Shown here in pieces: positions 1 to 64,000 of a stretch of DNA of 64,000 nt. The DNA is from Nonomuraea gerenzanensis (GTDB lineage: Bacteria > Actinomycetota > Actinomycetes > Streptosporangiales > Streptosporangiaceae): contig NZ_CP084058.1 in assembly GCF_020215645.1 (NCBI RefSeq), positions 248,001 through 312,000 of the forward strand, written 5' to 3'. A program made the position numbers and the translations under genes. Numbering within the stretch: position 1 is the stretch's first letter; the number at the start of each line of letters is the position of its first letter. The notes under the pieces are model-generated. The model was not told the origin of the DNA, ran no database searches, and saw only the letters and a program-made list of their open reading frames with translations.

Positions 1-177
1 CAGGCACGCGTCGACACCGGGACCGAGCCTCGTCACCTTGTCGGGCGCCTCCTGCTCGTCGCGGTACGCCGCGGCGACCAGGCGACACGGAAGCGGTGCC
101 GCGGCGTGACCCATCAGCATGACTCGCTCGACCAGGTCGTGGGGTCCGACCACGCCGATGGTGAGGTCCGGTGTCAT
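1..177 (-). CDS. Partial gene of unknown function (N-terminal 59 residues)
   Basis: The open frame starts at ATG 177 and runs off the left edge, so only the first 59 residues are visible. It begins MTPDLTIGVVGPHDLVERV. A hydrophobic beta-strand followed by GVVGPHDL looks like the first strand and loop of a Rossmann-like or periplasmic-binding-like domain, as in some actinobacterial regulators. That is a guess from appearance, and I do not recognise the family. It lies downstream of murA on the same strand with a 201-nt gap, so it may have its own promoter. An in-frame GTG sits 18 nt upstream of the chosen ATG, and neither start has an obvious Shine-Dalgarno sequence. The gap carries a long-range inverted repeat (184-194 with 292-302). 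Confidence 0.6.
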   Translation of the reverse strand, partial: MTPDLTIGVVGPHDLVERVMLMGHAAAPLPCRLVAAAYRDEQEAPDKVTRLGPGVDACL

Positions 178-183
178 AGCGCC

Positions 184-302
184 CGGGCGTGACACTCGGG
201 GAGTTTCTTCGGCCCTCTCGACCAATGTTCGTCCCATCCTGCCGTCCGTTGCAGTGCTCTCTTTTGGAACGATCGCTCGCGGGGGCCGTAATGTCACGCC
301 CG
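184..302. repeat. 11-bp perfect inverted repeat flanking 97 bp
   Basis: CGGGCGTGACA at 184-194 is matched exactly by its reverse complement TGTCACGCCCG at 292-302. The pair lies in the gap between murA and the partial gene, upstream of that gene's start. Two copies of one half-site in opposite orientation about 100 bp apart would suit a dimeric regulator binding at two places, possibly with looping. Function is inferred. Confidence 0.4.
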
Positions 303-378
303 ACTTTTCCGGAAAGCCGTTCTGGTTGACCGCCCGACAACATGTTTTAGCAGCTCAAGGAGGTATTTCTCGCGTTTT

Positions 379-1644
379 TTAGCGTTCGGAAATCTCTCGT
401 GTAATGTCCGCCCCGAGCGCGCGCATTCGCGCGGCGAGATGCGCGTGACCGCGATCGATCAGGTATCCCGAGTCGATCAGGGTCTCGCCTTCGGCCGCCA
501 GCCCGGCGAGCACGAGCGCGATGCCGGAGCGCAGGTCGTGCGCCGTCACCTGGGCGCCCTTGAGCGGCGTGCGGCCGCGCACGATCGCCCGGCTGCCGTC
601 GACCTCGACGTTGGCGCCCATCTTGTTCAGCTCGCCGGCCAGCGCGAAACGGCCGTCGAAGATGCGCTCGTGGATGTAGCTGGTGCCCTCGGCCAGCGCC
701 GCGACGGTCATCATCGGCGACTGCAGGTCGGTGGCGAAGCCGGGGTAGGTGTCGGTGATGATGTTGATCGGACGCAGCGGGCCGTCGCAACGGACGTGCA
801 GGACGGCACCCTGGCGGTGGAACTCGACCCCCATCTGCTCCAGCTTGTAGCGCACGACCCCCAGGTCCAGGCCGGTGCCCACGAGGCTGACCTCGCCCCC
901 GGTGAGCGCCGCCGCCATCGCGAAGACGCCCGCGTCGAGGCGGTCGGGCATCACGGTGTGCTCGACGGCGTGCAGCTCGTCCACGCCCTCGACGGTGATG
1001 AACCCGGTGCCGCCGCCGCTGATGCGCGCGCCCATCTTGGTGAGCATGTCGATGACGTCGAGCACCTCCGGCTCCAGCGCCGCGTTCTCGATCACGGTGG
1101 TGCCCCTGGCCAGAGCGGCTGCCATGATGAGGTTTTCTGTGCCGGTGTGCGAGGGGGTGTCGAGGTAGAGCGTCGCCCCGGTCAGCCCGGACGCCTTGAC
1201 GTGGATGACGGTCTCACCCTCGTCCACGATCGCGCCCAGCCGCTTGTAGCCGAGGTAGTGGAAGTCGAGGTTGCGGCTGCCGAGGTTGCAGCCGCCGACC
1301 CCTTCGACGATCGCCTCGCCGAGGCGGTGCAGCAGCGCCGGGGTGAACAGCACCGAGCCGCGGAACCGCCTGGCGATCTCGGCGGGCAATACGGGGCTGT
1401 TCAGCCGGGAGGCGTCGATGACCAGCGTGCGCTCGGACTCGTGCAGCTCGACGTACGCACCGATCGCCTCGGCCAGCTCGACCGCGCGGCGGACGTCTTC
1501 GATGATCGGCACGTTGCGCAGGACGGTGCGGCCTTTCGGGGCGAGCAGGGCCGCACCGATCATGGGCAGCACGGCGTTCTTCGCGCCCTGAATGAACGCG
1601 GTTCCACGCAGTGCGTTGCCACCGCGCACGCGGTAACGGACCAT
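379..1644 (-). CDS. murA: UDP-N-acetylglucosamine 1-carboxyvinyltransferase-like enzyme (MurA family, divergent)
   Basis: This 421-aa protein has the EPSP-synthase/MurA fold over its full usual length. MurA transfers enolpyruvate from PEP to UDP-GlcNAc, the first committed step of peptidoglycan synthesis in the cytoplasm. Visible family marks are GAKNAVLP near residue 20 (substrate Lys-Asn pair), YPGFATDLQ around residue 296 (the catalytic Asp region) and [13 protein letters not shown] near the C-terminus (the PEP-binding Arg). The mobile loop reads [14 protein letters not shown]. It keeps the Cys targeted by fosfomycin but differs from the usual PGGCAIGx[16 protein letters not shown] replaces the usual MRASxLxLGPLLAR segment. 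The ATG at 1644 is preceded by AAGGAG at good spacing. It could be the housekeeping MurA of this lineage or a specialised paralogue; the sequence alone does not decide. Confidence 0.85.
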
Positions 1645-1722
1645 TCGTGCGGCTCCTTGAAATCAACGGTGAGGGCTCGATCGGGCCAACAGTAGTCGCT
1701 CACACCACATGACCCAGCCGAA

Positions 1723-2559
1723 TCATCCGCTAAAGGAAGACCTCGTGACGCGCTCATACGCTTCTAGGTATCGCTGCCGCGTGCGCTCCACCACATGGTC
1801 GGGGAGCCGAGGTGGTGGGTTTCCTGAGGCTTTGTCCCATCCGGATTCGGGCGATAGCAACCAATCGCGTACATATTGCTTGTCAAAAGAGGGCTGTGCC
1901 CTTCCCGGCTGCCATTCGTCGGCCGGCCAGAACCGCGAGGAGTCGGGCGTCAGCACCTCGTCGCCGAGGGTCAGCACGCCGTCGCTGTCCCAGCCCAGCT
2001 CGATCTTGGTGTCGGCCAGGATGATGCCCCGCTCACGGGCGATCTGCGCGCCGCGCGTGTAGACGGCCAGCGTGATCCGCCGCAGCTCCGCCGCCAGCTC
2101 GGCGCCGACCTCCGCCTCGACCTGCTCGTAGGAGATCGGCTCGTCGTGCTGCCCCATCGGCGCCTTGGTGGACGGCGTGAAGATCGGCTCTGGCAGCCGG
2201 GAGCCGTCCTCCAGCCCCTCGGGCAGCAGCACGCCGGACACCGTGCCGCCGGCGCGGTACTCGTTCAGCCCGCCCCCGGCCAGGTAGCCCCTGGCCACGC
2301 ACTCGACCTGGACCATCTTCAGCGGCTTGCACACCACGCTGCGCGCGTCGTCGCCGGGCGCCACCACGTGGTTGGGCACGACGTCCTTGAGCTGGTCGAA
2401 CCACCACAGCGACATCTGCGTGAGGATGGCCCCCTTGTCGGGGATGTCGGGCTCCAACACGTAGTCGAAGGCCGACAGGCGGTCGGAGGCGACCATCAGC
2501 AGCAGGCCCTCGTCGGTCTCGTACAGGTCGCGGACCTTGCCGGAGTGCAGGTGCTTCAT
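1723..2559 (-). CDS. purC: Phosphoribosylaminoimidazole-succinocarboxamide synthase
   Basis: This 278-aa SAICAR synthetase joins CAIR and aspartate using ATP in de novo purine synthesis. The N-terminus HSGKVRDLYE is the glycine-rich ATP-binding strand-loop. SDRLSAFDYVLEPDIPDKG is the family signature, and VECVARGYLAGGG matches the second signature. Length is typical of the monofunctional bacterial enzyme. Its ATG (2557-2559) overlaps the TGA of purD by 4 nt, so the two genes are very probably co-transcribed and translationally coupled, purD first. The other purine gene here, purA, lies 4 kb away and is separate. Confidence 0.95.
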   Translation of the reverse strand: MKHLHSGKVRDLYETDEGLLLMVASDRLSAFDYVLEPDIPDKGAILTQMSLWWFDQLKDVVPNHVVAPGDDARSVVCKPLKMVQVECVARGYLAGGGLNEYRAGGTVSGVLLPEGLEDGSRLPEPIFTPSTKAPMGQHDEPISYEQVEAEVGAELAAELRRITLAVYTRGAQIARERGIILADTKIELGWDSDGVLTLGDEVLTPDSSRFWPADEWQPGRAQPSFDKQYVRDWLLSPESGWDKASGNPPPRLPDHVVERTRQRYLEAYERVTRSSFSG

Positions 2560-3779
2560 CGGGCGATGTCCGTCCGGTGGAAGGAGCCGCGCATCGTGAT
2601 CCGGCCGACGAGGTCGTAGGCCGCCCGGCGCGCGCTCTCCTGGTCGGGGCCGTGGCCGACGACGCTGAGCACCCGCCCGCCGTTGGAGACGAGGGTGTCG
2701 CCGTCCTGCGTCGTGCCGGCGTGCAGCACGTACGCGTCAGGCGTCGGCTCCAGCCCCGCGATCGCGTCGCCCTTGACCGGCGCCTCCGGATAGTGCTCCG
2801 CCGCGATCACCACGGTCACCGCGGAGCCGCCCTTGAACACCGGGTCGAGCCCCAGCTCACCGGTCGCGGACGCCATCAGCAGCCCGCCCAGCGGCGTCTC
2901 CAGCCGGTCGAGGATCACCTGCGCCTCCGGGTCGCCGAAGCGCGCGTTGAACTCGACGACCTTCGGACCCTTGGAGGTCAGCGCCAGCCCGACGTAGAGC
3001 ACCCCCTGGTAGGGCAGCCCGCGCCGCGACAGCTCGGCGATCGTCGGGTGCACGACCTCCCGCATGACCTGGTCGGTCAGCCCGTCGGGCGCCCAGGGCA
3101 GCGGCGTGTAGGCGCCCATGCCGCCGGTGTTGGGGCCCTCGTCGCCGTCGTAGGCCCGCTTGAAGTCCTGGGCGAGCTGCAGCGGCACCGCCGTGCTGCC
3201 GTCGCACAGCGCGAACAGCGACACCTCCGGCCCGTCGAGGTACTCCTCGATGACCACCCGCTCGCACGCCAGCGCGTGCGCGAGCGCCTGGGCCCTGTCG
3301 CCGGTGACGACCACGCCCTTGCCCGCGGCCAGCCCGTCGTCCTTGACCACGTACGGGGCCCCGAACTCGTCGAGCGCCGCCGCGGCCTCCGCCTCGGTGG
3401 TGCACGTGCGGGACCGCGCGGTGGGCACGTCGGCCGCCTGCATGATCTCCTTGGCGAACGCCTTGGAGCCCTCGATCATGGCCGCGTCCCTGGACGGCCC
3501 GAAGCAGGCGAAGCCGGCCTCGCGCACCGCGTCGCTCACCCCCGCCACGAGGGGTGCCTCGGGTCCGACCACCACGAGATCGACCCGCAGCCGCCCGGCC
3601 AGCGCGGCGACCTCCCCTGGGTCGAGCGGATCGACGGCGTGTACGGTCGCGACCTGCGCGATGCCAGGGTTGCCTGGCGCGCAGTGGAGCTCGCTGACCT
3701 GGGGATCGAGGCTGAGTGAACGGCACAGGGCGTGCTCACGCCCTCCGGAACCAATGACTAGAACGCGCACGCGGTCCAT
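2556..3779 (-). CDS. purD: Phosphoribosylamine-glycine ligase (GARS)
   Basis: This 407-aa ATP-grasp enzyme joins phosphoribosylamine and glycine with ATP, the second step of purine synthesis. The N-terminus VLVIGSGGREHAL is the diagnostic GARS motif. GPEAPLVAGVSD follows in the N domain. VKDDGLAAGKGVVV is the ATP-grasp lysine/glycine loop, and FNARFGDPEAQVIL is the C-terminal PurD signature. I chose ATG 3779 (MDRVRVLVIG). The frame is open upstream to 3827, but that extra segment is Pro/Gly-rich and not family-like. The GTG at the VRVLV position is an alternative. The stop overlaps the purC start (ATGA). Upstream is a 348-nt gap shared with divergent corA that contains a strong RNA-like structure. 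Confidence 0.93.
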   Translation of the reverse strand: MDRVRVLVIGSGGREHALCRSLSLDPQVSELHCAPGNPGIAQVATVHAVDPLDPGEVAALAGRLRVDLVVVGPEAPLVAGVSDAVREAGFACFGPSRDAAMIEGSKAFAKEIMQAADVPTARSRTCTTEAEAAAALDEFGAPYVVKDDGLAAGKGVVVTGDRAQALAHALACERVVIEEYLDGPEVSLFALCDGSTAVPLQLAQDFKRAYDGDEGPNTGGMGAYTPLPWAPDGLTDQVMREVVHPTIAELSRRGLPYQGVLYVGLALTSKGPKVVEFNARFGDPEAQVILDRLETPLGGLLMASATGELGLDPVFKGGSAVTVVIAAEHYPEAPVKGDAIAGLEPTPDAYVLHAGTTQDGDTLVSNGGRVLSVVGHGPDQESARRAAYDLVGRITMRGSFHRTDIAR

Positions 3780-3948
3780 TGTCGCAGGCCCGCCGCCTGG
3801 CCCAGGCTCAGGTCGCCAGGACACCAAGTGCCGGAATAGGCAAGGAACTTTGTGGAGTTCTACCTGAGCCGAGGCTCTCCTGACGAGTATCGTCGGATAG
3901 GTTCACCCGCCTGTGGTAACTTAGGGCGGCTTTATGGCGTCTCGTGTG

Positions 3949-4127
3949 ATTGGAGGTGGTCCGGGATGAATCCTGGTGATCCCAGCAGTACGTGCTTCCA
4001 CACGTACGGCCTGCGTACCCCCGACCACTCCAATTCGGCAGCCTGATCGTGCCTCCACGCCATCTGTGTTGATTGAGGTGACTTCATCGCGCGTGGAGCG
4101 TCCCTGGTCGGGCGGAAAGGGACTGCC
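3949..4127 (+). promoter_or_regulatory. Structured 5' leader candidate upstream of corA
   Basis: A 12-bp stem pairs 3949-3961 with 4023-4034 (ATTGGAGTGGTC complement, one bulged G). It encloses two further hairpins: GGGAT 3963-3967 with ATCCC 3979-3983, and GTACGTG 3988-3994 with CACGTAC 4001-4007. Outside the closing stem, CTCCACGC 4053-4060 pairs with GCGTGGAG 4091-4098. GTCCC 4100-4104 can pair with GGGAC 4119-4123, which would cover the corA ribosome site at 4114-4121. This has the layout of an aptamer plus a translation-control platform. It does not match the M-box consensus as I know it. The element is palindromic enough that a role on the other strand, 170 nt before purD, cannot be excluded. 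Apart from this element I see nothing convincing in 3780-3948. Confidence 0.55.
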
Positions 4128-5237
4128 ATGCGCTCGTCCACCCTTCTCCGTCGTATCAACCGTCACTCCGTTCCGTCACGCGTGCCGCACGCGCTGCCCA
4201 AGCCCGTACGCGAGGCCTGTGTGCCGCCGGTGGCGTCCATAGTCGAGTTCGGCGCCTACATCCAGGGCAAGAAGGTCGCCAGCCCTGGCATCGTCGAGGC
4301 ACTCGGCCTCGTCCGCGCGCACAACGAGAGCACCGACGGCGCCCGCGCGTTCGTCTGGGTGGGCCTGCACGAGCCGGCCGCGCCCGAGGTGGAGTGGCTG
4401 TCCGAGGTCTTCGGCCTGCACCCGCTGGCCGTCGAGGACGCCGTCAAGGCCCACCAGCGGCCCAAGGTCGAGCGGTACGGCGAGTCGCTGTTCATGGTGC
4501 TCAAGACCATCGCCTACCTCGACCACGACGAGCTGACCGCCACCAGCGAGATCATCGCCACCGGCGAGATCATGGTGTTCCTCGGCCCCGACTTCGTCGT
4601 CACGGTGCGCCACGGGGCGCACTGCTCGCTCGCGGGGGTCCGCGAGCGCCTGGAGGACAAGCCGAAGCTGATGAACCGCGGCCCGGCGGGCGTGCTGCAC
4701 GCCATCTCCGACCATGTGGTCGACCAGTACCTGCAGGTGGCCGACCTCATGCAGCTGGAGCTGGAGGAGGTCGAGGCGACGGTGTTCGCGGACGTCAGCT
4801 CCCGCGACATCAACCGGATCTACCAGCTCAAGCGCGAGATGCTGGAGATGAAGCGGGCGATCACGCCGCTGCAGTCGCCCATGGCCGCGCTGCCCCAGCG
4901 CCGCGTCATCCCCTCGGAGATGCGCGACTACTTCCGCGACGTCGGGGACCACCTGTCACGCGTGTGTGAGCAGGTCGAGTCCTCCAACGAGCTGTGCAGC
5001 TCGATCCTGCAGGCCGCGCTGGCCCGCTCGAACGCCCTCGCCAACGAGGACATGCGGAAGATCTCCTCCTGGGTGGCCATCCTGGCCGTGCCGACGATGA
5101 TCGCCGGGATCTACGGCATGAACTTCGACTTCATGCCGGAGACCAAGCAGGTCTGGGGCTATCCGGCGGTGCTGGCCGTGATGGTCACAGCCTGTGTGCT
5201 GCTGCACCGCGGCTTCCGCCGCAACGGCTGGCTCTAG
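4128..5237 (+). CDS. corA: CorA-family magnesium/cobalt transporter
   Basis: This 369-aa protein is a CorA-type divalent cation channel that forms a homopentamer in the cytoplasmic membrane. The cytosolic alpha/beta domain covers about residues 30-250, including HPLAVEDAVKAHQRPKVE, typical of CorA. A long stalk helix follows, with many charged and heptad residues around 195-310. Two C-terminal membrane helices carry the YGMNF selectivity signature (GMN) in the loop between them. The start is ATG 4128 with AAAGGGA six bases upstream. The first 35 residues (MRSSTLLRRINRH...) are a basic extension not needed for the family fold. It is divergent from purD and preceded by a structured leader. It ends against the convergent GDPD gene. 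Confidence 0.93.
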   Translation: MRSSTLLRRINRHSVPSRVPHALPKPVREACVPPVASIVEFGAYIQGKKVASPGIVEALGLVRAHNESTDGARAFVWVGLHEPAAPEVEWLSEVFGLHPLAVEDAVKAHQRPKVERYGESLFMVLKTIAYLDHDELTATSEIIATGEIMVFLGPDFVVTVRHGAHCSLAGVRERLEDKPKLMNRGPAGVLHAISDHVVDQYLQVADLMQLELEEVEATVFADVSSRDINRIYQLKREMLEMKRAITPLQSPMAALPQRRVIPSEMRDYFRDVGDHLSRVCEQVESSNELCSSILQAALARSNALANEDMRKISSWVAILAVPTMIAGIYGMNFDFMPETKQVWGYPAVLAVMVTACVLLHRGFRRNGWL

Positions 5238-5253
5238 CCAGCCGTACGGCTAG
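5234..5253. terminator. Small hairpin between convergent corA and GDPD genes
   Basis: CTAGCC at 5234-5239 pairs with GGCTAG at 5248-5253 and overlaps both stop codons. It lies exactly between two convergent genes but has no T-tract, so a terminator role is only suggested. Confidence 0.35.
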
Positions 5254-6161
5254 ACGCCGACGGGCTTGAGCGGGGCGACCGGCTGCGGCAGCTCCAGGCC
5301 CCGCTCCCGCCACAGCTCGCGCATGCGGTCGGGGTAGTCGGTCACGATGCCGGCCACCCCCAGGTCCAGCATCCTGGCGCCGAGGGCCTGGTCGTTGACG
5401 GTCCAGACGGCCACGTCGAGCCCGGCGGCGGCCGCCTGCGCCATCAGCGTCTCGTCCACCATGACATGCTCGGGCGAGAGCGTGGTGGCCCCCGCGTCGC
5501 GCGCGGCGGCCGGCACGTTGCCGCCCGTGATGGTGCCCTCGTTCCAGTGCAGGGTGTCGAGCTCGATCAGCGCGAAGCGCCGCGTGCCCGGGGCGATCTT
5601 GGCGGCGTGCGCGATGACGCGCCAGTCGAAGCTGAGGATGGCGGCGTTGCCCAGCCTGCCGTGCCGGTCGAGCTCCTCGATCACCATCTCGGTGAACAGC
5701 TCGGGGTCGGCCGTCAGCTCCGGCCTGGTCGGGTCGGACTTCAGCTCGACGTGCATCCGCACGCCCTCGGCGTCGTAGGCACCGGCCAGGCCGAGCACCG
5801 CGCCGAGCGTCGGCATGCGGGTCTCCGGCATCGGCACCTGCGTCAGCGCGAACGGGTCGTCGGGGTGCCGCGGCAGCCGCACGCCCACGTCCAGCGTGCG
5901 GAGCTGGGCCAGGGTGAGCGAGTTGATCGGCCTGCCGACGTACGGATGGAGCGGGTCGCCGGCATGGAGCGGCCGCCGGTCGGCACTGGTGACCGCGGAG
6001 ACCGTGAGATCGTGCGTGAGCACGAGGCGCCGGTCGGCGGTGAGCGCGACGTCGAACTCGAGCGCATGCACGCCCAGCTCCATCGTGCGGCTCATCCCGG
6101 GCAGGGTGTTCTCCGGCCAGAGGCCGCGAGCCCCCCGGTGACCATGAATCTCAACGCGCAC
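5250..6161 (-). CDS. Glycerophosphodiester phosphodiesterase family protein
   Basis: This 303-aa GDPD TIM barrel hydrolyses glycerophosphodiesters to glycerol-3-phosphate and an alcohol. The catalytic marks are all in the first 60 residues: HGHRGARGLWPENT (HRG and PENT), EFDVALTADRRLVLTHD (metal-binding Glu and Asp, then the HD pair). The later ELKSDPTRPE segment supplies the usual Glu/Lys. There is no signal peptide, so it is probably cytoplasmic. I start it at GTG 6161 (VRVEIHGHRG). The frame stays open to 6563, but that stretch antisenses the next gene and is not protein-like. A GGTAGGG sequence lies about eight bases before the GTG. Confidence 0.88.
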   Translation of the reverse strand: MRVEIHGHRGARGLWPENTLPGMSRTMELGVHALEFDVALTADRRLVLTHDLTVSAVTSADRRPLHAGDPLHPYVGRPINSLTLAQLRTLDVGVRLPRHPDDPFALTQVPMPETRMPTLGAVLGLAGAYDAEGVRMHVELKSDPTRPELTADPELFTEMVIEELDRHGRLGNAAILSFDWRVIAHAAKIAPGTRRFALIELDTLHWNEGTITGGNVPAAARDAGATTLSPEHVMVDETLMAQAAAAGLDVAVWTVNDQALGARMLDLGVAGIVTDYPDRMRELWRERGLELPQPVAPLKPVGV

Positions 6162-6257
6162 AACGGGGACCCTACCTGGCACGGGGCATGTCGCGGCGGT
6201 GCCACGCCGTGTCCTTTTTATCCTGCTACGCCCGGTCGTGGTGTTCCGGGCAGACAA

Positions 6258-6263
6258 TAGGCT
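6258..6263 (+). promoter_or_regulatory. -10 box TAGGCT for a leaderless transcript
   Basis: TAGGCT is separated by 7 nt (6264-6270) from ATG 6271, and no Shine-Dalgarno sequence precedes that ATG. A start of transcription at the ATG fits. The -35 region is not obvious. Confidence 0.5.
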
Positions 6264-6270
6264 GTTCTCT

Positions 6271-6915
6271 ATGACGGAGGTCCTCAAAGGTGCCCATATC
6301 CCGACAGTTCGGGCATGGGTGGAGGGGTGGGTCATCTCCAGGAACGCCCCCCGCCCCGTGCGCGAGCCCTGGGGCCTTCGCGTGGACGTCGGCCTGCCCG
6401 GCCACGTGGCCAGGCACATCGTGGCCGCCCCGACGCCGGACACCCTGCGCCGCCTCACGGCCACCCTCGCCACGCCCGGCACCTGGCTGAAACTCTGCGC
6501 CCCCGCCGAGGCCGTCGCCCCGCTCCTGACCTCGCGCTGGGCCGTCCAGGACCCGGAGTTCATGATGACGGCCCCGCTGAGGCCCGACCCCGCCGAGGTC
6601 CCGGCCGGCTACCACCTGGCCGTCACCACCAGGGCGGGCGTCACCGCGGCCCGCCTGCTGACGGGAGCGGGCGAGGTCGCGGCGCGCGGCCAGTTCGCCA
6701 TCGCGGGCACGACGGCCGTCGTGGACCAGGTGGAGACGGCCGCCGGGCATCGCCGGCGCGGGCTCGGCACGGTCGTCATGCGGACGATCGCCGCCACGGC
6801 CGCCTCGATGGGCGCCCGCACGGGCGTCCTGGTGGCCACCGCCCAGGGGCAGGCGCTCTACTCGACCCTGGGCTGGACCCTGCACACCCCCGTGACGGCG
6901 GCCGTCCTGACCTGA
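6271..6915 (+). CDS. GNAT-family N-acetyltransferase
   Basis: This 214-aa protein has a C-terminal GNAT fold. GHRRRGLGTVVMRTI near residue 165 is motif A (R-x-x-G-x-G), the acetyl-CoA pyrophosphate loop. YSTLGWTLHTPV at the end is motif B. The N-terminal half (residues 1-100) has no clear motif and may be a degenerate first GNAT repeat, as in two-domain acetyltransferases. The substrate cannot be read from sequence. ATG 6271 is chosen because it sits 7 nt after a TAGGCT -10 box and has no Shine-Dalgarno. The frame is open to 6199, but that lacks support. It is divergent from the GDPD gene and convergent with purA. Confidence 0.8.
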   Translation: MTEVLKGAHIPTVRAWVEGWVISRNAPRPVREPWGLRVDVGLPGHVARHIVAAPTPDTLRRLTATLATPGTWLKLCAPAEAVAPLLTSRWAVQDPEFMMTAPLRPDPAEVPAGYHLAVTTRAGVTAARLLTGAGEVAARGQFAIAGTTAVVDQVETAAGHRRRGLGTVVMRTIAATAASMGARTGVLVATAQGQALYSTLGWTLHTPVTAAVLT

Positions 6916-6918
6916 GCG

Positions 6919-8202
6919 CTAGACCAGCGAGCGCACCACGATCGTCTGGTCACGCCCCGGGCCCACGCCGATCGCGGAGATCGGCGCGCCGCTCATCTCC
7001 TCCAGCGTGCGCACGTAGGACTGCGCGTTCGGCGGCAGGTCCTCGAACGACTTGGCGCTGGAGATGTCCTCCTGCCAGCCGGGGAACTCCTCGTAGACCG
7101 GCTTGGCGTGGTGGAAGTCGGTCTGCGTCATCGGGATCTCGTCGTGCCGCACGCCGTCCACCTCGTACGCCACGCACACCGGGATCCGCTCCAGCCCCGA
7201 CAGCACGTCGAGCTTGGTCAGGAAGTAGTCGGTGACGCCGTTGACGCGGGTGGCGTACCGGGCGATCACCGCGTCGAACCAGCCGCAGCGGCGGTCGCGG
7301 CCGGTCGTGACGCCGTACTCGCCGCCCGTCGTGCGCAGCCACTCGCCCATCTCGTCCGTCAGCTCGGTCGGGAACGGCCCGGAGCCGACGCGGGTGGTGT
7401 ACGCCTTCAGGATGCCGATGATCTTCGTGAGCCGGTTCGGCGGGATGCCGGCGCCCGCGCACGCGCCGCCCGACGTCGGGGAGGAGGAGGTGACGAACGG
7501 GTAGGTGCCGTGGTCGATGTCGAGCAGCGTGCCCTGACCACCCTCCAGCAGCACGAACTTGCCCTCGTCCAGCGCCTTGGAGAGCACCAGCGAGGTGTCG
7601 GCGATGTGCGGCTTGAGCCGCTCGGCGTAGGCGAGGTACTCCTCCAGCACCTGCGCCGGGTCGATGCCGCGCCGGTTGTAGACCTTGGTGAGCACCTGGT
7701 TCTTCTCGGTCAGCGCGACCTCGATCTTCTTGGCCAGGATCCCCGGGTCGAGCAGGTCCTGCACGCGCACGCCCATGCGGTAGATCTTGTCGCCGTACGC
7801 GGGGCCGATGCCGCGACCGGTGGTGCCGATCTTCGCCTTGCCCAGGTAGCGCTCGGTGACCTTGTCCAGGGCCTTGTGGTGCGGCATGATCAGGTGGGCG
7901 TTCGCGCTGATCAGCAGCCGCTCGGCGGAGATGCCGCGAGCGGCCAGCCCGTCGATCTCGCTGAGCAGCACGCCGGGGTCGATCACCACGCCGTTGCCGA
8001 TGACCGGCACCACCTCCGGCGACAGGATCCCCGTGGGGAGCAGGTGCAGCGCGTATTTCTGATCACCGATGACCACGGTGTGTCCCGCGTTGTTGCCCCC
8101 CTGATAGCGGACGACGTAGTCGACGTCGCCACCGAGCAGGTCGGTGGCCTTGCCCTTGCCCTCATCGCCCCACTGGGCACCAACGAGAACGGCAGCCGGC
8201 AT
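6919..8202 (-). CDS. purA: Adenylosuccinate synthetase
   Basis: This 427-aa enzyme makes adenylosuccinate from IMP, aspartate and GTP, the first step from IMP to [19 protein letters not shown] at residues 7-22 is the GTP-binding P-loop with the catalytic Asp. GGNNAGHTV holds the catalytic His. [14 protein letters not shown] binds IMP, and [12 protein letters not shown] is the downstream signature. Length matches the family. GGGAGA precedes the ATG by seven bases. The 98-nt gap upstream contains the terminator of the preceding DUF3151 gene, so purA is probably transcribed separately. Confidence 0.96.
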
Positions 8203-8221
8203 GGTTCAGTCTCCCGAGCAC

Positions 8222-8254
8222 AAAACGAAACCCCTGGCGCAAGCGCGACAGGGG
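8222..8254 (-). terminator. Rho-independent terminator after the DUF3151 gene
   Basis: On the minus strand, CCCCTG at 8249-8254 pairs with CAGGGG at 8231-8236, with a GCGC/GCGC inner stem. GTTTCGTTTTG (8220-8230) follows as a T-rich tail. It sits between the DUF3151 stop and the purA start. Confidence 0.7.
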
Positions 8255-8300
8255 CTCTTGCGTAGAGAGACTACCCGAACGTGCCTATTCGTCCCAAGGG

Positions 8301-8711
8301 CTAGCCCTTGGTCAGCGCGTCGTACCCGCTTTCTGTGCTGTCCTTGAGGAACTGCAGGCATCGCTCCGCCTCGTCCTTCTCACCGATCGCCTGCGCCGCT
8401 CTGGACAGGGCGTAGAGGCAGCGCAGGAACCCCCGGTTCGGCTCGTGCTCCCACGGGACGGGGCCGTGCCCCTTCCAGCCGCTGCGGCGCAGCGCGTCGA
8501 GCCCGCGGTGGTAACCGGTGCGGGCGAAGGCGTAGGAGGTGACGGCGTGCCCCTGGGCGAAGTACTCCTCCGCGAGAGCGGCCCAGGCCGCCGGGTAGGC
8601 GGGGAAACGGGCGGCCACGTCGGAGGCCTTGACACCCGACTCCAGCGCCTCTCTGGCCTCGGGCAGGTCCGGCAGGTGCGTCGGGGGCGGCCCGGCGAGA
8701 AGGTTATCCAT
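8301..8711 (-). CDS. DUF3151-family protein
   Basis: This 136-aa soluble protein is known in many actinobacteria as DUF3151 and has no assigned biochemical role. It is largely helical, with the pattern FPAYPAAWAALAEEYFAQGH, YAFARTGYHRGLDALRRSGW and YALSRAAQAIGEKDEAERC. That resembles a TPR-like helical array. The ATG at 8711 (MDNLLAGPP) is chosen because TATGAC (8719-8724) lies 7 nt upstream, the leaderless spacing seen elsewhere here. ATG 8723 is a weaker alternative. Its placement between purA and the aldolase is a conserved actinobacterial neighbourhood as I recall it. Confidence 0.8.
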   Translation of the reverse strand: MDNLLAGPPPTHLPDLPEAREALESGVKASDVAARFPAYPAAWAALAEEYFAQGHAVTSYAFARTGYHRGLDALRRSGWKGHGPVPWEHEPNRGFLRCLYALSRAAQAIGEKDEAERCLQFLKDSTESGYDALTKG

Positions 8712-8718
8712 AGGACAA

Positions 8719-8724
8719 GTCATA
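8719..8724 (-). promoter_or_regulatory. -10 box TATGAC for the DUF3151 gene
   Basis: Read on the minus strand, TATGAC is followed by 7 nt and then ATG 8711 with no Shine-Dalgarno. This matches the leaderless spacing used by several neighbours. Confidence 0.45.
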
Positions 8725-8745
8725 CCCGCCAGGCCGCTGAACTGG

Positions 8746-9768
8746 CTAGGAGATCTTCGTTCCGGCGCTCTTCAGGCTCTGGCACGCCTCCAGCACGCGG
8801 GCCGCCATCCCCGCCTCGGCGGCCTTGCCGTACGAGCGGGGGTCGTAGGTCTTCTTGTTGCCGACGTCGCCGTCGATCTTGAGCACGCCGTCGTAGTTCT
8901 TGAACATGTGCTCCGCGATCGGGCGGGTGAAGGCGTACTGCGTGTCGGTGTCGACGTTCATCTTGACGACGCCGTACGAGATGGCCTCCTGGATCTCCTC
9001 CAGCAGCGAGCCGGAGCCGCCGTGGAAGACCAGGTCGAACGGCTTGTCCTTGCCGTACTTGGCACCGACCGCGTCCTGGATCTCCTTCAGCACGCTCGGG
9101 CGCAGCTTGACGTGGCCCGGCTTGTAGACGCCGTGCACGTTGCCGAACGTGGCGGCCAGCATGTAGCGGCCCTTGTCGCCGACGCCCACCGCCTCGGCGG
9201 TGGCCAGCGCGTCCTCCGCCGTCGTGTAGAGCTTCTCGTTGATCTCGCCGACGACGCCGTCCTCCTCGCCGCCGACGACGCCGATCTCCATCTCCATGAT
9301 GATCCGCGCCCGGGCGCACTTGTCCAGGAGCTCCTTGGCGATCTCCAGGTTCTCGTCCAGCGGTACGGCGGAGCCGTCCCACATGTGCGACTGGAAGAGC
9401 GGGTCGAGGCCCTTCGAGACCCGCTCCAGGGAGATGTCGATCAGCGGCCGCATGAAGCCGTCGAGCTTGTCCTTCGGACAGTGGTCGGTGTGCAGCGCCA
9501 CCGTGACGGGATACTTGGCGGCCACCACCCTGGCGTACTCCGCCAGCGCCGTCGCGCCCGTGACCATGTCCTTGATCGTCGCTCCGGAGAGGAACTCCGC
9601 GCCACCCGTCGAGACCTGCACGATGCCGTCGCTCTCAGCCTCGGCGAAGCCGCGCAGCGCGGCGTGCAGAGTCTGTGAGGACGTCACGTTGATCGCCGGA
9701 TAGGCGAATCCACCGGCTTTGGCCCGGTCGAGCATCTCAGCGTAGATCTCTGGAGTCGCAATAGGCAT
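8746..9768 (-). CDS. fba: Class II fructose-bisphosphate aldolase
   Basis: This 340-aa zinc aldolase reversibly cleaves fructose 1,6-bisphosphate into DHAP and glyceraldehyde 3-phosphate in glycolysis and gluconeogenesis. VALHTDHCPKDKL carries the catalytic Asp and the first zinc His. FGNVHGVY and LVFHGGSGS carry the other zinc histidines and the phosphate loop. VKMNVDTDTQYAFTRPI is the C-terminal substrate-binding strand. Length fits the class IIA group. The ATG at 9768 follows GGGAGATGA. It is transcribed toward the DUF3151 gene (35-nt gap), so both may share a transcript as well as the internal -10 box. A 16-nt palindrome lies upstream at 9824-9839. Confidence 0.95.
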   Translation of the reverse strand: MPIATPEIYAEMLDRAKAGGFAYPAINVTSSQTLHAALRGFAEAESDGIVQVSTGGAEFLSGATIKDMVTGATALAEYARVVAAKYPVTVALHTDHCPKDKLDGFMRPLIDISLERVSKGLDPLFQSHMWDGSAVPLDENLEIAKELLDKCARARIIMEMEIGVVGGEEDGVVGEINEKLYTTAEDALATAEAVGVGDKGRYMLAATFGNVHGVYKPGHVKLRPSVLKEIQDAVGAKYGKDKPFDLVFHGGSGSLLEEIQEAISYGVVKMNVDTDTQYAFTRPIAEHMFKNYDGVLKIDGDVGNKKTYDPRSYGKAAEAGMAARVLEACQSLKSAGTKIS

Positions 9769-9823
9769 GATTCATCTCCCTGAGAAGTTGCGGCTGCGCG
9801 CCAGGGCCCAGTATTCCGGCTCC

Positions 9824-9839
9824 CTACCCGCTCGGGTAG
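9824..9839. promoter_or_regulatory. Palindrome CTACCCG-CT-CGGGTAG between fba and dedA
   Basis: CTACCCG (9824-9830) and CGGGTAG (9833-9839) are exact inverted copies, 55 nt upstream of fba and 59 nt upstream of dedA. It is operator-like in a divergent intergenic region. No regulator is identified. Confidence 0.4.
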
Positions 9840-9884
9840 TGACAACGCGTGCTTGTTGGTCATGTCCCCCACCCCAGCTACAGG

Positions 9885-9890
9885 TAGGCT
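9885..9890 (+). promoter_or_regulatory. -10 box TAGGCT for dedA
   Basis: TAGGCT is followed by 7 nt and GTG 9898. The same hexamer and spacing occur at 6258-6271. Confidence 0.5.
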
Positions 9891-9897
9891 CCTCGTC

Positions 9898-10620
9898 GTG
9901 GACTGGCTTTTGAACCTCCTCGACCCGACGTGGTGGCTGACGATCCTCGGCGCGTTCGCCACCGTCGGCGTGCTGGCGATCATCTTCGCCGAGACGGGTC
10001 TGCTGCTCGGGTTCTTCCTGCCCGGAGACTCGCTGCTGGTGGCCGCGGGCATCTTCAGCTCGGCGTCGGTGGCCACGGGGATGGGCATCGAGCCACTCTC
10101 TTTCCCCGTTCTGCTGATCGGCACCCCGCTCTGCGCGATCGCCGGCGCACAGCTCGGGCATTTCCTCGGGGCGCGATTCGGCCGCAAACTCTTTGACAAG
10201 CCGGATTCGCGGTTGTTCAAGCGCGAGCACGTCCTCCGGGCCGAGGTGTTCTTCGAGAAGTTCGGTCCCGCCAAAGCCGTCATTCTGGCCAGGTTCGTGC
10301 CCATCGTGCGCACGTTCATGAATCCCGTCGCGGGCGTGCTGGAGATGACCTCCAAGCGGTTCTTCCTGTGGAACGTCGTGGGCGGCATCGTCTGGGTCGA
10401 GGGCCTCATCCTGCTCGGCCACTTCCTCGGCGGCACGGTCGATCCCAAGCAGATCGACCGCTACATCCTGCCGGGCGTCTTCCTGATCGTGTTCATCTCG
10501 CTGATCCCGATCATCGTCGAGGCCGTCAAACACCGCCGCGCCGCCAAGCAGCTGCCGATCCCCAACGGCAAGCACCACCGCGCCCCGGTGAGCCCCACCA
10601 GCTTCGACGGCCAGCTCTGA
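9898..10620 (+). CDS. DedA-family membrane protein
   Basis: This 240-aa polytopic inner-membrane protein belongs to the DedA/VTT superfamily. Its members flip or transport undecaprenyl phosphate or phospholipids and support membrane homeostasis. ETGLLLGFFLPGDSLLVAAG and GPAKAVILARFVPIVRTFMNPVAG are the two re-entrant/amphipathic signature regions. The second contains the conserved F/L-x-R-(F/H)-x-P-x-x-R motif. Four to five hydrophobic segments are visible. The C-terminal 30 residues are basic and cytoplasmic. GTG 9898 is chosen from the -10 spacing (leaderless). The frame is open to 9853 with weaker starts. Its specific substrate is unknown. Confidence 0.88.
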   Translation: MDWLLNLLDPTWWLTILGAFATVGVLAIIFAETGLLLGFFLPGDSLLVAAGIFSSASVATGMGIEPLSFPVLLIGTPLCAIAGAQLGHFLGARFGRKLFDKPDSRLFKREHVLRAEVFFEKFGPAKAVILARFVPIVRTFMNPVAGVLEMTSKRFFLWNVVGGIVWVEGLILLGHFLGGTVDPKQIDRYILPGVFLIVFISLIPIIVEAVKHRRAAKQLPIPNGKHHRAPVSPTSFDGQL

Positions 10621-10656
10621 CACTCGCCACACCCGGCGACGGCGGATCACCCACGG

Positions 10657-10662
10657 TACGCT
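10657..10662 (+). promoter_or_regulatory. -10 box TACGCT
   Basis: TACGCT lies 7 nt before GTG 10670. It repeats the leaderless layout of the dedA gene just upstream. Confidence 0.45.
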
Positions 10663-10669
10663 GCCCCTT

Positions 10670-11104
10670 GTGGGACGCCACAGGTCAGATCCGATGGGCC
10701 TCGCCCGATTAGCGCTCGCCGTCCTGGCGGTGGGAGCCGTGGTGACGCTCCTGGTCATCGGCGGTCGCGCGCTCCTCGACCTCTCGGACGCGCCGCCCCC
10801 CGACCGCGAGCCCGCCGCCGCCCCCGCCTCCGGCACGGCCACCGGCCCGGCCGCCACCGCGCAGGTCCCCACCGTGCGCATCGAGTGCGTCGCCGAGACC
10901 TGCCCCCTGGTCACCGTCCGCGTGCCGGGGGGTGACGTGCTGCAGCACCGCGAGATGAGCCGGGGCGAGGAGGTCCGCTACTTCGAGCCCGAGCTGGACG
11001 TGGTGCTCAGTGACGCGGGCACGGTCCGCGTCACGGAGAACGGCACGGCGCGCGCCCAGGGCAAGGCCGGCGCCCGCGAATCCTTCACCGTGCGGGCCGG
11101 CTGA
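10670..11104 (+). CDS. Membrane-anchored protein with RodZ C-terminal-like (DUF4115-like) domain
   Basis: This 144-aa protein has a short basic N-terminus, one membrane helix (about residues 12-32), a Pro/Ala-rich linker (38-65) and a compact beta-rich outer domain. The outer part, RVPGGDVLQHREMSRGEEVRY followed by VRVTENGTARAQGKAG, resembles the beta domain at the C-terminus of RodZ-type proteins (DUF4115). There is no helix-turn-helix, so it is not RodZ itself. Two Cys (IECVAETCPL) could form a disulfide outside the cell. Function is unknown. It follows dedA in the same direction and converges on pyrE. Confidence 0.6.
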   Translation: MGRHRSDPMGLARLALAVLAVGAVVTLLVIGGRALLDLSDAPPPDREPAAAPASGTATGPAATAQVPTVRIECVAETCPLVTVRVPGGDVLQHREMSRGEEVRYFEPELDVVLSDAGTVRVTENGTARAQGKAGARESFTVRAG

Positions 11105-11126
11105 CCTCCGGCCGCCTGGCGCGCGG

Positions 11127-11660
11127 TCAGAGGCCCAGGTCCGCCACGGTGTAGGCCGTCCTGTAGAGCAGGCCCTCGCTCTCCACCCGCTCCCTGGCAC
11201 CCCGGTCCACGATCGTGGCCACGGCCACCACCTCCGCCCCCGCCTCGCGCAGCGCCTCCACGGCGGTCAGCGGCGAGCCGCCCGTGGTGGAGGTGTCCTC
11301 CACGGCGAGCACGCGCCGCCCCTTCACGTCGGGGCCCTCGATGCGCCGCTGCATCCCGTGCGCCTTCTGCGTCTTGCGCACCACGAAGGCGTCCAGCGTC
11401 CGCCCGCGGGCCGCCGCCGCGTGCAGCATCGCGACCGCGACCGGGTCGGCGCCCATGGTGAGCCCGCCGACCGCCTCATAGTCGAGGTCGGCCGTCAGGT
11501 CGAGCATCACGCTGCCGACCAGGGGCGCGGCCACGCCATCGAGCGTGATGCGGCGCAGGTCGAAGTAGTAGTCGGCCTCCTTGCCCGAGGAGAGCGTGAC
11601 CTTGCCGTGGATGACGGCCTTGCTCTTGATCTCGGCCAGGAGGTTGTCGCGATCTGTCAT
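11127..11660 (-). CDS. pyrE: Orotate phosphoribosyltransferase
   Basis: This 177-aa PRTase makes OMP from orotate and PRPP in pyrimidine synthesis. VLAVEDTSTTGGSPLTAVEAL is the PRPP-binding motif, with the two acidic residues E-D and the TTGGS loop. GKEADYYFDLRRITLDG near the N-terminus and TMGADPVAVAMLHAAA complete the active site. VVRKTQKAHGMQ carries the flexible-loop lysines. The frame is open far upstream, but family homology begins exactly at ATG 11660. TAAGCT (11668-11673, minus strand) lies 7 nt before it, which points to a leaderless transcript. Confidence 0.94.
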   Translation of the reverse strand: MTDRDNLLAEIKSKAVIHGKVTLSSGKEADYYFDLRRITLDGVAAPLVGSVMLDLTADLDYEAVGGLTMGADPVAVAMLHAAAARGRTLDAFVVRKTQKAHGMQRRIEGPDVKGRRVLAVEDTSTTGGSPLTAVEALREAGAEVVAVATIVDRGARERVESEGLLYRTAYTVADLGL

Positions 11661-11667
11661 GGCACCA

Positions 11668-11673
11668 AGCTTA
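11668..11673 (-). promoter_or_regulatory. -10 box TAAGCT for pyrE
   Basis: On the minus strand TAAGCT is followed by 7 nt and ATG 11660. No Shine-Dalgarno is present. Confidence 0.5.
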
Positions 11674-11704
11674 GGACCGCCCCCGGGGTGAGGGCTCGGG
11701 CCGG

Positions 11705-12394
11705 TCATGCGCCCATGCTCCTGATCAGTGCCAGTGCCTGCCCGTACGCCTTGGGCAACGGCCGCACCCTGACCCGTGGCCTGCGGCCGTACAGGATGGG
11801 GGAGTCGCGCAGCCGGGCGACCTTGGCCGGCAGGCCGTCGTCCATCCGCGTGACGGCGCCCACCCGTACGGGCCCGAGCAGCGCCAGCGTCTCGTCCCCT
11901 GGGAAGGCCCGGCGCAGCGCGGTGGCCAGGTTGAGCGCGGTGGCGAGCCGCTCGGCCAATTCCCCGGGCGGCGCCGACGGCTCGGCGGCCACCAGGCACG
12001 TGCCCTTGGCCGTGCCGCGGTAGAGCTGCGCCAGCCTGGTACGCAGGTACGCCGCCGTGACCAGCCCCGTCAGCGGGTCCTCGCAGTGCAGCTCGCCGAG
12101 CGGCGCGAAGCTGTGCTCGGCCCACCCGGCGGCGAACGAGCGCAGCGCCCCGAACGGCGGCCCGCCCGCGCCCGTCACCGCGAACAGGGCCGCCAGGTCG
12201 TTCATGCCCTCGGCGACGCCGACCCCGGCGGCGGCCCGCGCCGCCCCGAGCGCCCAGCACGCGTGCGACAGGTCGCAACCACCGCACACCGCCTTGACGA
12301 CGCCCTCCACCTCGGGCGTCCACCAGTCGTCGGCCAGCGACCAGCCGGCCGCCATGCTCCTGCGACGCCACCGTGACAGCACGCCCGCCTCCAT
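11705..12394 (-). CDS. Protein with degenerate GGDEF-like domain
   Basis: This 229-aa protein has a Cys-containing N-terminal part (CGGCDLSHACWALG), then DPLTGLVTAAYLRTRLAQLY at about residues 105-124. That copies the first strand-helix of GGDEF diguanylate cyclase domains (DPLTGLxNRRxL). The GG(D/E)EF active-site motif and the I-site are absent, and the rest of the domain is only loosely similar, so it cannot be a normal c-di-GMP cyclase. It may be a degenerate domain used for binding. AGAGGGGGAA precedes the ATG. It is transcribed toward pyrE with a 44-nt gap that contains the pyrE -10 box. Confidence 0.55.
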   Translation of the reverse strand: MEAGVLSRWRRRSMAAGWSLADDWWTPEVEGVVKAVCGGCDLSHACWALGAARAAAGVGVAEGMNDLAALFAVTGAGGPPFGALRSFAAGWAEHSFAPLGELHCEDPLTGLVTAAYLRTRLAQLYRGTAKGTCLVAAEPSAPPGELAERLATALNLATALRRAFPGDETLALLGPVRVGAVTRMDDGLPAKVARLRDSPILYGRRPRVRVRPLPKAYGQALALIRSMGA

Positions 12395-12472
12395 CCGTTC
12401 CCCCTCTGTCAGATCTCCCCGCAGTAAAGACGTGCGCGCGGTTTAGTCATGACGGGGAATGCGGAATGATTG

Positions 12473-12489
12473 CGCGGGGCAACCCCGCG
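12473..12489 (+). promoter_or_regulatory. Hairpin just upstream of the ECF sigma ribosome site
   Basis: CGCGGGG (12473-12479) pairs with CCCCGCG (12483-12489) around a 3-nt loop, 16 nt before ATG 12506. It could influence translation or mark an operator. Role not known. Confidence 0.35.
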
Positions 12490-12505
12490 TAATCGTGAGG
12501 TCACT

Positions 12506-14845
12506 ATGGGTGTCGAATCGCCGCAAAGCGATGCAGATCTGCTTGAAGCGGCCAGACAGGGCAACGCCGCCGCGTACGGGGAGCTCTACGAGCGCCACGT
12601 CGCCGCGGCGCGCGCGCTGGCCCGGCAGCTCGTCAGGGGCGCCGAGGTCGAGGACGTCGTCGCGGAGTCGTTCACGAAGATCCTCGACCTGGTGGGCCGG
12701 GGCGGCGGGCCCGACTCGGGCTTCCGCACCTACCTGCTCACGGTCGTGCGGCGCACGGTCTACGACCGCTCCAGGGTCGAGAGCCGCCAGGTGACCACCG
12801 GCGAGATCGAGCTGTACGACCCCGGCGTGCCCTTCGTCGACCCCGCCCTGGTCGGGCTGGAGAAGTCGCTGATCGCCAGGGCGTACCTGTCGCTGCCCGA
12901 GCGCTGGCGCGCGGTGTTGTGGCACACCGAGGTCGAGCGGGCCAAGCCGGCCGACGTGGCGCCGCTGCTCGGCCTGTCGGCCAACGGGGTGGCGGCGCTG
13001 GCGTACCGGGCCAGGGAGGGGCTGCGGCAGGCGTACCTGCAGATGCACCTGGGCTCCCCGCCGCAGCACGACTGCCGGCCCGTGCTGGGCAAGATGGGCG
13101 CGTACGTGCGGGGCGGCCTGGCCAGGCGCGACTCCAAGGCGGTGGACGAGCACGTCAGCGGTTGCGAGGAGTGCCACGGCGTGCTGCTGGAGCTGACCGA
13201 CGTCAACCGCGGCCTGCGCGTCATGGTCGGCCCGCTGATCGCCGGCCCGCTGTTCGGCGGGTACGCGGCGGCGCTGGCCAAGCCAGGCGTGGTGGGCGCC
13301 GGTGGCGCGCTGCGGCTGCTCGGCCGGCTGCGGCGGGTGCCCAAGCAGCAGCAGGTGGCGGTGGCCGGCGGCACCGTGGTGGTGACGGCGGCGGTGCTGG
13401 CCTCGCTGCTGCTGGTCGCCGACGAGCAGCCGATCGTGCGGCCGCCCTCGATCACCCCGGTGGCGCAGCCGCCCGCTTCGGTGGCGCCGGTCCCGGTGCC
13501 GGTGCCGATGCCCAGCGAGCGGCCGGTCGAGGTGCCGCCGCCGGTCAAGCAGGCCAGGCCGGGCAAGGCGCGGCTGCGGGCCACGATCGACGCGCTCGGC
13601 TCCCTCGTCCGCGCCCAGCCCGGCATCGTCGGCATCCGCCTGCGCAACTACGGTGAGAGCCCCAGCGAGGAGCTGGCGGCGCAGGTGGACCTGCCCGACG
13701 GTGTGACCCTCGTCCCCCCGGCCCGGCGCGGCCACAGCGCGGCACTGCTCGACCCGGTGGGCACGGTGGACGGCTGGGCATGCCGCCCGGTCAGGGGCGG
13801 TGCCCGGTGCGCCAGGGGCGCGCTGCAGGCGGGCCAGGGCACGGCCGTGTTCCTGCGGGTGCTGGTGGCCGACGAGGCACCCGAGGGCGCGGGGCCCGCC
13901 CTGCGCGTCGCCGCCGGCTCGCTGCGGCTGCAGGCGCGCGCCGAGGAGGGCGTACGGGTGTCGGGCGCGCCCGCCAGGTTCGCCACCGACGGGAAGGTGG
14001 CGGTCCGGGCGATCGGCAACACCCTGCTGAGCTGCCCGGCCGAGCGCGCGGGCTGCCAGGAGACCAGGCGCAGGCAGGGCACCCAGCGCGACAACGACCT
14101 GTGGCCGATGACCCGGCTCGACCAGGACGAGCGCTCCGACACGGCCTCCTCCAGCGGGGCGGAGCTGACCCTGCCCAGGGGCAGCGAGGTCGTCTGGGCG
14201 GGGCTCTACTGGTCGGCGACCGGCGACGAGGCGGGGCCCGTCAAGCTCAGGCCGCCGGGGCGGCGCAAGTACACCACGGTGCAGCCGGGCGAGGTGACCA
14301 TGCGGGAGCTGCCGCTCGGCCCCGTCTACCAGGCTTTCGCCGACGTGACCGAGCTGGTCGGCGACGTGCGCAGGAACGGCACCTGGTGGGCGGCCGACGT
14401 GCCGATGAAGGAGGGGGTCTCGCGCCATGCCGGATGGAGCCTCGTGCTGATCGTCACCGATCCCGCGGAGCCGTACAGCCAGGCCGTGGTGCTCGACACG
14501 GCGACCGTGGTCGGCGGCCAGGCGCGGCGGATGCGGGTGCCGCTGGGCGGGCTGAGCCCGGCCGCCGCACCCGCCCGGGTCGAGCTGGTCACCTGGGAGG
14601 GCGACGCCGACCTCAGGGGCGACAAGGTCTCGCTCGGCTCCGGCGCGCTCGCCCCGGGCGGCGGCGACCGCGATCCGGCCAACGTCTTCGACGGCTCGTC
14701 CAACGGCGTGGCGGGGATGACGTTCGGCACGGACGTCGATACGGTCGGCGCTGAGCTCGGGGTGGATCCCGGGCTGACGATCGTCACGGACAAGGACGTG
14801 GTCCTGTTCGGAGTGGCCGCGCTGAGCGTGCGGGCGCGATCGTGA
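12506..14845 (+). CDS. ECF sigma factor fused to zinc-finger anti-sigma, membrane helix and large extracellular domain
   Basis: This 779-aa single chain has four parts. Sigma region 2 is at about 15-90 (AAYGELYERHVAAARALA, VEDVVAESFTKILD). Sigma region 4 is at about 120-178 (LPERWRAVLWH, GLSANGVAALAYRAREGL). Next comes a zinc anti-sigma-like segment with C190, H216, C220 and C223 (HVSGCEEC). A membrane helix spans 284-304. The remaining 470 residues would lie outside the cell. That region starts with a Pro-rich linker and contains an extracellular domain with LPRGSEVVWAGLYWSA, a pattern I associate with DUF11-bearing surface proteins. The sigma factor would therefore be tethered to the membrane and released by proteolysis or conformational change. 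Membrane-anchored ECF groups with C-terminal extensions have been described (ECF52/53 from memory). I chose ATG 12506 over the upstream frame because GTGAGGT precedes it. Confidence 0.85.
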   Translation: MGVESPQSDADLLEAARQGNAAAYGELYERHVAAARALARQLVRGAEVEDVVAESFTKILDLVGRGGGPDSGFRTYLLTVVRRTVYDRSRVESRQVTTGEIELYDPGVPFVDPALVGLEKSLIARAYLSLPERWRAVLWHTEVERAKPADVAPLLGLSANGVAALAYRAREGLRQAYLQMHLGSPPQHDCRPVLGKMGAYVRGGLARRDSKAVDEHVSGCEECHGVLLELTDVNRGLRVMVGPLIAGPLFGGYAAALAKPGVVGAGGALRLLGRLRRVPKQQQVAVAGGTVVVTAAVLASLLLVADEQPIVRPPSITPVAQPPASVAPVPVPVPMPSERPVEVPPPVKQARPGKARLRATIDALGSLVRAQPGIVGIRLRNYGESPSEELAAQVDLPDGVTLVPPARRGHSAALLDPVGTVDGWACRPVRGGARCARGALQAGQGTAVFLRVLVADEAPEGAGPALRVAAGSLRLQARAEEGVRVSGAPARFATDGKVAVRAIGNTLLSCPAERAGCQETRRRQGTQRDNDLWPMTRLDQDERSDTASSSGAELTLPRGSEVVWAGLYWSATGDEAGPVKLRPPGRRKYTTVQPGEVTMRELPLGPVYQAFADVTELVGDVRRNGTWWAADVPMKEGVSRHAGWSLVLIVTDPAEPYSQAVVLDTATVVGGQARRMRVPLGGLSPAAAPARVELVTWEGDADLRGDKVSLGSGALAPGGGDRDPANVFDGSSNGVAGMTFGTDVDTVGAELGVDPGLTIVTDKDVVLFGVAALSVRARS

Positions 14846-15031
14846 CCGTGAATAGGACAAACTGGTACGGTCTGCCTAAGTGGTCTGGCGCGTCGGTGAG
14901 CGGGGGCCGAACTGTCGGTATTAACCCTCGCGCGATCACCTGCTTTCATTACCCTGAGAGAGGGCCGCCGAGTCCGGTCTCTGACGGTGCAGAGCCAGCA
15001 AGGTCGGACCACCAGGAAAGGGGCGGTGTCA

Positions 15032-16273
15032 GTGGATCGCTGCGCGCTGTTCGTGGACGCTGGCTATCTGCTGGCTGATGGAGCGATGGCCGTGCACGGC
15101 ACCCGTCATCGCGAGGCGGTTTCCTGGGACTATCCGGGGCTGCTCCAGCTGATGACCAGTCTGTCGCGCGAGCGTACCGGGCTGCCGCTGTTGCGGTGCT
15201 ACTGGTACGAGGCGACGGTCGAGGGCCGCCGCACACCGGAGCACGACGCGCTGGCCGACATCCCCGGCCTCAAGCTCAGGCTGTCGCGCATCCGGCCGGG
15301 CCGGCGCGAGGGCGTCGACGCCCAGGTCCATCGCGACCTGATGACGCTGGCCCGCAACAACGCCATCTGCGACGCGGTCGTGGTCAGCGGCGACGAGGAC
15401 CTGGCGCAGGTCGTGTGCGACGCCCAGGACCTCGGCATCAGGGTGAGCGTGATCCACATCGCGGCCGACGGCGGCTGGGCCGTCTCGCGGTCGCTCCGGC
15501 AGGAGTGCGACGACCTGGTGGAAGTGGGGGCGGTCCATCTGCGGCCGTACGTCAGCCTGGTCAGCGGCATCACCGAGGCTTCCAACGGCCATCACCAGCC
15601 GATCAGCAACGGGCACTCCACCCCCTCGCTGCCTCCCGCGCAGCCGTCGTCCTCCCTGCCGCCGTCGTCGCTGCCCTCCTCCTCGCTGCCTTCGTCGTCG
15701 CTGCCGTCCTCCTCGCTTCCGCCGAGCTCCAGCGGCAGCCACGCGGCGCCGTCGTCCGGCAACGGCCAGTCCTCCGGCGGGCCTTCGCGTGGCCAGTCCA
15801 GCACGCCGCCCGCGCTGCCGACGTACTCCAGCTACCAGGCCGAGCAGCCGCCCCCGCCGCCCGCCGCCCCCGTCACCGGGCCCATCCAGGCGCAGCCCCA
15901 GCAGTCGAGCCCCTCCACCGGCCAGTTCTCCACGTCGTCGAGCGGCACCTACCAGCCGTCGCAGCTCGGCCCCTACACCGGGCCGCAGCCCGCGCCCGTC
16001 ACCCCGCCCGCCGCCACGGCGGGGGCCACCACGCTGGCCGACGCGGTCAAGGCCGCGCACCGCGAGGGGCACGACTTCGGCGAGTCGGTGGCCCGCGACG
16101 CGCCCGCGCTGTGGCTGGAGGCGGTGCTGGCACGCAAGCCGCGCATGCCGTCCGACCTTGAGGCCCGGTTGCTGCAGGGCTCGTCCCTGCCGATCGACTT
16201 CCTGCTGCACGACGAGGTACGGCACGCGCTGCGGCGCGGCTTCTGGGACGCGCTGGAGCGCGCCCGCCACTGA
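15032..16273 (+). CDS. NYN-domain (PIN-like) putative ribonuclease with Ser/Pro-rich linker
   Basis: This 413-aa protein has an NYN domain at residues 1-175. CALFVDAGYLLADG carries the first acidic residue, and VDAQVHRDLM and VVVSGDEDLAQVVCDA carry the further aspartates of the PIN-like metal site. LGIRVSVIHI follows. NYN proteins are usually RNases. Residues 190-320 are a low-complexity linker with repeated SSLPS units and Pro/Gln-rich stretches. A conserved-looking helical C-terminal domain (residues 330-413, DAVKAAHREGHDFGESVARD and later) may bind a partner. GTG 15032 is set by AGGAAAGGGG nine bases upstream. GTG 15026 is too close to it. The 186-nt gap before the gene contains a weak nested hairpin around 14970-15008. 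Confidence 0.82.
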   Translation: MDRCALFVDAGYLLADGAMAVHGTRHREAVSWDYPGLLQLMTSLSRERTGLPLLRCYWYEATVEGRRTPEHDALADIPGLKLRLSRIRPGRREGVDAQVHRDLMTLARNNAICDAVVVSGDEDLAQVVCDAQDLGIRVSVIHIAADGGWAVSRSLRQECDDLVEVGAVHLRPYVSLVSGITEASNGHHQPISNGHSTPSLPPAQPSSSLPPSSLPSSSLPSSSLPSSSLPPSSSGSHAAPSSGNGQSSGGPSRGQSSTPPALPTYSSYQAEQPPPPPAAPVTGPIQAQPQQSSPSTGQFSTSSSGTYQPSQLGPYTGPQPAPVTPPAATAGATTLADAVKAAHREGHDFGESVARDAPALWLEAVLARKPRMPSDLEARLLQGSSLPIDFLLHDEVRHALRRGFWDALERARH

Positions 16274-16279
16274 GCGGCG

Positions 16280-16912
16280 TCAGCGCACGGCATAGGCGCC
16301 GAAGGACGGCTCCATCAGCTCGAACACCTCGCGGGCGGCCTCGGCGACGATCCCCGCGATCCGCGGGTTGTCCAGCCCCTCCAGAGTCAGCTCCATGATC
16401 TGCCCGAGGAACACCCGGTAGGGCGCGGCGAACTGCGCCGCCACCACCCGGGCCACCGCCCCCGGATCGCCCGTCTCCGCGGCCAGCTCCCGCGCCAGGG
16501 CCTCCTCCCGCTGCTCCTGCAGCTCGCGCAGGCGCGCCACCAGCGTCGGCGACCGCGCGATCATCTGCCCGAACCCGTCGCGGGTGAAGCCGAGCATCGG
16601 GTCCTGCCGCTCGGCCGCCTCCATGAACGCCTTCCTGAGCGCGGCCAGCGCGGACTCGCCCGGCCGCCTGCCGGCCACGATGCCGGCCAGCGTGGCCACG
16701 AACTGCTCGTGGTGGTCGAAGGCGAGGTCCTCCTTGCGGGGGAAGTAGTTGGTGACCGTCTTCTTGGCCACCCGCGCGGCCTCGGCGATCTCGGCGATCG
16801 TCGTCTCCTCGAAGCCCTGCTCGATGAACAGGCGGGTGGCCCGGTCGGAGATCTCCTGGCGGGTCTCCTGCTTCTTCTGCTCCCGGAGGCCGAGGATTTT
16901 TGTATCTGACAT
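16280..16912 (-). CDS. TetR-family transcriptional regulator
   Basis: This 210-aa repressor-type protein has an N-terminal TetR helix-turn-helix at about residues 14-60: RQEISDRATRLFIEQGFEET then TIAEIAEAARVAKKTVTNYF. The C-terminal ligand/dimer domain (70-205) is helical, with no diagnostic ligand motif. The long open frame upstream is antisense to the sigma gene. The real start is ATG 16912, preceded by AGAGGAAA. It converges on the NYN gene and is divergent from a 55-aa ORF and a sigma factor gene. A palindrome between them (16950-16966) is the likely operator, so autoregulation and control of the divergent genes is a reasonable inference. Confidence 0.88.
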   Translation of the reverse strand: MSDTKILGLREQKKQETRQEISDRATRLFIEQGFEETTIAEIAEAARVAKKTVTNYFPRKEDLAFDHHEQFVATLAGIVAGRRPGESALAALRKAFMEAAERQDPMLGFTRDGFGQMIARSPTLVARLRELQEQREEALARELAAETGDPGAVARVVAAQFAAPYRVFLGQIMELTLEGLDNPRIAGIVAEAAREVFELMEPSFGAYAVR

Positions 16913-16949
16913 AAATTTCCTCTTGACGGTGGTTTGGTGTCGCCATAAT

Positions 16950-16966
16950 CTTAGCACCGTCCTAAG
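16950..16966. promoter_or_regulatory. Putative TetR operator CTTAG-N7-CTAAG
   Basis: CTTAG (16950-16954) and CTAAG (16962-16966) are inverted copies around CACCGTC, in the 76-nt gap between the TetR gene and the divergent ORF. The spacing is typical of TetR dimers. Confidence 0.6.
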
Positions 16967-16988
16967 TTTACATCCGAAAGGTCCGCAG

Positions 16989-17156
16989 ATGCGAGGGTCG
17001 ATCCAGATCAAGTTGCCTGCCTCCATCGCTGCCGCCGCCACCCGGCTCGACCAGGCCGGGGCGCCGCGCCGCGCCGCCGTACCGGCTCGGGAGCCGAAGC
17101 TCGTGGCGCGGCCCCACGTCGCGCGCCGTACCGCTCCCCGGAGGGTCGCGTACTGA
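16989..17156 (+). CDS. Small basic ORF of 55 codons
   Basis: The ORF starts at ATG 16989, with GAAAGG seven bases upstream, and ends at TGA 17156. The product begins MRGSIQIKLPASIAAAATRL and ends with an Arg-rich tail (about 10 Arg, pI very high). I do not recognise it. It could be a true small protein, or a translated leader of the sigma factor gene 47 nt downstream. Its place opposite the TetR gene, directly after the palindrome, is what supports it. G+C codon bias is consistent with coding but not decisive at this length. Confidence 0.45.
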   Translation: MRGSIQIKLPASIAAAATRLDQAGAPRRAAVPAREPKLVARPHVARRTAPRRVAY

Positions 17157-17203
17157 TTCCCGCAAGCCACCGCCGCTCGTCCGCTCGAACCCAGGGAGAT
17201 CCC

Positions 17204-18142
17204 ATGGCAGCCACCACCACCGAATCCGTCGAGGGCTACCTCAAGCAGATCGGCAGGATCCGGTTGCTCGACGCCCAGCAGGAGGTGGCGCTCGGCGAGC
17301 GCATCGCGGCCGGGCTGCTCGCCCAGGAGCGCCTCGACCTCGACCAGACGCTCCTCGCTGAGCAGGGACATGCCGCGCTGTCCGCGCAGGAGCGGGCCGA
17401 TCTGGAGTGGACCGCCGCCGACGGGCGCCTGGCCAGGGAGCGGATGATCGAGGCCAACCTGCGGCTGGTCGTCTCCATCGCCAAGCGCTGGACCGGTCGC
17501 GGCCTGCCGCTCCTGGACCTGATCCAGGAGGGCAACGTGGGGCTGATGCGGGCGGTGGAGAAGTTCGACCACACGCTCGGGCTGAAGTTCTCCACCTACG
17601 CCACCTGGTGGATCAAGCAGGCGATCGGCCGCGCGCTGGCCGACCAGAGCCGGACGATCCGGCTGCCCGCGCACGTGGTCGAGGACCTCAACCGGGTCCT
17701 CAGGGCCCGCACCACCATGCTGCGCGAGCTGGGCCGCGAGGCCACGTCCGAGGAGCTGGCGAAGGAGACGGGTCTGGCGCCGGAGAAGGTCGAGCGGCTG
17801 CTGCGGCACGACCGCGAGCCGGTCTCGCTGCACACGCCGCTCGGCGACGACAGCGGTGAGCTGGGCGACCTGCTCGCCGACGACGCGCCCGACCCCGCGG
17901 CCGAGGTCGTCGCCGCCTGCCTCCGCGACGACCTGCGGGCGGTGCTGGCCACGCTGACCGAGCGCGAGCAGGCCGTGCTCGTCCAGCGGTACGGCCTGGC
18001 CGACGACACGCCGCGCACCCTGGACGAGGTCGGCCGGGCGTTCGGCGTGACCAGGGAACGCATCCGCCAGATCGAGGCCAAGGGCATGCACAAGCTGCGC
18101 CGGCCCGCCTGCGCCCGCGTCCTGGCCGACCTGCGCACCTGA
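17204..18142 (+). CDS. Group-2 (principal-like) sigma-70 factor
   Basis: This 312-aa protein has the order of a primary-type sigma factor. Region 1.2 is ESVEGYLKQIGRIRLLDAQQE. Region 2 is ANLRLVVSIAKRW, LDLIQEGNVGLMRAVEKFD and GLKFSTYATWWIKQAIGRAL, including the promoter-melting aromatic residues. Region 3 starts at VVEDLNRV. Region 4 reads LTEREQAVLVQRYGL and TLDEVGRAFGVTRERIRQIE. It lacks the long region 1.1 of the housekeeping factor, so it is a non-essential HrdC/HrdD-like or SigB-like group-2 factor that should read near-consensus promoters. GGGAGA precedes ATG 17204. The divergent TetR and the operator at 16950 suggest it is inducible. Confidence 0.9.
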   Translation: MAATTTESVEGYLKQIGRIRLLDAQQEVALGERIAAGLLAQERLDLDQTLLAEQGHAALSAQERADLEWTAADGRLARERMIEANLRLVVSIAKRWTGRGLPLLDLIQEGNVGLMRAVEKFDHTLGLKFSTYATWWIKQAIGRALADQSRTIRLPAHVVEDLNRVLRARTTMLRELGREATSEELAKETGLAPEKVERLLRHDREPVSLHTPLGDDSGELGDLLADDAPDPAAEVVAACLRDDLRAVLATLTEREQAVLVQRYGLADDTPRTLDEVGRAFGVTRERIRQIEAKGMHKLRRPACARVLADLRT

Positions 18143-18145
18143 TCG

Positions 18146-18258
18146 GAAACGCACGGCCCCAGACGCCCTGGCGGAAGACGCCCGGCCGAAGACGCACGAT
18201 CCCAGACGCCGGCTGAAGACGGACGATCCCAGACGCCCTGGCTGAAGGCGCCCGACCG
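18146..18258. repeat. Degenerate tandem repeats, 27-29 bp units
   Basis: Three imperfect copies built on the core GAAGACGCACGATCCCAGA plus a CGCC(C)TGGCT-type segment fill the 149-nt gap between the sigma gene and the DUF5701 gene. Shorter GAAGACGCCCGGCC units are interspersed. No function is apparent. Confidence 0.55.
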
Positions 18259-18291
18259 TGAACGCCCGCACCGAAGAAAGGCGAGCCCCTG

Positions 18292-18939
18292 TTGACCGAG
18301 ACCCCCTTCGACCCGGGCACCGAGTTCGACCGGCAGGTCCAGACCCTGATCGACCTCGGCTACCCCGCCCTGGCCGGGCTCGACCCCGACCGCTTCCGTG
18401 AGATGCTCGCCCCGCTGCGCGAGCCGGCCGTCCACCACGGCGACGGGCCGTACGACCCGGAGAACGGCCACGTCCCGTTCGTGCTCGTGCTCACCCGCCG
18501 GCTGGCGGCGATCGAGGAGACGATGCCGCGCACCACGCTGCACGGAAAGCGGAAGCCGGGATTCGTCGATCACTCCTTCGAGCCCGGCGCCCTCGACCGC
18601 TTCGTCACCACCTCCGAGGTCGAGCAGCAGGCCTACCTGCTGCTCGGCGTCGAGCGCGGCGAGGAGTTCTGCGGCGCCGTGCCCAACGACGCCATGCGCA
18701 CCATCGCCGCCAGGGATCGCGTCCTGCTCACCATCGAGGAGGGCATCGCCCTGATCACGCACTTCCCGCAGATCCTGGTCAAGAACAAGTGCTTCTCGGT
18801 CGGCGGCTCCCGCTGCGGCGACCGGCGGGTGCCCGCCATCTGGATAAGCCAGCAGGCGCCCAAGCTCGGCTGGTGCTGGGAGGGCAACCCGCACACCTGG
18901 CTCGGCATGGCCTCCGCCGCCGGGCGCGCCACCGCATGA
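18292..18939 (+). CDS. DUF5701-family protein
   Basis: This 215-aa soluble protein matches the actinobacterial DUF5701 family as I know it. Recognisable parts are PFVLVLTRRLAAIEETMPRT near residue 65, GFVDHSFEPGALDRF, IEEGIALITHFPQIL and the C-terminal NKCFSVGGSRCGDRRVPAIW. No catalytic motif is evident. The start is TTG 18292, with AAAGG about ten bases upstream. No closer ATG or GTG agrees with the family N-terminus. It follows the sigma gene across a repeat-filled gap and ends at a strong bidirectional terminator shared with the convergent response-regulator gene. Confidence 0.78.
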   Translation: MTETPFDPGTEFDRQVQTLIDLGYPALAGLDPDRFREMLAPLREPAVHHGDGPYDPENGHVPFVLVLTRRLAAIEETMPRTTLHGKRKPGFVDHSFEPGALDRFVTTSEVEQQAYLLLGVERGEEFCGAVPNDAMRTIAARDRVLLTIEEGIALITHFPQILVKNKCFSVGGSRCGDRRVPAIWISQQAPKLGWCWEGNPHTWLGMASAAGRATA

Positions 18940-18943
18940 GAAC

Positions 18944-18972
18944 ACCCCCGGGCGGGCCAGGACCCCGGGGGT
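18944..18972. terminator. Bidirectional hairpin terminator
   Basis: ACCCCCGGG (18944-18952) pairs perfectly with CCCGGGGGT (18964-18972) between two convergent genes. No long T-tract is present, as is common in actinomycetes. Confidence 0.65.
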
Positions 18973-18984
18973 GGCGCGAGATCG

Positions 18985-19614
18985 TCAGGAGAGCGCGTCG
19001 AAGCCGGCGCGCAGGTGGGTGACGCGATCGGTCAGATCGGCCAGCGGCACGGCCAGAGCCGGGTCCTGCGACTTGCGGGCCAGCTCCCTGACCCTGGCCA
19101 GCTCGTCCTCCACCGCCGTGAGCCGGCGTGACAGCTCGGGCAGCACCGACGCGTGGTCGCCGGTCCCCGGCGGCAGCTCGCCGCTGAGCCGGTCGCGCAG
19201 CAGCGACGCCTGCTCGGCCAGCCGCTTGTTCATGTTGTACAGCTCGCTGAACACCGAGACCTTCGCCCGCAGCACCCACGGGTCGAACGGCTTGGTCAGG
19301 TAGTCCACCGCGCCCGCCGCGTAGCCGCGGAAGGCGTAGTCGGGGGCGCTGTCGACCACGGTCAGGAAGATGATCGGGATGTTACGGGTACGCTCCCGCC
19401 GCTTGATGTGCGCGGCGGTCTCGAAGCCGTCCATGCCGGGCATGCGCACGTCCAGCAGGATGAGCGCGAACTCGGTGTTGAGCAGCGCCTTGAGCGCCTC
19501 CTCGCCCGACCTGGCGCGCACCGGCACCAGGTCGAGCGAGCTGAGGATGGCTTCGAGCGCGATCAGGTTCTCCTCGCGGTCGTCAACGAGGAGGATCTTG
19601 GCGCGATCCGGCAT
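18985..19614 (-). CDS. Response regulator without DNA-binding domain (OsaB-like)
   Basis: This 209-aa protein has a receiver domain at residues 1-125. LLVDDREENLIALEAIL gives the acidic pocket, D55 in LILLDVRMPGMDG is the phosphate acceptor, then comes the Thr in FLTVVDS, and K in YLTKPFDPW. The remainder is a predicted coiled coil with no DNA-binding motif. This is the architecture of Streptomyces OsaB, partner of the OsaA hybrid kinase in osmotic adaptation. It lies 3 nt downstream of the kinase gene on the same strand, so both are one operon. The output is probably by protein interaction rather than DNA binding. Confidence 0.85.
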   Translation of the reverse strand: MPDRAKILLVDDREENLIALEAILSSLDLVPVRARSGEEALKALLNTEFALILLDVRMPGMDGFETAAHIKRRERTRNIPIIFLTVVDSAPDYAFRGYAAGAVDYLTKPFDPWVLRAKVSVFSELYNMNKRLAEQASLLRDRLSGELPPGTGDHASVLPELSRRLTAVEDELARVRELARKSQDPALAVPLADLTDRVTHLRAGFDALS

Positions 19615-19617
19615 CGA

Positions 19618-23802
<4,185 letters not shown>

Positions 23803-23910
23803 GGGGCCTCCTTCACTCGCCGTTGCCGCGCGGCAAGTGATTCAAGTCTGTCACGATGAGTAGCTCGTAGTCCTGTCCTTGGATTTACCCCAAGTCAGCG
23901 GGAAGTGTGG

Positions 23911-23916
23911 TAGGCA
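23911..23916 (+). promoter_or_regulatory. -10 box TAGGCA
   Basis: TAGGCA is 7 nt before ATG 23924, with no Shine-Dalgarno between. The gene is likely leaderless. Confidence 0.45.
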
Positions 23917-23923
23917 CGTTGGG

Positions 23924-25465
23924 ATGACTGCTTCTCCCCATGCGGTGCTGGCTGCGACGTTCGCGCCCGGCGAGACCGCTGTGACGGCTGCGATGAGGTT
24001 CACGCGCGAGGTGATGACCGCGTGGGCCACCGGCGGCGTGCTCCATACCGCTGAGCAGGTCGCCGCAGATCTGGCCGAGCAGGTCGCTGATGAGCCGTTT
24101 GAGGTGATTTGGAAGCATTTCGGGGACGCAGTCCAAGTGGAGTTGCGGCAGCGAAACCTTTCCCAAAGTGATCCGAAGGCTCCTTCCGTCAACGTCGAGG
24201 AGTGGGGAGTCACCTTTGCGGGCGATTCCCGTGTCCATTGGGCAAGACTCACGCTACCTGGCTCCGCTGACCGGGTGGCCGCCGAATGGCAGCAGGAGAG
24301 CAGCCGCGGGCCGCATTGGCTGGGGTTCCTGGCCGACGCCAGTGACCTGCTCGCGGGCACGCTCGACCCCGACATGGTGCCGGCGATCATCGCCCAGGTC
24401 GTGGTGCCGCGCCTGTCGAGCTGGTGCGCCGTCTACACCTCCGACAACTCGGGGCCGCTGCGGCTGGTCTACCTCTGGCACGCCGACGAGGCCAGGATCG
24501 ACGGCCTGCGCGAGCAGCTCGCCGACATGGACGTGGACGCCGCCGACACCCGCGTCACCTCCATGATCCACCTGCCCGAGTCGCAGGTGCTCGCCGTGCC
24601 GCTGACGGCCCGCGGGCGCGGCCTCGGCATGATGTGCCTGGGCCGGCCCGACCGCTTCCCCGACGACGTCATCCAGTTCGCCGAGGACATCGGCAGGCGC
24701 GCCGCGCTGGCCATGGACAACGCCAGGCTCTACGCCCAGCAGGCCGCCGCCAACCGCGCCCTGCAGCGCAGCCTGCTCCCGCCGAACGAGCCCGAGGTGC
24801 CCGGCCTCGACTACGGCGTCATCTACGAGCCGGCCGGCGAGGCCAACGAGGTCGGCGGCGACTTCTACGACCTGTTCAAGGCGACCGACGACTCCTGGCG
24901 CTTCGCCATCGGCGACGTCTGCGGCACCGGCCCCGAGGCCGCCGCCGTGACCGGCCTGGCCCGCCACACGCTGCGACTGCTGGCCCGCGAGGGGTACGGC
25001 GTGGCGGCCGTGCTCGGGCGGCTCAACCAGGCGATCCTGGAGGAGGGGGAGCGGGCCCGCTTCCTCACGCTGCTGCACGGCGACATCACCCCTGTGCCCG
25101 ACGGGCTGGAGGTGCGGCTGGTGTCGGCGGGGCATCCGGAGGCGCTGCGGCTGCGGCCGAGCGGCAAGGTCGAGGCGGTGACCACCCCGCAGTCGCTGCT
25201 GGGGGTCTTCCACGAGGTCGTCTTCGAGGCCGACACCGTGCATCTCGACCACGGCGACGTGCTGCTGGCCGTGACCGACGGGGTGACCGAGCGGCGCTCC
25301 GGCGGGCGGCTGCTGGACGACGACGGCGGCCTGGCCAAGCTGCTGGCCGAGTGCGCGGGGTTGTCGGCCAGGGCCGTCGCCGAGCGTATCCGGCGGGGCG
25401 CCGCGGAGTTCGCCTCCGAGCCGAGCGCCGACGACCTCGCGATCGTGGTGCTGCGCGCCCGCTGA
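23924..25465 (+). CDS. GAF-SpoIIE (PP2C-type) serine phosphatase
   Basis: This 513-aa protein has an N-terminal domain (1-105) of unknown type. A GAF-like sensor follows (about 125-270; AVPLTARGRGLGMMCLGRP, FAEDIGRRAALAMDNARLY). The SpoIIE/RsbU phosphatase domain occupies about 290-513. Its marks are LQRSLLPP, ANEVGGDFYDLF (metal Asp), AIGDVCGTGPEAAA (metal Asp), LVSAGHPEALRL and the final SADDLAIVVL. Such enzymes dephosphorylate anti-anti-sigma factors and so release sigma factors. It is divergent from the OsaA-like kinase. In Streptomyces an RsbU/RsbW-like gene (osaC) also neighbours osaAB, from memory, so a shared stress pathway is a fair inference. ATG 23924 is supported by the -10 spacing. 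Confidence 0.88.
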   Translation: MTASPHAVLAATFAPGETAVTAAMRFTREVMTAWATGGVLHTAEQVAADLAEQVADEPFEVIWKHFGDAVQVELRQRNLSQSDPKAPSVNVEEWGVTFAGDSRVHWARLTLPGSADRVAAEWQQESSRGPHWLGFLADASDLLAGTLDPDMVPAIIAQVVVPRLSSWCAVYTSDNSGPLRLVYLWHADEARIDGLREQLADMDVDAADTRVTSMIHLPESQVLAVPLTARGRGLGMMCLGRPDRFPDDVIQFAEDIGRRAALAMDNARLYAQQAAANRALQRSLLPPNEPEVPGLDYGVIYEPAGEANEVGGDFYDLFKATDDSWRFAIGDVCGTGPEAAAVTGLARHTLRLLAREGYGVAAVLGRLNQAILEEGERARFLTLLHGDITPVPDGLEVRLVSAGHPEALRLRPSGKVEAVTTPQSLLGVFHEVVFEADTVHLDHGDVLLAVTDGVTERRSGGRLLDDDGGLAKLLAECAGLSARAVAERIRRGAAEFASEPSADDLAIVVLRAR

Positions 25466-25807
25466 GCCGGGGATCGTGCTGGTCAAGGTGCGCCTTTCCG
25501 GCTGACTTCGGGTGGCGCGATGATGACAGGCCCGTCGGGTGAGCGTCAAGGGCGTCAGTCAGGGTCGGTGTCACACCGTGTGAAACGTCACGGCGTCCGG
25601 ACGTCACGGTGGCGCGGCGTCATGAGGTCCGGACGTCACGGTGGCGCGGCGTCATGAGGTCCGGACGTCACGGTGGCGCGGCGTCATGCGTCCCGGCGGC
25701 GCGGCGTCACGGTCTCTAGAAGGACCCTCACGGCGTCGAGCACCAGGGCATGGCCGTCGCGGCGTCAGGAGCGGCGTCAGGGCGTCTGGAGCGGTGTCGC
25801 GGGCGCG
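25466..25807. repeat. Gene-free gap with 32-bp tandem repeat and palindrome
   Basis: This 342-nt gap separates two convergent genes. From 25595 to about 25690 a 32-bp unit starting GTCCGGACGTCACGGTGGCG is repeated three times, the last copy being imperfect. Each unit contains the palindromes GTCCGGAC and GACGTC. Fragments of the unit (GGCGTCA, GGCGTC) continue to about 25800. TCACAC-C-GTGTGA at 25571-25583 is a perfect palindrome just before the array. There are no unique spacers, so this is not a CRISPR. I see no gene or promoter. Confidence 0.75.
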
Positions 25808-27574
25808 TTACGGCACGCCCACGTGCTTGCGCGCGAACTCAAGCTGCAACGCCGTCTGCGCGATCCGCTCGGCGACCACGAGCGACCCCCGGATGGCGTC
25901 GTAGGTGTAGACCTCGTGGTGCCGCCCGTGCTCCTCCAGCTTGGTGACGTACTTCTCGATCTGCCGCAACGGGCACCGCGTGTCGTTCTCCCCCGCGAGG
26001 ATCAGCAGCGGGCTCTTCACCTGGTCGACGTAGGTGATCGGCGAGCTGGCCGCGTACCGCTCCGGCTGCTCCTCGGGCGAGCCGCCGAGCAGCGCGCGAT
26101 GGTAGGCGCGCAGGCTCTCCGCCTCGTCCTCGTAGGAGGTCTGGTGGCAGGCGATCGGTACGGCGGCGATGCCGCAGGCCCACAGGTCGGGCTGGGTGCC
26201 GAGGCCGAGCAGCGTCAGGTAGCCGCCCCAGGCCGTGCCGGCCAGCAGGGTCCTGCCCGGGTCGGCGATGCCGTGGTCGACCACCCACTGCCGCACGGCC
26301 GCCACGTCGGCCAGCTCGATGTGCCCCACGTCGCCGTGCAGCGCGGCGCGCCAGGCGGAGCCGTAGCCGGTCGAGCCCCGGTAGTTGACGCGGACCACCG
26401 CGAAGCCGGCGTCCACCCAGGCCGCGACCGTCGGCGAGAACGCGTCGCGGTCGTGCGCCGTCGGGCCGCCGTGCAGCAGGAAGACCGTGGGGTAGGGGGC
26501 CGTGCCGACCTCCGGCCTGGAGACCAGCGCGTGGATGCGGCCGGCCTCGCCCTCCACGTCGATGTCCTCCACCGGGACGCTCGGCGGCGCCGGCGGGCCG
26601 ATGGGGTTGACCACGACCTGGCCGTTGCTCGACCGGACGACCGGCGGGCGCGAGGCGCTGGACCAGGAATACTCGACGTGGCCGCCGGGCCGGGGCGTGG
26701 CCTCCTCGATCACGCCGTGTGGCGTCTCGATCGGGGTCAGGCCGCCGCCGCGCAGGTCGTAGCGGTGCAGGTGGCTGCGGGCGCGGTCGTCGCGCAGGAT
26801 GAGCAGGCCGCGGCCGTCGTCGTACCATTCGGCGTCCAGGTCGCCGGGGTCGCGCAGCCAGATCTCGCGCTGCTCGCCCGTCACCGGGTCCCAGACCAGG
26901 GGTTCGTGGCGGTGGCGGCGCTCGTGCAGGGCCAGCAGGCGGCGGTCGCCGGCGATGGGGGCGAAGCTGAGGCCGACCACGCCCTTGGTGGGGCCGTCGT
27001 GCAGCTCGCCGACCACGTGGCCGTTCTGGCGCACGACTCGCAGCGCCGGGTGCCGGAAGTCGCCGTACTCGCCGTGGTTGATGGCGATGAGGGAGCCGTC
27101 GAGTGACATGGCGGCCACCCAGGCGGCCTCCGTGTGCTCGTACAGGGTCTCGGTGGGCTGGCCAGGGCGTACCAGGTGGACGCGGAACAGGCCGTCGCCC
27201 GCCACGCTGATCGCGGCGACGCCGGTGGTGGACAGCGCGATGCCGCCGGGCTGGCCCGGCGGCAGGTCGGGGGCGACCGGCTCGTCGGGGCCGCCGGTGA
27301 ACGGCTGGCGCCACCAGCCGCCGTACTCGTCGCCGTCGGTGTCGGCGAACCAGTAGATCCACTGGCCGGTGGGGTCGATCGCGGCGTACGCGGTGCCCTT
27401 CGGCTGGTCGGTGACCTGGCGGGTGGCACCGGTCACACGGTCCCACGCGTAGACCTCCCACTTGCCCGTGGCGTTGGAGCGGTAGATGGAGCGGTTCGGG
27501 GCCTGGCGCGCCCAGGCCGGCAGCGTCATGCGCGACGCGCGGAACCTGGCCTGCCAGCGTTCCTCCGCCTTCAT
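25808..27574 (-). CDS. S9-family (prolyl oligopeptidase-type) homologue lacking catalytic Ser and His
   Basis: This 588-aa protein has the two-part layout of S9 peptidases: a beta-propeller (about 30-335) and an alpha/beta-hydrolase domain (about 350-588). FLLHGGPTAHDRDAFSP and VRVNYRGSTGYGSAW are typical of the peptidase domain. In active relatives the nucleophile lies in GxSxGGY. Here the motif reads GTAWGGY, putting Ala at 448. The Asp is kept (D531 in GENDTRCP). The catalytic His motif, usually DAGHGS, reads DAIRGS with Arg562. The spacing 448/531/562 matches acylaminoacyl peptidases (445/524/556), so the assignment of positions is secure. It is probably a pseudo-enzyme acting by binding, unless sequencing errors explain both changes. 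No signal peptide is present. Confidence 0.88.
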   Translation of the reverse strand: MKAEERWQARFRASRMTLPAWARQAPNRSIYRSNATGKWEVYAWDRVTGATRQVTDQPKGTAYAAIDPTGQWIYWFADTDGDEYGGWWRQPFTGGPDEPVAPDLPPGQPGGIALSTTGVAAISVAGDGLFRVHLVRPGQPTETLYEHTEAAWVAAMSLDGSLIAINHGEYGDFRHPALRVVRQNGHVVGELHDGPTKGVVGLSFAPIAGDRRLLALHERRHRHEPLVWDPVTGEQREIWLRDPGDLDAEWYDDGRGLLILRDDRARSHLHRYDLRGGGLTPIETPHGVIEEATPRPGGHVEYSWSSASRPPVVRSSNGQVVVNPIGPPAPPSVPVEDIDVEGEAGRIHALVSRPEVGTAPYPTVFLLHGGPTAHDRDAFSPTVAAWVDAGFAVVRVNYRGSTGYGSAWRAALHGDVGHIELADVAAVRQWVVDHGIADPGRTLLAGTAWGGYLTLLGLGTQPDLWACGIAAVPIACHQTSYEDEAESLRAYHRALLGGSPEEQPERYAASSPITYVDQVKSPLLILAGENDTRCPLRQIEKYVTKLEEHGRHHEVYTYDAIRGSLVVAERIAQTALQLEFARKHVGVP

Positions 27575-27718
27575 CCGGCGCGCCCCCTCCCGTTGAGGTC
27601 CCGTGCCTCCAGGCCCGGGATGCCGTCCAGTATTGCGCCTGTGCCGAGGAAATACTCCGAGAATGTGGGGGAATTTCGGACTAAATACCCCATCAGTAAC
27701 ACCAGTCGCACAGGTCCG

Positions 27719-28759
27719 TCAAGGAACAGGTCTTGAACGGTGTGCCGGCTCGAAGATAGACAGATGAAACGCGGCGCGCGTTACTACTTTTTGCTGTCTT
27801 TTCGCGACATTTCGGGATACAACTGCGGCGATTCGCTCGTCGAGCGTGTCCGCCTGGTGATGCCACGCACTCGGGCCCATCCCGACGACCTGGGCGATCT
27901 CCTCAAGCCCCAGCTCCATCTCGAACTCGATCGCGTGCCGGCCCGTCTCGGCGAAGCCGTCGAGGCTGCGCGCGACCCTGCGCTCCTTCTCCTCATCGAC
28001 GGAGAGCAGCCCGAGCTCCTCAACGAGCGGGCTGAGGTGCGCCGGCGCGGGCGTGACGACCACCGCCGCGCCTCCCGGCCGCAGCACGCGCCGGAACTCC
28101 GGCCCGTTCCTGGGCGCGAAGACGTCGATCACCACATCGGCCACCCCGCTCCTGATCGGAAGCGGGCGCCACACGTCGGCCACGAACGCCCCTGCCCTGG
28201 GATGCACCCGCGCCGCCCGGCGTACAGCGTGCTTCGACACATCGAACGCCATCCCGATGCCATCGTCCACCGCGTTGAGCACGGCCGCCAGGTAGTGCCC
28301 GGTGCCCGCGCCCGCGTCGAGGATCACCGGCGCGGTCCTGCCCTCCGCGCGGCGCTCATCGACGACTTCCGGCCCCCGCCCGCCGCCCGCAGGCGCCGCG
28401 CCGGAACCGGCCTCCACTCCCGCCCCACGGTACGCCTTGATGTCCGCGCCGTCATTCGTTTCGGTGCAGGACTCATGTTTTCCTGGAACGTTCTCCCGTA
28501 GCAGGTGTGCCCGCACGGCCCGCGCCACCGCGTCCGCCAGCGGCGCGTAGTGACCCCGGTCCAGGAAGGCCGCCCTGGCGGCCACCATCTCGGCGGTGTC
28601 GGCGGTGCCCGGCTGCCCCGAGCCGGTCAGGAGGCTCACGTAGCCCTGCTTGGCCACGTCGAAGCTGTGGTTGCCGGCGCATCGCACGCTCGCCCCCGCC
28701 AGGCGCAGGTCGGCGCCGCAGACAGGGCAGATGAGGTATTCGACGATGTCAGCCAGCAT
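27719..28759 (-). CDS. 23S rRNA (guanine-N1) methyltransferase, RlmA family, with internal insert
   Basis: This 346-aa protein starts with a zinc ribbon: CPVCGADL and then C and H in VRCAGNHSFDVAKQGYVSLL, exactly as in RlmA(I)/RlmA(II). A SAM-dependent methyltransferase domain follows with VILDAGAGTGHYL as motif I. The usual length is about 270-290. The excess is an insert of roughly 50 residues (about 90-142, ENVPGKHESCTETNDG...) between the helical lead-in and motif I. It is low in similarity and lower in G+C than the surroundings. The family methylates G745 or G748 in 23S rRNA hairpin 35; the G748 enzymes protect against tylosin-type macrolides. The exact position cannot be told here. I start at ATG 28759; an in-frame GTG lies 18 nt upstream. 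Confidence 0.82.
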   Translation of the reverse strand: MLADIVEYLICPVCGADLRLAGASVRCAGNHSFDVAKQGYVSLLTGSGQPGTADTAEMVAARAAFLDRGHYAPLADAVARAVRAHLLRENVPGKHESCTETNDGADIKAYRGAGVEAGSGAAPAGGGRGPEVVDERRAEGRTAPVILDAGAGTGHYLAAVLNAVDDGIGMAFDVSKHAVRRAARVHPRAGAFVADVWRPLPIRSGVADVVIDVFAPRNGPEFRRVLRPGGAAVVVTPAPAHLSPLVEELGLLSVDEEKERRVARSLDGFAETGRHAIEFEMELGLEEIAQVVGMGPSAWHHQADTLDERIAAVVSRNVAKRQQKVVTRAAFHLSIFEPAHRSRPVP

Positions 28760-28786
28760 GGGCCCATTGTCGTGCACGAACGCCGG

Positions 28787-29899
28787 TCAGGCGGCGTTGG
28801 CCGCTTCGAGGAGGAAGGCCGCGTTGGAGGGGGTGGAGCGCAGCTTGTCGACGAGGACCTGCAGGCTCTGCTGCTTGTCCAGCGTGGTGAGCATGCGCCG
28901 CAGCCGCCACACGACCTCCTGCTCGCCGGAGTGCATCAGGATCTCCTCGCGCCTGGTGCCGGAGGCGTCGAGGTCCACGGCGGGGAAGAGGCGGCGCTCG
29001 GCCAGCTCGCGGACGAGGTGCAGCTCCATGTTCCCCGTCCCCTTGAACTCCTCGTAGAGGTTGTTGTCCATCCGCGAGCCCGTGTCCACCAGGGCCGTGG
29101 CGAGGATGGTCAGGGAGCCGCCGCCCTCCACGTTGCGGGCGGCGCCGAAGAAGCGCTTGGGCGGGTAGAGCGCGCGGGCGTCGATGCCGCCCGTCAGGAC
29201 GCGCCCGCTGCCGGGCGGCGTGACGTTGTTGTACGCGCGCCCCAGCCGCGTCAGCGAGTCGAGCAGCACGACCACGTCGCGCCCCGACTCCACCAGGCGC
29301 TTGGCGCGCTCGATGACCAGCTCGGCCAGCGTGGTGTGGTCGCGGTCAGGGTGGTCGAAGGTCGAGGCGAAGATCTCGCCGTCGATGGAGGCGCGCATCT
29401 CCGTGACCTCCTCCGGGCGCTCGCCCACCAGGAGCACCATGAGGTGCACCTCCGGGTGGTTGCGGGTGATCCCGGCGGCCAGGGCCTGGAGGACCATGGT
29501 CTTGCCGGCCTTGGGCGGCGCCACGATGAGGCCGCGCTGCCCCTTGCCGATGGGCGCGAACAGGTCGATGACGCGCGTGCTGAGCGACTCGGTCTCGATC
29601 GAGAGCCGCTCGGCCGGATGTACGGGGGTGAGCCGGTCGAAGTGGGGCCGGTCGCGCCACGAGGTGGCGCCGTTGACCGACTCGACCCTGGCCAGCCGGT
29701 TCCCGGCGAAGGACGCGGTGACGTGGTCACCGGGACGCAGGTCCCACTGGCGTACCTTCTCGGGAGTCAGGCGTACGTCGCCCGGCCCCGGCAGGTGGCC
29801 CGCCCGGATGAACGCGGACTTGTCGCGTACGTCCAGGAAACCGTCCACCTGGCGGAGCGGCTCGGCGGCACGCTGCTCAGGAATGGTGTGCACAGACAT
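28787..29899 (-). CDS. rho: Short-form transcription termination factor Rho
   Basis: This 370-aa hexameric RNA helicase/ATPase core starts at about residue 15 with the OB-fold ([23 protein letters not shown]). The Walker A is PPKAGKT at 128-134, and Walker B is [11 protein letters not shown] at about 212. Q-loop [11 protein letters not shown] and R-loop [14 protein letters not shown] follow. Actinobacterial housekeeping Rho is usually 600-700 aa with a long Arg/Asn-rich N-terminal region. This copy lacks that entirely, as well as the small N-terminal helical domain. It is therefore probably a second, specialised Rho. ATG 29899 follows AAGGGG by six bases. The upstream leader is about 140 nt. 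It is divergent from a 46-aa zinc-ribbon gene. Confidence 0.9.
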
Positions 29900-30314
29900 G
29901 ATGAGCCCCTTGGGGGAGATGCGCCGGAGGCCTCGCACGAGGACCGGCGGGTGATGAAGGAAAGGAGGCCGGGGCTCTCACGAACAGGAGGGCCGGGGCC
30001 GACTTGGAAGATCAGGCGGAGCTGAAGCTCTACGCCTGGTGGCAAGATACCACACCGTCCAGCCCATACAACGCCTAGCCCTCTTGGGCTATTCCGGGGC
30101 TGTTATCGGCGCTTCTCCCGCGCATCCGGGCCGCGGCGCGTGACAATGTTCTTCTCGGCACCGCGCAGCGAGGAAAATTACCGCGCCCGGTGTGCCGAGC
30201 AGCACAGAACCCCCGTCGGTGCAGCGTCATCGTGTCAAGTGGCATGCAGGGTCCCTGCAACTCGGTGAGGGTTCCATAGGGACGAAACAGAAAACTCCTT
30301 GGGGGAGCACCATC
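29900..30314. promoter_or_regulatory. Divergent intergenic region between rho and the zinc-ribbon gene
   Basis: These 415 nt hold no gene I can support. On the minus strand TTGTAT (30066-30071), 16 nt and TATCTT (30044-30049) form a plausible rho promoter, giving a leader near 140 nt. TAGCCC/GGGCTA (around 30074-30092) is a small hairpin upstream of it. On the plus side TGCAGGG-T-CCCTGCA (30245-30259) is a perfect palindrome 56 nt before the zinc-ribbon ATG. The phrase CCTTGGGGGAG appears near both gene starts. Confidence 0.45.
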
Positions 30315-30455
30315 ATGAAGACCGTCAACTGCCCGCGGTGCCACCACGAACTCGACGAAGGCCCGATCATGTACCGGTGCGCGAACTGCTGCCGCGCCGT
30401 CTACGCCGCCGACCTCGAGAACGAGTACGTTCCGGCGCAGCCCGTGGCCGCCTAG
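30315..30455 (+). CDS. 46-aa zinc-ribbon microprotein
   Basis: ATG 30315 is preceded by TTGGGGGAG at ideal distance. The product begins MKTVNCPRCHHELDEGP and continues MYRCANCCRAVYAADLEN. Two CxxC knuckles (CPRC, CANC) about 20 residues apart make a small zinc ribbon, with a third Cys next to the second pair. Such domains bind nucleic acid or protein. It is divergent from the short Rho gene. Its TAG stop forms part of the -10 box of the next gene. I do not know a named family for it. Confidence 0.7.
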   Translation: MKTVNCPRCHHELDEGPIMYRCANCCRAVYAADLENEYVPAQPVAA

Positions 30456-30458
30456 TCT
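30453..30458 (+). promoter_or_regulatory. -10 box TAGTCT overlapping the preceding stop codon
   Basis: TAGTCT begins with the stop codon of the zinc-ribbon gene and lies 6 nt before GTG 30465, another leaderless arrangement. Confidence 0.45.
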
Positions 30459-30464
30459 GGGCGC

Positions 30465-31205
30465 GTGCCGCATCAACCGATAACCGTGTCAGGCGTCGAG
30501 GTGACACCCCTCTGCGACGCCGTGGGCCCCATGGGAGCGGCGATCCGCCGCCCACCGGCCGAGCTGTTCGCCGGCTCCGGTCTGCCTGACGAGCCGTGGG
30601 TCCTGCACTTCCACTGCTACCTGATCCGCGACGCCGCGGACCGGCTGACGCTGGTCGACACCGGCATCGGCGCCGCGGACTCGCCGGCGTCGAGCTGGGC
30701 GCCGGTTCCCGGCACGCTGGCCGGTGAGCTGGCCGCCGCGGGCGTCACGCCCGCCGAGATCGGCACCGTCGTCCTGACGCACCTGCACAGCGACCACGCC
30801 TCGGGCGCGGTCGCCGATGGCCGGCCGATGTTCGGCAACGCCCGGTACGTGGTGCAGAAGGCGGACCTGGACGCCGCCCAGGGGCCGGTGCTCGACGACG
30901 TCATCACCGTGATCAAGGCGCAGCTCCACGTCGTCGAGGGCGACGCCGAGGTGGCGCCCGGCGTGCACGTCCGGCACACCCCCGGTCACACCCCCGGCCA
31001 CCAGATCGCCCGGGTCGGCGACCTGGCCATGACCGGCGACCTGGTCCTGCACCCCGTGCAGCTCGACGACCCTGGCATCCGCTACGTCTACGACGACGAC
31101 CAGGAGGCGGCCGCGCGCATCAGGGCCGAGGTGCTGGCCGAGCTCAGGGCGGAGCGGGCGATCCTGGCCACCGCGCACTTCAGCGAGCCGTTCCTGCGTC
31201 TGTGA
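30465..31205 (+). CDS. MBL-fold metallo-hydrolase
   Basis: This 246-aa metallo-beta-lactamase-fold protein binds two metals. VLTHLHSDHASG holds the HxHxDH motif, TPGHTPGH a downstream His, MTGDLVLHPVQ the bridging Asp, and TAHFSEPF the last His. The first strand carries LVDTGIG. It is most like small lactonase-type or generic MBL hydrolases; the substrate is unknown. There is no signal peptide. The GTG start is taken from the -10 spacing. It follows the zinc-ribbon gene by 9 nt and may also be read from that transcript. Confidence 0.85.
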   Translation: MPHQPITVSGVEVTPLCDAVGPMGAAIRRPPAELFAGSGLPDEPWVLHFHCYLIRDAADRLTLVDTGIGAADSPASSWAPVPGTLAGELAAAGVTPAEIGTVVLTHLHSDHASGAVADGRPMFGNARYVVQKADLDAAQGPVLDDVITVIKAQLHVVEGDAEVAPGVHVRHTPGHTPGHQIARVGDLAMTGDLVLHPVQLDDPGIRYVYDDDQEAAARIRAEVLAELRAERAILATAHFSEPFLRL

Positions 31206-31230
31206 TCAGGCTCGGGCACCATGTCGTGTC

Positions 31231-32094
31231 ATGAAGATTCTCGTCGCGGCGGCTGCCGTCGCGGTCATCACCACCTCGCTCCCCGCGTCGGCCACCGCAC
31301 CCGAGCTGTCCGGGGCCGCCGTGTACGCCAGCCCCTCAGGCAACCAGCTCAGCCGGTACCAGGGCGGCGGGTGGAGCACGATCGCCAAGTCCGGCGCCAT
31401 GCCGCAGTACGCGGCCTCCCCCGACGGCAGGAAGGCCGCCTGGGTGACGACGGGCGGCCTGCTCCAGGTCAGGGACGGCGCGCGCACCAGCACGATCGTG
31501 AGCGGCCTGCAGGGCGGCACCCCGTGCCTGACCCCGGTCTGGTCCGCCGACTCCAAGCAGGTGGCCTACGCCCAGGGCGGCGACACGATCATGGCCGTCA
31601 AGGCCGACGGCAGCGCGGCCCCGCGCAAGCTGGGCAGGTCGGCGGGCGTGTGCCACCTCGCCTGGTCCGCCGACGGCCGCTACGTCGCGGGCTACACGGG
31701 TGAGGCGAACGCCCTCTACCGGCTCGACGTCAAGACCGGCAAGGCGGCCAGGGCCAAGGGCGTCACGTGGGTCACGCACGTGCAGAGCCTGTCGCCGAAC
31801 GGCCGCAACGCCGTGATCGAGGTTCCCGCGAACCCCGACACGCTCGGCGACGGGAGCTGGCCGACCGCGTTCAAGCCGGTCGTCCTGGACATGGTGACCG
31901 GCAAGAAGCGCGCCCCGGCGGTCAAGGGCAAGCTGATCGGCGCCCTGTACCTCAAGGACGGGCGGATGGTCGTCCGGGTCGCCGGCGCCGCGCACAACAC
32001 GCTGGTCGTGCTCGACGGCGCAGGCAAGGAGGTGCAGCGCCTCGCCGAACCCGCCAAGGCCAGGAAGCAGGCGCTGCTGCAGGTCCTCCCCTAG
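31231..32094 (+). CDS. Secreted beta-propeller-like protein
   Basis: This 287-aa protein has a Sec signal peptide (MKILVAAAAVAVITTSLPAS, cleavage about residue 22-24). The mature part consists of repeated short strands with SPDGRKAAWVT, SADSKQVAYAQ, SADGRYVAGYT and SPNGRNAVIEV. These are the blade signatures of TolB/WD40-like propellers. Two Cys (TPCL, GVCHL) may pair. No catalytic motif is visible, so binding is likely. It follows the MBL gene by 25 nt. There is no lipobox. Confidence 0.75.
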   Translation: MKILVAAAAVAVITTSLPASATAPELSGAAVYASPSGNQLSRYQGGGWSTIAKSGAMPQYAASPDGRKAAWVTTGGLLQVRDGARTSTIVSGLQGGTPCLTPVWSADSKQVAYAQGGDTIMAVKADGSAAPRKLGRSAGVCHLAWSADGRYVAGYTGEANALYRLDVKTGKAARAKGVTWVTHVQSLSPNGRNAVIEVPANPDTLGDGSWPTAFKPVVLDMVTGKKRAPAVKGKLIGALYLKDGRMVVRVAGAAHNTLVVLDGAGKEVQRLAEPAKARKQALLQVLP

Positions 32095-32105
32095 GGGCCT
32101 CACCT

Positions 32106-32210
32106 GCCGGTCGGCGCGGGCTGGTCGGCAAGGGCCTTATCCGCCGGTCGGCGGGGGCTGGTCAGGCAAGGGCCTTACTTGCCGGCCAGCGCGGGCTGGT
32201 CGGCGAGCAG
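32106..32210. repeat. Three 37-38 bp tandem repeats at the 3' end of the NIT-kinase gene
   Basis: Units starting GCCGGTCGGCG at 32106 and 32143, and GCCGGCCAGCG at 32181, each run about 37 bp and include GGGCTGGTC and AGGGCCTTA. The third unit encodes the kinase C-terminus (DQPALAGK) and its stop. The other two look like copies of that gene end duplicated into the 80-nt convergent gap. Confidence 0.65.
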
Positions 32211-34076
32211 GTCGGCGGGCAGGGCCACCGTCGCGGTCAGGCCGCCGTACGGCGACGGCACCAGGGCGACCTTGATGCCGTGCCTGGCCGCGAGCCGGGA
32301 GACGACGAACAGGCCCAGCCGGTCGCTCTGTGCCAGGTCGAACTCGGGGGTGTCGGTCAGCCGGTCGTTCAGCTCGTCCAGCTCGGTGCGGGGCAGGCCG
32401 AGACCGCGGTCCTCCACCTCCACGACCAGGCCGTGCGGCGTGGCGGAGCTGCGTACGTCCACCCGGGTCTGCGGCGGCGAGAACAGGGTGGCGTTCTCGA
32501 TCAGCTCGGCCATCAGGTGGGCCACGTCGGTGACCGCCGCGCCGAGCAGCGCGACGGGCGGCGGCTGCATCACCTCCACCCGCTCGTACTCCTCCACCTC
32601 GGCCACGGCGGCGCGCAGCACGTCGAGGATCGGCACCGGGTTGCGCCAGCCGCGGCCCGGCGCCTGATCCGACAGGATGATGAGACTCTCGGCGTGCCTG
32701 CGCATGCGCGTGGTCAGGTGGTCGAGCTTGAACAGGTCGGCCAGCGTCTCCGGCGCCTCGGTGGCCCGCTCCATGCTGTCGAGCTGCAGGAGCTGGCGGT
32801 GCAGCAGCGACTGGTTGCGCCTGGCCAGGTTCACGAAGACCTGGCTGACGCCGTGGCGCAGCCTGGCCTGGTCCACGGCGGCCTCGACGGCGGTGGACTG
32901 CACGTCGTTGAAGGCACGCACGATGTCGGCCACCTCGGAGGTGTGCGCCTTGACCTCCAGCGGCGCCACCTCGGCGGCCGACGGCGGCTCGGTGTTGGTG
33001 CGCAGCCGCTTGACCAGCCCGGCCAGCCGCACCTCGGCCAGCTCCGTGGCCGCGTCACGCAGCCCGGCCAGCTCGCGAACCAGGCGCTTGCGGAAGCGCA
33101 GGGAGAGCAGGATCGAGGCGACGACCGCGATGAGGCCCACACCGCCCGCCACGCCGATCTTGACGAGCATGCCGACGGCGGTCGGCGTCACCCGGCCCAC
33201 GATGCCCTGGGTGGCCTTGGACTGGGCGTGGTCGACCGCGGTCCACAGGTTCTGGGCGTCGATCGGCCAGGTGGCCGCGCCCGCGGGCAGCCCGTTGATC
33301 GTCGCCTGCCCCTTGATGCTGTCCTCGGCCCGCAGGAACTCCTCGTAGACCGGCGAGTCGGCCAGCTTCCTGTACGGCCCGCGCAGGTTGCCGTCGAGGT
33401 GCGACAGCGCCTGGGAGAACAGCAGCCGCCTGGTCGCCACCATCCCGGTGAACGACTCGCGCTCACGCGGCTCGACCCGGCCCCTGGCCAGCACGATCGC
33501 GATCACCGCGCGCTCCCTGGAGAGCACCTCCTTGGCCTCGCCGAGCATGGTCACCGCGCGGGCCTGCTGGTAGAGGGCCATGTCGGGGACCAGGACCATG
33601 GCGTCGTACATGCGGAAGGAGGCGTCCACGATCTGGCTGTAGCCGTCGATGACGTCAAGCGGCGCGACGAGCGTGCCGTCCACTTCCTTGCGTACGTCGG
33701 CGAGCTGGTCGAGCTTCACGTTCAGGGCGCCGACCTGCGTGTTCAGCTCCGGCGACAGGTCGTTCAGCTCCTTGATCCGCGAGCGGAAGGTCTTCACGGC
33801 CCGGTCGGTGCGCCCGCGCTGCCCGGCCATGGTGTCGGCGCCCTGCCCGGTCACCAGGAACTCCACCGAGGCCAGCCGTTCGTTCTGCAGCTCGATGGTG
33901 ACGGTCTCGGATGGTCGCGCCAGGTTGGTCGCCAGGTCGTTGATCGACAGCAGGCGCAGGCCGGCGCCGCCGGTCAGGCCCGCCGCGAACGCCCACAGGC
34001 CCACCAGCGACAGCAGCGGGACCAGCAGGAGGATGAGGAGTTTCAGCGCGATGGGGCGGCCACGCGTGGGGGACAT
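32175..34076 (-). CDS. Sensor kinase-like protein with nitrate/nitrite-sensing (NIT) domain
   Basis: This 633-aa membrane protein has an N-terminal membrane helix (about 13-35), then a helical extracellular NIT-type sensor (50-290; LASVEFLVTGQGADTMAGQR, VIAIVLARGRVEPRERESF). A second membrane helix lies at about 304-325. HAMP-like and cytoplasmic parts follow, ending in an HATPase domain with LIENATLFSPPQTRV and DRGLGLP. The region before it (NQSLLHRQLLQLDSME, LDHLTTRMRRHAESLI) is the modified His-box of conservon-type CvnA proteins. No roadblock, DUF742 or GTPase genes (cvnB-D) follow, so it is an orphan. The ATG 34076 is chosen over upstream starts because MSPTRGRPIALKLLILL is a normal N-terminus. 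Confidence 0.83.
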   Translation of the reverse strand: MSPTRGRPIALKLLILLLVPLLSLVGLWAFAAGLTGGAGLRLLSINDLATNLARPSETVTIELQNERLASVEFLVTGQGADTMAGQRGRTDRAVKTFRSRIKELNDLSPELNTQVGALNVKLDQLADVRKEVDGTLVAPLDVIDGYSQIVDASFRMYDAMVLVPDMALYQQARAVTMLGEAKEVLSRERAVIAIVLARGRVEPRERESFTGMVATRRLLFSQALSHLDGNLRGPYRKLADSPVYEEFLRAEDSIKGQATINGLPAGAATWPIDAQNLWTAVDHAQSKATQGIVGRVTPTAVGMLVKIGVAGGVGLIAVVASILLSLRFRKRLVRELAGLRDAATELAEVRLAGLVKRLRTNTEPPSAAEVAPLEVKAHTSEVADIVRAFNDVQSTAVEAAVDQARLRHGVSQVFVNLARRNQSLLHRQLLQLDSMERATEAPETLADLFKLDHLTTRMRRHAESLIILSDQAPGRGWRNPVPILDVLRAAVAEVEEYERVEVMQPPPVALLGAAVTDVAHLMAELIENATLFSPPQTRVDVRSSATPHGLVVEVEDRGLGLPRTELDELNDRLTDTPEFDLAQSDRLGLFVVSRLAARHGIKVALVPSPYGGLTATVALPADLLADQPALAGK

Positions 34077-34138
34077 GCGACCTCCGGGTGCATGATGAGA
34101 TCGCCTCGCAGAGTACACCCCCCTTTGGAAGGATTTCT

Positions 34139-34567
34139 GTGCGTCTTCCGCGTTCTTTCTCCGGCTGGACCATCGCGGTCTTCGGCTTCCTCGCCTTCGC
34201 GCTCGGCCTGCTCGGGTTGATCTCGCCCGACACCCTGCTGGCCATGCTCGGTTTCGAGGTGCTCGACGTGCGTCCCGCCGGTGACTACACGCTGGTCTAT
34301 ATGGCCGCCAGCTCGATGGCGGCCGTGAACATGGGCGTCTACTACCTGTTCGCCGCCTCGCACGACTACACCCCGTTCTTCCGCTGGACCGTGCCGTTCA
34401 GGCTCGTCACGTTCGCGGTCTTCACCACGCTGGTCCTGACGGGAGCGGCGCCCGGCAAGTTCTTCGGCGTGGGGCTCTGGGAGGGGCTGGGAGCGGTGAT
34501 CACCGGATTCGCGCTCTGGCGCGAGGGCAAGCTGCTGCCCTCACGCCAGAGCGCGAACGCGGCCTAA
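34139..34567 (+). CDS. Small four-helix integral membrane protein
   Basis: This 142-aa protein has four hydrophobic segments (about 10-32, 50-70, 84-103, 108-125). It ends in a short basic tail. Hydrophobic pattern and size recall DoxX/SdpI-like small membrane proteins, but I see no signature and leave the family open. GTG 34139 has TGGAAGGA just upstream. The frame is open to 34088 without a comparable ribosome site. The last 4 nt overlap the convergent gene. Confidence 0.65.
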   Translation: MRLPRSFSGWTIAVFGFLAFALGLLGLISPDTLLAMLGFEVLDVRPAGDYTLVYMAASSMAAVNMGVYYLFAASHDYTPFFRWTVPFRLVTFAVFTTLVLTGAAPGKFFGVGLWEGLGAVITGFALWREGKLLPSRQSANAA

Positions 34568-34941
34568 CGGCGCTCGTCACCACCGGCGACGAGACGGTCA
34601 CCGGAGCGGTCGCTGTGCGCGGGCTCGCTGTGCGCGTGCTCGCGTTCCAGCTTCCGCTCCAGGTCGCGCTTCTCGTCCTCCAGCCGGGCGACCCGGTCGG
34701 AGGCCTCGGCCCTGGCACTGCGCAGCCGGCGGCGCTGCTTGGCGGTCCTGCGCGAACCCGAGCCCAGCATCCACAGTCCCAGCAGCAGGACGACCGAGAC
34801 GGCCGCCCCCGCGAGGAACATCTCGACGTGGTTGGGCTCGAAGGTGTAGCCGAACAGGATGTACCTGGCGCTCTCCTCGGTGAGCACCAGAGCGAAAGCG
34901 GCGCCGGCGAGCAGGATCAGGAGAACTCCCAGTACGATCAT
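34564..34941 (-). CDS. Small membrane protein with cytoplasmic coiled coil
   Basis: This 125-aa protein has two membrane helices (about 2-20 and 40-62). A strongly charged helix follows (65-105, RRRLRSARAEASDRVARLED, EKRDLERKLE) that is predicted to coil. The tail is hydrophilic. This resembles LapA-type small membrane proteins in layout only. ATG 34941 is preferred because AAGGGG ends 9 nt before it. An in-frame GTG at 34950 abuts that sequence. Function unknown. Confidence 0.65.
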   Translation of the reverse strand: MIVLGVLLILLAGAAFALVLTEESARYILFGYTFEPNHVEMFLAGAAVSVVLLLGLWMLGSGSRRTAKQRRRLRSARAEASDRVARLEDEKRDLERKLEREHAHSEPAHSDRSGDRLVAGGDERR

Positions 34942-35014
34942 CCAACTCACCCCTTGTCGTAAGAGGCGGTTCCTCTGCCCCTAGATCGGCGTGGTATGCG
35001 CGATGATGGCGTCC

Positions 35015-35542
35015 ATGAGACCTGAACGGGGCGAGGTCCTGCACTTCTCGGAAGACCCCACGATCGAGCGCTTCGTGCCGCATGTGGCGGCGACCAGCAG
35101 GGAGAGCGAGCCGTACGTGTGGGCGGTCGGCCACGACCGGTGCCCCGACTACTGGTTCCCCCGTGCCTGCCCGCGCGCGATGGCCTGGCCCGGCCCGCGC
35201 ACCACCGAGGCGGACCGGGCCAGGATCATCGGCGCGGGCTGCGGCGAGCGGGTGCACGCCATCGAGTACGGCTGGCTGAAGGCGTTGATGGAGGTGCGCC
35301 TGTTCGCCTACCGCCTGCCCGCCGGCAGCTTCGCGCCCATCGGCGACCCGCCGCACGCCATGGTGTCCAGGGCGCCGGTGACGCCGCTGGGCCCACCGGA
35401 GCCGGTGGGCGACCTGTTCGAGCTGCACGAGGAGGCGGGCATCCAGCTCAGGGTGCTGGACAACCTGTGGCCGTTCTGGAACGAGGTGACGGGCAGCAGC
35501 CTGGAGTTCAGCGGGATCCGGCTGCGGAACGCGCGTCGATGA
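35015..35542 (+). CDS. DUF6886-like protein
   Basis: This 175-aa soluble protein contains LHFSEDPTIERFVPHVAATS, VWAVGHDRCPDYWFPRACPR, VHAIEYGWL and the C-terminal SGIRLRNA. From memory this is the actinobacterial DUF6886 family, which has no assigned function. No catalytic motif stands out. The start at ATG 35015 agrees with the family N-terminus. Upstream ATGs at 35003 and 35006 are possible. The final 35 nt overlap the convergent ketopantoate-reductase gene. Confidence 0.7.
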   Translation: MRPERGEVLHFSEDPTIERFVPHVAATSRESEPYVWAVGHDRCPDYWFPRACPRAMAWPGPRTTEADRARIIGAGCGERVHAIEYGWLKALMEVRLFAYRLPAGSFAPIGDPPHAMVSRAPVTPLGPPEPVGDLFELHEEAGIQLRVLDNLWPFWNEVTGSSLEFSGIRLRNARR

Positions 35543-36485
35543 GGTGCTGAAGGATCTCCAGCGGCATCGAGCCGGGCGGCTGCTTCTCGCGGGCGAACCG
35601 GTTGGCCTCGCGCCGCAGCGTCTCGTTGACCGGGGTCGCCACCCCGTGCTCGCGGCCCAGCAGGACGATCTCGCCGTTGAGGTAGTCGGCCTCGATCGAG
35701 CCGGCGGACCTGGCCAGGCTCTGCCACGACGACCCGCCGCCGCGCTCGACGCCCTCGATGGGGCGCGCGTCGACCTGGTGGCCGCGTGCCCGCGCCTCCT
35801 CCTCGGCGGTGGCGTACGCGATGCCGGCGTGCTCCAGCACGGCCCTGGCCTCGGCCCTGGCGCGCTCCGCCACCTCGGCCATGCCGGGCACGTGGCCGAC
35901 GAGCGCCTCGACGGCGTTGCCCAGGTTGCCCAGGAGCTTGGCGTACTTCCAGCGCATCACGTCGGGCACGGCCCGGCCGACGAGGCCGCGCTTGCTCAGA
36001 TCGTCGGCGATGCGGGCGGCGAGGCCGTCGTCGTCCACAGTCTGTGGATAGCGGCCGAGGTGCAGCATGCCGGAGTAGGGGTGGCCGTGGGCGGCGATGA
36101 CACCGGGCTGGGGGAGCTGTGCGGGCAACCACACGCACATGCCGTAGACCCGCTCGAACCGCCGCAGGACCATGCGCTCGTTGGCGACGCCGTTCTGGGC
36201 GCACACCACGGGCAGGTCGGCCGGCCAGGGCGCCAGCGCGGCGATCGTGTCCTGGGACTTGGTGGCCAGGATGAGCACGTCGTCATCGCGCGTGGGCACG
36301 GGGCCGTCGGCGGCGGGGATGTCCAGGGTCTCTTCGGACTCGGGGGTGATCAGCCGCAGGCCGTCCCGCCGTAGAGCCTCGTAGTGGGCTCCTCTGGCGA
36401 TGAGAAGAACCTCGTGCCCGCCTTGAGCCAGGCGGGCACCGATGGTTCCCCCGACTGCTCCTGCTCCGATCACTATGTAGCGCAT
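35508..36485 (-). CDS. Ketopantoate reductase (PanE/ApbA) family protein
   Basis: This 325-aa NAD(P)-dependent dehydrogenase starts IVIGAGAVGGTIGARLAQGG, the Rossmann GxGxxG loop. LATKSQDT and CAQNGVANE are the ketopantoate-reductase signatures: the Asn of QNG and the preceding Lys. RWKYAKLLGNLGNAVEAL supplies the catalytic Lys and Asn, and SSWQSLARSAGSIEADYLNG the C-terminal Ser/Glu. NADPH-dependent reduction of 2-dehydropantoate in coenzyme A synthesis is the textbook role. Actinomycetes carry several paralogues, so the true substrate is uncertain. It is in opposite orientation to, and overlaps, the DUF6886 gene by 35 nt at the 3' end. Confidence 0.82.
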   Translation of the reverse strand: MRYIVIGAGAVGGTIGARLAQGGHEVLLIARGAHYEALRRDGLRLITPESEETLDIPAADGPVPTRDDDVLILATKSQDTIAALAPWPADLPVVCAQNGVANERMVLRRFERVYGMCVWLPAQLPQPGVIAAHGHPYSGMLHLGRYPQTVDDDGLAARIADDLSKRGLVGRAVPDVMRWKYAKLLGNLGNAVEALVGHVPGMAEVAERARAEARAVLEHAGIAYATAEEEARARGHQVDARPIEGVERGGGSSWQSLARSAGSIEADYLNGEIVLLGREHGVATPVNETLRREANRFAREKQPPGSMPLEILQHLIDARSAAGSR

Positions 36486-36504
36486 TGTTGAAGAATGTCA
36501 CTCC

Positions 36505-37236
36505 CTACTTGGCGAGTGCCACTTGGGCCTGCGCGGCCGTCACGGCGGTGCCGCGTGCGCGCTCGCGCCAGATCGTCCTGAGCACCCGCCAGCCGTCGCG
36601 CACCGCGTTCAGGTTGCTGACGCCGTGGATGCGGGAGCGCTCGTGGCTGGGGACCTCGCGGATGATGAGGCCGGCCTGGGCGGCGCGGACGTTCATCAGG
36701 GTCTCGATCTCGAAGCCGTCGCAGTCGAGGTCGAGGGCGTCGAGGTGGCGGGCCCAGAAGGCGTTGTAGCCGTAGCACAGGTCGGTGTAGCGGGTGCCGT
36801 AGAGGAAGTTGGTCAGGCCGGTGAGGACCTTGTTGCCGAGCGAGCGGATCGGACTGAGGTCGTCCGAGCCGCCACCAGGGGCGTACCTGGAGCCCTTGGC
36901 GAAGTCGGCGCCGTTCATGAGCGTGGCGACGAAGGAGCGGATCTCCCGGCCGTCGGTGGACCCGTCGGCGTCGATCATGACGATGATGTCGCCCTGGGCG
37001 GCCTGGAAGCCCTCGATGAGGGCGTTGCCCTTGCCGCGCCGGCTCTGCACGACGACCCGGAGGTCTGGGCGCAGCCTTCGCGCGACGGCGATGGTGTCGT
37101 CGGTCGAGTTGCCGTCGACGAGGATCACCTCGTCGATCCAGTCGGGCAGCGTCGCGAAGACGTGGGGAAGGTTCTCGGCCTCGTTCATCGCGGGAACGAT
37201 GACACTGACGCTGGCGGCGAAAGGCTGCTTGTTCAT
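36505..37236 (-). CDS. Family 2 glycosyltransferase
   Basis: This 243-aa GT-A enzyme shows VSVIVPAMNEAENLPHV, VILVDGNSTDDT, GKGNALIEGFQAAQGD and VMIDADGSTD (the DxD-type metal site). KGSRYAPGGGSDDLSPIR follows. These are typical of dolichyl/polyprenyl-phosphate sugar synthases. The C-terminus has no membrane helices, so the product is likely a soluble or peripheral polyprenyl-phosphate glycosyltransferase. I start at ATG 37236 (MNKQPF). An upstream extension to 37287 is not needed for the fold. The ketopantoate-reductase gene follows by 19 nt, so both may share a transcript. Confidence 0.82.
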   Translation of the reverse strand: MNKQPFAASVSVIVPAMNEAENLPHVFATLPDWIDEVILVDGNSTDDTIAVARRLRPDLRVVVQSRRGKGNALIEGFQAAQGDIIVMIDADGSTDGREIRSFVATLMNGADFAKGSRYAPGGGSDDLSPIRSLGNKVLTGLTNFLYGTRYTDLCYGYNAFWARHLDALDLDCDGFEIETLMNVRAAQAGLIIREVPSHERSRIHGVSNLNAVRDGWRVLRTIWRERARGTAVTAAQAQVALAK

Positions 37237-37308
37237 GTCACCAAGGTTCTCCGTGACGCATGCAGCCCGCTTAACAGCTCCTTGCATAGATCGTCGTATG
37301 GCGAAATC

Positions 37309-37839
37309 TCAGGCGATTTGGGCCTCCCCGGCCCTGGAGATGATCTCGTCCACGGTCTCCTCGACGCTCTGCCGGGAGGTGTCGAGCCAGAGGCCGAGGC
37401 GCGGTGTCTGCTCCCGAAGCGCCGCGTCTAGCTGGGCGATCGTCCAGCCGCCCGCGTAGCCGGTCTTGGGACGGGCGGCCTCGCGGCGCGCCACCTCGGC
37501 CGGGTCGGGGGCCAGGACGATCACGTGCAAGGGACGCGTACGGATGAGCTTCGTGAACAGCTCCAAATCCCCACCGAGAATGACATCTTGAACTATTGGT
37601 GTGAATCCGGCGTCAAAATACAGATCCGCTGTTTTAGCTGCGATTCGGTAACGAAGATGAAGCTGGAGCACCGACTCGTCGGTCAATTCCGGTGTCATCT
37701 CGGCGCGCCCGCCCACCACCATGCGCCGGAAGGTGTCGCCGCGCACGTGGGCCGAGCGCGGCAGGCGCTCGGCCAGGGCCTGGGCCACGGTGGACTTGCC
37801 GGCCGCCGAGACCCCCGTGATCAGGACGGCCCCTCTCAC
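37309..37839 (-). CDS. P-loop AAA-type small kinase (phosphotransferase-like)
   Basis: This 176-aa protein has Walker A GVSAAGKST at residues 7-15, then HVRGDTFRRMVVGG, FTPIVQDVILGGD, LHVIVLAPDPAEVARRE and a C-terminal helix. The order resembles chloramphenicol-phosphotransferase-like and other small AAA kinases. The substrate is unknown. GTG 37839 overlaps the lysS TGA (GTGA), so the two genes are coupled. The middle of the gene (about 37560-37690) is close to 50% G+C, much lower than its surroundings. That hints at a foreign origin or special codon choice for residues 50-90. Confidence 0.75.
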   Translation of the reverse strand: MRGAVLITGVSAAGKSTVAQALAERLPRSAHVRGDTFRRMVVGGRAEMTPELTDESVLQLHLRYRIAAKTADLYFDAGFTPIVQDVILGGDLELFTKLIRTRPLHVIVLAPDPAEVARREAARPKTGYAGGWTIAQLDAALREQTPRLGLWLDTSRQSVEETVDEIISRAGEAQIA

Positions 37840-39458
37840 GCGCCGACCAGCTTGCGCACCCGGTCGGCGCCCACCGCCATCAGCAGCGTGGGCAGCCTGG
37901 GGCCGGTGTCGGAGCCGACGAGCAGGCGGTAGAGCAGGGTGAAGAACGCCCGCTGCGCCGCCTTCATCTCGGGCGTCGGCTTGGCGTCCACCGGCAGGCC
38001 CGCCTGGAGCTTGGGCACGCCGTACACCAGAGCGGTCAGCCCCTCCAGCGTCCAGTCGTCGAGGCCGTCGGCCAGCAGCCGCAGCCCCTCGCGCTCGCCA
38101 GGCCCGAGGGAGTCGAGCAGGTCCTGGTCCGGCGACTCCCGCACCCGGGTGCGCTGGTCGGCGGGCAGGTGCAGCTCCACCCAGCGCTCGGCCCTGGCCA
38201 GACGGGGACGGGCCGCGTCGAGCGTCTCGACGCCGTCGAGGTCGCGCAGGATGCGCAGGGTCTGCTCGGCGTGCCCCGTCGTGATGTCCACGACCGAGGC
38301 CAGCGTGCGGTAGGCGACCGGGTGCGGCGTGCCGGGCAGCGGGCCCGCGGCCGTGCTCACCGCCCGGTTGTAGGCGGCCAGCTCGGCGGGCTGGGCCTGC
38401 CCGGCGGCCACCTTGCGGCCCAGGGTGTCCCACTCGTCGTAGAGGCGCTGGATCTCCTGGTCGAAGGCGATCTTGAAGGACTGGGCCGGCTTGCGGCGGG
38501 CGTACAACCAGCGCAGCAGCGGCGCCTCCATGATCTCCAGCGCGTCGGACGGGATCGGCACGCCGCCCTTGGAGCTGCTCATCTTGGCCATGCCGGTGAT
38601 GCCGACGAAGGCGTACATCGGGCCGATCGGCTGTTGCCCGCCGAACACCTCGCCGACGAGCTGGCCGCCCACGATCCACGCCGAGCCTGGCGAGTGGTGG
38701 TCGACCCCGGACGGCTCGAAGATCACTCCCTCGTACGCCCAGCGCATCGGCCAGTCGACCTTCCACACCAGCTTGCCCCGGTCGTGCTCGGCCAGCCGCA
38801 CGGTCTCGCCGAAGCCGCACTCGCAGGTGTAGGCCAGCTCGGTCGTCTCGTCGTCGTAGGCGGTGACGGTGGTCAGGTCGCGCTCGCACAGGTCGCAGTA
38901 CGGCTTGTACGGGAAGTAGTCCTCGGGCTCCTGCTTCGCCTCGCCGGACTGCTTGAGCCGGTAACGCGCCAGCACGGCGTCGATCCTGGCCCGCTCGCGC
39001 ACGGCGGTCAGGATCTGCTCCCGGTAGGCCCCCGAGGTGTACTGCTCGGTCTGGCTGATGGCGTGGTACTCCACGCCCAGCTCGGCCAGGGCCGCGACCA
39101 GCGGCGCCTTGAAGTGCTCCGCCCAGTTGGCGTGCGTGCTGCCGGGCGGGGCGGGCACCGAGGTCAGTGGCTTGCCGATGTGCTCGGCCCACGACGGGTC
39201 GATGCCCGCCGGCACCCTGCGGAAGCGGTCGTAGTCGTCCCAGGAGAGCAGGTGCACGCACTCCAGGCCGCGCCGCCTGATCTCGTCGGCGACCAGGTGC
39301 GGCGTCATCACCTCGCGCAGGTTGCCCAGGTGGATCGGGCCCGACGGGCTCAGCCCGGAGGCGCAGACGATCGTCTTGCCCGAGGCGCGACGCTCCGCCT
39401 CGGAGATCACGTCGTCCGCGAACCTGGAGACCCAGTCGGTCTCGGCACTGTCAGCCAT
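37836..39458 (-). CDS. lysS: Class I lysyl-tRNA synthetase
   Basis: This 540-aa protein is the archaeal-type class I LysRS, not the usual class II enzyme. SGLSPSGPIHLGNLREV carries the HIGH-like HLGN. ITGMAKMSSSKGG carries the KMSKS loop. A Cys pair set (CDLC, CEC) between them is the zinc insertion. The C-terminal helix-bundle anticodon domain is present. It charges tRNA-Lys with lysine. Class I LysRS occurs in some actinomycetes alone or beside class II. Only this copy is visible here. The start is ATG 39458. The gene is first in a pair with the small kinase. Confidence 0.93.
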   Translation of the reverse strand: MADSAETDWVSRFADDVISEAERRASGKTIVCASGLSPSGPIHLGNLREVMTPHLVADEIRRRGLECVHLLSWDDYDRFRRVPAGIDPSWAEHIGKPLTSVPAPPGSTHANWAEHFKAPLVAALAELGVEYHAISQTEQYTSGAYREQILTAVRERARIDAVLARYRLKQSGEAKQEPEDYFPYKPYCDLCERDLTTVTAYDDETTELAYTCECGFGETVRLAEHDRGKLVWKVDWPMRWAYEGVIFEPSGVDHHSPGSAWIVGGQLVGEVFGGQQPIGPMYAFVGITGMAKMSSSKGGVPIPSDALEIMEAPLLRWLYARRKPAQSFKIAFDQEIQRLYDEWDTLGRKVAAGQAQPAELAAYNRAVSTAAGPLPGTPHPVAYRTLASVVDITTGHAEQTLRILRDLDGVETLDAARPRLARAERWVELHLPADQRTRVRESPDQDLLDSLGPGEREGLRLLADGLDDWTLEGLTALVYGVPKLQAGLPVDAKPTPEMKAAQRAFFTLLYRLLVGSDTGPRLPTLLMAVGADRVRKLVGA

Positions 39459-39498
39459 CGCGCCATTCTTGCGGGTCCGCTCGATTCAAGCCAACGCG

Positions 39499-39753
39499 TC
39501 ACCGATCATCCGGCTCCTGCGGCTCGACGCGCGGGTCCGAGAAGACGTCCACGACGTCCGGGGGGATCCGCCCGGCCGCCAGGTCGGCGGCCAGCCGGCG
39601 GGCCGCCTCCTCGGTGACGCGCAGCACCCGCAGCCCCGGCGCCAGCGCCACCAGGCCGTAGCCGGCGTCGGCGTCCTCGCCGGACAGGCCCAGCAGGCGC
39701 AGGGCGTCGGCGAGGGTGGCCTCCGGTGGCAGCCGCACCTGGATCATGGCCAT
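39499..39753 (-). CDS. 84-aa protein encoded after the S8 protease
   Basis: This small acidic protein (MAMIQVRLPPEATLADALRL...) starts 14 nt after the protease stop on the same strand, so the two genes are certainly co-transcribed. An N-terminal beta-strand is followed by helices and a strand with LVALAPGLRVLRVTEEAARR. The C-terminal tail is Asp/Pro/Glu-rich. The sequence is not a known inhibitor motif. By position it could be an inhibitor, chaperone or substrate adaptor of the protease; that is inference. A GTG or ATG six bases further in is possible. Confidence 0.65.
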   Translation of the reverse strand: MAMIQVRLPPEATLADALRLLGLSGEDADAGYGLVALAPGLRVLRVTEEAARRLAADLAAGRIPPDVVDVFSDPRVEPQEPDDR

Positions 39754-39767
39754 GTCAGCCGGCCAGG

Positions 39768-41117
39768 TCAGGCGGCGCGGTTGCGGTTGTGCCTGCCGAG
39801 GGCGGCCAGGATGGCGGGCGGGTCGATGACGCCGAAGCCGTAGTCGTGGTCGAAGCCGACCGTGCTGCGGTCGTCGGCGGTGCGGTGCAGCAGCGTGCGC
39901 AGCTGCGCGGGCGACAGCTCGGCCGCGGAGCGCTGCGTGCGCACGGCGGCCACCACCCCGGCGGCCACGGGGCAGGCGGTGGAGGTGCCGGTGTCGGCGG
40001 CGCCGACGGCCTCGGAGCCGGCGAAGTGCGTGTAGGCGCACAGGTCGGGCTTGCGCTCCGACAGCCGCCCCGGCCCCTGCGAGGAGTAGCCGACCCGCTC
40101 GCCCCGCGTGTCGACGCCGCCGACCGACAGCACGCTCGGGTGCGAGTTGGCGCCCGCGATCGACCGGTCGGTGAAGCCGCACCGCCCGTCGGGACACTCG
40201 CGCCCGCAGTTGCCCGCCGAGAACAGGATGTCGGCGCCCGCCCCCTCCAGGCTGCCGACGATCACGTTGAACGGGTGCGCCGGGTTGTCGGAGTAGTTGC
40301 CGGGATGGCCGGGCGGGAAGTCCATGTCCGGCGAGAACAGGCCCCAGCTGTTGGAGACCACCAGGGACCTGGAGTCGGCCGGCATCGCCTGGAGGACGGT
40401 GTTCAGGTGGGAGTAGGCGGCCACCGCGTCCGACAGCAGGCCGTCGGCGGTCGGGCCGGGCTTGCGGCTGAGCAGGACCGGGATGTCGAGCAGGGTCGCC
40501 TTGGGCGCGGCGATCAGGGCGTCGAAGGCGCACATGGAGCCGTGGTTGACCGGATACCGGCCCGGCGCCTTCTCCACGCCCGGCGGGCTCCAGCTCCGGT
40601 CGGCGTCGATGGTCACGTCGTGGCCGATGCGGGCGGCCACGTGGTCGGCGTTGATGCCGGTGTCGACGATCGCGATGGCCACGCCCTCGCCGTCGTGGCC
40701 GGCCGACCACAGGTCGTAGGTGTGCAGCAGCCGCCTCACCTCCTCCCAGTCGCCCACCGGGCCGCTGTCGCCGCAGGTCGGGTGGGAGTGGATGACCGGG
40801 TCGGCGAAGACGCCGGCGACCTCGCGCACCGCGGAGGACAGCAGCGAGGTGCGGGTGGTGAGCTCGGCGTCGGAGATCTCGCCGCGGACGAGCACGGAGG
40901 CGTCCTCCGGCGCCATCGAGAAGCGCACCCGCTGGTGCAGGGAGAGCGGGGCGCCGGTGGCCGAGACCGGCCTGGGCACCGCCACCGGTGTGAACCCCTG
41001 GTCGAGGAGGACTCCGGGGAGCTCGGCGACCACGTCGGAGACCGCGCTGCGGACGCCGGGGTCGATGACCGACGCGACGACGTGGGGGGCCGGGCGGAGC
41101 TGGATCAGGACGCGCAT
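39768..41117 (-). CDS. S8 (subtilisin-like) serine protease without signal peptide
   Basis: This 449-aa protein has an N-terminal region of about 120 residues (MRVLIQLRPAPHVVASVIDP...) that resembles no classical pro-domain I know. The subtilase fold follows with the triad D152 (AIAIVDTGI), H192 (NHGSMCAF) and S379 (GTSTACPVAAG), and oxyanion N303 (FSAGNCG). NHGSMCAF is an unusual form of the HGTHVA motif. No secretion signal or membrane anchor is present, so the enzyme should act in the cytoplasm unless exported otherwise. GAAGGGGA lies five bases before the ATG. An 8-bp inverted repeat (41136-41165) sits directly upstream. Confidence 0.88.
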   Translation of the reverse strand: MRVLIQLRPAPHVVASVIDPGVRSAVSDVVAELPGVLLDQGFTPVAVPRPVSATGAPLSLHQRVRFSMAPEDASVLVRGEISDAELTTRTSLLSSAVREVAGVFADPVIHSHPTCGDSGPVGDWEEVRRLLHTYDLWSAGHDGEGVAIAIVDTGINADHVAARIGHDVTIDADRSWSPPGVEKAPGRYPVNHGSMCAFDALIAAPKATLLDIPVLLSRKPGPTADGLLSDAVAAYSHLNTVLQAMPADSRSLVVSNSWGLFSPDMDFPPGHPGNYSDNPAHPFNVIVGSLEGAGADILFSAGNCGRECPDGRCGFTDRSIAGANSHPSVLSVGGVDTRGERVGYSSQGPGRLSERKPDLCAYTHFAGSEAVGAADTGTSTACPVAAGVVAAVRTQRSAAELSPAQLRTLLHRTADDRSTVGFDHDYGFGVIDPPAILAALGRHNRNRAA

Positions 41118-41135
41118 GGGATCCCCTTCGGAGTG

Positions 41136-41165
41136 CTGTTACGAAACGATTACTCAACGTAACAG
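41136..41165. promoter_or_regulatory. Inverted repeat CTGTTACG-N14-CGTAACAG upstream of the S8 protease
   Basis: CTGTTACG (41136-41143) and CGTAACAG (41158-41165) are exact inverted copies in an AT-rich patch 19 nt before the protease ATG. This overlaps the expected promoter zone and looks like an operator for a dimeric regulator. Confidence 0.55.
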
Positions 41166-41247
41166 TGCCCCGCCCGGAAGGTGATGACTCCTTTGTGTAA
41201 GGATGAAGTGACTTTCCGTGGACGGCGAGCGCCCGCCGCCCACGGCG

Positions 41248-42351
41248 TCAGGACAGGGTGGCGGCGTACGGGTCCCAGCCCTCGGGCAGCGGCTCCGGCG
41301 TGGCCACCGTGGAGCCCACGGTCCTGAACTCCGCGCGCTCGCCCGACTCGGTGATGGCCGTCATCAGCTCCAGCACGTGCCTGGCCAGCTCGCCCGACGC
41401 GCGGTGCGGCGTGCCGGCGCGGATCGACCTGGCCAGGTCGAGCACGCCGATGCCGCGCCCCGCCGTGGTGCCCGACAGCGGCAGCTCCCGCCAGTCGAGG
41501 TCGTTCGGCCCGCGGGCCAGCAACGGGCCGTCGAAGGTGTTGGGGTCCGGCAGTGACAGGGCGCCCTCGGTGCCGATGATCTCGATCATGCGGCGGTTGA
41601 CGGCCGAGTCGAAGCTGAACGTGGCCGTCGCCGTGGCCGAGCCGGGGAAGTCCAGCAGGGCGTTGACGTGGGTGGACACCTCCACGGGGAACAGGGTGCC
41701 CGCCTTGGGCCCCGAGCCGATGACGCGCTGCTCGCGGGCCTTGCGTGTGCCGGCCGCCACCCGGGTGACGGGGCCGAGCATGGACACCAGCGCGGTCAGG
41801 TAGTAGGGGCCCAGGTCGAACAGGGGGCCGCCGCCCCGCGCGTACAGGAACTCCGGGCTGGGGTGCCACGACTCAGGGCCGAGGCTCTGCGTGGCAGCCG
41901 TGACGGCGACCGGCTCGCCGACGGCGCCCGCGCGCAGGGCGTGCACGGCCGACTGCAGCCCGGCGCCGAGGAAGGTGTCGGGGGCGCCGCCCACCCGCAG
42001 CCCCCGCTGCTCGGCCTCGGCCATCACCTTGGCGGCCTCGTCCAGGTCCATGGCCAGGGGCTTCTCCCCGTACACGTGCTTGCCGGCGCGCAGCGACTCC
42101 AGCGCGACGGCCGCGTGCGCGGCCGGGATCGTGAGGTTGACGACCAGCTCCACCTCGGCCAGGGAGAGCACGGCGCCCAGGGTGCCGGACACCCGGACGT
42201 CGTGCTCCCTGGCCACGGCGGCGGCCCGGTCGGTGTCGAGGTCCGCGACGGCGACCACGCGCACGTCGGGGAAGGCGTTGAGATTGCGGAGGTATTGGCC
42301 GCTGATGACTCCGGCGCCGACGATGGCGACGCCGACCGGGCCGTTGCTCAA
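41248..42351 (-). CDS. Gfo/Idh/MocA-family oxidoreductase
   Basis: This 367-aa NAD(P)-dependent sugar dehydrogenase-type protein starts VGVAIVGAGVISGQYLRNL (Rossmann loop). GKHVYGEKPLAMDLDEAAK carries the catalytic-region EKP motif. The C-terminal alpha/beta domain includes GGGPLFDLGPYYLTALV and the usual His-poor variant of the GGG/DxGxH region (DLGPY). Substrates are sugars, inositols or related polyols. Its TTG start overlaps the stop of the isomerase gene (TTGA), with GGAGAG just upstream. It is third in the xylA operon, so it probably oxidises a sugar product of that pathway. Confidence 0.88.
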   Translation of the reverse strand: MSNGPVGVAIVGAGVISGQYLRNLNAFPDVRVVAVADLDTDRAAAVAREHDVRVSGTLGAVLSLAEVELVVNLTIPAAHAAVALESLRAGKHVYGEKPLAMDLDEAAKVMAEAEQRGLRVGGAPDTFLGAGLQSAVHALRAGAVGEPVAVTAATQSLGPESWHPSPEFLYARGGGPLFDLGPYYLTALVSMLGPVTRVAAGTRKAREQRVIGSGPKAGTLFPVEVSTHVNALLDFPGSATATATFSFDSAVNRRMIEIIGTEGALSLPDPNTFDGPLLARGPNDLDWRELPLSGTTAGRGIGVLDLARSIRAGTPHRASGELARHVLELMTAITESGERAEFRTVGSTVATPEPLPEGWDPYAATLS

Positions 42352-43091
42352 GAGCTCTCCAAGGAGGTGAGGTAGGCGTGGCTGTCCGCGAGCGCGGCGA
42401 AGATGTCGGTCGCGCACTCGTCCAGCTCGACGATGCGCCACGCGGCGGGGGCGGCGGCGAGGATCCGCGGCACCGGCATCACGCCCGCGCCCACCGCGAC
42501 GTGCGGCTCGCCCTTGACCCCCGGGCCGTCCTTGACGTGCAGCGCGTCCACCCGCTCCGACAGGCGGCCGAGCAGGGCGGGCACGTCGGCGCCGCCCACG
42601 GCCGCCCAGTAGGTGTCGATCTCCAGGAACACCTGCGGGGCGAGCAGGTCGGCCAGCACCTCGATGGCGTGCCGGCCGTCCACCCGCGGCTCGATCTCCC
42701 ACCAGTGGTTGTGGTAGCCGATCCGCATGCCGTACGCGGCGGCCTGCTCGCCCAGGGTGTTGAGCAGGTCGGCCGTGCGCGCCAGGCCGTCGCGGGTGGT
42801 GAACTCCTCCTCGGCGATGCCGCCCGGGATGATCACCTTGTCGGTGCCCACCGTGGCGATCGCGTCGAAGACCTTCGCGGGCTCCTGGCTGAGCAGCGCG
42901 TACGCGTGCGTGCCCGACACGCTGAGCCCGAGGTCGTCGGCGACCCGGCGGAAGCCCTCCGGGTCGGCTGTGGGGTCGTAGGGCTCGACGGCCCGGTATC
43001 CGATCTCCGCGATCCGGCTGAGCACGGCGTCGCGGTCGGCGGCCAACTCGTCTCTGACGGTGTAGAGCTGGACACTGATCGGTCGGGTCAT
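42348..43091 (-). CDS. Sugar phosphate isomerase/epimerase (TIM barrel)
   Basis: This 247-aa AP-endonuclease-2-like TIM barrel starts [20 protein letters not shown]. Metal ligands appear in IGYHNHWWE (Glu/His), [13 protein letters not shown] (Asp) and ALHVKDG (His/Asp). The C-terminal ELDECATD carries the last acidic residue. Such proteins isomerise or epimerise ketoses, inosose or similar compounds with divalent metal. The ATG overlaps the xylA TGA and the stop overlaps the next gene, so translation is coupled along the operon. Confidence 0.87.
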
Positions 43092-44239
43092 CCGCGTACC
43101 CCCATGAGGTGCTCCAGCGCGAGCTGGTTGAGCCGGGTGAAGTGGAAGCCGCGGGCGGCGGCGGCCTCGACGTCGAAGTCGTCCTTGGCCAGGTCCTGCC
43201 AGGTCTCGCCGGCGGCCAGCGTGGGCTGGGCCAGCTCGTCCACGCGGGAGGCGCGCAGGGCCTCCTGGACCTCGGGGTCGGCGCGGAAGACGCGCGACTT
43301 CTCCTTGAGGATCAGGTACGTGCGCATGTTCGCCGCGGCCGAGTCCCACACGTCCTGGGGGTCGTCGGTGCGCAGCGGCTTGTAGTCGAAGACGAGCGGC
43401 CCGTCGTAGCCGTGCGTCTCCAGCAGGTCCACCAGGAAGAACGCGCTCTTCAGGTCGCCGTGGCCGAAGATCAGGTCCTGGTCGTACTTGGGGCCGTGCT
43501 GGCCGTTGAGGTCGATGTGGAAGAGCTTGCCGTGCCACAGGGCCTGGGCGATGCCGTGCACGAAGTTGAGCCCGGCCATCTGCTCGTGGCCGACCTCGGG
43601 GTTGACGCCCACCATCTCGGGGTGCTCCAGCTCGTTGATCAGGGCCAGGGCGTGGCCGATCGTGGGCAGGAGGATGTCGCCGCGGGGCTCGTTCGGCTTG
43701 GGCTCGATGGCGAAGCGGATGTCGTAGCCCTTGTCGATGACGTACTGGCAGATGACGTCGAGGGCCTCCTTGTAGCGGCCCATCGCGGCCTTGACGTCCT
43801 TGGCGGCGTCGGACTCGGCGCCCTCGCGCCCGCCCCAGCACACGTACGTCCTCGCGCCGAGCGAGGCGGCCAGGTCGAGGTTGCGCATGACCTTGCGCAG
43901 GGCGTAGCGGCGCACGTCGCGGTCGTTGCTGGTGAAGGCGCCGTCCTTGAACACCGGGTGGGTGAACAGGTTCGTGGTGGCCGCGGGGACCTTCATGCCG
44001 GTCTCGTCGAGGGCCTTCCTGAAGGCGGCGATGGCCTTGTCGCGGTCGGGCTCGACGGCGAGCAGGTCGTCGTCGTGGAAGCTGACGCCGTGGGCGCCCA
44101 GCTCGGACAGGCGGTGGACGGTCTCGACCGGGTCGAGGGCGGGGCGGGAGGCGTCGCCGAACGGGTCGCGCGCCTGCCAGCCCACGGTCCAGAGGCCGAA
44201 GGTGAACCGGTCGTCAGGGGTCGGTGTGAAATTAGGCAT
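43088..44239 (-). CDS. xylA: Xylose isomerase
   Basis: This 383-aa enzyme interconverts D-xylose and D-xylulose (also glucose/fructose) with two divalent metals. [10 protein letters not shown] carries the catalytic His and Asp. [19 protein letters not shown] is the xylose-isomerase signature. Metal ligands lie in [42 protein letters not shown] and FDYKPLRT. Length is that of the actinobacterial class I enzyme. I chose ATG 44239 because GAAGGA stands five bases before it. The in-frame ATG 44245 lies inside that sequence. No xylulokinase (xylB) is adjacent. The divergent ROK gene and the palindrome between them indicate sugar-dependent control. Confidence 0.95.
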
Positions 44240-44256
44240 TTCCATCCTTCGCGGGC

Positions 44257-44279
44257 TTTAGTCCATAATCTGTATTAAT
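44257..44279. promoter_or_regulatory. Candidate ROK/XylR operator between xylA and the regulator gene
   Basis: An AT-rich imperfect inverted repeat (TTTAGT near 44257-44262 with ATTAAT at 44274-44279) occupies the 55-nt divergent gap. It is a natural site for the ROK repressor and overlaps both promoters. Confidence 0.5.
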
Positions 44280-44294
44280 CCTGAGGAGGTGGGC

Positions 44295-45440
44295 ATGGTG
44301 TCGTCAAGAGGGGTCCGGCATGATTCCATGCGCGCCCGTAACCTGGCCGTAGTGCTGGCGACCATCCACCGGTCAGGACCGCACACCCGCGCGGCGCTGG
44401 CGGAGCGGACCGGGCTCACCAAGACCACCGTATCCAGCCTGGTCGCGGACCTGTTGGAGGCGGGCGTGGTGACCGAGAGCGGCACCGTGCGCGGCGGCGA
44501 GCGGGGGCGGCCCGGCGTGGCGGTCAGCCTGAGCGGGCACCGGGTGGCCGCGCTGGGGCTGGAGATCAACATCGACTACCTGGCGGCGTGCGTGGTGGAC
44601 CTCACGCGTACGGTGCGGCTGCGGCGGGTCCGCCCGGCCGACAACCGCAACTCCGACCCCGCCGAGATCCTGGAGGCGCTGCGCGGCCTGGTCAAGGAGA
44701 TCACCGCCGAGGCCGAGGAGGCCGGGCTGCGGGTCATCGGCGCGGCGCTCGCCGTGCCCGGCACGGTCGAGGGCGGGGTGCTGCGCAGCGCGCCGCACCT
44801 CGGCTGGCGGGACGTGCGCGTGGCGGGCCTGGTGGACCTGCCGTTCGAGATGGACAACGAGGCCAACCTGGCGGCGCTGGGCGAATTGTGGTTCGGGGCC
44901 AGGGAGCCCGACTTCCTCTACGTGTCCGGCGAGATCGGCATCGGCGCCGGCCTGGTGGTCGAAGGCGCGGTGTTCAGGGGCACGTTCGGGCTGGCGGGCG
45001 AGCTGGGGCACGTGGTCGTGGTGCCGGACGGGCCGGTGTGCCGGTGCGGCGGGCGGGGCTGCCTGGAGGTGTACGCGGGCCAGGACGCGTTGCTCGGCGA
45101 GGTGGCCTCGGTCGGCGAGCTGGTCGCGCGGCTGGAGTCGGGCGACCCGCGGGCGCGGGAGGCGTGCGAGCGGGCCGGGCACGCGCTCGGCGTGGCGCTC
45201 ACCTCGGCCGTGCACCTGCTCGACCCGGGCCGGATCGTGCTCGGCGGCGTCTTCGCGCCGCTGTTCCGCTGGCTGGAGGGGCCGGTGTCGGCGGGGATGC
45301 GGGCCAGGCTGGGGCAGATGCGGGGGGCGCCGCCCGCGCTCGTGGTCTCGGGGACGGGGGGCGACGCGGCCGTGCTGGGGGCGGCCGGGTCGATCATCCA
45401 GAAGGTCCTGGCGGAGCCCGTCCAGCTACTGGGGCTGTAA
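44295..45440 (+). CDS. ROK-family transcriptional repressor (XylR-like)
   Basis: This 381-aa protein has an N-terminal winged helix at about residues 15-65 (IHRSGPHTRAALAERTGLT, TTVSSLVADLLEAGVV). The ROK sugar-kinase-like domain follows: ALGLEINIDYLAACVVDL, FGLAGELGHVVV and the zinc motif CRCGGRGCLEVYAG. The kinase-type Asp of the ROK fold appears in FEMDNEANLAALGE. It most likely represses the divergent xylA operon until xylose or another sugar binds. ATG 44295 follows GAGGAGGT. GTG 44298 is an alternative. Confidence 0.88.
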   Translation: MVSSRGVRHDSMRARNLAVVLATIHRSGPHTRAALAERTGLTKTTVSSLVADLLEAGVVTESGTVRGGERGRPGVAVSLSGHRVAALGLEINIDYLAACVVDLTRTVRLRRVRPADNRNSDPAEILEALRGLVKEITAEAEEAGLRVIGAALAVPGTVEGGVLRSAPHLGWRDVRVAGLVDLPFEMDNEANLAALGELWFGAREPDFLYVSGEIGIGAGLVVEGAVFRGTFGLAGELGHVVVVPDGPVCRCGGRGCLEVYAGQDALLGEVASVGELVARLESGDPRAREACERAGHALGVALTSAVHLLDPGRIVLGGVFAPLFRWLEGPVSAGMRARLGQMRGAPPALVVSGTGGDAAVLGAAGSIIQKVLAEPVQLLGL

Positions 45441-45452
45441 GCGGACATTCCG

Positions 45453-45458
45453 TACTAT
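45453..45458 (+). promoter_or_regulatory. -10 box TACTAT
   Basis: TACTAT lies 6 nt before GTG 45465, consistent with a leaderless transcript for the acetyltransferase gene. Confidence 0.5.
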
Positions 45459-45464
45459 GTCGGG

Positions 45465-45902
45465 GTGAAGATCGAGGAGCGCGCCGTCGCGGACCCCGAG
45501 CTCGCCGCCCTGCTCGACGCGGCCTTCGCGGAGCTGGTCGCCCGCTACGGGGCCGAGGGCCGCTCGCAGGTGAAGGAGGGCGCCCGGTACCTGGTGGCCT
45601 CCCTGGACGGGCAGGCCGTCGGCTGCGGCGCGGTGCAGCCGGTGGACGCCGTCACCGGGGAGCTCAAGCGCATGTACGTGGTCCCCGGGCAGCGCGGGCG
45701 CGGCATCGCCACCTCCCTGCTGTCGGCCCTGGAGGACCTGGCCAGGAGCCTCGGCTACGAGCGGCTGCGGCTGGCGACCGGGCTGCGCCAGCCCGAGGCC
45801 ATCGCCCTGTACGAGCGGTGCGCGTACACGCTGACCGAGCCGTACGGCCGGTACGTGGACGCGCCGCTGACCCGCTGCTACGCGAAGGCACTGACGCCGT
45901 AG
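45465..45902 (+). CDS. GNAT-family N-acetyltransferase
   Basis: This 145-aa single-domain acetyltransferase has LKRMYVVPGQRGRGIATSLL (motif A, Q-x-x-G-x-G/A) at about residues 66-85, and a C-terminal ALYERCAYTLTEPYG (motif B with the conserved Tyr). The acceptor substrate is unknown. The GTG start fits the -10 spacing. It lies 24 nt after the ROK gene in the same direction. Its 3' end borders a remnant of a glycosidase gene on the other strand. Confidence 0.85.
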   Translation: MKIEERAVADPELAALLDAAFAELVARYGAEGRSQVKEGARYLVASLDGQAVGCGAVQPVDAVTGELKRMYVVPGQRGRGIATSLLSALEDLARSLGYERLRLATGLRQPEAIALYERCAYTLTEPYGRYVDAPLTRCYAKALTP

Positions 45903-45904
45903 GG

Positions 45905-46043
45905 CGCCGGCGGCGTTGGTCTGGTCGCCGGCCGTGTTGGTGGGGCTCCAGGAGACATCCCGAACGGGACGACCGCCCCCGGATAGAGGTTGCCGCCTCC
46001 GGCCGAGCCGATCAGCGGATCGATGTGCCGCGCCCGCGCGGGA
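45905..46043 (-). pseudogene. Remnant of a GH92 alpha-mannosidase gene (N-terminal fragment, frameshifted)
   Basis: On the minus strand, from about 46027, the reading HIDPLIGSAGGGNLYPGAVV then PFGM matches the N-terminal signature of GH92 alpha-1,2-mannosidases (NPFIGTGGxGNTxPGAxVPFGM). Immediately after the Met (45956-45958) the same frame turns to nonsense. The -1 frame continues SWSPTNTAGDQTNAAGAL, the next GH92 segment. One base has therefore been lost. About 45 codons remain between the GNAT gene and the MBL gene, with no signal peptide or remainder. It is a decayed gene fragment. Confidence 0.7.
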
Positions 46044-46952
46044 TCAGACCGTGGTCCGCAGCGGGCCCCCGTGGTAGGCGATCGCGTCCGCTGCGGCGGC
46101 CACCAGGTCCACCTCACCCTCCGTCGCGGCCCTGTGCAGGTTCAGCACCAGCCGTTCCCGATCCCCCCAGTCGGCGAACTCGCCCAGGTCGGCCTGGCGG
46201 GCCGCCGCCAGCGGGGTGAGCCCCCGCGCCGCCTCCTTCTGCACGAACCGGAAGTAGCGCTCCTGCTCGGCCAGCACGTACGGCAGCGCCCGGGCGTCCA
46301 CCAGCGGCCCGTGGCCCGGCACGACCAGCTCGGGCGCGAACGCCGCCAGCCAGTCCAGCGCCCGCAGCGAACCCTCCAGCGAGCCGCTGACGGTCAGCGG
46401 CGTGACGCCGTTGAAGAGCAGGTCCCCCGCGAACAGCACGCGCTCCTCCGGCAGCCACGCCACGACGTCGCCCGCCGAGTGCGCGACGAACCCGGGATGG
46501 CGCAGCTCGACGCGGCGGTCCCCGGTGTGCAGCGTCATCTCCGACCTGAACGTCACCGTCGGTGGCCGCCGCGAGAGGTTGCCCCAGTCGGGCACCGGCT
46601 CCCAGAACGGCGGCGCCCCGTCGATGACGATGTCCGCGAGGATGCCCTCGCGCGTGCTCTCGTGCCCGACGACGACCGTGTCCGCGGGCAGCAGGCTGTT
46701 GCCGTGCGTGTGGTCGCCGTGCGCGTGGGTGTTCACGGCCACCCGGACGGGCGCGCCGCGCGTGCGGGTGGCCAGCTGCATCAGGAAACGGCGCGTACGC
46801 CGCTCGCTGGCGCAGGTGTCGATCACCACGGTGCCGCCGGAGCCGGTGACCGCGCCGGCGTTGTTCACCCACCAGGTCCAGTCCGGCTGGACCCAGGCGT
46901 AGACCCCCGGGACGATCTCGTGCAGCACCGCGTCGTCGATCCCACTCATCAT
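46044..46952 (-). CDS. MBL-fold metallo-hydrolase
   Basis: This 302-aa protein has the metal site NTHAHGDHTHGN (HxHxDH) at about residue 80. HSAGDVVAWLPEERVLFAGD has the Asp at the end of the strand, and VPGHGPL the final His. The order fits cyclase-like or glyoxalase-II-like MBL hydrolases. Trp/Tyr-rich YAWVQPDWTWWVNNAG near the N-terminus may line the substrate pocket. There is no signal peptide. ATG 46952 is chosen with AGAAAGGA upstream; ATG 46949 is equally possible. It is divergent from the BTAD regulator gene. Confidence 0.84.
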   Translation of the reverse strand: MMSGIDDAVLHEIVPGVYAWVQPDWTWWVNNAGAVTGSGGTVVIDTCASERRTRRFLMQLATRTRGAPVRVAVNTHAHGDHTHGNSLLPADTVVVGHESTREGILADIVIDGAPPFWEPVPDWGNLSRRPPTVTFRSEMTLHTGDRRVELRHPGFVAHSAGDVVAWLPEERVLFAGDLLFNGVTPLTVSGSLEGSLRALDWLAAFAPELVVPGHGPLVDARALPYVLAEQERYFRFVQKEAARGLTPLAAARQADLGEFADWGDRERLVLNLHRAATEGEVDLVAAAADAIAYHGGPLRTTV

Positions 46953-47122
46953 GCGTCCGGTCCTTTCTGGAGGGTGTGCCTCGATCATGCGGAGGCGGGG
47001 TTCAGTCCCGGTCGAGCCCCGGTAGATCGGTTCTGTGGGGAAATACCTGGAAGTCCCGGAGCGGCGGAGGCACCATGCCTACGGGGGCCGTGGCTCGTTC
47101 GCGCACGCGAAGGGAGACACGC

Positions 47123-50100
47123 ATGGAGCTCCGCATTCTCGGCCCGCTGGAGGCGCTCGCGGACGGCACCGCGCTCGACCTCGGCGCCGCCAAGCAACAG
47201 GTGATCCTCGGCGTGCTGCTGCTGCACCCCAACCGGGTCGTGTCCGCCGGCCGGCTCGTGGACGAGGTGTGGGGCGAGGCGCCGCCGCCCAGCGCGGCCA
47301 AGGTCGTGCAGGGGTACGTCTCCGGGCTGCGCCGCGTCCTGGGCGGGGACGCGATCGTGACCAGGGGGCGCGGTTACCTGGCCGTGGTGCCGCCCGGGGC
47401 GCTCGACGCCGAGCGCTTCGAACGGCTCGCCCGGGAGGGGCGGGAGGCCGATCCGGCGGCGGCGGCCGGGCTCTTCCGCCAGGCGCTGTCGTTGTGGCGG
47501 GGGGAGGCGCTGGCCGGGCTGGCGTTCAGGTCGTCCGCCGCCGGGGAGGTCGAGCGGCTGACCGAGCAGCGGATCGGGGTTACCGAGGAGCTGATGGAGG
47601 CGGAGCTGGCGCTGGGGGGTGGGGCCGCGCTCGTGCCCGGGTTGCGGGAGCTGGTGGCGGCGCATCCGTACAGGGAACGGCCGCGGGCGCAGCTCATGCT
47701 CGCGCTCTACCGGTCGGGACGGCAGGCCGAGGCGTTGGCCGTCTACCGCGACACGCGGCGGCTGCTGGCCGCGGAGCTGGGGCTGGAGCCCGGTCCTGAG
47801 CTGCGGCGGATGGAACGGCTGGTGCTGGAGCAGGCGGAGGAGCTGGCGCCGGAGCGCCCGTCCGAGCGGGGGCATCCGTCCGTTTCCGGGTTGGTTTCAC
47901 GGGAAACCGGCGCGCCGGAATCGCCCCCTGGCACCAGGCGGCTCGTCACCGTCCTGGCCGCCACCGCCGCCAGCACCGCCGCCCTGGACCCCGAGCTGCT
48001 TCACCACGTGCTGGACACGCACGCCCGCACCTGCGCCGACGTGGTCACCCGGCACGGCGGCAGCGTGCAACGGCCGCCGGGCCGGCCGATGGCGGGCGTG
48101 TTCGGGCTGCGCGAGGTGCGCGAGGACGACGCCCCGCGCGCCGTGCGCGCCGCCGTCGAGCTGCGGGACGCGCTCCAGGAGTGGCAGGCGGACGTCCGCC
48201 GCGACCACGGCGTCACGCTGCCGGTACGGCTCGGCGTCGAGTCGGGCGAGGCGTACGTGCCGGACGGCTCCCCGGCCACCGGGCACGTGTTCGACGCCGC
48301 GAGCCTGCTGCAGCAGGCCGCCCCCGACGGCGGCATCCTGCTCGGCGACCGCACCCGTGCCCTGGTCCGTGCGATGGCCACGGCGCAGCCGCACGAGACG
48401 GTGGCCGGCGCGCCCGCGTGGCTGCTGAGCGGGCTCAGGCGCGAGCCGTCGCTGCGGGAGTCGCCGGTGCCGTTCGTCGGCCGTCACCAGGAGCTGCACC
48501 AGCTCAGGCAGGCCCTGCACGAGGTGGTCGCGCGGCGGGACTGCCGCCTGGTGACCGTGCTCGGCCCGCCGGGCATCGGCAAGTCCAGGCTGACCGCCCG
48601 CCTGCTGGAGGAGGACACGGTCTCGGTCGTGATCGTGCGCTGTGCCTCGTACGGCACCGGGGCGGAGCTCGCGCAGCTCGTCAAGCAGGTGCCGGTGAGC
48701 AGCGCGGAAGAGCGCGGGCCGGTGAGCGGTGAGGAGGAGCGCCGGCCGGTGGGCGGCGGCGAGGAGGAGCGCGTCCGGCGGATCCTGACCTCGGCGGGGC
48801 AGCCCTCGCAGGCCGACGAGACGTTCTGGGCCGTACGCAGGCTCCTCGAACGCGCCGCCGCCCACCGCCCGCTGATCGTCGTGGTCGACGACGCCCATCA
48901 CGCGCCCCCCGAGCTGCTCGACCTGCTCGACTACCTGGTCGCCTGCTCCACGGGCGCGCCCCTGCTGCTGCTGTGCCTGTCCCGCGAGCGGCGCGGGTCG
49001 TGGCCGGAGTCCGTGGTGCTCGGGCCGCTGGCGGAGCCGGAGGCGTACAAGCTGGCGGAGAACGCGGCGGCCGGCGCGCTCGACCAGCGCGCGGTCGAGG
49101 CGGTCGTGCGGGTGGCGGAGGGGAACCCGTTCTTCCTGGAGCAGCTCGTCGCGGCCAGGGAGGAGACCGGCACGGACGCGCTGCCCATGACCGTCCAGGC
49201 GGTGCTCGCAGCGCGCATCGACCACCTCGGCCCGGCGGAGCGCACCGTGCTCCAGTACGCCTCCGTCGAGGGCGCCACCTTCCACTGGGGCGCGGTCGCC
49301 GCGCTCGTGCGGGACGGCGCCCGCGCCGCGCTCATGTCCCTGGTCCGCAAGAACCTGGTCATGGCCGACCCGCCGCAGTTCGCCGACGAGGACGCGTTCC
49401 GCTTCGCCCACGCCCTCATCGGCGAGGTCGCCTACGACAGCCTGCCCAAACGCACCCGCGCCGACCTGCACGAGCGGATCGCGGGCTGGCTGACCGGCAA
49501 GCCGGGCGCGCAGCCCGCGGCGATCGGCCACCACCTGGAGGCGTGCGTGCGCCTGCGCGGCGAGCTGGGCCTGTCCGGCGAGCGGGAGCGCACGCTGGCC
49601 CGCGAGGCCGCCGCGCACCTGGCCGCCGCCGCGCCCGCCGCGTTGCTGCGCGGGGACGTGACGGCGGGCGCCCTGCTGTGGCGGCGCGCGGTCACGCTCA
49701 TGCCGCCCGACGATCCGGAGCGGGCCGCGCTGCTGCCCAGGCTGGGGGCGGCGCTGTACGAGGCGGGCCGGTTCGAGCAGGCCAACGAGGTGCTCGGCGA
49801 GGCGATCGCGCTCGGCGAGCCCCGGGTGGCGGCGCTGGCCGAGGTGGAGCGGGAGCGCGTCCGGCTGCAGGCGGGTACCGGCTGGTCGCTGGCCGACGCG
49901 CGGCGGGTGGCCGACCGGGCGCTGCGCGCGCTGCGCGGCGACGACCGCGGCCTGTGCAGGGCGTGGTGCCTGCGTGCCTCCATCGACTGGACCGAGGGGC
50001 GGGCCGCCGCGGCGGACGAGTCCTGGCGGCACGCGGAACGGCACGCCGCGCTCGCGGGCGACGACCGCGAGCTGTACGAGATCCTCGGCTGGCGGGCGTC

Positions 50101-50824
50101 GGCGGCGGCGTTCGGCCCCATGCCGGTGGACCCGGCGCTCGCCCTGTGCGAGCGCAGCCGCGCCAGGGTGGCGGACAGCCCGGCGGCGATGGCCGTGATC
50201 CTGCACCCGGTCGGCCTGCTGCTGGCGATGCGCGGCGAGTTCGCCCAGGCCAGGGAGAGCCTGCGTGAGGCCGACGAGATCCTCGGCGAGCTGGGCCGGC
50301 TGCAGTCGGCCGTCTCCCACCACGAGGCCATGATCGAGCTGCTGGCGGGCCGGCCGGCGGAGGCCGAGTCGCTGCTGCGGGCCGGCTACGAGCGGCTGTC
50401 GGAGCTGGGCGAGCGCACGCTGCTCGCGACCACGGCGGCGATGCTCGCCCGCGCCCTGCACCTGCGGGGCCGCGACGAGGAGGCCGAGCACGCCTGCCGG
50501 GTCAGCGCCCGCAACGCCGGCGAGGAGGACCTGCCCACCCAGGTCATGTGGCGCGGCGTCCAGGCGGGCATCCTCGCCGCCAGGGGCGCCGCCGGGGCGG
50601 TGGACCTGGCCCGCGAGGCCGTACGGCTGGCCCAGCGCACGGACCTGTCGCCGATCATCGCGGACGCCCTGTTCGATCTCGCAGTGGTCCTGTACGCCTC
50701 GGGCGCGCACGAGCAGGCTTGTACCGAGGCCCGCAGGAGCAGGGCCCTGCACGAGCGCAAGGGGAACGCCGTGTCGGCAGAGCACGTGCGCGCCTGGCTC
50801 GAGGCACGATCACCAAGCGAATGA
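47123..50824 (+). CDS. SARP/BTAD-type multidomain regulator with pseudo-cyclase, AAA ATPase and TPR-like repeats
   Basis: This 1233-aa protein has a winged-helix DNA-binding domain (1-90; ELRILGPLEALADG), then BTAD (95-245; LYRSGRQAEALAVYRDTRR). A class III nucleotidyl-cyclase-like domain (about 265-435) follows. An AAA ATPase (Walker A GPPGIGKS at 481-488; Walker B LIVVVDDAHHAP) is next, then a long TPR-like C-terminus. The cyclase part reads VTVLAATAAS and GRPMAGVFG where active enzymes have VTVLFADLxGxT and GDxxMAVFG. Both metal aspartates are lost, so it should not make cAMP. Low-complexity SSAEERGPVSGEEERRPVGG sits inside the ATPase region. The regulator type often controls antibiotic clusters, but no biosynthetic genes lie nearby. 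ATG 47123 follows AAGGGAGA. Confidence 0.9.
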   Translation: MELRILGPLEALADGTALDLGAAKQQVILGVLLLHPNRVVSAGRLVDEVWGEAPPPSAAKVVQGYVSGLRRVLGGDAIVTRGRGYLAVVPPGALDAERFERLAREGREADPAAAAGLFRQALSLWRGEALAGLAFRSSAAGEVERLTEQRIGVTEELMEAELALGGGAALVPGLRELVAAHPYRERPRAQLMLALYRSGRQAEALAVYRDTRRLLAAELGLEPGPELRRMERLVLEQAEELAPERPSERGHPSVSGLVSRETGAPESPPGTRRLVTVLAATAASTAALDPELLHHVLDTHARTCADVVTRHGGSVQRPPGRPMAGVFGLREVREDDAPRAVRAAVELRDALQEWQADVRRDHGVTLPVRLGVESGEAYVPDGSPATGHVFDAASLLQQAAPDGGILLGDRTRALVRAMATAQPHETVAGAPAWLLSGLRREPSLRESPVPFVGRHQELHQLRQALHEVVARRDCRLVTVLGPPGIGKSRLTARLLEEDTVSVVIVRCASYGTGAELAQLVKQVPVSSAEERGPVSGEEERRPVGGGEEERVRRILTSAGQPSQADETFWAVRRLLERAAAHRPLIVVVDDAHHAPPELLDLLDYLVACSTGAPLLLLCLSRERRGSWPESVVLGPLAEPEAYKLAENAAAGALDQRAVEAVVRVAEGNPFFLEQLVAAREETGTDALPMTVQAVLAARIDHLGPAERTVLQYASVEGATFHWGAVAALVRDGARAALMSLVRKNLVMADPPQFADEDAFRFAHALIGEVAYDSLPKRTRADLHERIAGWLTGKPGAQPAAIGHHLEACVRLRGELGLSGERERTLAREAAAHLAAAAPAALLRGDVTAGALLWRRAVTLMPPDDPERAALLPRLGAALYEAGRFEQANEVLGEAIALGEPRVAALAEVERERVRLQAGTGWSLADARRVADRALRALRGDDRGLCRAWCLRASIDWTEGRAAAADESWRHAERHAALAGDDRELYEILGWRASAAAFGPMPVDPALALCERSRARVADSPAAMAVILHPVGLLLAMRGEFAQARESLREADEILGELGRLQSAVSHHEAMIELLAGRPAEAESLLRAGYERLSELGERTLLATTAAMLARALHLRGRDEEAEHACRVSARNAGEEDLPTQVMWRGVQAGILAARGAAGAVDLAREAVRLAQRTDLSPIIADALFDLAVVLYASGAHEQACTEARRSRALHERKGNAVSAEHVRAWLEARSPSE

Positions 50825-50834
50825 GAGCCATCCC

Positions 50835-51191
50835 ATGTCCCTGTCCCAAATAGTCGAGGTCCTGGTCTCCGAGGAGGAGGTGACGGTCGTCGGCAGGCAC
50901 ACGCCGTCGCCCGAGCACGAGGGCAGCCCGGCGCACTACTACTACGTGCTCAGCAAGGACGGCGCCGCCCTCGTCCGCGGCAGCGCCGAAGTGGTCCTGC
51001 CGGTCAGCGTCCCCCCGGACCCCGCCCCCGAGACCTCCTGGACCGCCCCTCCGCGGCCCCGCCCGCAGGAGCTCAAGGAGGGCATGACCGTGCTCGCCAC
51101 CGCGCTCGGCGTCATCGAGACCACGGACCCGCCCGGCTTCCACACCCTCCTGTGGAGCCAGGAACTCCCGGTCACCGTCATGGAGGACTGA
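50835..51191 (+). CDS. 118-aa protein of unknown function
   Basis: This protein is encoded 10 nt after the BTAD regulator and is certainly in the same operon. It contains a short two-strand N-terminal part (IVEVLVSEEEVTVVGRH), a Pro-rich middle (PPDPAPETSWTAPPRPRP), and a C-terminal LPVTVMED. It has no signal peptide, helix-turn-helix or catalytic motif. I do not recognise a family. Position suggests it modulates or is co-expressed with the regulator; nothing in the sequence proves that. Confidence 0.6.
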   Translation: MSLSQIVEVLVSEEEVTVVGRHTPSPEHEGSPAHYYYVLSKDGAALVRGSAEVVLPVSVPPDPAPETSWTAPPRPRPQELKEGMTVLATALGVIETTDPPGFHTLLWSQELPVTVMED

Positions 51192-51284
51192 CGGGGCCGC
51201 CCGAGAGGTGAGTAATGCCCTACTCATGTGCCGGCGAGGGGAGGCAGGCGAGCCTGGTCGCTCGACCCGACGAGGGGAGCGGAT

Positions 51285-54170
51285 GTGCGAACGCGGCTGG
51301 CTCGGCTGCTGACCGTCGTGTTATTGGCGGTGGCGGGCATGGCGTACGGAGGCGCGGTCCCGGCGCAGGCGGAGGCGGTGGAGGTCACCGTCAGCCTGTA
51401 CCGGGTGCAGGAGCTGTCGTGCAACGAGGGCGACTTCGAGGCATGCGGCAACGACTACTACCCGAAGTTCAAGATCGGCGACAACGAGCTGTACGACGGC
51501 AAGGACGACTTCTGCTGCGCCCACGGCTCGGACTTCACCACCAACTGGGTGCACAAGGCCACGGTGGACACCAGCAGGAACCCGGTCGACATCCGGCTGG
51601 AGCTGTGGGACCAGGACGACCTGAGCGACGACGACGTCATCCACTGGGTCAGGACGGGTGACTACCTGGATCTCAAGTTCGACCTGTTCACCTGCGTCTT
51701 CACCGGCGGCGGCCTGACCGTCCAGCAGGGCGCGAACCTGCCGACGCTCGCGGGGGAGAGCGAGACGACCGGCGCGGACACGGCCAGGGGCTACTTCACG
51801 ATCAGCACGCCCGACTGCGTCAGGAAGGTCAACGAGACCGACAGCGACGGCGACGGCATCATGAACGGCTGGGAGACGCCCAAGGGCGGCCTCGACGTCA
51901 ACACGGACGGCAGGATCGACCTGGCGCTGGGCCAGGCGCCGTTCAACGCGCTGCCGTACCGCAAGGACCTGTTCGTCGAGGCGGACTTCATGCAGGGGTT
52001 CAGGCCGGTGGACGGCGCGCTGCAGGACGTGATCGACGCGTTCGCCGCCGCGCCCGTGGACCCGTTCCCCGAGCCCACGTCGCAGACCTTCCGCGGCGTC
52101 AAGCTGCACGCGGCGGTGGACGAGCAGGTGCCGCACGTGGCGGGGATCAACTTCAGGAGCGAGCCCGCCGGGGACCGCAACGACTTCTACGACTTCAAGC
52201 GCGGCAACCCGCGCGGCCCGTGCACGGGCTTCTTCGGCACCGCCGCCGACCGCGCGGACGCCAACTGCGAGCACATACTGAACGCCAGGCGCCAGGTCTT
52301 CCGTTACGCCCTGTTCGCCGACACCTTCGCGGAGAACACCAGCTCCTCGGGCAGCGCCGAGTGGGCCGCCGCCGGGCCGCAGGGCGGCAACGACTTCATC
52401 GTCACGATGGGCGCGCTGAGCGACACGACGTTCGAGCGGGCGGGCGGCAGGCGGGCCACCGAGGCCGCGACGTTCATGCACGAGCTGGGCCACACGCTGA
52501 GCCTGGGCCACGGCGGCGACGACGCCACCAACTGCAAGCCCAACTACCTCAGCGTGATGAACTACAACCTCCAGTTCCCGATCAGGGACTCCGCGCGCCC
52601 GCTCGACTACTCCAGCGCGCACGAGGGCACCGCGCTGACCACCCCGCTCGACGAGGCCCACCTCAACGAGAACAGGGGCGTGTACGGCAACCCGCGCCCC
52701 GAGCGCAACATCGTCTTCGGCCGCGGGGGCAAGCTGGAGGTGGCGCCCGCCACGGACGGCCGCATCGACTGGAACGGCATGAACGGCGACAAGGAGCCCG
52801 ACGTCGCCGCCGACATCAACGACATCGACTCCATCAGGGCCTGCCGGGACGCCAGCCCCAACGAGGTGCTCGACGGCTTCGACGACTGGGCGAACATCCA
52901 GTACAACCCCCGGCTCTTCACCGGCAGCTTCGCCGACGGCACCGGCCGGGAGACCGTGGAGGAGATGACCGAGCAGACGGTCCTGGAGATGAGCCAGAAG
53001 GCCGACCTCAAAGTCACCAAGTCGGCCGACAAGCAGGAGGCCGCCGGCGGCGACACCGTGAGCTACACGGTGCCCGTGACCAACCTGGGCCCCGGCGCCG
53101 CCAAGGAGGTCTCGCTCACCGACACGCTGCCGGACGGGACCGAGGTGCGGCGCCCGGTGCCCGACCTGGCGAGCGGCGCGACGGACACGCAGACGTTCGG
53201 CTACGAGGTGCCGTGCGACACGGCGGACGGCACGGTGCTCACCAACACCGTCGCCGTGACGGGCAAGGACGCCGACGGCGTGGTGGACCCGTACACCAGC
53301 GACAACACCGCGAAGGCGACCACCACGGTCCGCGCGCCCGTGCTCACGGCCGGTCTGACGGCCACGGCGTCGGTGAACGCCGGTGAGGCGATCACGTACA
53401 CGATCGGGTACGCCAACACCGGCGGCGGCCCCGCCTCCGCCGTCACCATCACCGCCACGCTCCCGGCGGGCGTCTACTACAGCCAGGCGCTCGACCAGGG
53501 CGCCGGCCCCAAGCCCGGCACGGTCACGCGGAACGCCGACGGCACCACGACGCTGACCTGGAGCGCCGGCGACCTGCCCGCCAGGTCGGGGGAGCGCAGC
53601 ATCGTCCTGACCGCGCGGCCGACGCTGCTGGCCACGGCGGGCACGGCGTACGCGGCGAGCGTGTCGGCCGGTTTCAAGAACGCCGGCCAGGCGTGCACGT
53701 TCGAGCCGGTCAGCGCCACGGCCCGCACGACGGTCACCGAGGTCAGGCCCACCAGGAACCCGGTGCTGCCGGCGGTGTGGGCGCTGCGGCCCGACCTGCG
53801 CACGGCCGAGGTGCTGGCCCGCGTCCAGGCGACCGACACCCGCTTCGACGGGGCCGACGACTCGGCTCCCGACGGGGCGCTGTCGCAGCGCGAGGCGTCG
53901 GCCACGCTGACCCTGCCGGTGCTCCAGCCGCGCACGCTGCGGGCGGAGCTGCTGGCGGCGACGCTCAACCTGGGCACCCGCCGGATCAACGCGGCCACCG
54001 CCGTGGACACGCTCACCACCCGCGCGCTGGGGCTGAGCACGGTGGGCGACGCGGTCCGCTACGCCCAGGCGACCCTGGCCGAGCCGCCGACGGCGGCGAA
54101 CCTGGTCCGCTACACGAAGACCACCCTGGTCCTCACCGAGATCAACTCGGGCCTGGCGGAACGTTGGTGA
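51285..54170 (+). CDS. Secreted metzincin-like zinc metalloprotease with DUF11-type repeats
   Basis: This 961-aa protein has a Sec signal peptide (residues 1-30, RLLTVVLLAVAGMAYGG). The Cys-rich N-terminal part (about 30-190) is followed by a calcium-type DSDGDGIMNGWE loop and an extended zincin domain. HELGHTLSLGH (H399, E400, H403, H409) is the metzincin zinc motif, and SVMNY with M425 is the Met-turn. From about residue 570 two DUF11-type beta domains follow (LKVTKSADKQEAAGG and VLTAGLTATASVNAGE). The last 150 residues form a helical C-terminal domain. It should act outside the cell, perhaps anchored by the repeats. GTG 51285 follows GAGGGGAG. A bidirectional hairpin terminator lies downstream. 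Confidence 0.87.
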   Translation: MRTRLARLLTVVLLAVAGMAYGGAVPAQAEAVEVTVSLYRVQELSCNEGDFEACGNDYYPKFKIGDNELYDGKDDFCCAHGSDFTTNWVHKATVDTSRNPVDIRLELWDQDDLSDDDVIHWVRTGDYLDLKFDLFTCVFTGGGLTVQQGANLPTLAGESETTGADTARGYFTISTPDCVRKVNETDSDGDGIMNGWETPKGGLDVNTDGRIDLALGQAPFNALPYRKDLFVEADFMQGFRPVDGALQDVIDAFAAAPVDPFPEPTSQTFRGVKLHAAVDEQVPHVAGINFRSEPAGDRNDFYDFKRGNPRGPCTGFFGTAADRADANCEHILNARRQVFRYALFADTFAENTSSSGSAEWAAAGPQGGNDFIVTMGALSDTTFERAGGRRATEAATFMHELGHTLSLGHGGDDATNCKPNYLSVMNYNLQFPIRDSARPLDYSSAHEGTALTTPLDEAHLNENRGVYGNPRPERNIVFGRGGKLEVAPATDGRIDWNGMNGDKEPDVAADINDIDSIRACRDASPNEVLDGFDDWANIQYNPRLFTGSFADGTGRETVEEMTEQTVLEMSQKADLKVTKSADKQEAAGGDTVSYTVPVTNLGPGAAKEVSLTDTLPDGTEVRRPVPDLASGATDTQTFGYEVPCDTADGTVLTNTVAVTGKDADGVVDPYTSDNTAKATTTVRAPVLTAGLTATASVNAGEAITYTIGYANTGGGPASAVTITATLPAGVYYSQALDQGAGPKPGTVTRNADGTTTLTWSAGDLPARSGERSIVLTARPTLLATAGTAYAASVSAGFKNAGQACTFEPVSATARTTVTEVRPTRNPVLPAVWALRPDLRTAEVLARVQATDTRFDGADDSAPDGALSQREASATLTLPVLQPRTLRAELLAATLNLGTRRINAATAVDTLTTRALGLSTVGDAVRYAQATLAEPPTAANLVRYTKTTLVLTEINSGLAERW

Positions 54171-54181
54171 TCCCCTGAACC

Positions 54182-54213
54182 CTGAGCGCCGCCGCGGCCA
54201 CGGCGGCGCTCAG
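54182..54213. terminator. Strong bidirectional hairpin terminator
   Basis: CTGAGCGCCGCCG (54182-54194) pairs perfectly with CGGCGGCGCTCAG (54201-54213) around a 6-nt loop, between the convergent metalloprotease and GntR genes. Confidence 0.7.
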
Positions 54214-54238
54214 GCGCGCGCTCCAGGGCGGCCGGCGC

Positions 54239-54850
54239 TCAGGTGTGGGTTCCGCGTTCGGCGTAGCTGAGGACGTGCTCGCGCAGCAGGACGCCCACGC
54301 GCGGGTCGTCCCGCTCGAACGCCGCCAGCAGCGGCTCGTGGTCGGCGGCGTTCTCCAGGGCGTGCGTCCTGAGCAGCCGGATCGACAGGTGGGTCCACAC
54401 CTCGATGCCGAGCGACTCCCACACCGACAGCAGCACCTCGTTCCCCGCGCCCCTGACGATCTCACGGTGGAACGCCACGCCGTGACGCACCTGCTCGGAC
54501 ACCGACGCGGCCTCGTGCAGACGCTCCAGGTGCGCGCGCAGGGCCGCCACGGGCGGGCGGCGCAGCCGTACGGCGGTCTCCTCCAGGCCGGCCCGCACCA
54601 CGTAGACCTCACGCAGATCGGCCTGGGTCAGCTCGCGCACCCGCGCCCCCTTGTTGGGCGCGAACTCGATCAGGCGCAGCGCCGCCAGCTCGCGCAGCGC
54701 CTCGCGGACGGGAGCCTGGCTGACCCCGGCCTCGGCCGCCACCTGCCGCTCCACGATCCGGTCGCCCGGCCCCCATCGGCCGCCGATCAGGCCGTCGAGC
54801 AGGGTCTGGCGGATCTGGTCACTGAGCGGCGTACGCACGACGGGTTGCAC
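54239..54850 (-). CDS. GntR-family regulator (FadR/FCD-type)
   Basis: This 203-aa protein has a winged helix at about residues 5-72 ([38 protein letters not shown]) and an all-helical FCD ligand domain. The FCD metal-binding residues are partly visible ([12 protein letters not shown] with His, [10 protein letters not shown] with Asp/His, [10 protein letters not shown] with His). FCD regulators sense organic acids. It is divergent from the aceE-type gene, and a perfect palindrome (54875-54886) sits between them. Control of pyruvate dehydrogenase by this protein is a reasonable inference. It starts with GTG 54850. Confidence 0.87.
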
Positions 54851-54874
54851 AACTCACAGACTACAGAACATCGG

Positions 54875-54886
54875 ATGATCGATCAT
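54875..54886. promoter_or_regulatory. Perfect 12-bp palindrome ATGATCGATCAT (likely GntR operator)
   Basis: This exact palindrome lies in the 54-nt gap between divergent gntR and aceE, 25 nt from the gntR start and 18 nt from the aceE ATG. Size and location fit a GntR dimer site. Confidence 0.6.
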
Positions 54887-54904
54887 AGGGTGTTTAATGG
54901 AGTC

Positions 54905-57364
54905 ATGGAGAAAGACCTGGACCCGCAGGAGACCGCCGAGTGGCTGGAGTCGCTGGAGGCGGTGCGGCGGGCGGCCGGCCCAGAACGGGCCGACTTCCTG
55001 TTGAGCAGGCTTGCCATGAGCAGCCGCCCCATCAACACGATCCCCACGGCCGAGGAGCCCGCCTACCCCGGTGACCTGGCCCTGGAGGAGCGCATCTCGG
55101 CGTACGACCGCTGGAACGCGGCCGTGATGATCACCCGGGCCAGCAAGGACGGCCTGGGCGGTCACCTGGCCACCTACGCCTCCGCCGCCTGGCTGTACGA
55201 GGTCGGCTTCAACCACTTCTTCGACGGCGAGCACGACCAGATCTACTTCCAGGGGCACGCCTCCCCGGGCATCTACGCCCGCGCCTTCCTGGAGGGCAGG
55301 CTCACCGAGGCCCAGCTCGACCTGTTCAGGCGCGAGCCGGAGGGCGGGCTGCCGTCGTACCCGCACCCGCGCAGCATGCCGGGCTTCTGGCAGTTCCCCA
55401 CGGTGTCCATGGGGCTGGGCCCGCTCAACGCGATCTACCAGGCGCGGTTCAACCGCTACCTGCACGACCGGGGCATCAAGGACACCTCGCGCAGCCACGT
55501 GTGGGCCTTCCTCGGCGACGGCGAGATGGACGAGCCGGAGTCCACCGCCGCGCTCACCCTGGCCGCCCGCGAGGGGCTCGACAACCTCACCTTCGTGATC
55601 AACTGCAACCTCCAGCGGCTCGACGGGCCGGTGCGCGGCAACACCAGCGTCGTGCAGGAGCTGGAGGGCGTCTTCAGGGGCGCGGGCTGGCACGTCGTCA
55701 AGGCGCTGTGGGGCCACGAGTGGGACGGGCTGCTCGGCTCCGACGAGCTGGTGGCGCGGCTGGCGCAGGTGCCCGACGGGCAGTTCCAGACGTTCGCCGC
55801 CTCCACGGGCGGCTACATCAGGGAGCGCCTGTTCCAGGGGCTCGACGTGCCGCACTCGGACGAGGAGCTGCGGCGCATCGTGGGCGGCTCGCGGGCGGGC
55901 CACGAGCCGCGCAAGGTCTACGCCGCCTATCACCGGGCGCTCGGCAACCGGGGCGCGCCCACGGTCGTCCTCGTGCAGACCGTCAAGGGCTGGATGCTCG
56001 GCTCCGGCATCGAGGCGCGCAACGCCAACCACCAGATGAAGAAGCTCACCCAGGACGAGTTCCGCGTGCTGCGCGACCGCCTGGGGCTGCCGGTGACGGA
56101 CGAGGCGCTGGCGGGCGAGCTGCCGCCGTACGCGCACCCGGGCCCCGACTCCCCCGAGGCCCGCTACGCGGCCGAGCGGCGCCGCGCCCTGGGCGGTGCG
56201 GTGCCCCGCCGCACGGTCGCCGCCAAGCCGCTGCCCGAGCCGGGCGAGCGCGCGTTCCGTGCGCTGGAGAAGGGCTCCACGCAGCCGGTGGCCACCACGA
56301 TGGCGCTGGTACGGCTGGTCAAGGACCTGATGAAGGAGCCGGAGACCGGGCGCCGCTGGGTGCCGATCGTGCCCGACGAGGCCAGGACGTTCGGCATGGA
56401 GTCGCTGTTCCCCACGGCCAAGATCTACTCCCCGCTGGGCCAGCGCTACGAGTCCGTGGACAGGGAGCTGCTGCTGGCCTACAAAGAGGCCACCGACGGG
56501 CAACTGCTCATCGAGGGCATCACCGAGGCGGGCTCGATGGCCTCCTTCGCCGCCGCCGCGTCCAGCTACGCCACGCACGGCGAGCCGATGATCCCGCTCT
56601 ACATCTTCTACGCCATGTTCGGCTTCCAGCGGACCGGCGACCAGATGTGGGCGCTGGCGGACCAGCTCGGCCGGGGTTTCCTGGTCGGGGCCACCGCCGG
56701 CCGCACCACGATGACCGGCGAGGGCCTCCAGCACGCCGACGGCCACTCCCAGCTGCTGGCCTCGGCCAACCCGGCCTGCGTCGCCTACGACCCCGCCTTC
56801 GCGTACGAGGTGGGCACGATCGTCCGCGACGGCCTGCGGCGCATGTACGGCACGACCCCCGAGGACGTGTTCTACTACCTGACCGTCTACAACGAGCCGC
56901 TCCCGCAGCCCGCCATGCCGGAAGGCGTCGAGGAGGGCATCCTGCGCGGCATCTACCGCTACCAGGAGGGCGGCGGCCAGGCCCACCTGCTGGCCAGCGG
57001 CACCGCCATCCACTGGGCGCTGGAGGCGCAGCGCCTGCTCCAGGAGGACTACGGCCTCGGCGTGGACGTCTGGTCCGTCACCTCGTGGAGCGAGCTGCGC
57101 CGCGACGCCATGACCAGCTCCGGCGTGCCGTACCTCCGGCAGGCCCTGGCAGGGGCGCGGGGGCCGGTGATCGCGGTCAGCGACTGGATGCGCGCGGTGC
57201 CCGACCAGATCCGCCCGTGGATCGACCAGCCGTGGACCTCCCTCGGCACCGACGGGTTCGGCCTGTCGGGCACCCGCGAGTCCGTGCGCAGGCACTTCGG
57301 CGTCGATCCCCGCTCGATCGCCGACGCCGTGTTCAAGGCCGTGGAGGAGCAGGCCAGGCACTGA
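54905..57364 (+). CDS. aceE: Pyruvate dehydrogenase E1 component, homodimeric type
   Basis: This 819-aa thiamine-diphosphate enzyme decarboxylates pyruvate and passes the acetyl group to lipoyl-E2. [20 protein letters not shown] is the ThDP-binding GDG motif. [20 protein letters not shown] and [13 protein letters not shown] are N-terminal AceE signatures, and [20 protein letters not shown] follows. [20 protein letters not shown] is the second-domain catalytic loop with the active-site His. Housekeeping actinobacterial AceE is about 900-920 aa. This one is shorter and may be a paralogue. ATG 54905 has only GGAG two bases upstream, and an in-frame GTG at 54890 is an alternative. Neither E2 nor E3 genes are adjacent. 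Confidence 0.9.
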
Positions 57365-57802
57365 TCAGTCGAGACAGAACTCGTTGCCCTCCGGGTCGGC
57401 CATGATGAGGTGGCCGAAGTGGAGCGGCGGGGCGGGGTCCTGCCGGTGCAGGCGGGTGGCGCCGTGGGCGACGAGCCGGTCGGCCTCCGACTCCAGGGCC
57501 GCCATCCGCGCCTCGTCCGAGAGGCCGGGGGCGGCCCGCAGGTCGAGGTGCAGGCGGTTCTTGGCCTGCTTGCCCTCGGGCACCCGCTGGAAGAACAGCC
57601 GGGGGCCCGAGCCGTCGGGGTCCACCACCGCCGAGGCGTCGTTGCGGCGCTCCGGCGGCACGCCCCAGGCGTCCAGGGCCTGCTCCCACGACTCGAAGCC
57701 CGGAGGCGGGCCGTCCAGCCGGTAGTGGAGGGCCTCGGCCCAGAACGCGGCCAGCTTCGCCGGGTCGCCGCAGTCGAAGGTGATCTGTATCTCGCGGGCC
57801 AT
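57365..57802 (-). CDS. VOC-family (glyoxalase-like) protein
   Basis: This 145-aa protein has a vicinal-oxygen-chelate fold with IQITFDCGDPAKLAAFWAEA at the start, LFFQRVPEGKQAKNRLHLDL in the middle and HLIMADPEGNEFCLD at the end. The last three segments are the recurring paired betaalphabetabetabeta marks, with a probable metal/substrate Glu in NEFCLD. This subgroup often binds small hydrophobic molecules or antibiotics, and the function is not readable. The ATG follows the DinB stop by one base, so both are in one transcript. It converges on aceE. Confidence 0.82.
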   Translation of the reverse strand: MAREIQITFDCGDPAKLAAFWAEALHYRLDGPPPGFESWEQALDAWGVPPERRNDASAVVDPDGSGPRLFFQRVPEGKQAKNRLHLDLRAAPGLSDEARMAALESEADRLVAHGATRLHRQDPAPPLHFGHLIMADPEGNEFCLD

Positions 57803-57803
57803 G

Positions 57804-58367
57804 TCAGCTCGCCTCCCGTCGGGTGTGCAGGTAGAGGTCGCGCAGCAGGCAGACCTCGGACAGATGGTGGATCAGCTCCCGGTTGATGTGCAGCACCAGC
57901 GCCGCCATCGGGTGCTCGTCGTACGGCTCCTCGGCCTTGCCGCACGGGCGGGCCAGGCCGTCCTCGCCGAGGGACTCGACCCCGGCCAGCCAGGTGGCGT
58001 ACTCCGTGTCGAGCTGGGCCAGCGCCTCGGCCGCCGTTCCGGCGTAGGCGAAGGAGTGGTAGTCGGTGGGCTCGCGGCCGAAGTGCGAGGCGTTGCGCAT
58101 GGCCAGCACGCCGACGATGACGTGGCCGAGCCGCCAGGCGATCGTCGTGAACGGCTCCGGGTCGGGCGGGGGGAAGGCGAAGTCGATGGTCATCGCGCCG
58201 GAGCCGCCCTGCACCGGGGCGGTCCCGGTGCCGCGCGGCCGCACGTTCCAGGAGCCGGGCGCGGGCTCCCAGAAGTACTCGTCGTCGGTGAGCCCGTCCA
58301 GCCGCGTGCGCAACTGGTGGGTCCAGTGCCAGTCGATCTGGTCGCGGAGCAGTGAGTTCCAGGTCAT
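57804..58367 (-). CDS. DinB-superfamily protein
   Basis: This 187-aa protein starts MTWNSLLRDQIDWHWTHQLR. It shows the DinB four-helix features: an early His in DWHWTHQLR, IAWRLGHVIVGVLAMRNASH with two His, and HINRELIHHLSEVCLLRDLY at the C-terminus. The three His make the usual metal site. The family includes DNA-damage-inducible and bacillithiol/mycothiol-linked enzymes, and the partner here is unknown. ATG 58367 is chosen; GTG 58373 is possible. It is divergent from a WYL regulator, with a palindrome between them. Confidence 0.82.
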   Translation of the reverse strand: MTWNSLLRDQIDWHWTHQLRTRLDGLTDDEYFWEPAPGSWNVRPRGTGTAPVQGGSGAMTIDFAFPPPDPEPFTTIAWRLGHVIVGVLAMRNASHFGREPTDYHSFAYAGTAAEALAQLDTEYATWLAGVESLGEDGLARPCGKAEEPYDEHPMAALVLHINRELIHHLSEVCLLRDLYLHTRREAS

Positions 58368-58388
58368 GGCCACAGCCTGCCCGCAATA

Positions 58389-58407
58389 ACGGACAGGATC
58401 GGTCCGT
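58389..58407. promoter_or_regulatory. Inverted repeat ACGGAC-N7-GTCCGT in the dinB-WYL gap
   Basis: ACGGAC (58389-58394) and GTCCGT (58402-58407) are exact inverted copies 14 nt before the WYL ATG and 22 nt before the dinB ATG. It is the natural operator for the WYL regulator. Confidence 0.6.
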
Positions 58408-58420
58408 GTTCTGTGGAACG

Positions 58421-59425
58421 ATGAGCCGCATGGGCGCCGAGGGGACGACCGAGCGGGTGTTGCGCCTGCTCTCACTGCTGCAGCGCAGGCTGTCGTGGAC
58501 CGCCACCGAGCTGGCCGACGAGCTGGGGGTCACCGACCGCTCGGTGCGCCGCGACGTGGAGCGGCTGCGGGCGCTCGGCTACCCCGTGCACGCGACGGCG
58601 GGCGTCGGGGGCGGCTACCAGCTCGGCGCGGGCACCCGGCTGCCGCCGCTGCTCCTCGACGACGAGGAGGCGATCGCGACGGCGGTGTCCCTGCGGCTGG
58701 CCTCGGGCGGCACGGTGGCCGGGGCTGGCGAGGCCGCGCTGCGCGCGCTCGCCAAGCTCGACCAGGTGATGCCGCCCCGGCTGCGGGCCGAGGTGCGGGC
58801 GGTGCACGGCGCCACCGACACCCTGCTCGGCCCCGGCGTCGAGATCGACGCCGAGCTGCTGGTGACGCTCGCGCGGGCCTGCCGCGACGCCGTGCGGGTG
58901 CGGTTCCTGTACGTCGCGGCGCGTGGCGGCGTGGAGCGCGAGCGTACGGTGGAGCCGGTGCGGATGGTCGCCACCAGCCGCCGGTGGTACCTGATGGCCT
59001 ACGACGTGAATCGCGACGACTGGCGTACCTTCCGGCTCGATCGCATGCGCGACGTGACCGCCACGACCTGGCGCTTCCAGCCGAGGCAGCACCCCGACCC
59101 GGTGGCCTTCGTGCAGCGGGGCGTGACCGAGGCGCCGTACCGGCACCTGGCCCGGGTGCGGCTGCGCGCGCGGCCCGAGCAGGTGCGGGAGCTGGTGCCG
59201 CCGCAGGTGGGGCGGGTGGAGGAGGATCGCGACGGGTGGTGCGTGCTGGTCTCCGGCGGCGACAACCTGGACGCGATCGCCGTGCACGTGGCCTGGCTGG
59301 GGTTCGAGGCCGAGATCCTGGAGCCGCCGGAGCTGCGGGAGAGCGCCGCCCGGCTCGCCCGCCGCCTCGCCGCGATGGCCGCCCCGGTCCCGCCGTGCGC
59401 GTCCGGAGCGCCCGGCGACGGCTGA
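58421..59425 (+). CDS. WYL-domain helix-turn-helix regulator
   Basis: This 334-aa protein has an N-terminal HTH_11 winged helix at about residues 8-60 (TTERVLRLLSLLQRRLSW, ATELADELGVTDRSVRRDVE). A WYL domain follows at about 140-235, with the SRRWYLMAYDVNRDDWRTFR signature. A WCX C-terminal domain ends the protein. WYL proteins bind nucleic acids or nucleotides and often control DNA-damage or defence genes. It is divergent from dinB and 79 nt upstream of a RecQ-type helicase gene on the same strand. The ATG at 58421 has GGAAC nearby. Confidence 0.88.
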   Translation: MSRMGAEGTTERVLRLLSLLQRRLSWTATELADELGVTDRSVRRDVERLRALGYPVHATAGVGGGYQLGAGTRLPPLLLDDEEAIATAVSLRLASGGTVAGAGEAALRALAKLDQVMPPRLRAEVRAVHGATDTLLGPGVEIDAELLVTLARACRDAVRVRFLYVAARGGVERERTVEPVRMVATSRRWYLMAYDVNRDDWRTFRLDRMRDVTATTWRFQPRQHPDPVAFVQRGVTEAPYRHLARVRLRARPEQVRELVPPQVGRVEEDRDGWCVLVSGGDNLDAIAVHVAWLGFEAEILEPPELRESAARLARRLAAMAAPVPPCASGAPGDG

Positions 59426-59504
59426 CCAGCGGGAAGATCCGCGCCTCGCATGCGGCCCGCGAACGCGGGTACTGGCGGCCCACCGGGAGTGAAGGATGGG
59501 TGGC

Positions 59505-61154
59505 ATGGGCTTATGGACGGGGCTGCGGGGCCGGTTCGGGCGGCGCGGGCGCAGGCTGCGGGCCACGGCCAGGCAGCGCTTCGGCTGGCAGGCGCTGCGG
59601 CCGGGCCAGCAGGAGGCGATGGAGCACCTGCTCGCCGGCCGCGACGTGCTGCTCGTCATGCCGACGGGCGGCGGCAAGTCGGCGGTCTACCAGTTGCCCG
59701 CGCTGCTGCTCGACGGGCCCGCGATCGTCGTCTCGCCGCTGATCGCGCTCCAGCGTGACCAGGTGAGCGGCCTGGCCGAGGCGGACGCGGGCGGCGCCGT
59801 GGCGGTGAACTCCACCGCCTCCGTGGAGGCGGGGCTGGAGAAGGTCACGGCGGGGGACGCGGCGTTCGTGTTCCTGTCGCCGGAGCAGCTCGCCAAGGCC
59901 GAGGTGGTCGAACGGCTCGCGCGGGCACGGCCGTCGCTGATCGCGATCGACGAGGCGCACTGCGTCTCGTCGTGGGGGCACGACTTCCGCCCCGACTACC
60001 TGCGGCTGGGCCAGGTCATCGAGCGTCTGGGGCATCCGCCGGTGGTGGCCATGACCGCCACCGCCGCGCCGAACGTCCGCGAGGAGATCGTCCGCTCGCT
60101 CGGGCTGACCAGGCCGGCCGAGATCGTCAGGGGCTTCGACCGCCCCAACCTCTTCCTGGAGGTCCGCCGCTTCGCCCGCGCGGAGGACAAGAGCCGGGCC
60201 CTGGTCGAGGACGCCGCCTCCCGCGACGGGCTCGGCCTCGTCTACGTCGCCACCCGCAAGGAGAGCGAGGAGTACGCCGCGGCGCTGGCCGGCAGGGGAC
60301 GCCGGGCCGAGGCGTACCACGGGGGCATGCGCGCCGCCGAGCGCACCCGCGTGCACGACCTGTTCACCCGGGGGGAGGTGGACACGGTCGTGGCGACGTC
60401 GGCGTTCGGCATGGGCATCGACCGGCCGGACGTGCGTCACGTGCTGCACGCCGCGCCGCCGGAGTCACCCGACGCGTACTACCAGGAGATCGGCAGGGCG
60501 GGCCGGGACGGCGGGCCGGCCGCGGCCGTGCTGTTCTACCGGCAGGAGGACCTGGGCCTGCGCCGCTTCTTCACCGCCGGCAGGGCCGACGGCGAGGCGC
60601 TGCTGCGCGTGGCGACGCTCGTGCGCGAGCACGGCGGCACGGTGCCCGCCGGCGAGCTGGCCGCGCTGCTCAAGGTGGGCACCACCCAGCTCACCAGGCT
60701 GGTCAACCTGCTGGAGCAGGCGGGCGCGCTCACCGTGACCGCCACCGGCGACCTGCGTTACACCGACGCGGGGCTGCCGCCGGAGCGGGCCGCCGCGCGG
60801 GCGGCCGAGCTGGACGAGACGCGGCGCCGCGTCGACGACTCGCGCATCGACATGATGCGCGGCTACGCGGAGACCAGGGGCTGCCGCCGCCGGTTCCTGC
60901 TCGCCTACTTCGGCGAGCCGTACGCCCCCGTCACCTGCGGCGCGTGCGACACCTGCGAGAGCGGCGACGCGCCCGAGCCGGTGCCCGCGCCCGGGCGGGG
61001 CGAGTTCCCCGTGCAGGCGAAGGTGACGCACAAGCTGTGGGGGCCTGGGACGGTCATGAGCCGGGAGCACGACAGGATCACCGTGCTGTTCGACTCGGTG
61101 GGCTACAAGACGCTCTCGCTGGCCGTGGTGGCGGACGTGCTGCGCCGCGCGTAG
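59505..61154 (+). CDS. RecQ-family ATP-dependent DNA helicase
   Basis: This 549-aa protein has the RecQ order. Motif 0 is LRPGQQEAMEHLL, Walker A is MPTGGGKSAVYQLP, SPLIALQRDQV follows, and Walker B is IDEAHCVSSWGHDFRPDY (the aromatic-rich loop). MTATAAPNVREE, FGMGIDRPDVRHVLH and QEIGRAGRDG come next. A zinc-binding Cys set (C-R-R-R-F, CGACDTC) follows in the RQC-like part. The HRDC domain is missing; instead the C-terminus is VTHKLWGPGTVMSREHDRIT, a PcrA-type small beta domain. ATG 59505 is preferred because GAAGGA lies eight bases before it. The gene lies beside WYL and dinB, which suggests a DNA-maintenance context. Confidence 0.92.
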   Translation: MGLWTGLRGRFGRRGRRLRATARQRFGWQALRPGQQEAMEHLLAGRDVLLVMPTGGGKSAVYQLPALLLDGPAIVVSPLIALQRDQVSGLAEADAGGAVAVNSTASVEAGLEKVTAGDAAFVFLSPEQLAKAEVVERLARARPSLIAIDEAHCVSSWGHDFRPDYLRLGQVIERLGHPPVVAMTATAAPNVREEIVRSLGLTRPAEIVRGFDRPNLFLEVRRFARAEDKSRALVEDAASRDGLGLVYVATRKESEEYAAALAGRGRRAEAYHGGMRAAERTRVHDLFTRGEVDTVVATSAFGMGIDRPDVRHVLHAAPPESPDAYYQEIGRAGRDGGPAAAVLFYRQEDLGLRRFFTAGRADGEALLRVATLVREHGGTVPAGELAALLKVGTTQLTRLVNLLEQAGALTVTATGDLRYTDAGLPPERAAARAAELDETRRRVDDSRIDMMRGYAETRGCRRRFLLAYFGEPYAPVTCGACDTCESGDAPEPVPAPGRGEFPVQAKVTHKLWGPGTVMSREHDRITVLFDSVGYKTLSLAVVADVLRRA

Positions 61155-61162
61155 CCCGGCCG

Positions 61163-61609
61163 TCAGCTCGCCGCCTGCTTCACCAGCTGGGCGATCCTCG
61201 CCTCGGCCTCGGGGGTCAGCCCGGTCAACGCGTACGCGGTCGCCCACATGGTGCCCTCGTCCAGGCTCGCGGCGTCGTTGAAGCCGAGCGTCGCGTATCT
61301 GGTCTTGAACTTCTGGGCGGGCTGGAAGAAGCAGACGAGCTTGCCGTTCTTGGAGTAGGCGGGCTGGCCGTACCAGAGCCGGGGGGTGAGCTCCGGCGCG
61401 TTCTCCTTGACGAGGGCGTGGATGCGCTCGGCCATCACCTTGTCCGACTCGCCCATCTCGGCGATCTTCGCGAGCACGTCCTGCTCCCCGTCGGCCTTGG
61501 TGGCCTTCGAGCCGCGGCGCGCGGCCTTCTTCAGCTCCTGGGCGTGCTCCTTCATGGCGGCGCGCTCGTCGTCGGAGAAACCGTCGAAGGTGGCCTTGGT
61601 GTCCGTCAT
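61163..61609 (-). CDS. DUF1801-type (YdhG-like) small protein
   Basis: This 148-aa protein has an N-terminal helix rich in Lys ([37 protein letters not shown]). The C-terminal domain [20 protein letters not shown] followed by [20 protein letters not shown] is typical of DUF1801/iron-chaperone-like proteins (YdhG, frataxin-like fold). The function is not firmly known. ATG 61609 follows GGGAGGAA by 6-7 bases. It converges on the helicase gene. Confidence 0.8.
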
Positions 61610-61698
61610 TGGGGTGTTCCTCCCGTGCATGTGCTCTTGGGTGAATCTCATGTTAGGAGGGCGCCCCGGGCACGGGCTTCTTGAAACCTGATCGGTTG

Positions 61699-62439
61699 TC
61701 AGAGGGTGGAGGTGAGCCCTTCCCCGATCTTCTTCAGCTCGGCGGTGACGGCCTCGGGGCCGGAGTACTCCTTGACGTACACGGGGCTGAAGAAGATCTC
61801 GGCCCACTGCTGGTCGGCCAGCTTGAGGAAGAGGGTCGGGGTGCCCGCCATGCCGTCCTCGCCGACGTTCGTCACGATCAGGTAGCCGCTGCGTCCCCCG
61901 ACGGTCACGTCCTGGCCCTCCTCCTCGTCCCGGTAGCGCTGGAGCCGTTCTTCGAGGTCCGAAACGGCTGTCTTCTCCCACATGAAGATCCCGACGCGGT
62001 AGCTGCCCTCATCGTCGCCCTTGTAGAAGTACGAGGTCGAGTAGCTGTCGCCGTTGTCCACCGACGACCCACCCCACACCAGCCGCTTGGGCAGGTAGCC
62101 CACCCTGACGTGGCCGAACTCCCGGCCGTCGCCGAGGTCCCCGAGGTCCTCCGGCTCCGTCCGCACGGGCGGGAGGTCGTCGATGGCGGGCGGCTCCGGC
62201 ACCGCCGAGGTGGTGGCCCGCTGGCCGGCCGGGCCCGCCGAGCCGGTGTTCAGGTAGACGAAGGGCGTGCCGACGGCGATCACGGAGGCGGCCACGCACG
62301 CGGCCACCACCGCGGCCCTGGCCCTGCGCCGCCGGTCCCGGTCGGCGCGGACCACCCGCTCCATCAGGTCCGGCGCGGCGCGCAGCCGGGCGGTCTCGTC
62401 CGTCATGAGCTGCCGGAGCTGGTCCTCAAGCGTGGGCAT
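61699..62439 (-). CDS. Membrane-anchored partner of the SigE-family sigma factor
   Basis: This 246-aa protein has an N-terminal acidic/basic cytoplasmic part (1-40; [20 protein letters not shown]), a membrane helix at about 42-62, a Pro/Ala linker, and a 165-residue outer domain ending in [14 protein letters not shown]. No zinc finger or catalytic motif is visible. Its ATG overlaps the end of the sigma gene by 14 nt, so translation is coupled. In this position the product is often an anti-sigma factor or a sensor. That role is inferred from context only. Confidence 0.68.
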
Positions 62440-62938
62440 TGCTGATCACTCCTTCCACTGTGTCCCGGCCGAGCGCCGTGCGGAGCTTGGCCATGGCCTT
62501 CGACGCCTGGCTCTTGACCGTGCCGACCGAGCAGCCGAGCACCTCGGCCGCCTGCTGCTCGCTGAGGTCCTCCCAGTACCGCAGGACGACCACCGCGCGC
62601 TGCCGGGGAGGCAGCGCGCGCAGCGCCTCCATCAGCACGTGCAGCAGGTCGGGGTCGCCCGCCCTGGCCGCCGTCTCCGGCGGGCTGTGCATGGGCACGA
62701 TCTTGAGGATGGCCCTGCGGCGGGCCCGGCTGATGGCCGCGTTCACGATGACGCGGCGCACGTAGGGCTCCGGGTTGTCGTGGCTGACCCGGTCCCACTT
62801 CCTGTAGGTGCGTTCGAGCGCCGTCTGCAGCAGGTCCTCGGCCTCCACCTCGTCGCCACAGGCGAGGTAGGCCACCCGCAGCAGGCTCGTGGCACGCGCG
62901 GCCACGAAGGCGCCGAAGTCGTGCTCCGCGCCGCTCAC
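62426..62938 (-). CDS. SigE-family ECF sigma factor
   Basis: This 170-aa sigma-70 family protein shows region 2 (HDFGAFVAARATSLLRVAYL, ACGDEVEAEDLLQTALERTY) and region 4 (RALPPRQRAVVVLRYWEDLS, EQQAAEVLGCSVGTVKSQAS). That is the pattern of the actinobacterial SigE family (TIGR02983 as I recall). GTG 62938 (VSGAEHDF) gives the family N-terminus. A perfect AGGAGG lies 21 nt before it with no start codon at normal distance, which is unusual. The membrane protein gene overlaps it by 14 nt. It is divergent from a secreted-protein gene. Confidence 0.87.
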   Translation of the reverse strand: MSGAEHDFGAFVAARATSLLRVAYLACGDEVEAEDLLQTALERTYRKWDRVSHDNPEPYVRRVIVNAAISRARRRAILKIVPMHSPPETAARAGDPDLLHVLMEALRALPPRQRAVVVLRYWEDLSEQQAAEVLGCSVGTVKSQASKAMAKLRTALGRDTVEGVISNAHA

Positions 62939-63047
62939 GGCTGTCTGTCCGATGTCACGCCTCCTAATACGCCTCGCCGCGGCCGGCCGTTGCCCGCCCG
63001 CGCGAAACGAGGTGCGGGGCAACCCGCCGGGCCGCCCAGGCGTATGG

Positions 63048-63944
63048 ATGGTCGTGAGTCGCAAACCCATGAGCAAGCTGATCAGTCTCGGCGCCGGCCT
63101 GGCCCTGGGGGCCACCGTCCTGGCCGCGCCACCCACCGCCGCGGCCGCCCCTCCCGAGGGCGCCTACTGGCACACGAGGTCGGTCACGTCCCTCGCCCAC
63201 CCCTGGCGGTTCGGCAGCAAGTCGGACTCCTACGGGCTGATGCAGCACCGCGTCTCCGAGACGTGGACCGCGCCCGACGGCAAGTCCTGGTTCGGGTACC
63301 GCGAGCTGGGCACGGTGCCCGCGACCGCAGCCGACAAGCAGGCGTGGCAGCGCCACGGCTCGCCCGCCAAGTGGAGCAGGTCGATCGACGGCAAGGTGGT
63401 GAAGCTGTCCACCCAGCCGGCCAAGGGCTCCGTGGGGCCCGTGCGCCAGGAACGCAACCAGTTCTGGCTCGCGGGGCAGTGGCTGACCTACGACGAGGTG
63501 CAGCGCCTGCCCGCCGACCCGGCCCGGCTGAAGGACTGGCTCACCAGGGCGGGCCAGGTCTTCGGCATCGCCGACGGCTCCATGGCGAACTGGCTGAAGT
63601 CCAGCCTGCCCCACCTCCTGCACGCCGTCCCGGCGCCGAAGGAGGTGCGCGCGGCGGCGTACCAGGCGCTGCTGACCCAGCCGGGCGCCCGCGCCGGCGG
63701 CGCCGCGAAGGACACCCTGGGCCGGACGGGCACCACCGTGGTGATCGAGAGCACGAGCGGGACGGGGAAGAAGGCGTCCACCGCCGTCCAGCGGCTGATC
63801 GTCGACACCGGCCGGATGGTGCTGCTGTCGGAGGGCCGGGAGGTCGTGGTCGGCGGCGAGCCGGTCGGGGGCAAGTCGTACACCGAGACGTTCGCCGAGG
63901 TCGGCTGGACCGACTCCCGGCCCGCCGTCCCCGCCCTGCCCTGA
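63048..63944 (+). CDS. Secreted protein of unknown function
   Basis: This 298-aa protein starts MVVSRKPMSKLISLGAGLAL with a signal peptide (cleavage near residue 33, after TAAAA). The mature part has WHTRSVTSLAHPWRFGSKSD, KSWFGYRELGTVPATAADKQ and a C-terminal region with VIESTSGTGKKASTAVQRLI and ETFAEVGWTDSRP. I do not recognise the family; the strand-rich C-terminus suggests a beta-sandwich. Its promoter region is shared with the SigE-type gene, so it could belong to that regulon. ATG 63069 and GTG 63054 are later alternatives. The remaining 56 nt to the end of the window show no gene. Confidence 0.68.
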   Translation: MVVSRKPMSKLISLGAGLALGATVLAAPPTAAAAPPEGAYWHTRSVTSLAHPWRFGSKSDSYGLMQHRVSETWTAPDGKSWFGYRELGTVPATAADKQAWQRHGSPAKWSRSIDGKVVKLSTQPAKGSVGPVRQERNQFWLAGQWLTYDEVQRLPADPARLKDWLTRAGQVFGIADGSMANWLKSSLPHLLHAVPAPKEVRAAAYQALLTQPGARAGGAAKDTLGRTGTTVVIESTSGTGKKASTAVQRLIVDTGRMVLLSEGREVVVGGEPVGGKSYTETFAEVGWTDSRPAVPALP

Positions 63945-64000
63945 GGTTTTCCGCAGCAGGAGTGGGCGGGGCACCGCATTCTGCGGCGCGGCCGATCTCC

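Follow-up and report, generated by a model that had tools for sequence, protein, structure and literature searches.

To our knowledge, only enterobacteria are known to control corA through a leader peptide. In Escherichia coli and Salmonella, translation of the upstream open reading frame (uORF) corL lowers corA, with involvement of Rho (PMC11552253). The same work places enterobacterial corL in the first stem-loop of the leader, whose 3′ strand must be unclosed for the uORF to be translated (PMC11552253). Salmonella mgtL is described there as a short translated ORF with acidic and proline codons in front of a Mg2+ transporter gene (PMC11552253), and mgtQ, in a second study, exposes the ribosome site of mgtB, aided by acidic codons that destabilise the ribosome (PMC8092293). 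The pe20 M-box of Mycobacterium tuberculosis is a Mg2+-related leader with a conserved uORF2, whose peptide is described as specific to mycobacteria (PMC12810186). A reannotation of Streptomyces lividans gives eight leader peptides; none is for corA, and its authors examined amino-acid genes (PMC8079986). Among the literature matches listed, which cover few subscription papers and no preprints, there is no report of an actinobacterial corA leader peptide.

The locus considered here lies in a stretch of 64,000 nucleotides from Nonomuraea gerenzanensis (the window). It is probable, in our judgement, that corA in this window has a ribosome-controlled 5′ leader which encodes a conserved leader peptide of 26 codons. 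A device of this kind is already known; what would be new is its presence in another phylum, with a peptide core and fold of its own. The features are given below in window coordinates. A1 denotes 28 diverse Streptosporangiaceae leaders, with rows selected for GGAGGTG[AG]; a larger set holds 75 distinct Streptosporangiaceae sequences from 97 found, selected for the Shine-Dalgarno (SD) sequence, start codon and corA start and not for an open frame.

2556-3779, minus strand: purD, divergent from corA, with the leader element between the two genes
3912..3922, plus strand: candidate extended -10 TGTGGTAACTT, promoter-like and conserved (GTG.TA..TT invariant or nearly so in A1)
3949..3965, plus strand: stem A, 5′ strand, containing the uORF SD (94.5% of cells paired, 75 sequences)
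3952..3959, plus strand: uORF SD GGAGGTGG, the same in 27/28 A1 rows, GGAGGTGA in the remaining one (L045)
3966..4046, plus strand: putative uORF for the leader peptide MNPGDPSSTCFHTYGLRTPDHSNSAA, 26 codons and TGA (ATG at 3966, TGA at 4044-4046), the frame being open in relatives
3981..3992, plus strand: core codons CCC AGC AGT ACG (P-S-S-T), the AGT near-fixed across families
3988..4007, plus strand: hairpin B (3988-3994/4001-4007), 92.2% of cells
4020..4034, plus strand: stem A, 3′ strand, formed by uORF codons 19-23 (evidence as for the 5′ strand)
4041..4048, plus strand: helix F, 5′ strand GCCTGATC, holding the uORF stop TGA 4044-4046 (RNAalifold)
4053..4060, plus strand: stem C, 5′ strand (86.4% of cells, 75 sequences)
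4091..4098, plus strand: stem C, 3′ strand (evidence as for the 5′ strand)
4106..4113, plus strand: helix F, 3′ strand GGTCGGGC, 2 nt upstream of the corA SD (RNAalifold)
4116..4122, plus strand: corA SD AAAGGGA, its position read from the sequence
4128..5237, plus strand: corA, a CorA-like Mg2+ transporter of 369 aa (PF01544, E 1.1e-56)

The transcript is predicted to start a few bases 3′ of the candidate -10 at 3912..3922, which fits the TAnnnT given for the S. lividans -10 (PMC8079986). A promoter scan at the corA leader found no E. coli-type promoter. No terminator-like site of the intrinsic type was found in 3780-4300.

In layout the locus resembles enterobacterial corA/corL: a translatable uORF, judged from its sequence, stands before corA in the first stem-loop of a multi-stem leader. 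It differs in phylum, in having helix F around the uORF stop, and in that the modelled direction of control is opposite to that of corL. With mgtL and mgtQ it shares a short ORF with acidic and proline codons before a Mg2+ transporter gene, whereas the constant element in these actinomycete corA leaders is a P-x-S-T-like core with an AGT codon. The N-terminal acid and proline are conserved in Streptosporangiaceae and are not universal across families. It has in common with the pe20 M-box (RF00380) that a Mg2+-related leader of an actinobacterium carries a conserved uORF, but the M-box itself has no match in the window at the gathering threshold, in 3780-4300 up to E 10, or in the genome up to E 0.001. 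The genome search found matches in the Bacillus subtilis and Lactococcus lactis controls, and an M-box riboswitch was rejected. Actinobacterial leuL, trpL and ilvL are comparable as translated short leader ORFs that control the next gene (PMC8079986). Here, however, the gene is for a transporter and not for biosynthesis, no terminator was found and there is no single-amino-acid run. The traits of an amino-acid attenuator are not seen: the peptides of the named loci show no regulatory codon run.

A sequence-only reading of this DNA had proposed an aptamer with an expression platform, closed by pairing of GTCCC 4100-4104 with GGGAC 4119-4123 over the corA ribosome site. Both sequences are present, but the lock is not conserved; its stem is paired in 68.0% of cells and its central pair 4102-4121 forms in 13/75 sequences. 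Other parts of that reading stand. The 12-bp stem 3949-3961/4023-4034 with one bulged G is present, and extends to 3963-3965/4020-4022; the hairpins inside it can be found in the sequence, and the separate 8-bp stem 4053-4060/4091-4098 is conserved as stem C. Upstream of corA lies a structured, conserved 5′ leader in which relatives show compensatory changes, and covariation in homologous corA upstream regions, which had been set as the test, was found. It is also correct that no known riboswitch matches, as no Rfam family was detected at gathering in the window or up to E 10 in 3780-4300; nor was any at gathering in 20 further loci, 16 of which carry the leader. The uORF, its SD and helix F are absent from that reading.

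A conserved multi-helix RNA that lies upstream of a metal transporter gene and has no Rfam match could suggest a ligand- or metal-binding riboswitch. This is nevertheless very unlikely: the best-conserved positions are the SD, the start codon and the first uORF codons, the claimed platform stem pairs poorly in relatives, and the remaining fold varies in sequence and shape between families. The comparison with riboswitch traits covered the switch to the expression platform. An alternative pairing, switch E (4020-4026 with 4106-4112 replacing the uORF site), looked good at first, with 87.6% of cells paired in the 75 sequences. It was dropped because shuffles reach its percentage paired in 78/500 cases and its covariation score in 38/500, and helix F accounts better for the same 3′ strand. 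The corA leader does not look like a small-molecule riboswitch, and is most likely a leader-peptide device.

Evidence for the uORF comes from the frame and from the residues kept. The frame is open for at least 26 codons in 75/75 distinct Streptosporangiaceae sequences; the corresponding numbers for the other two frames are 14 and 7. Among 74 in-register uORFs Gly4 is found in all (GGT 62, GGC 12), as are Asp5, always encoded by GAT, and Thr9 (ACG 73, ACT 1); Pro6 is present in 73 (CCC 66, CCT 6, CCG 1) and replaced by Ser in one. Codons 2, 3 and 11 are variable. Length changes within the first dozen codons consist of whole codons (L054, L098 and L071). It should be pointed out that the third codon position is not more variable than the first (entropy 0.440 and 0.433, respectively), and therefore a constraint at the nucleotide level acts too. 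In the C-terminal half, seven leaders (L046, L052, L073, L079, L086, L091 and L096) carry indels whose length is not divisible by three. As the N-terminal residues are kept and the C-terminal frame is not, the sequences suggest that constraint acts on the peptide in the N-terminal part and chiefly on RNA pairing in the C-terminal part. The leader of N. sediminis (L073, uORF from 2846) has a frameshift after about codon 19 and retains the stem-A sequence and the N-terminal peptide; it is a natural separation of peptide from RNA constraints.

RNAalifold on the A1 leaders gives stem A and the long-range helix F, which encloses stem C. Helix F is, from the alignments, the best-supported helix of the leader. 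Its pairs 4041-4047/4107-4113 form in 94.9% of A1 cells (n=28) with two-sided changes at 5/7, the eighth pair, 4048-4106, being left out of the counts. Pair 4046-4108 occurs as AT, GC and TA and is paired in 69/75 sequences; pair 4047-4107 occurs as TG, CG, GC and TA and is paired in 62/75. Stem C pairs in 79.0% of A1 cells, with two-sided changes at 2/8 pairs. Stem A pairs in 92.9% of A1 cells but shows a two-sided change at only 1/15 pairs; its support is mostly from one-sided changes that preserve pairing, because the SD side is fixed by function. The three helices together have 89.6% of cells paired in A1, compared with 32-48% for slid versions of the structure. Their covariation score is matched by 0/500 shuffles and the number of cells with two-sided change by 1/500, although related sequences can beat such shuffles without structure. 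Less remarkable are the number of pairs with two-sided change (29/500 shuffles) and of pair types (141/500). Single-sequence folding yields no significance on either strand (MFE -80.7 kcal/mol, z -1.07; 25/200 shuffles fold at least as well). In relatives that carry GCGCAC...GTGCGC, another hairpin, overlapping hairpin B, is possible within 3988-4015; the window sequence cannot form it well.

The placement of the uORF ribosome site in a 5′ stem, a corL-type trait, holds in Streptosporangiaceae and is uneven across families. In 31 representative leaders, pairing of the uORF SD with a downstream segment beats 95% of shuffles in 11 (mean z -1.11); among the leaders that fall short are several from Streptosporangiaceae and Actinomadura, and the best SD duplex of some leaders differs from the stem-A partner. 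In 15 Actinomadura leaders a uORF SD paired with a segment of the uORF is followed by a hairpin and then by the corA SD, and their consensus fold has two-sided changes at 0/60 predicted pairs. Outside the SD, start and codons, both the sequence and the shape of the fold differ from family to family.

The element would be expected to work as follows. The comparison of relatives supports a stem A that buries the uORF ribosome site and a helix F, with the uORF stop in its 5′ strand and its 3′ strand adjoining the corA SD, that encloses stem C. Loading of a ribosome at the uORF would probably precede the closing of stem A during transcription. Depending on whether this ribosome reaches the uORF stop, helix F would be opened and the corA ribosome site freed; in addition or instead, its reaching the stop may decide whether Rho can terminate in the leader. 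The condition sensed could be low Mg2+ or the ribosome stress that results from it, and the readout could be slowed or failed translation over the rare-codon D-P-x-S-T segment, both proposed from the gene context and the enterobacterial analogues. It is because corA is the downstream gene, and because of these analogues, that Mg2+ enters the model. We infer both Mg2+ sensing and the direction of corA control, and translation of the uORF in cells is putative, resting on its conservation in sequence.

Accessibility was modelled with a parked ribosome in the 75 Streptosporangiaceae sequences. In free RNA the uORF SD is buried, with a modelled accessibility of 0.118. With a ribosome at the uORF stop the mean modelled corA SD accessibility rises from 0.195 to 0.417 (n=75), and the corA initiation region opens in 51/75; a ribosome at codons 5-10 opens it in 1/75. 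Since opening comes from a ribosome at the stop and not from one at codons 5-10, the model speaks for coupling in which the uORF is read to its end. For the window's own sequence it gives little opening (0.19 to 0.31 for the SD, 0.283 to 0.299 for the initiation region). For uORFs of 26-28 codons (n=45) the modelled initiation region goes from 0.246 to 0.400, and with longer uORFs (n=30) the opening nearly vanishes (0.295 to 0.314).

These results also bear on constitutive translational coupling, where the uORF would only deliver ribosomes to corA and unfold helix F, sensing nothing. The stop codon inside helix F and the modelled opening by a ribosome at that stop are what such coupling would predict. 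But it leaves the conserved N-terminal peptide and the near-fixed rare AGT unexplained, in the window 81 nt separate the uORF stop from the corA start downstream, and little opening is modelled in relatives whose uORFs are longer. We consider it unlikely.

A sub-variant of the leader-peptide model holds that the Asp/Pro-containing N-terminus aborts ribosomes at low Mg2+, whereupon the leader refolds and corA is turned on; ribosome abortion of this sort has been proposed for Salmonella mgtL and mgtQ. The near-invariance of Asp5 and Pro6 in Streptosporangiaceae speaks for this, as does mgtQ, whose Asp2 and Glu5 are needed for its mgtB effect (PMC8092293). The acid and proline content is modest and not universal, however: Streptomyces peptides start with MSRSRPCST (L234) or MDRSRSCST (L233, L235), and a peptide of another family (f8), MTTSSSPCST, has no acidic residue. 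Moreover, modelled early stalling leaves the corA site closed, and the AGT codon and the next Thr are more constant than D/P. This sub-variant can be entertained, with more doubt than confidence.

The element had also been noted as one that, on the other strand, would precede purD. Counts were made in named corA loci, the best 80 of 580 relatives, with the uORF sought on the corA strand only. The nearness of purD, within 3 kb in 61 of these loci, would fit a DNA operator or a purD-side element. Nine of the 19 loci without purD within 3 kb nevertheless carry the leader before corA, which is thus independent of purD, and it is in the corA direction that both the reading frame and the RNA pairing are preserved. 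A purD-side function was rejected, and we regard an operator or purD-side element as extremely improbable.

Returning to the leader peptide, its distribution is broad. By the SD/start rule a uORF is present in 69 of the best 80 of 580 relatives, a 3-residue match (L134) being left out. In this set, whose closest members are Nonomuraea loci with 96% protein identity, the uORF is found in 45/46 Streptosporangiaceae, 15/15 Actinomadura, 0/2 Yinghuangia and 9/17 other actinomycete loci, i.e. Amycolatopsis, Pseudonocardia, three Saccharopolyspora, Saccharothrix, Actinosynnema, Lentzea and one labelled Rhodococcus rhodnii. The placing of named genera in families is our assumption. The sole Streptosporangiaceae miss, Rhizohabitans (L102), has no SD by the rule, and a motif scan finds the motif behind a start codon. 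A uORF is also present in 19/19 genomes with a corA match from a family (f15) that we take to be Streptomycetaceae-like, by protein resemblance; 13 have the exact pattern GAGGTGN(3-12)ATGN(6-27)GCAGTAC upstream of a corA, and the other six, found by reading the DNA, carry variants such as MDRSRPGSTTRSSGR. The exact pattern occurs at the corA leader in 17/25 genomes searched; 32 of its 49 matches lie elsewhere, against 20 for a backward control, and a few of these recur in two genomes. At the DNA level the window element has a single match in each of 54/54 genomes of the genus and a match in 52/120 genomes of the family, and none in the other 68.

In a class-wide sample of 60 corA-upstream stretches, where SD-preceded ORFs were inspected by eye, a uORF with the core was not seen in 54. 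Among them are further Streptomyces paralogues, this genome's second corA and a family (f4) which is presumably Mycobacterium-like, on the same grounds as above. The second corA paralogue (contig 1, 7318108) is 49% identical, and the rule used finds no SD-preceded short ORF upstream of it (L156); other Streptomyces corA paralogues among the loci read are likewise without the leader.

A core resembling P-[CSA]-S-T is common to most of the leader peptides, and the rare codon AGT is nearly fixed in it. Examples across families are MNPGDPSSTC, MSPGDPCSSP, MDRSRPCSTT, MSKDPHPAST, MSSSTDSALPCST and MSGTDSAPST; Pseudonocardia MPTAPGCSSC and Amycolatopsis MSSGDSPLPSKT fit more loosely, and the core Pro is replaced by Ser in some Streptomyces. 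The most constant peptide element is the AGT codon with the Thr that follows, and not D/P. The Ser codon is AGT in 72/74 Streptosporangiaceae and in all of the 15 + 8 cross-family leaders inspected; in 4/15 Actinomadura the position is GGT. In six genes of the window AGT accounts for 0/112 Ser codons and AAT for 0/43 Asn codons, and other T-ending codons are CCT 5/119, GAT 7/137 and GGT 18/224. Five of the eight codons after the uORF ATG are T-ending and rare or absent in these six genes, and therefore the start of the uORF is built from codons that those genes avoid.

As the P-x-S-T-like core is common to Streptosporangiaceae, Actinomadura, Streptomycetaceae-like and Pseudonocardiaceae-type bacteria, a wider reading can be put forward, tentatively. 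The leader peptide might be an ancient actinobacterial nascent-peptide sensor, in which the core and its near-fixed rare AGU act as a novel sequence for arrest or abortion, through which the state of Mg2+ or of the ribosome is signalled to corA, with an origin independent of corL and mgtL. A conserved, differently built actinomycete counterpart would point to more than one origin of ribosome-read corA control, and leader-peptide control could explain the absence of an M-box from this genome. A short peptide with a near-fixed rare codon is directly testable in laboratory Streptomyces.

Two minor observations may be added. The loop of stem C has a second SD-like stretch, GAGGTGA at 4075-4081, which by manual count is GAGGTGA in 15/28 A1 rows and GGGGTGA in 6/28. 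No well-spaced start codon follows it in the window, and it is possibly a standby site, a decoy or the SD of a GTG frame that overlaps the corA start. The other concerns the leader labelled Rhodococcus rhodnii NRRL B-16535 (L137, JOAA01000016.1). Its peptide, MSGTDSAPSTSSVPTGRVSFAR, and its leader are close to those of Actinosynnema sp. (L131, MSGTDSAPSTNSVPTGRVGLTS), so this record may be mislabelled.
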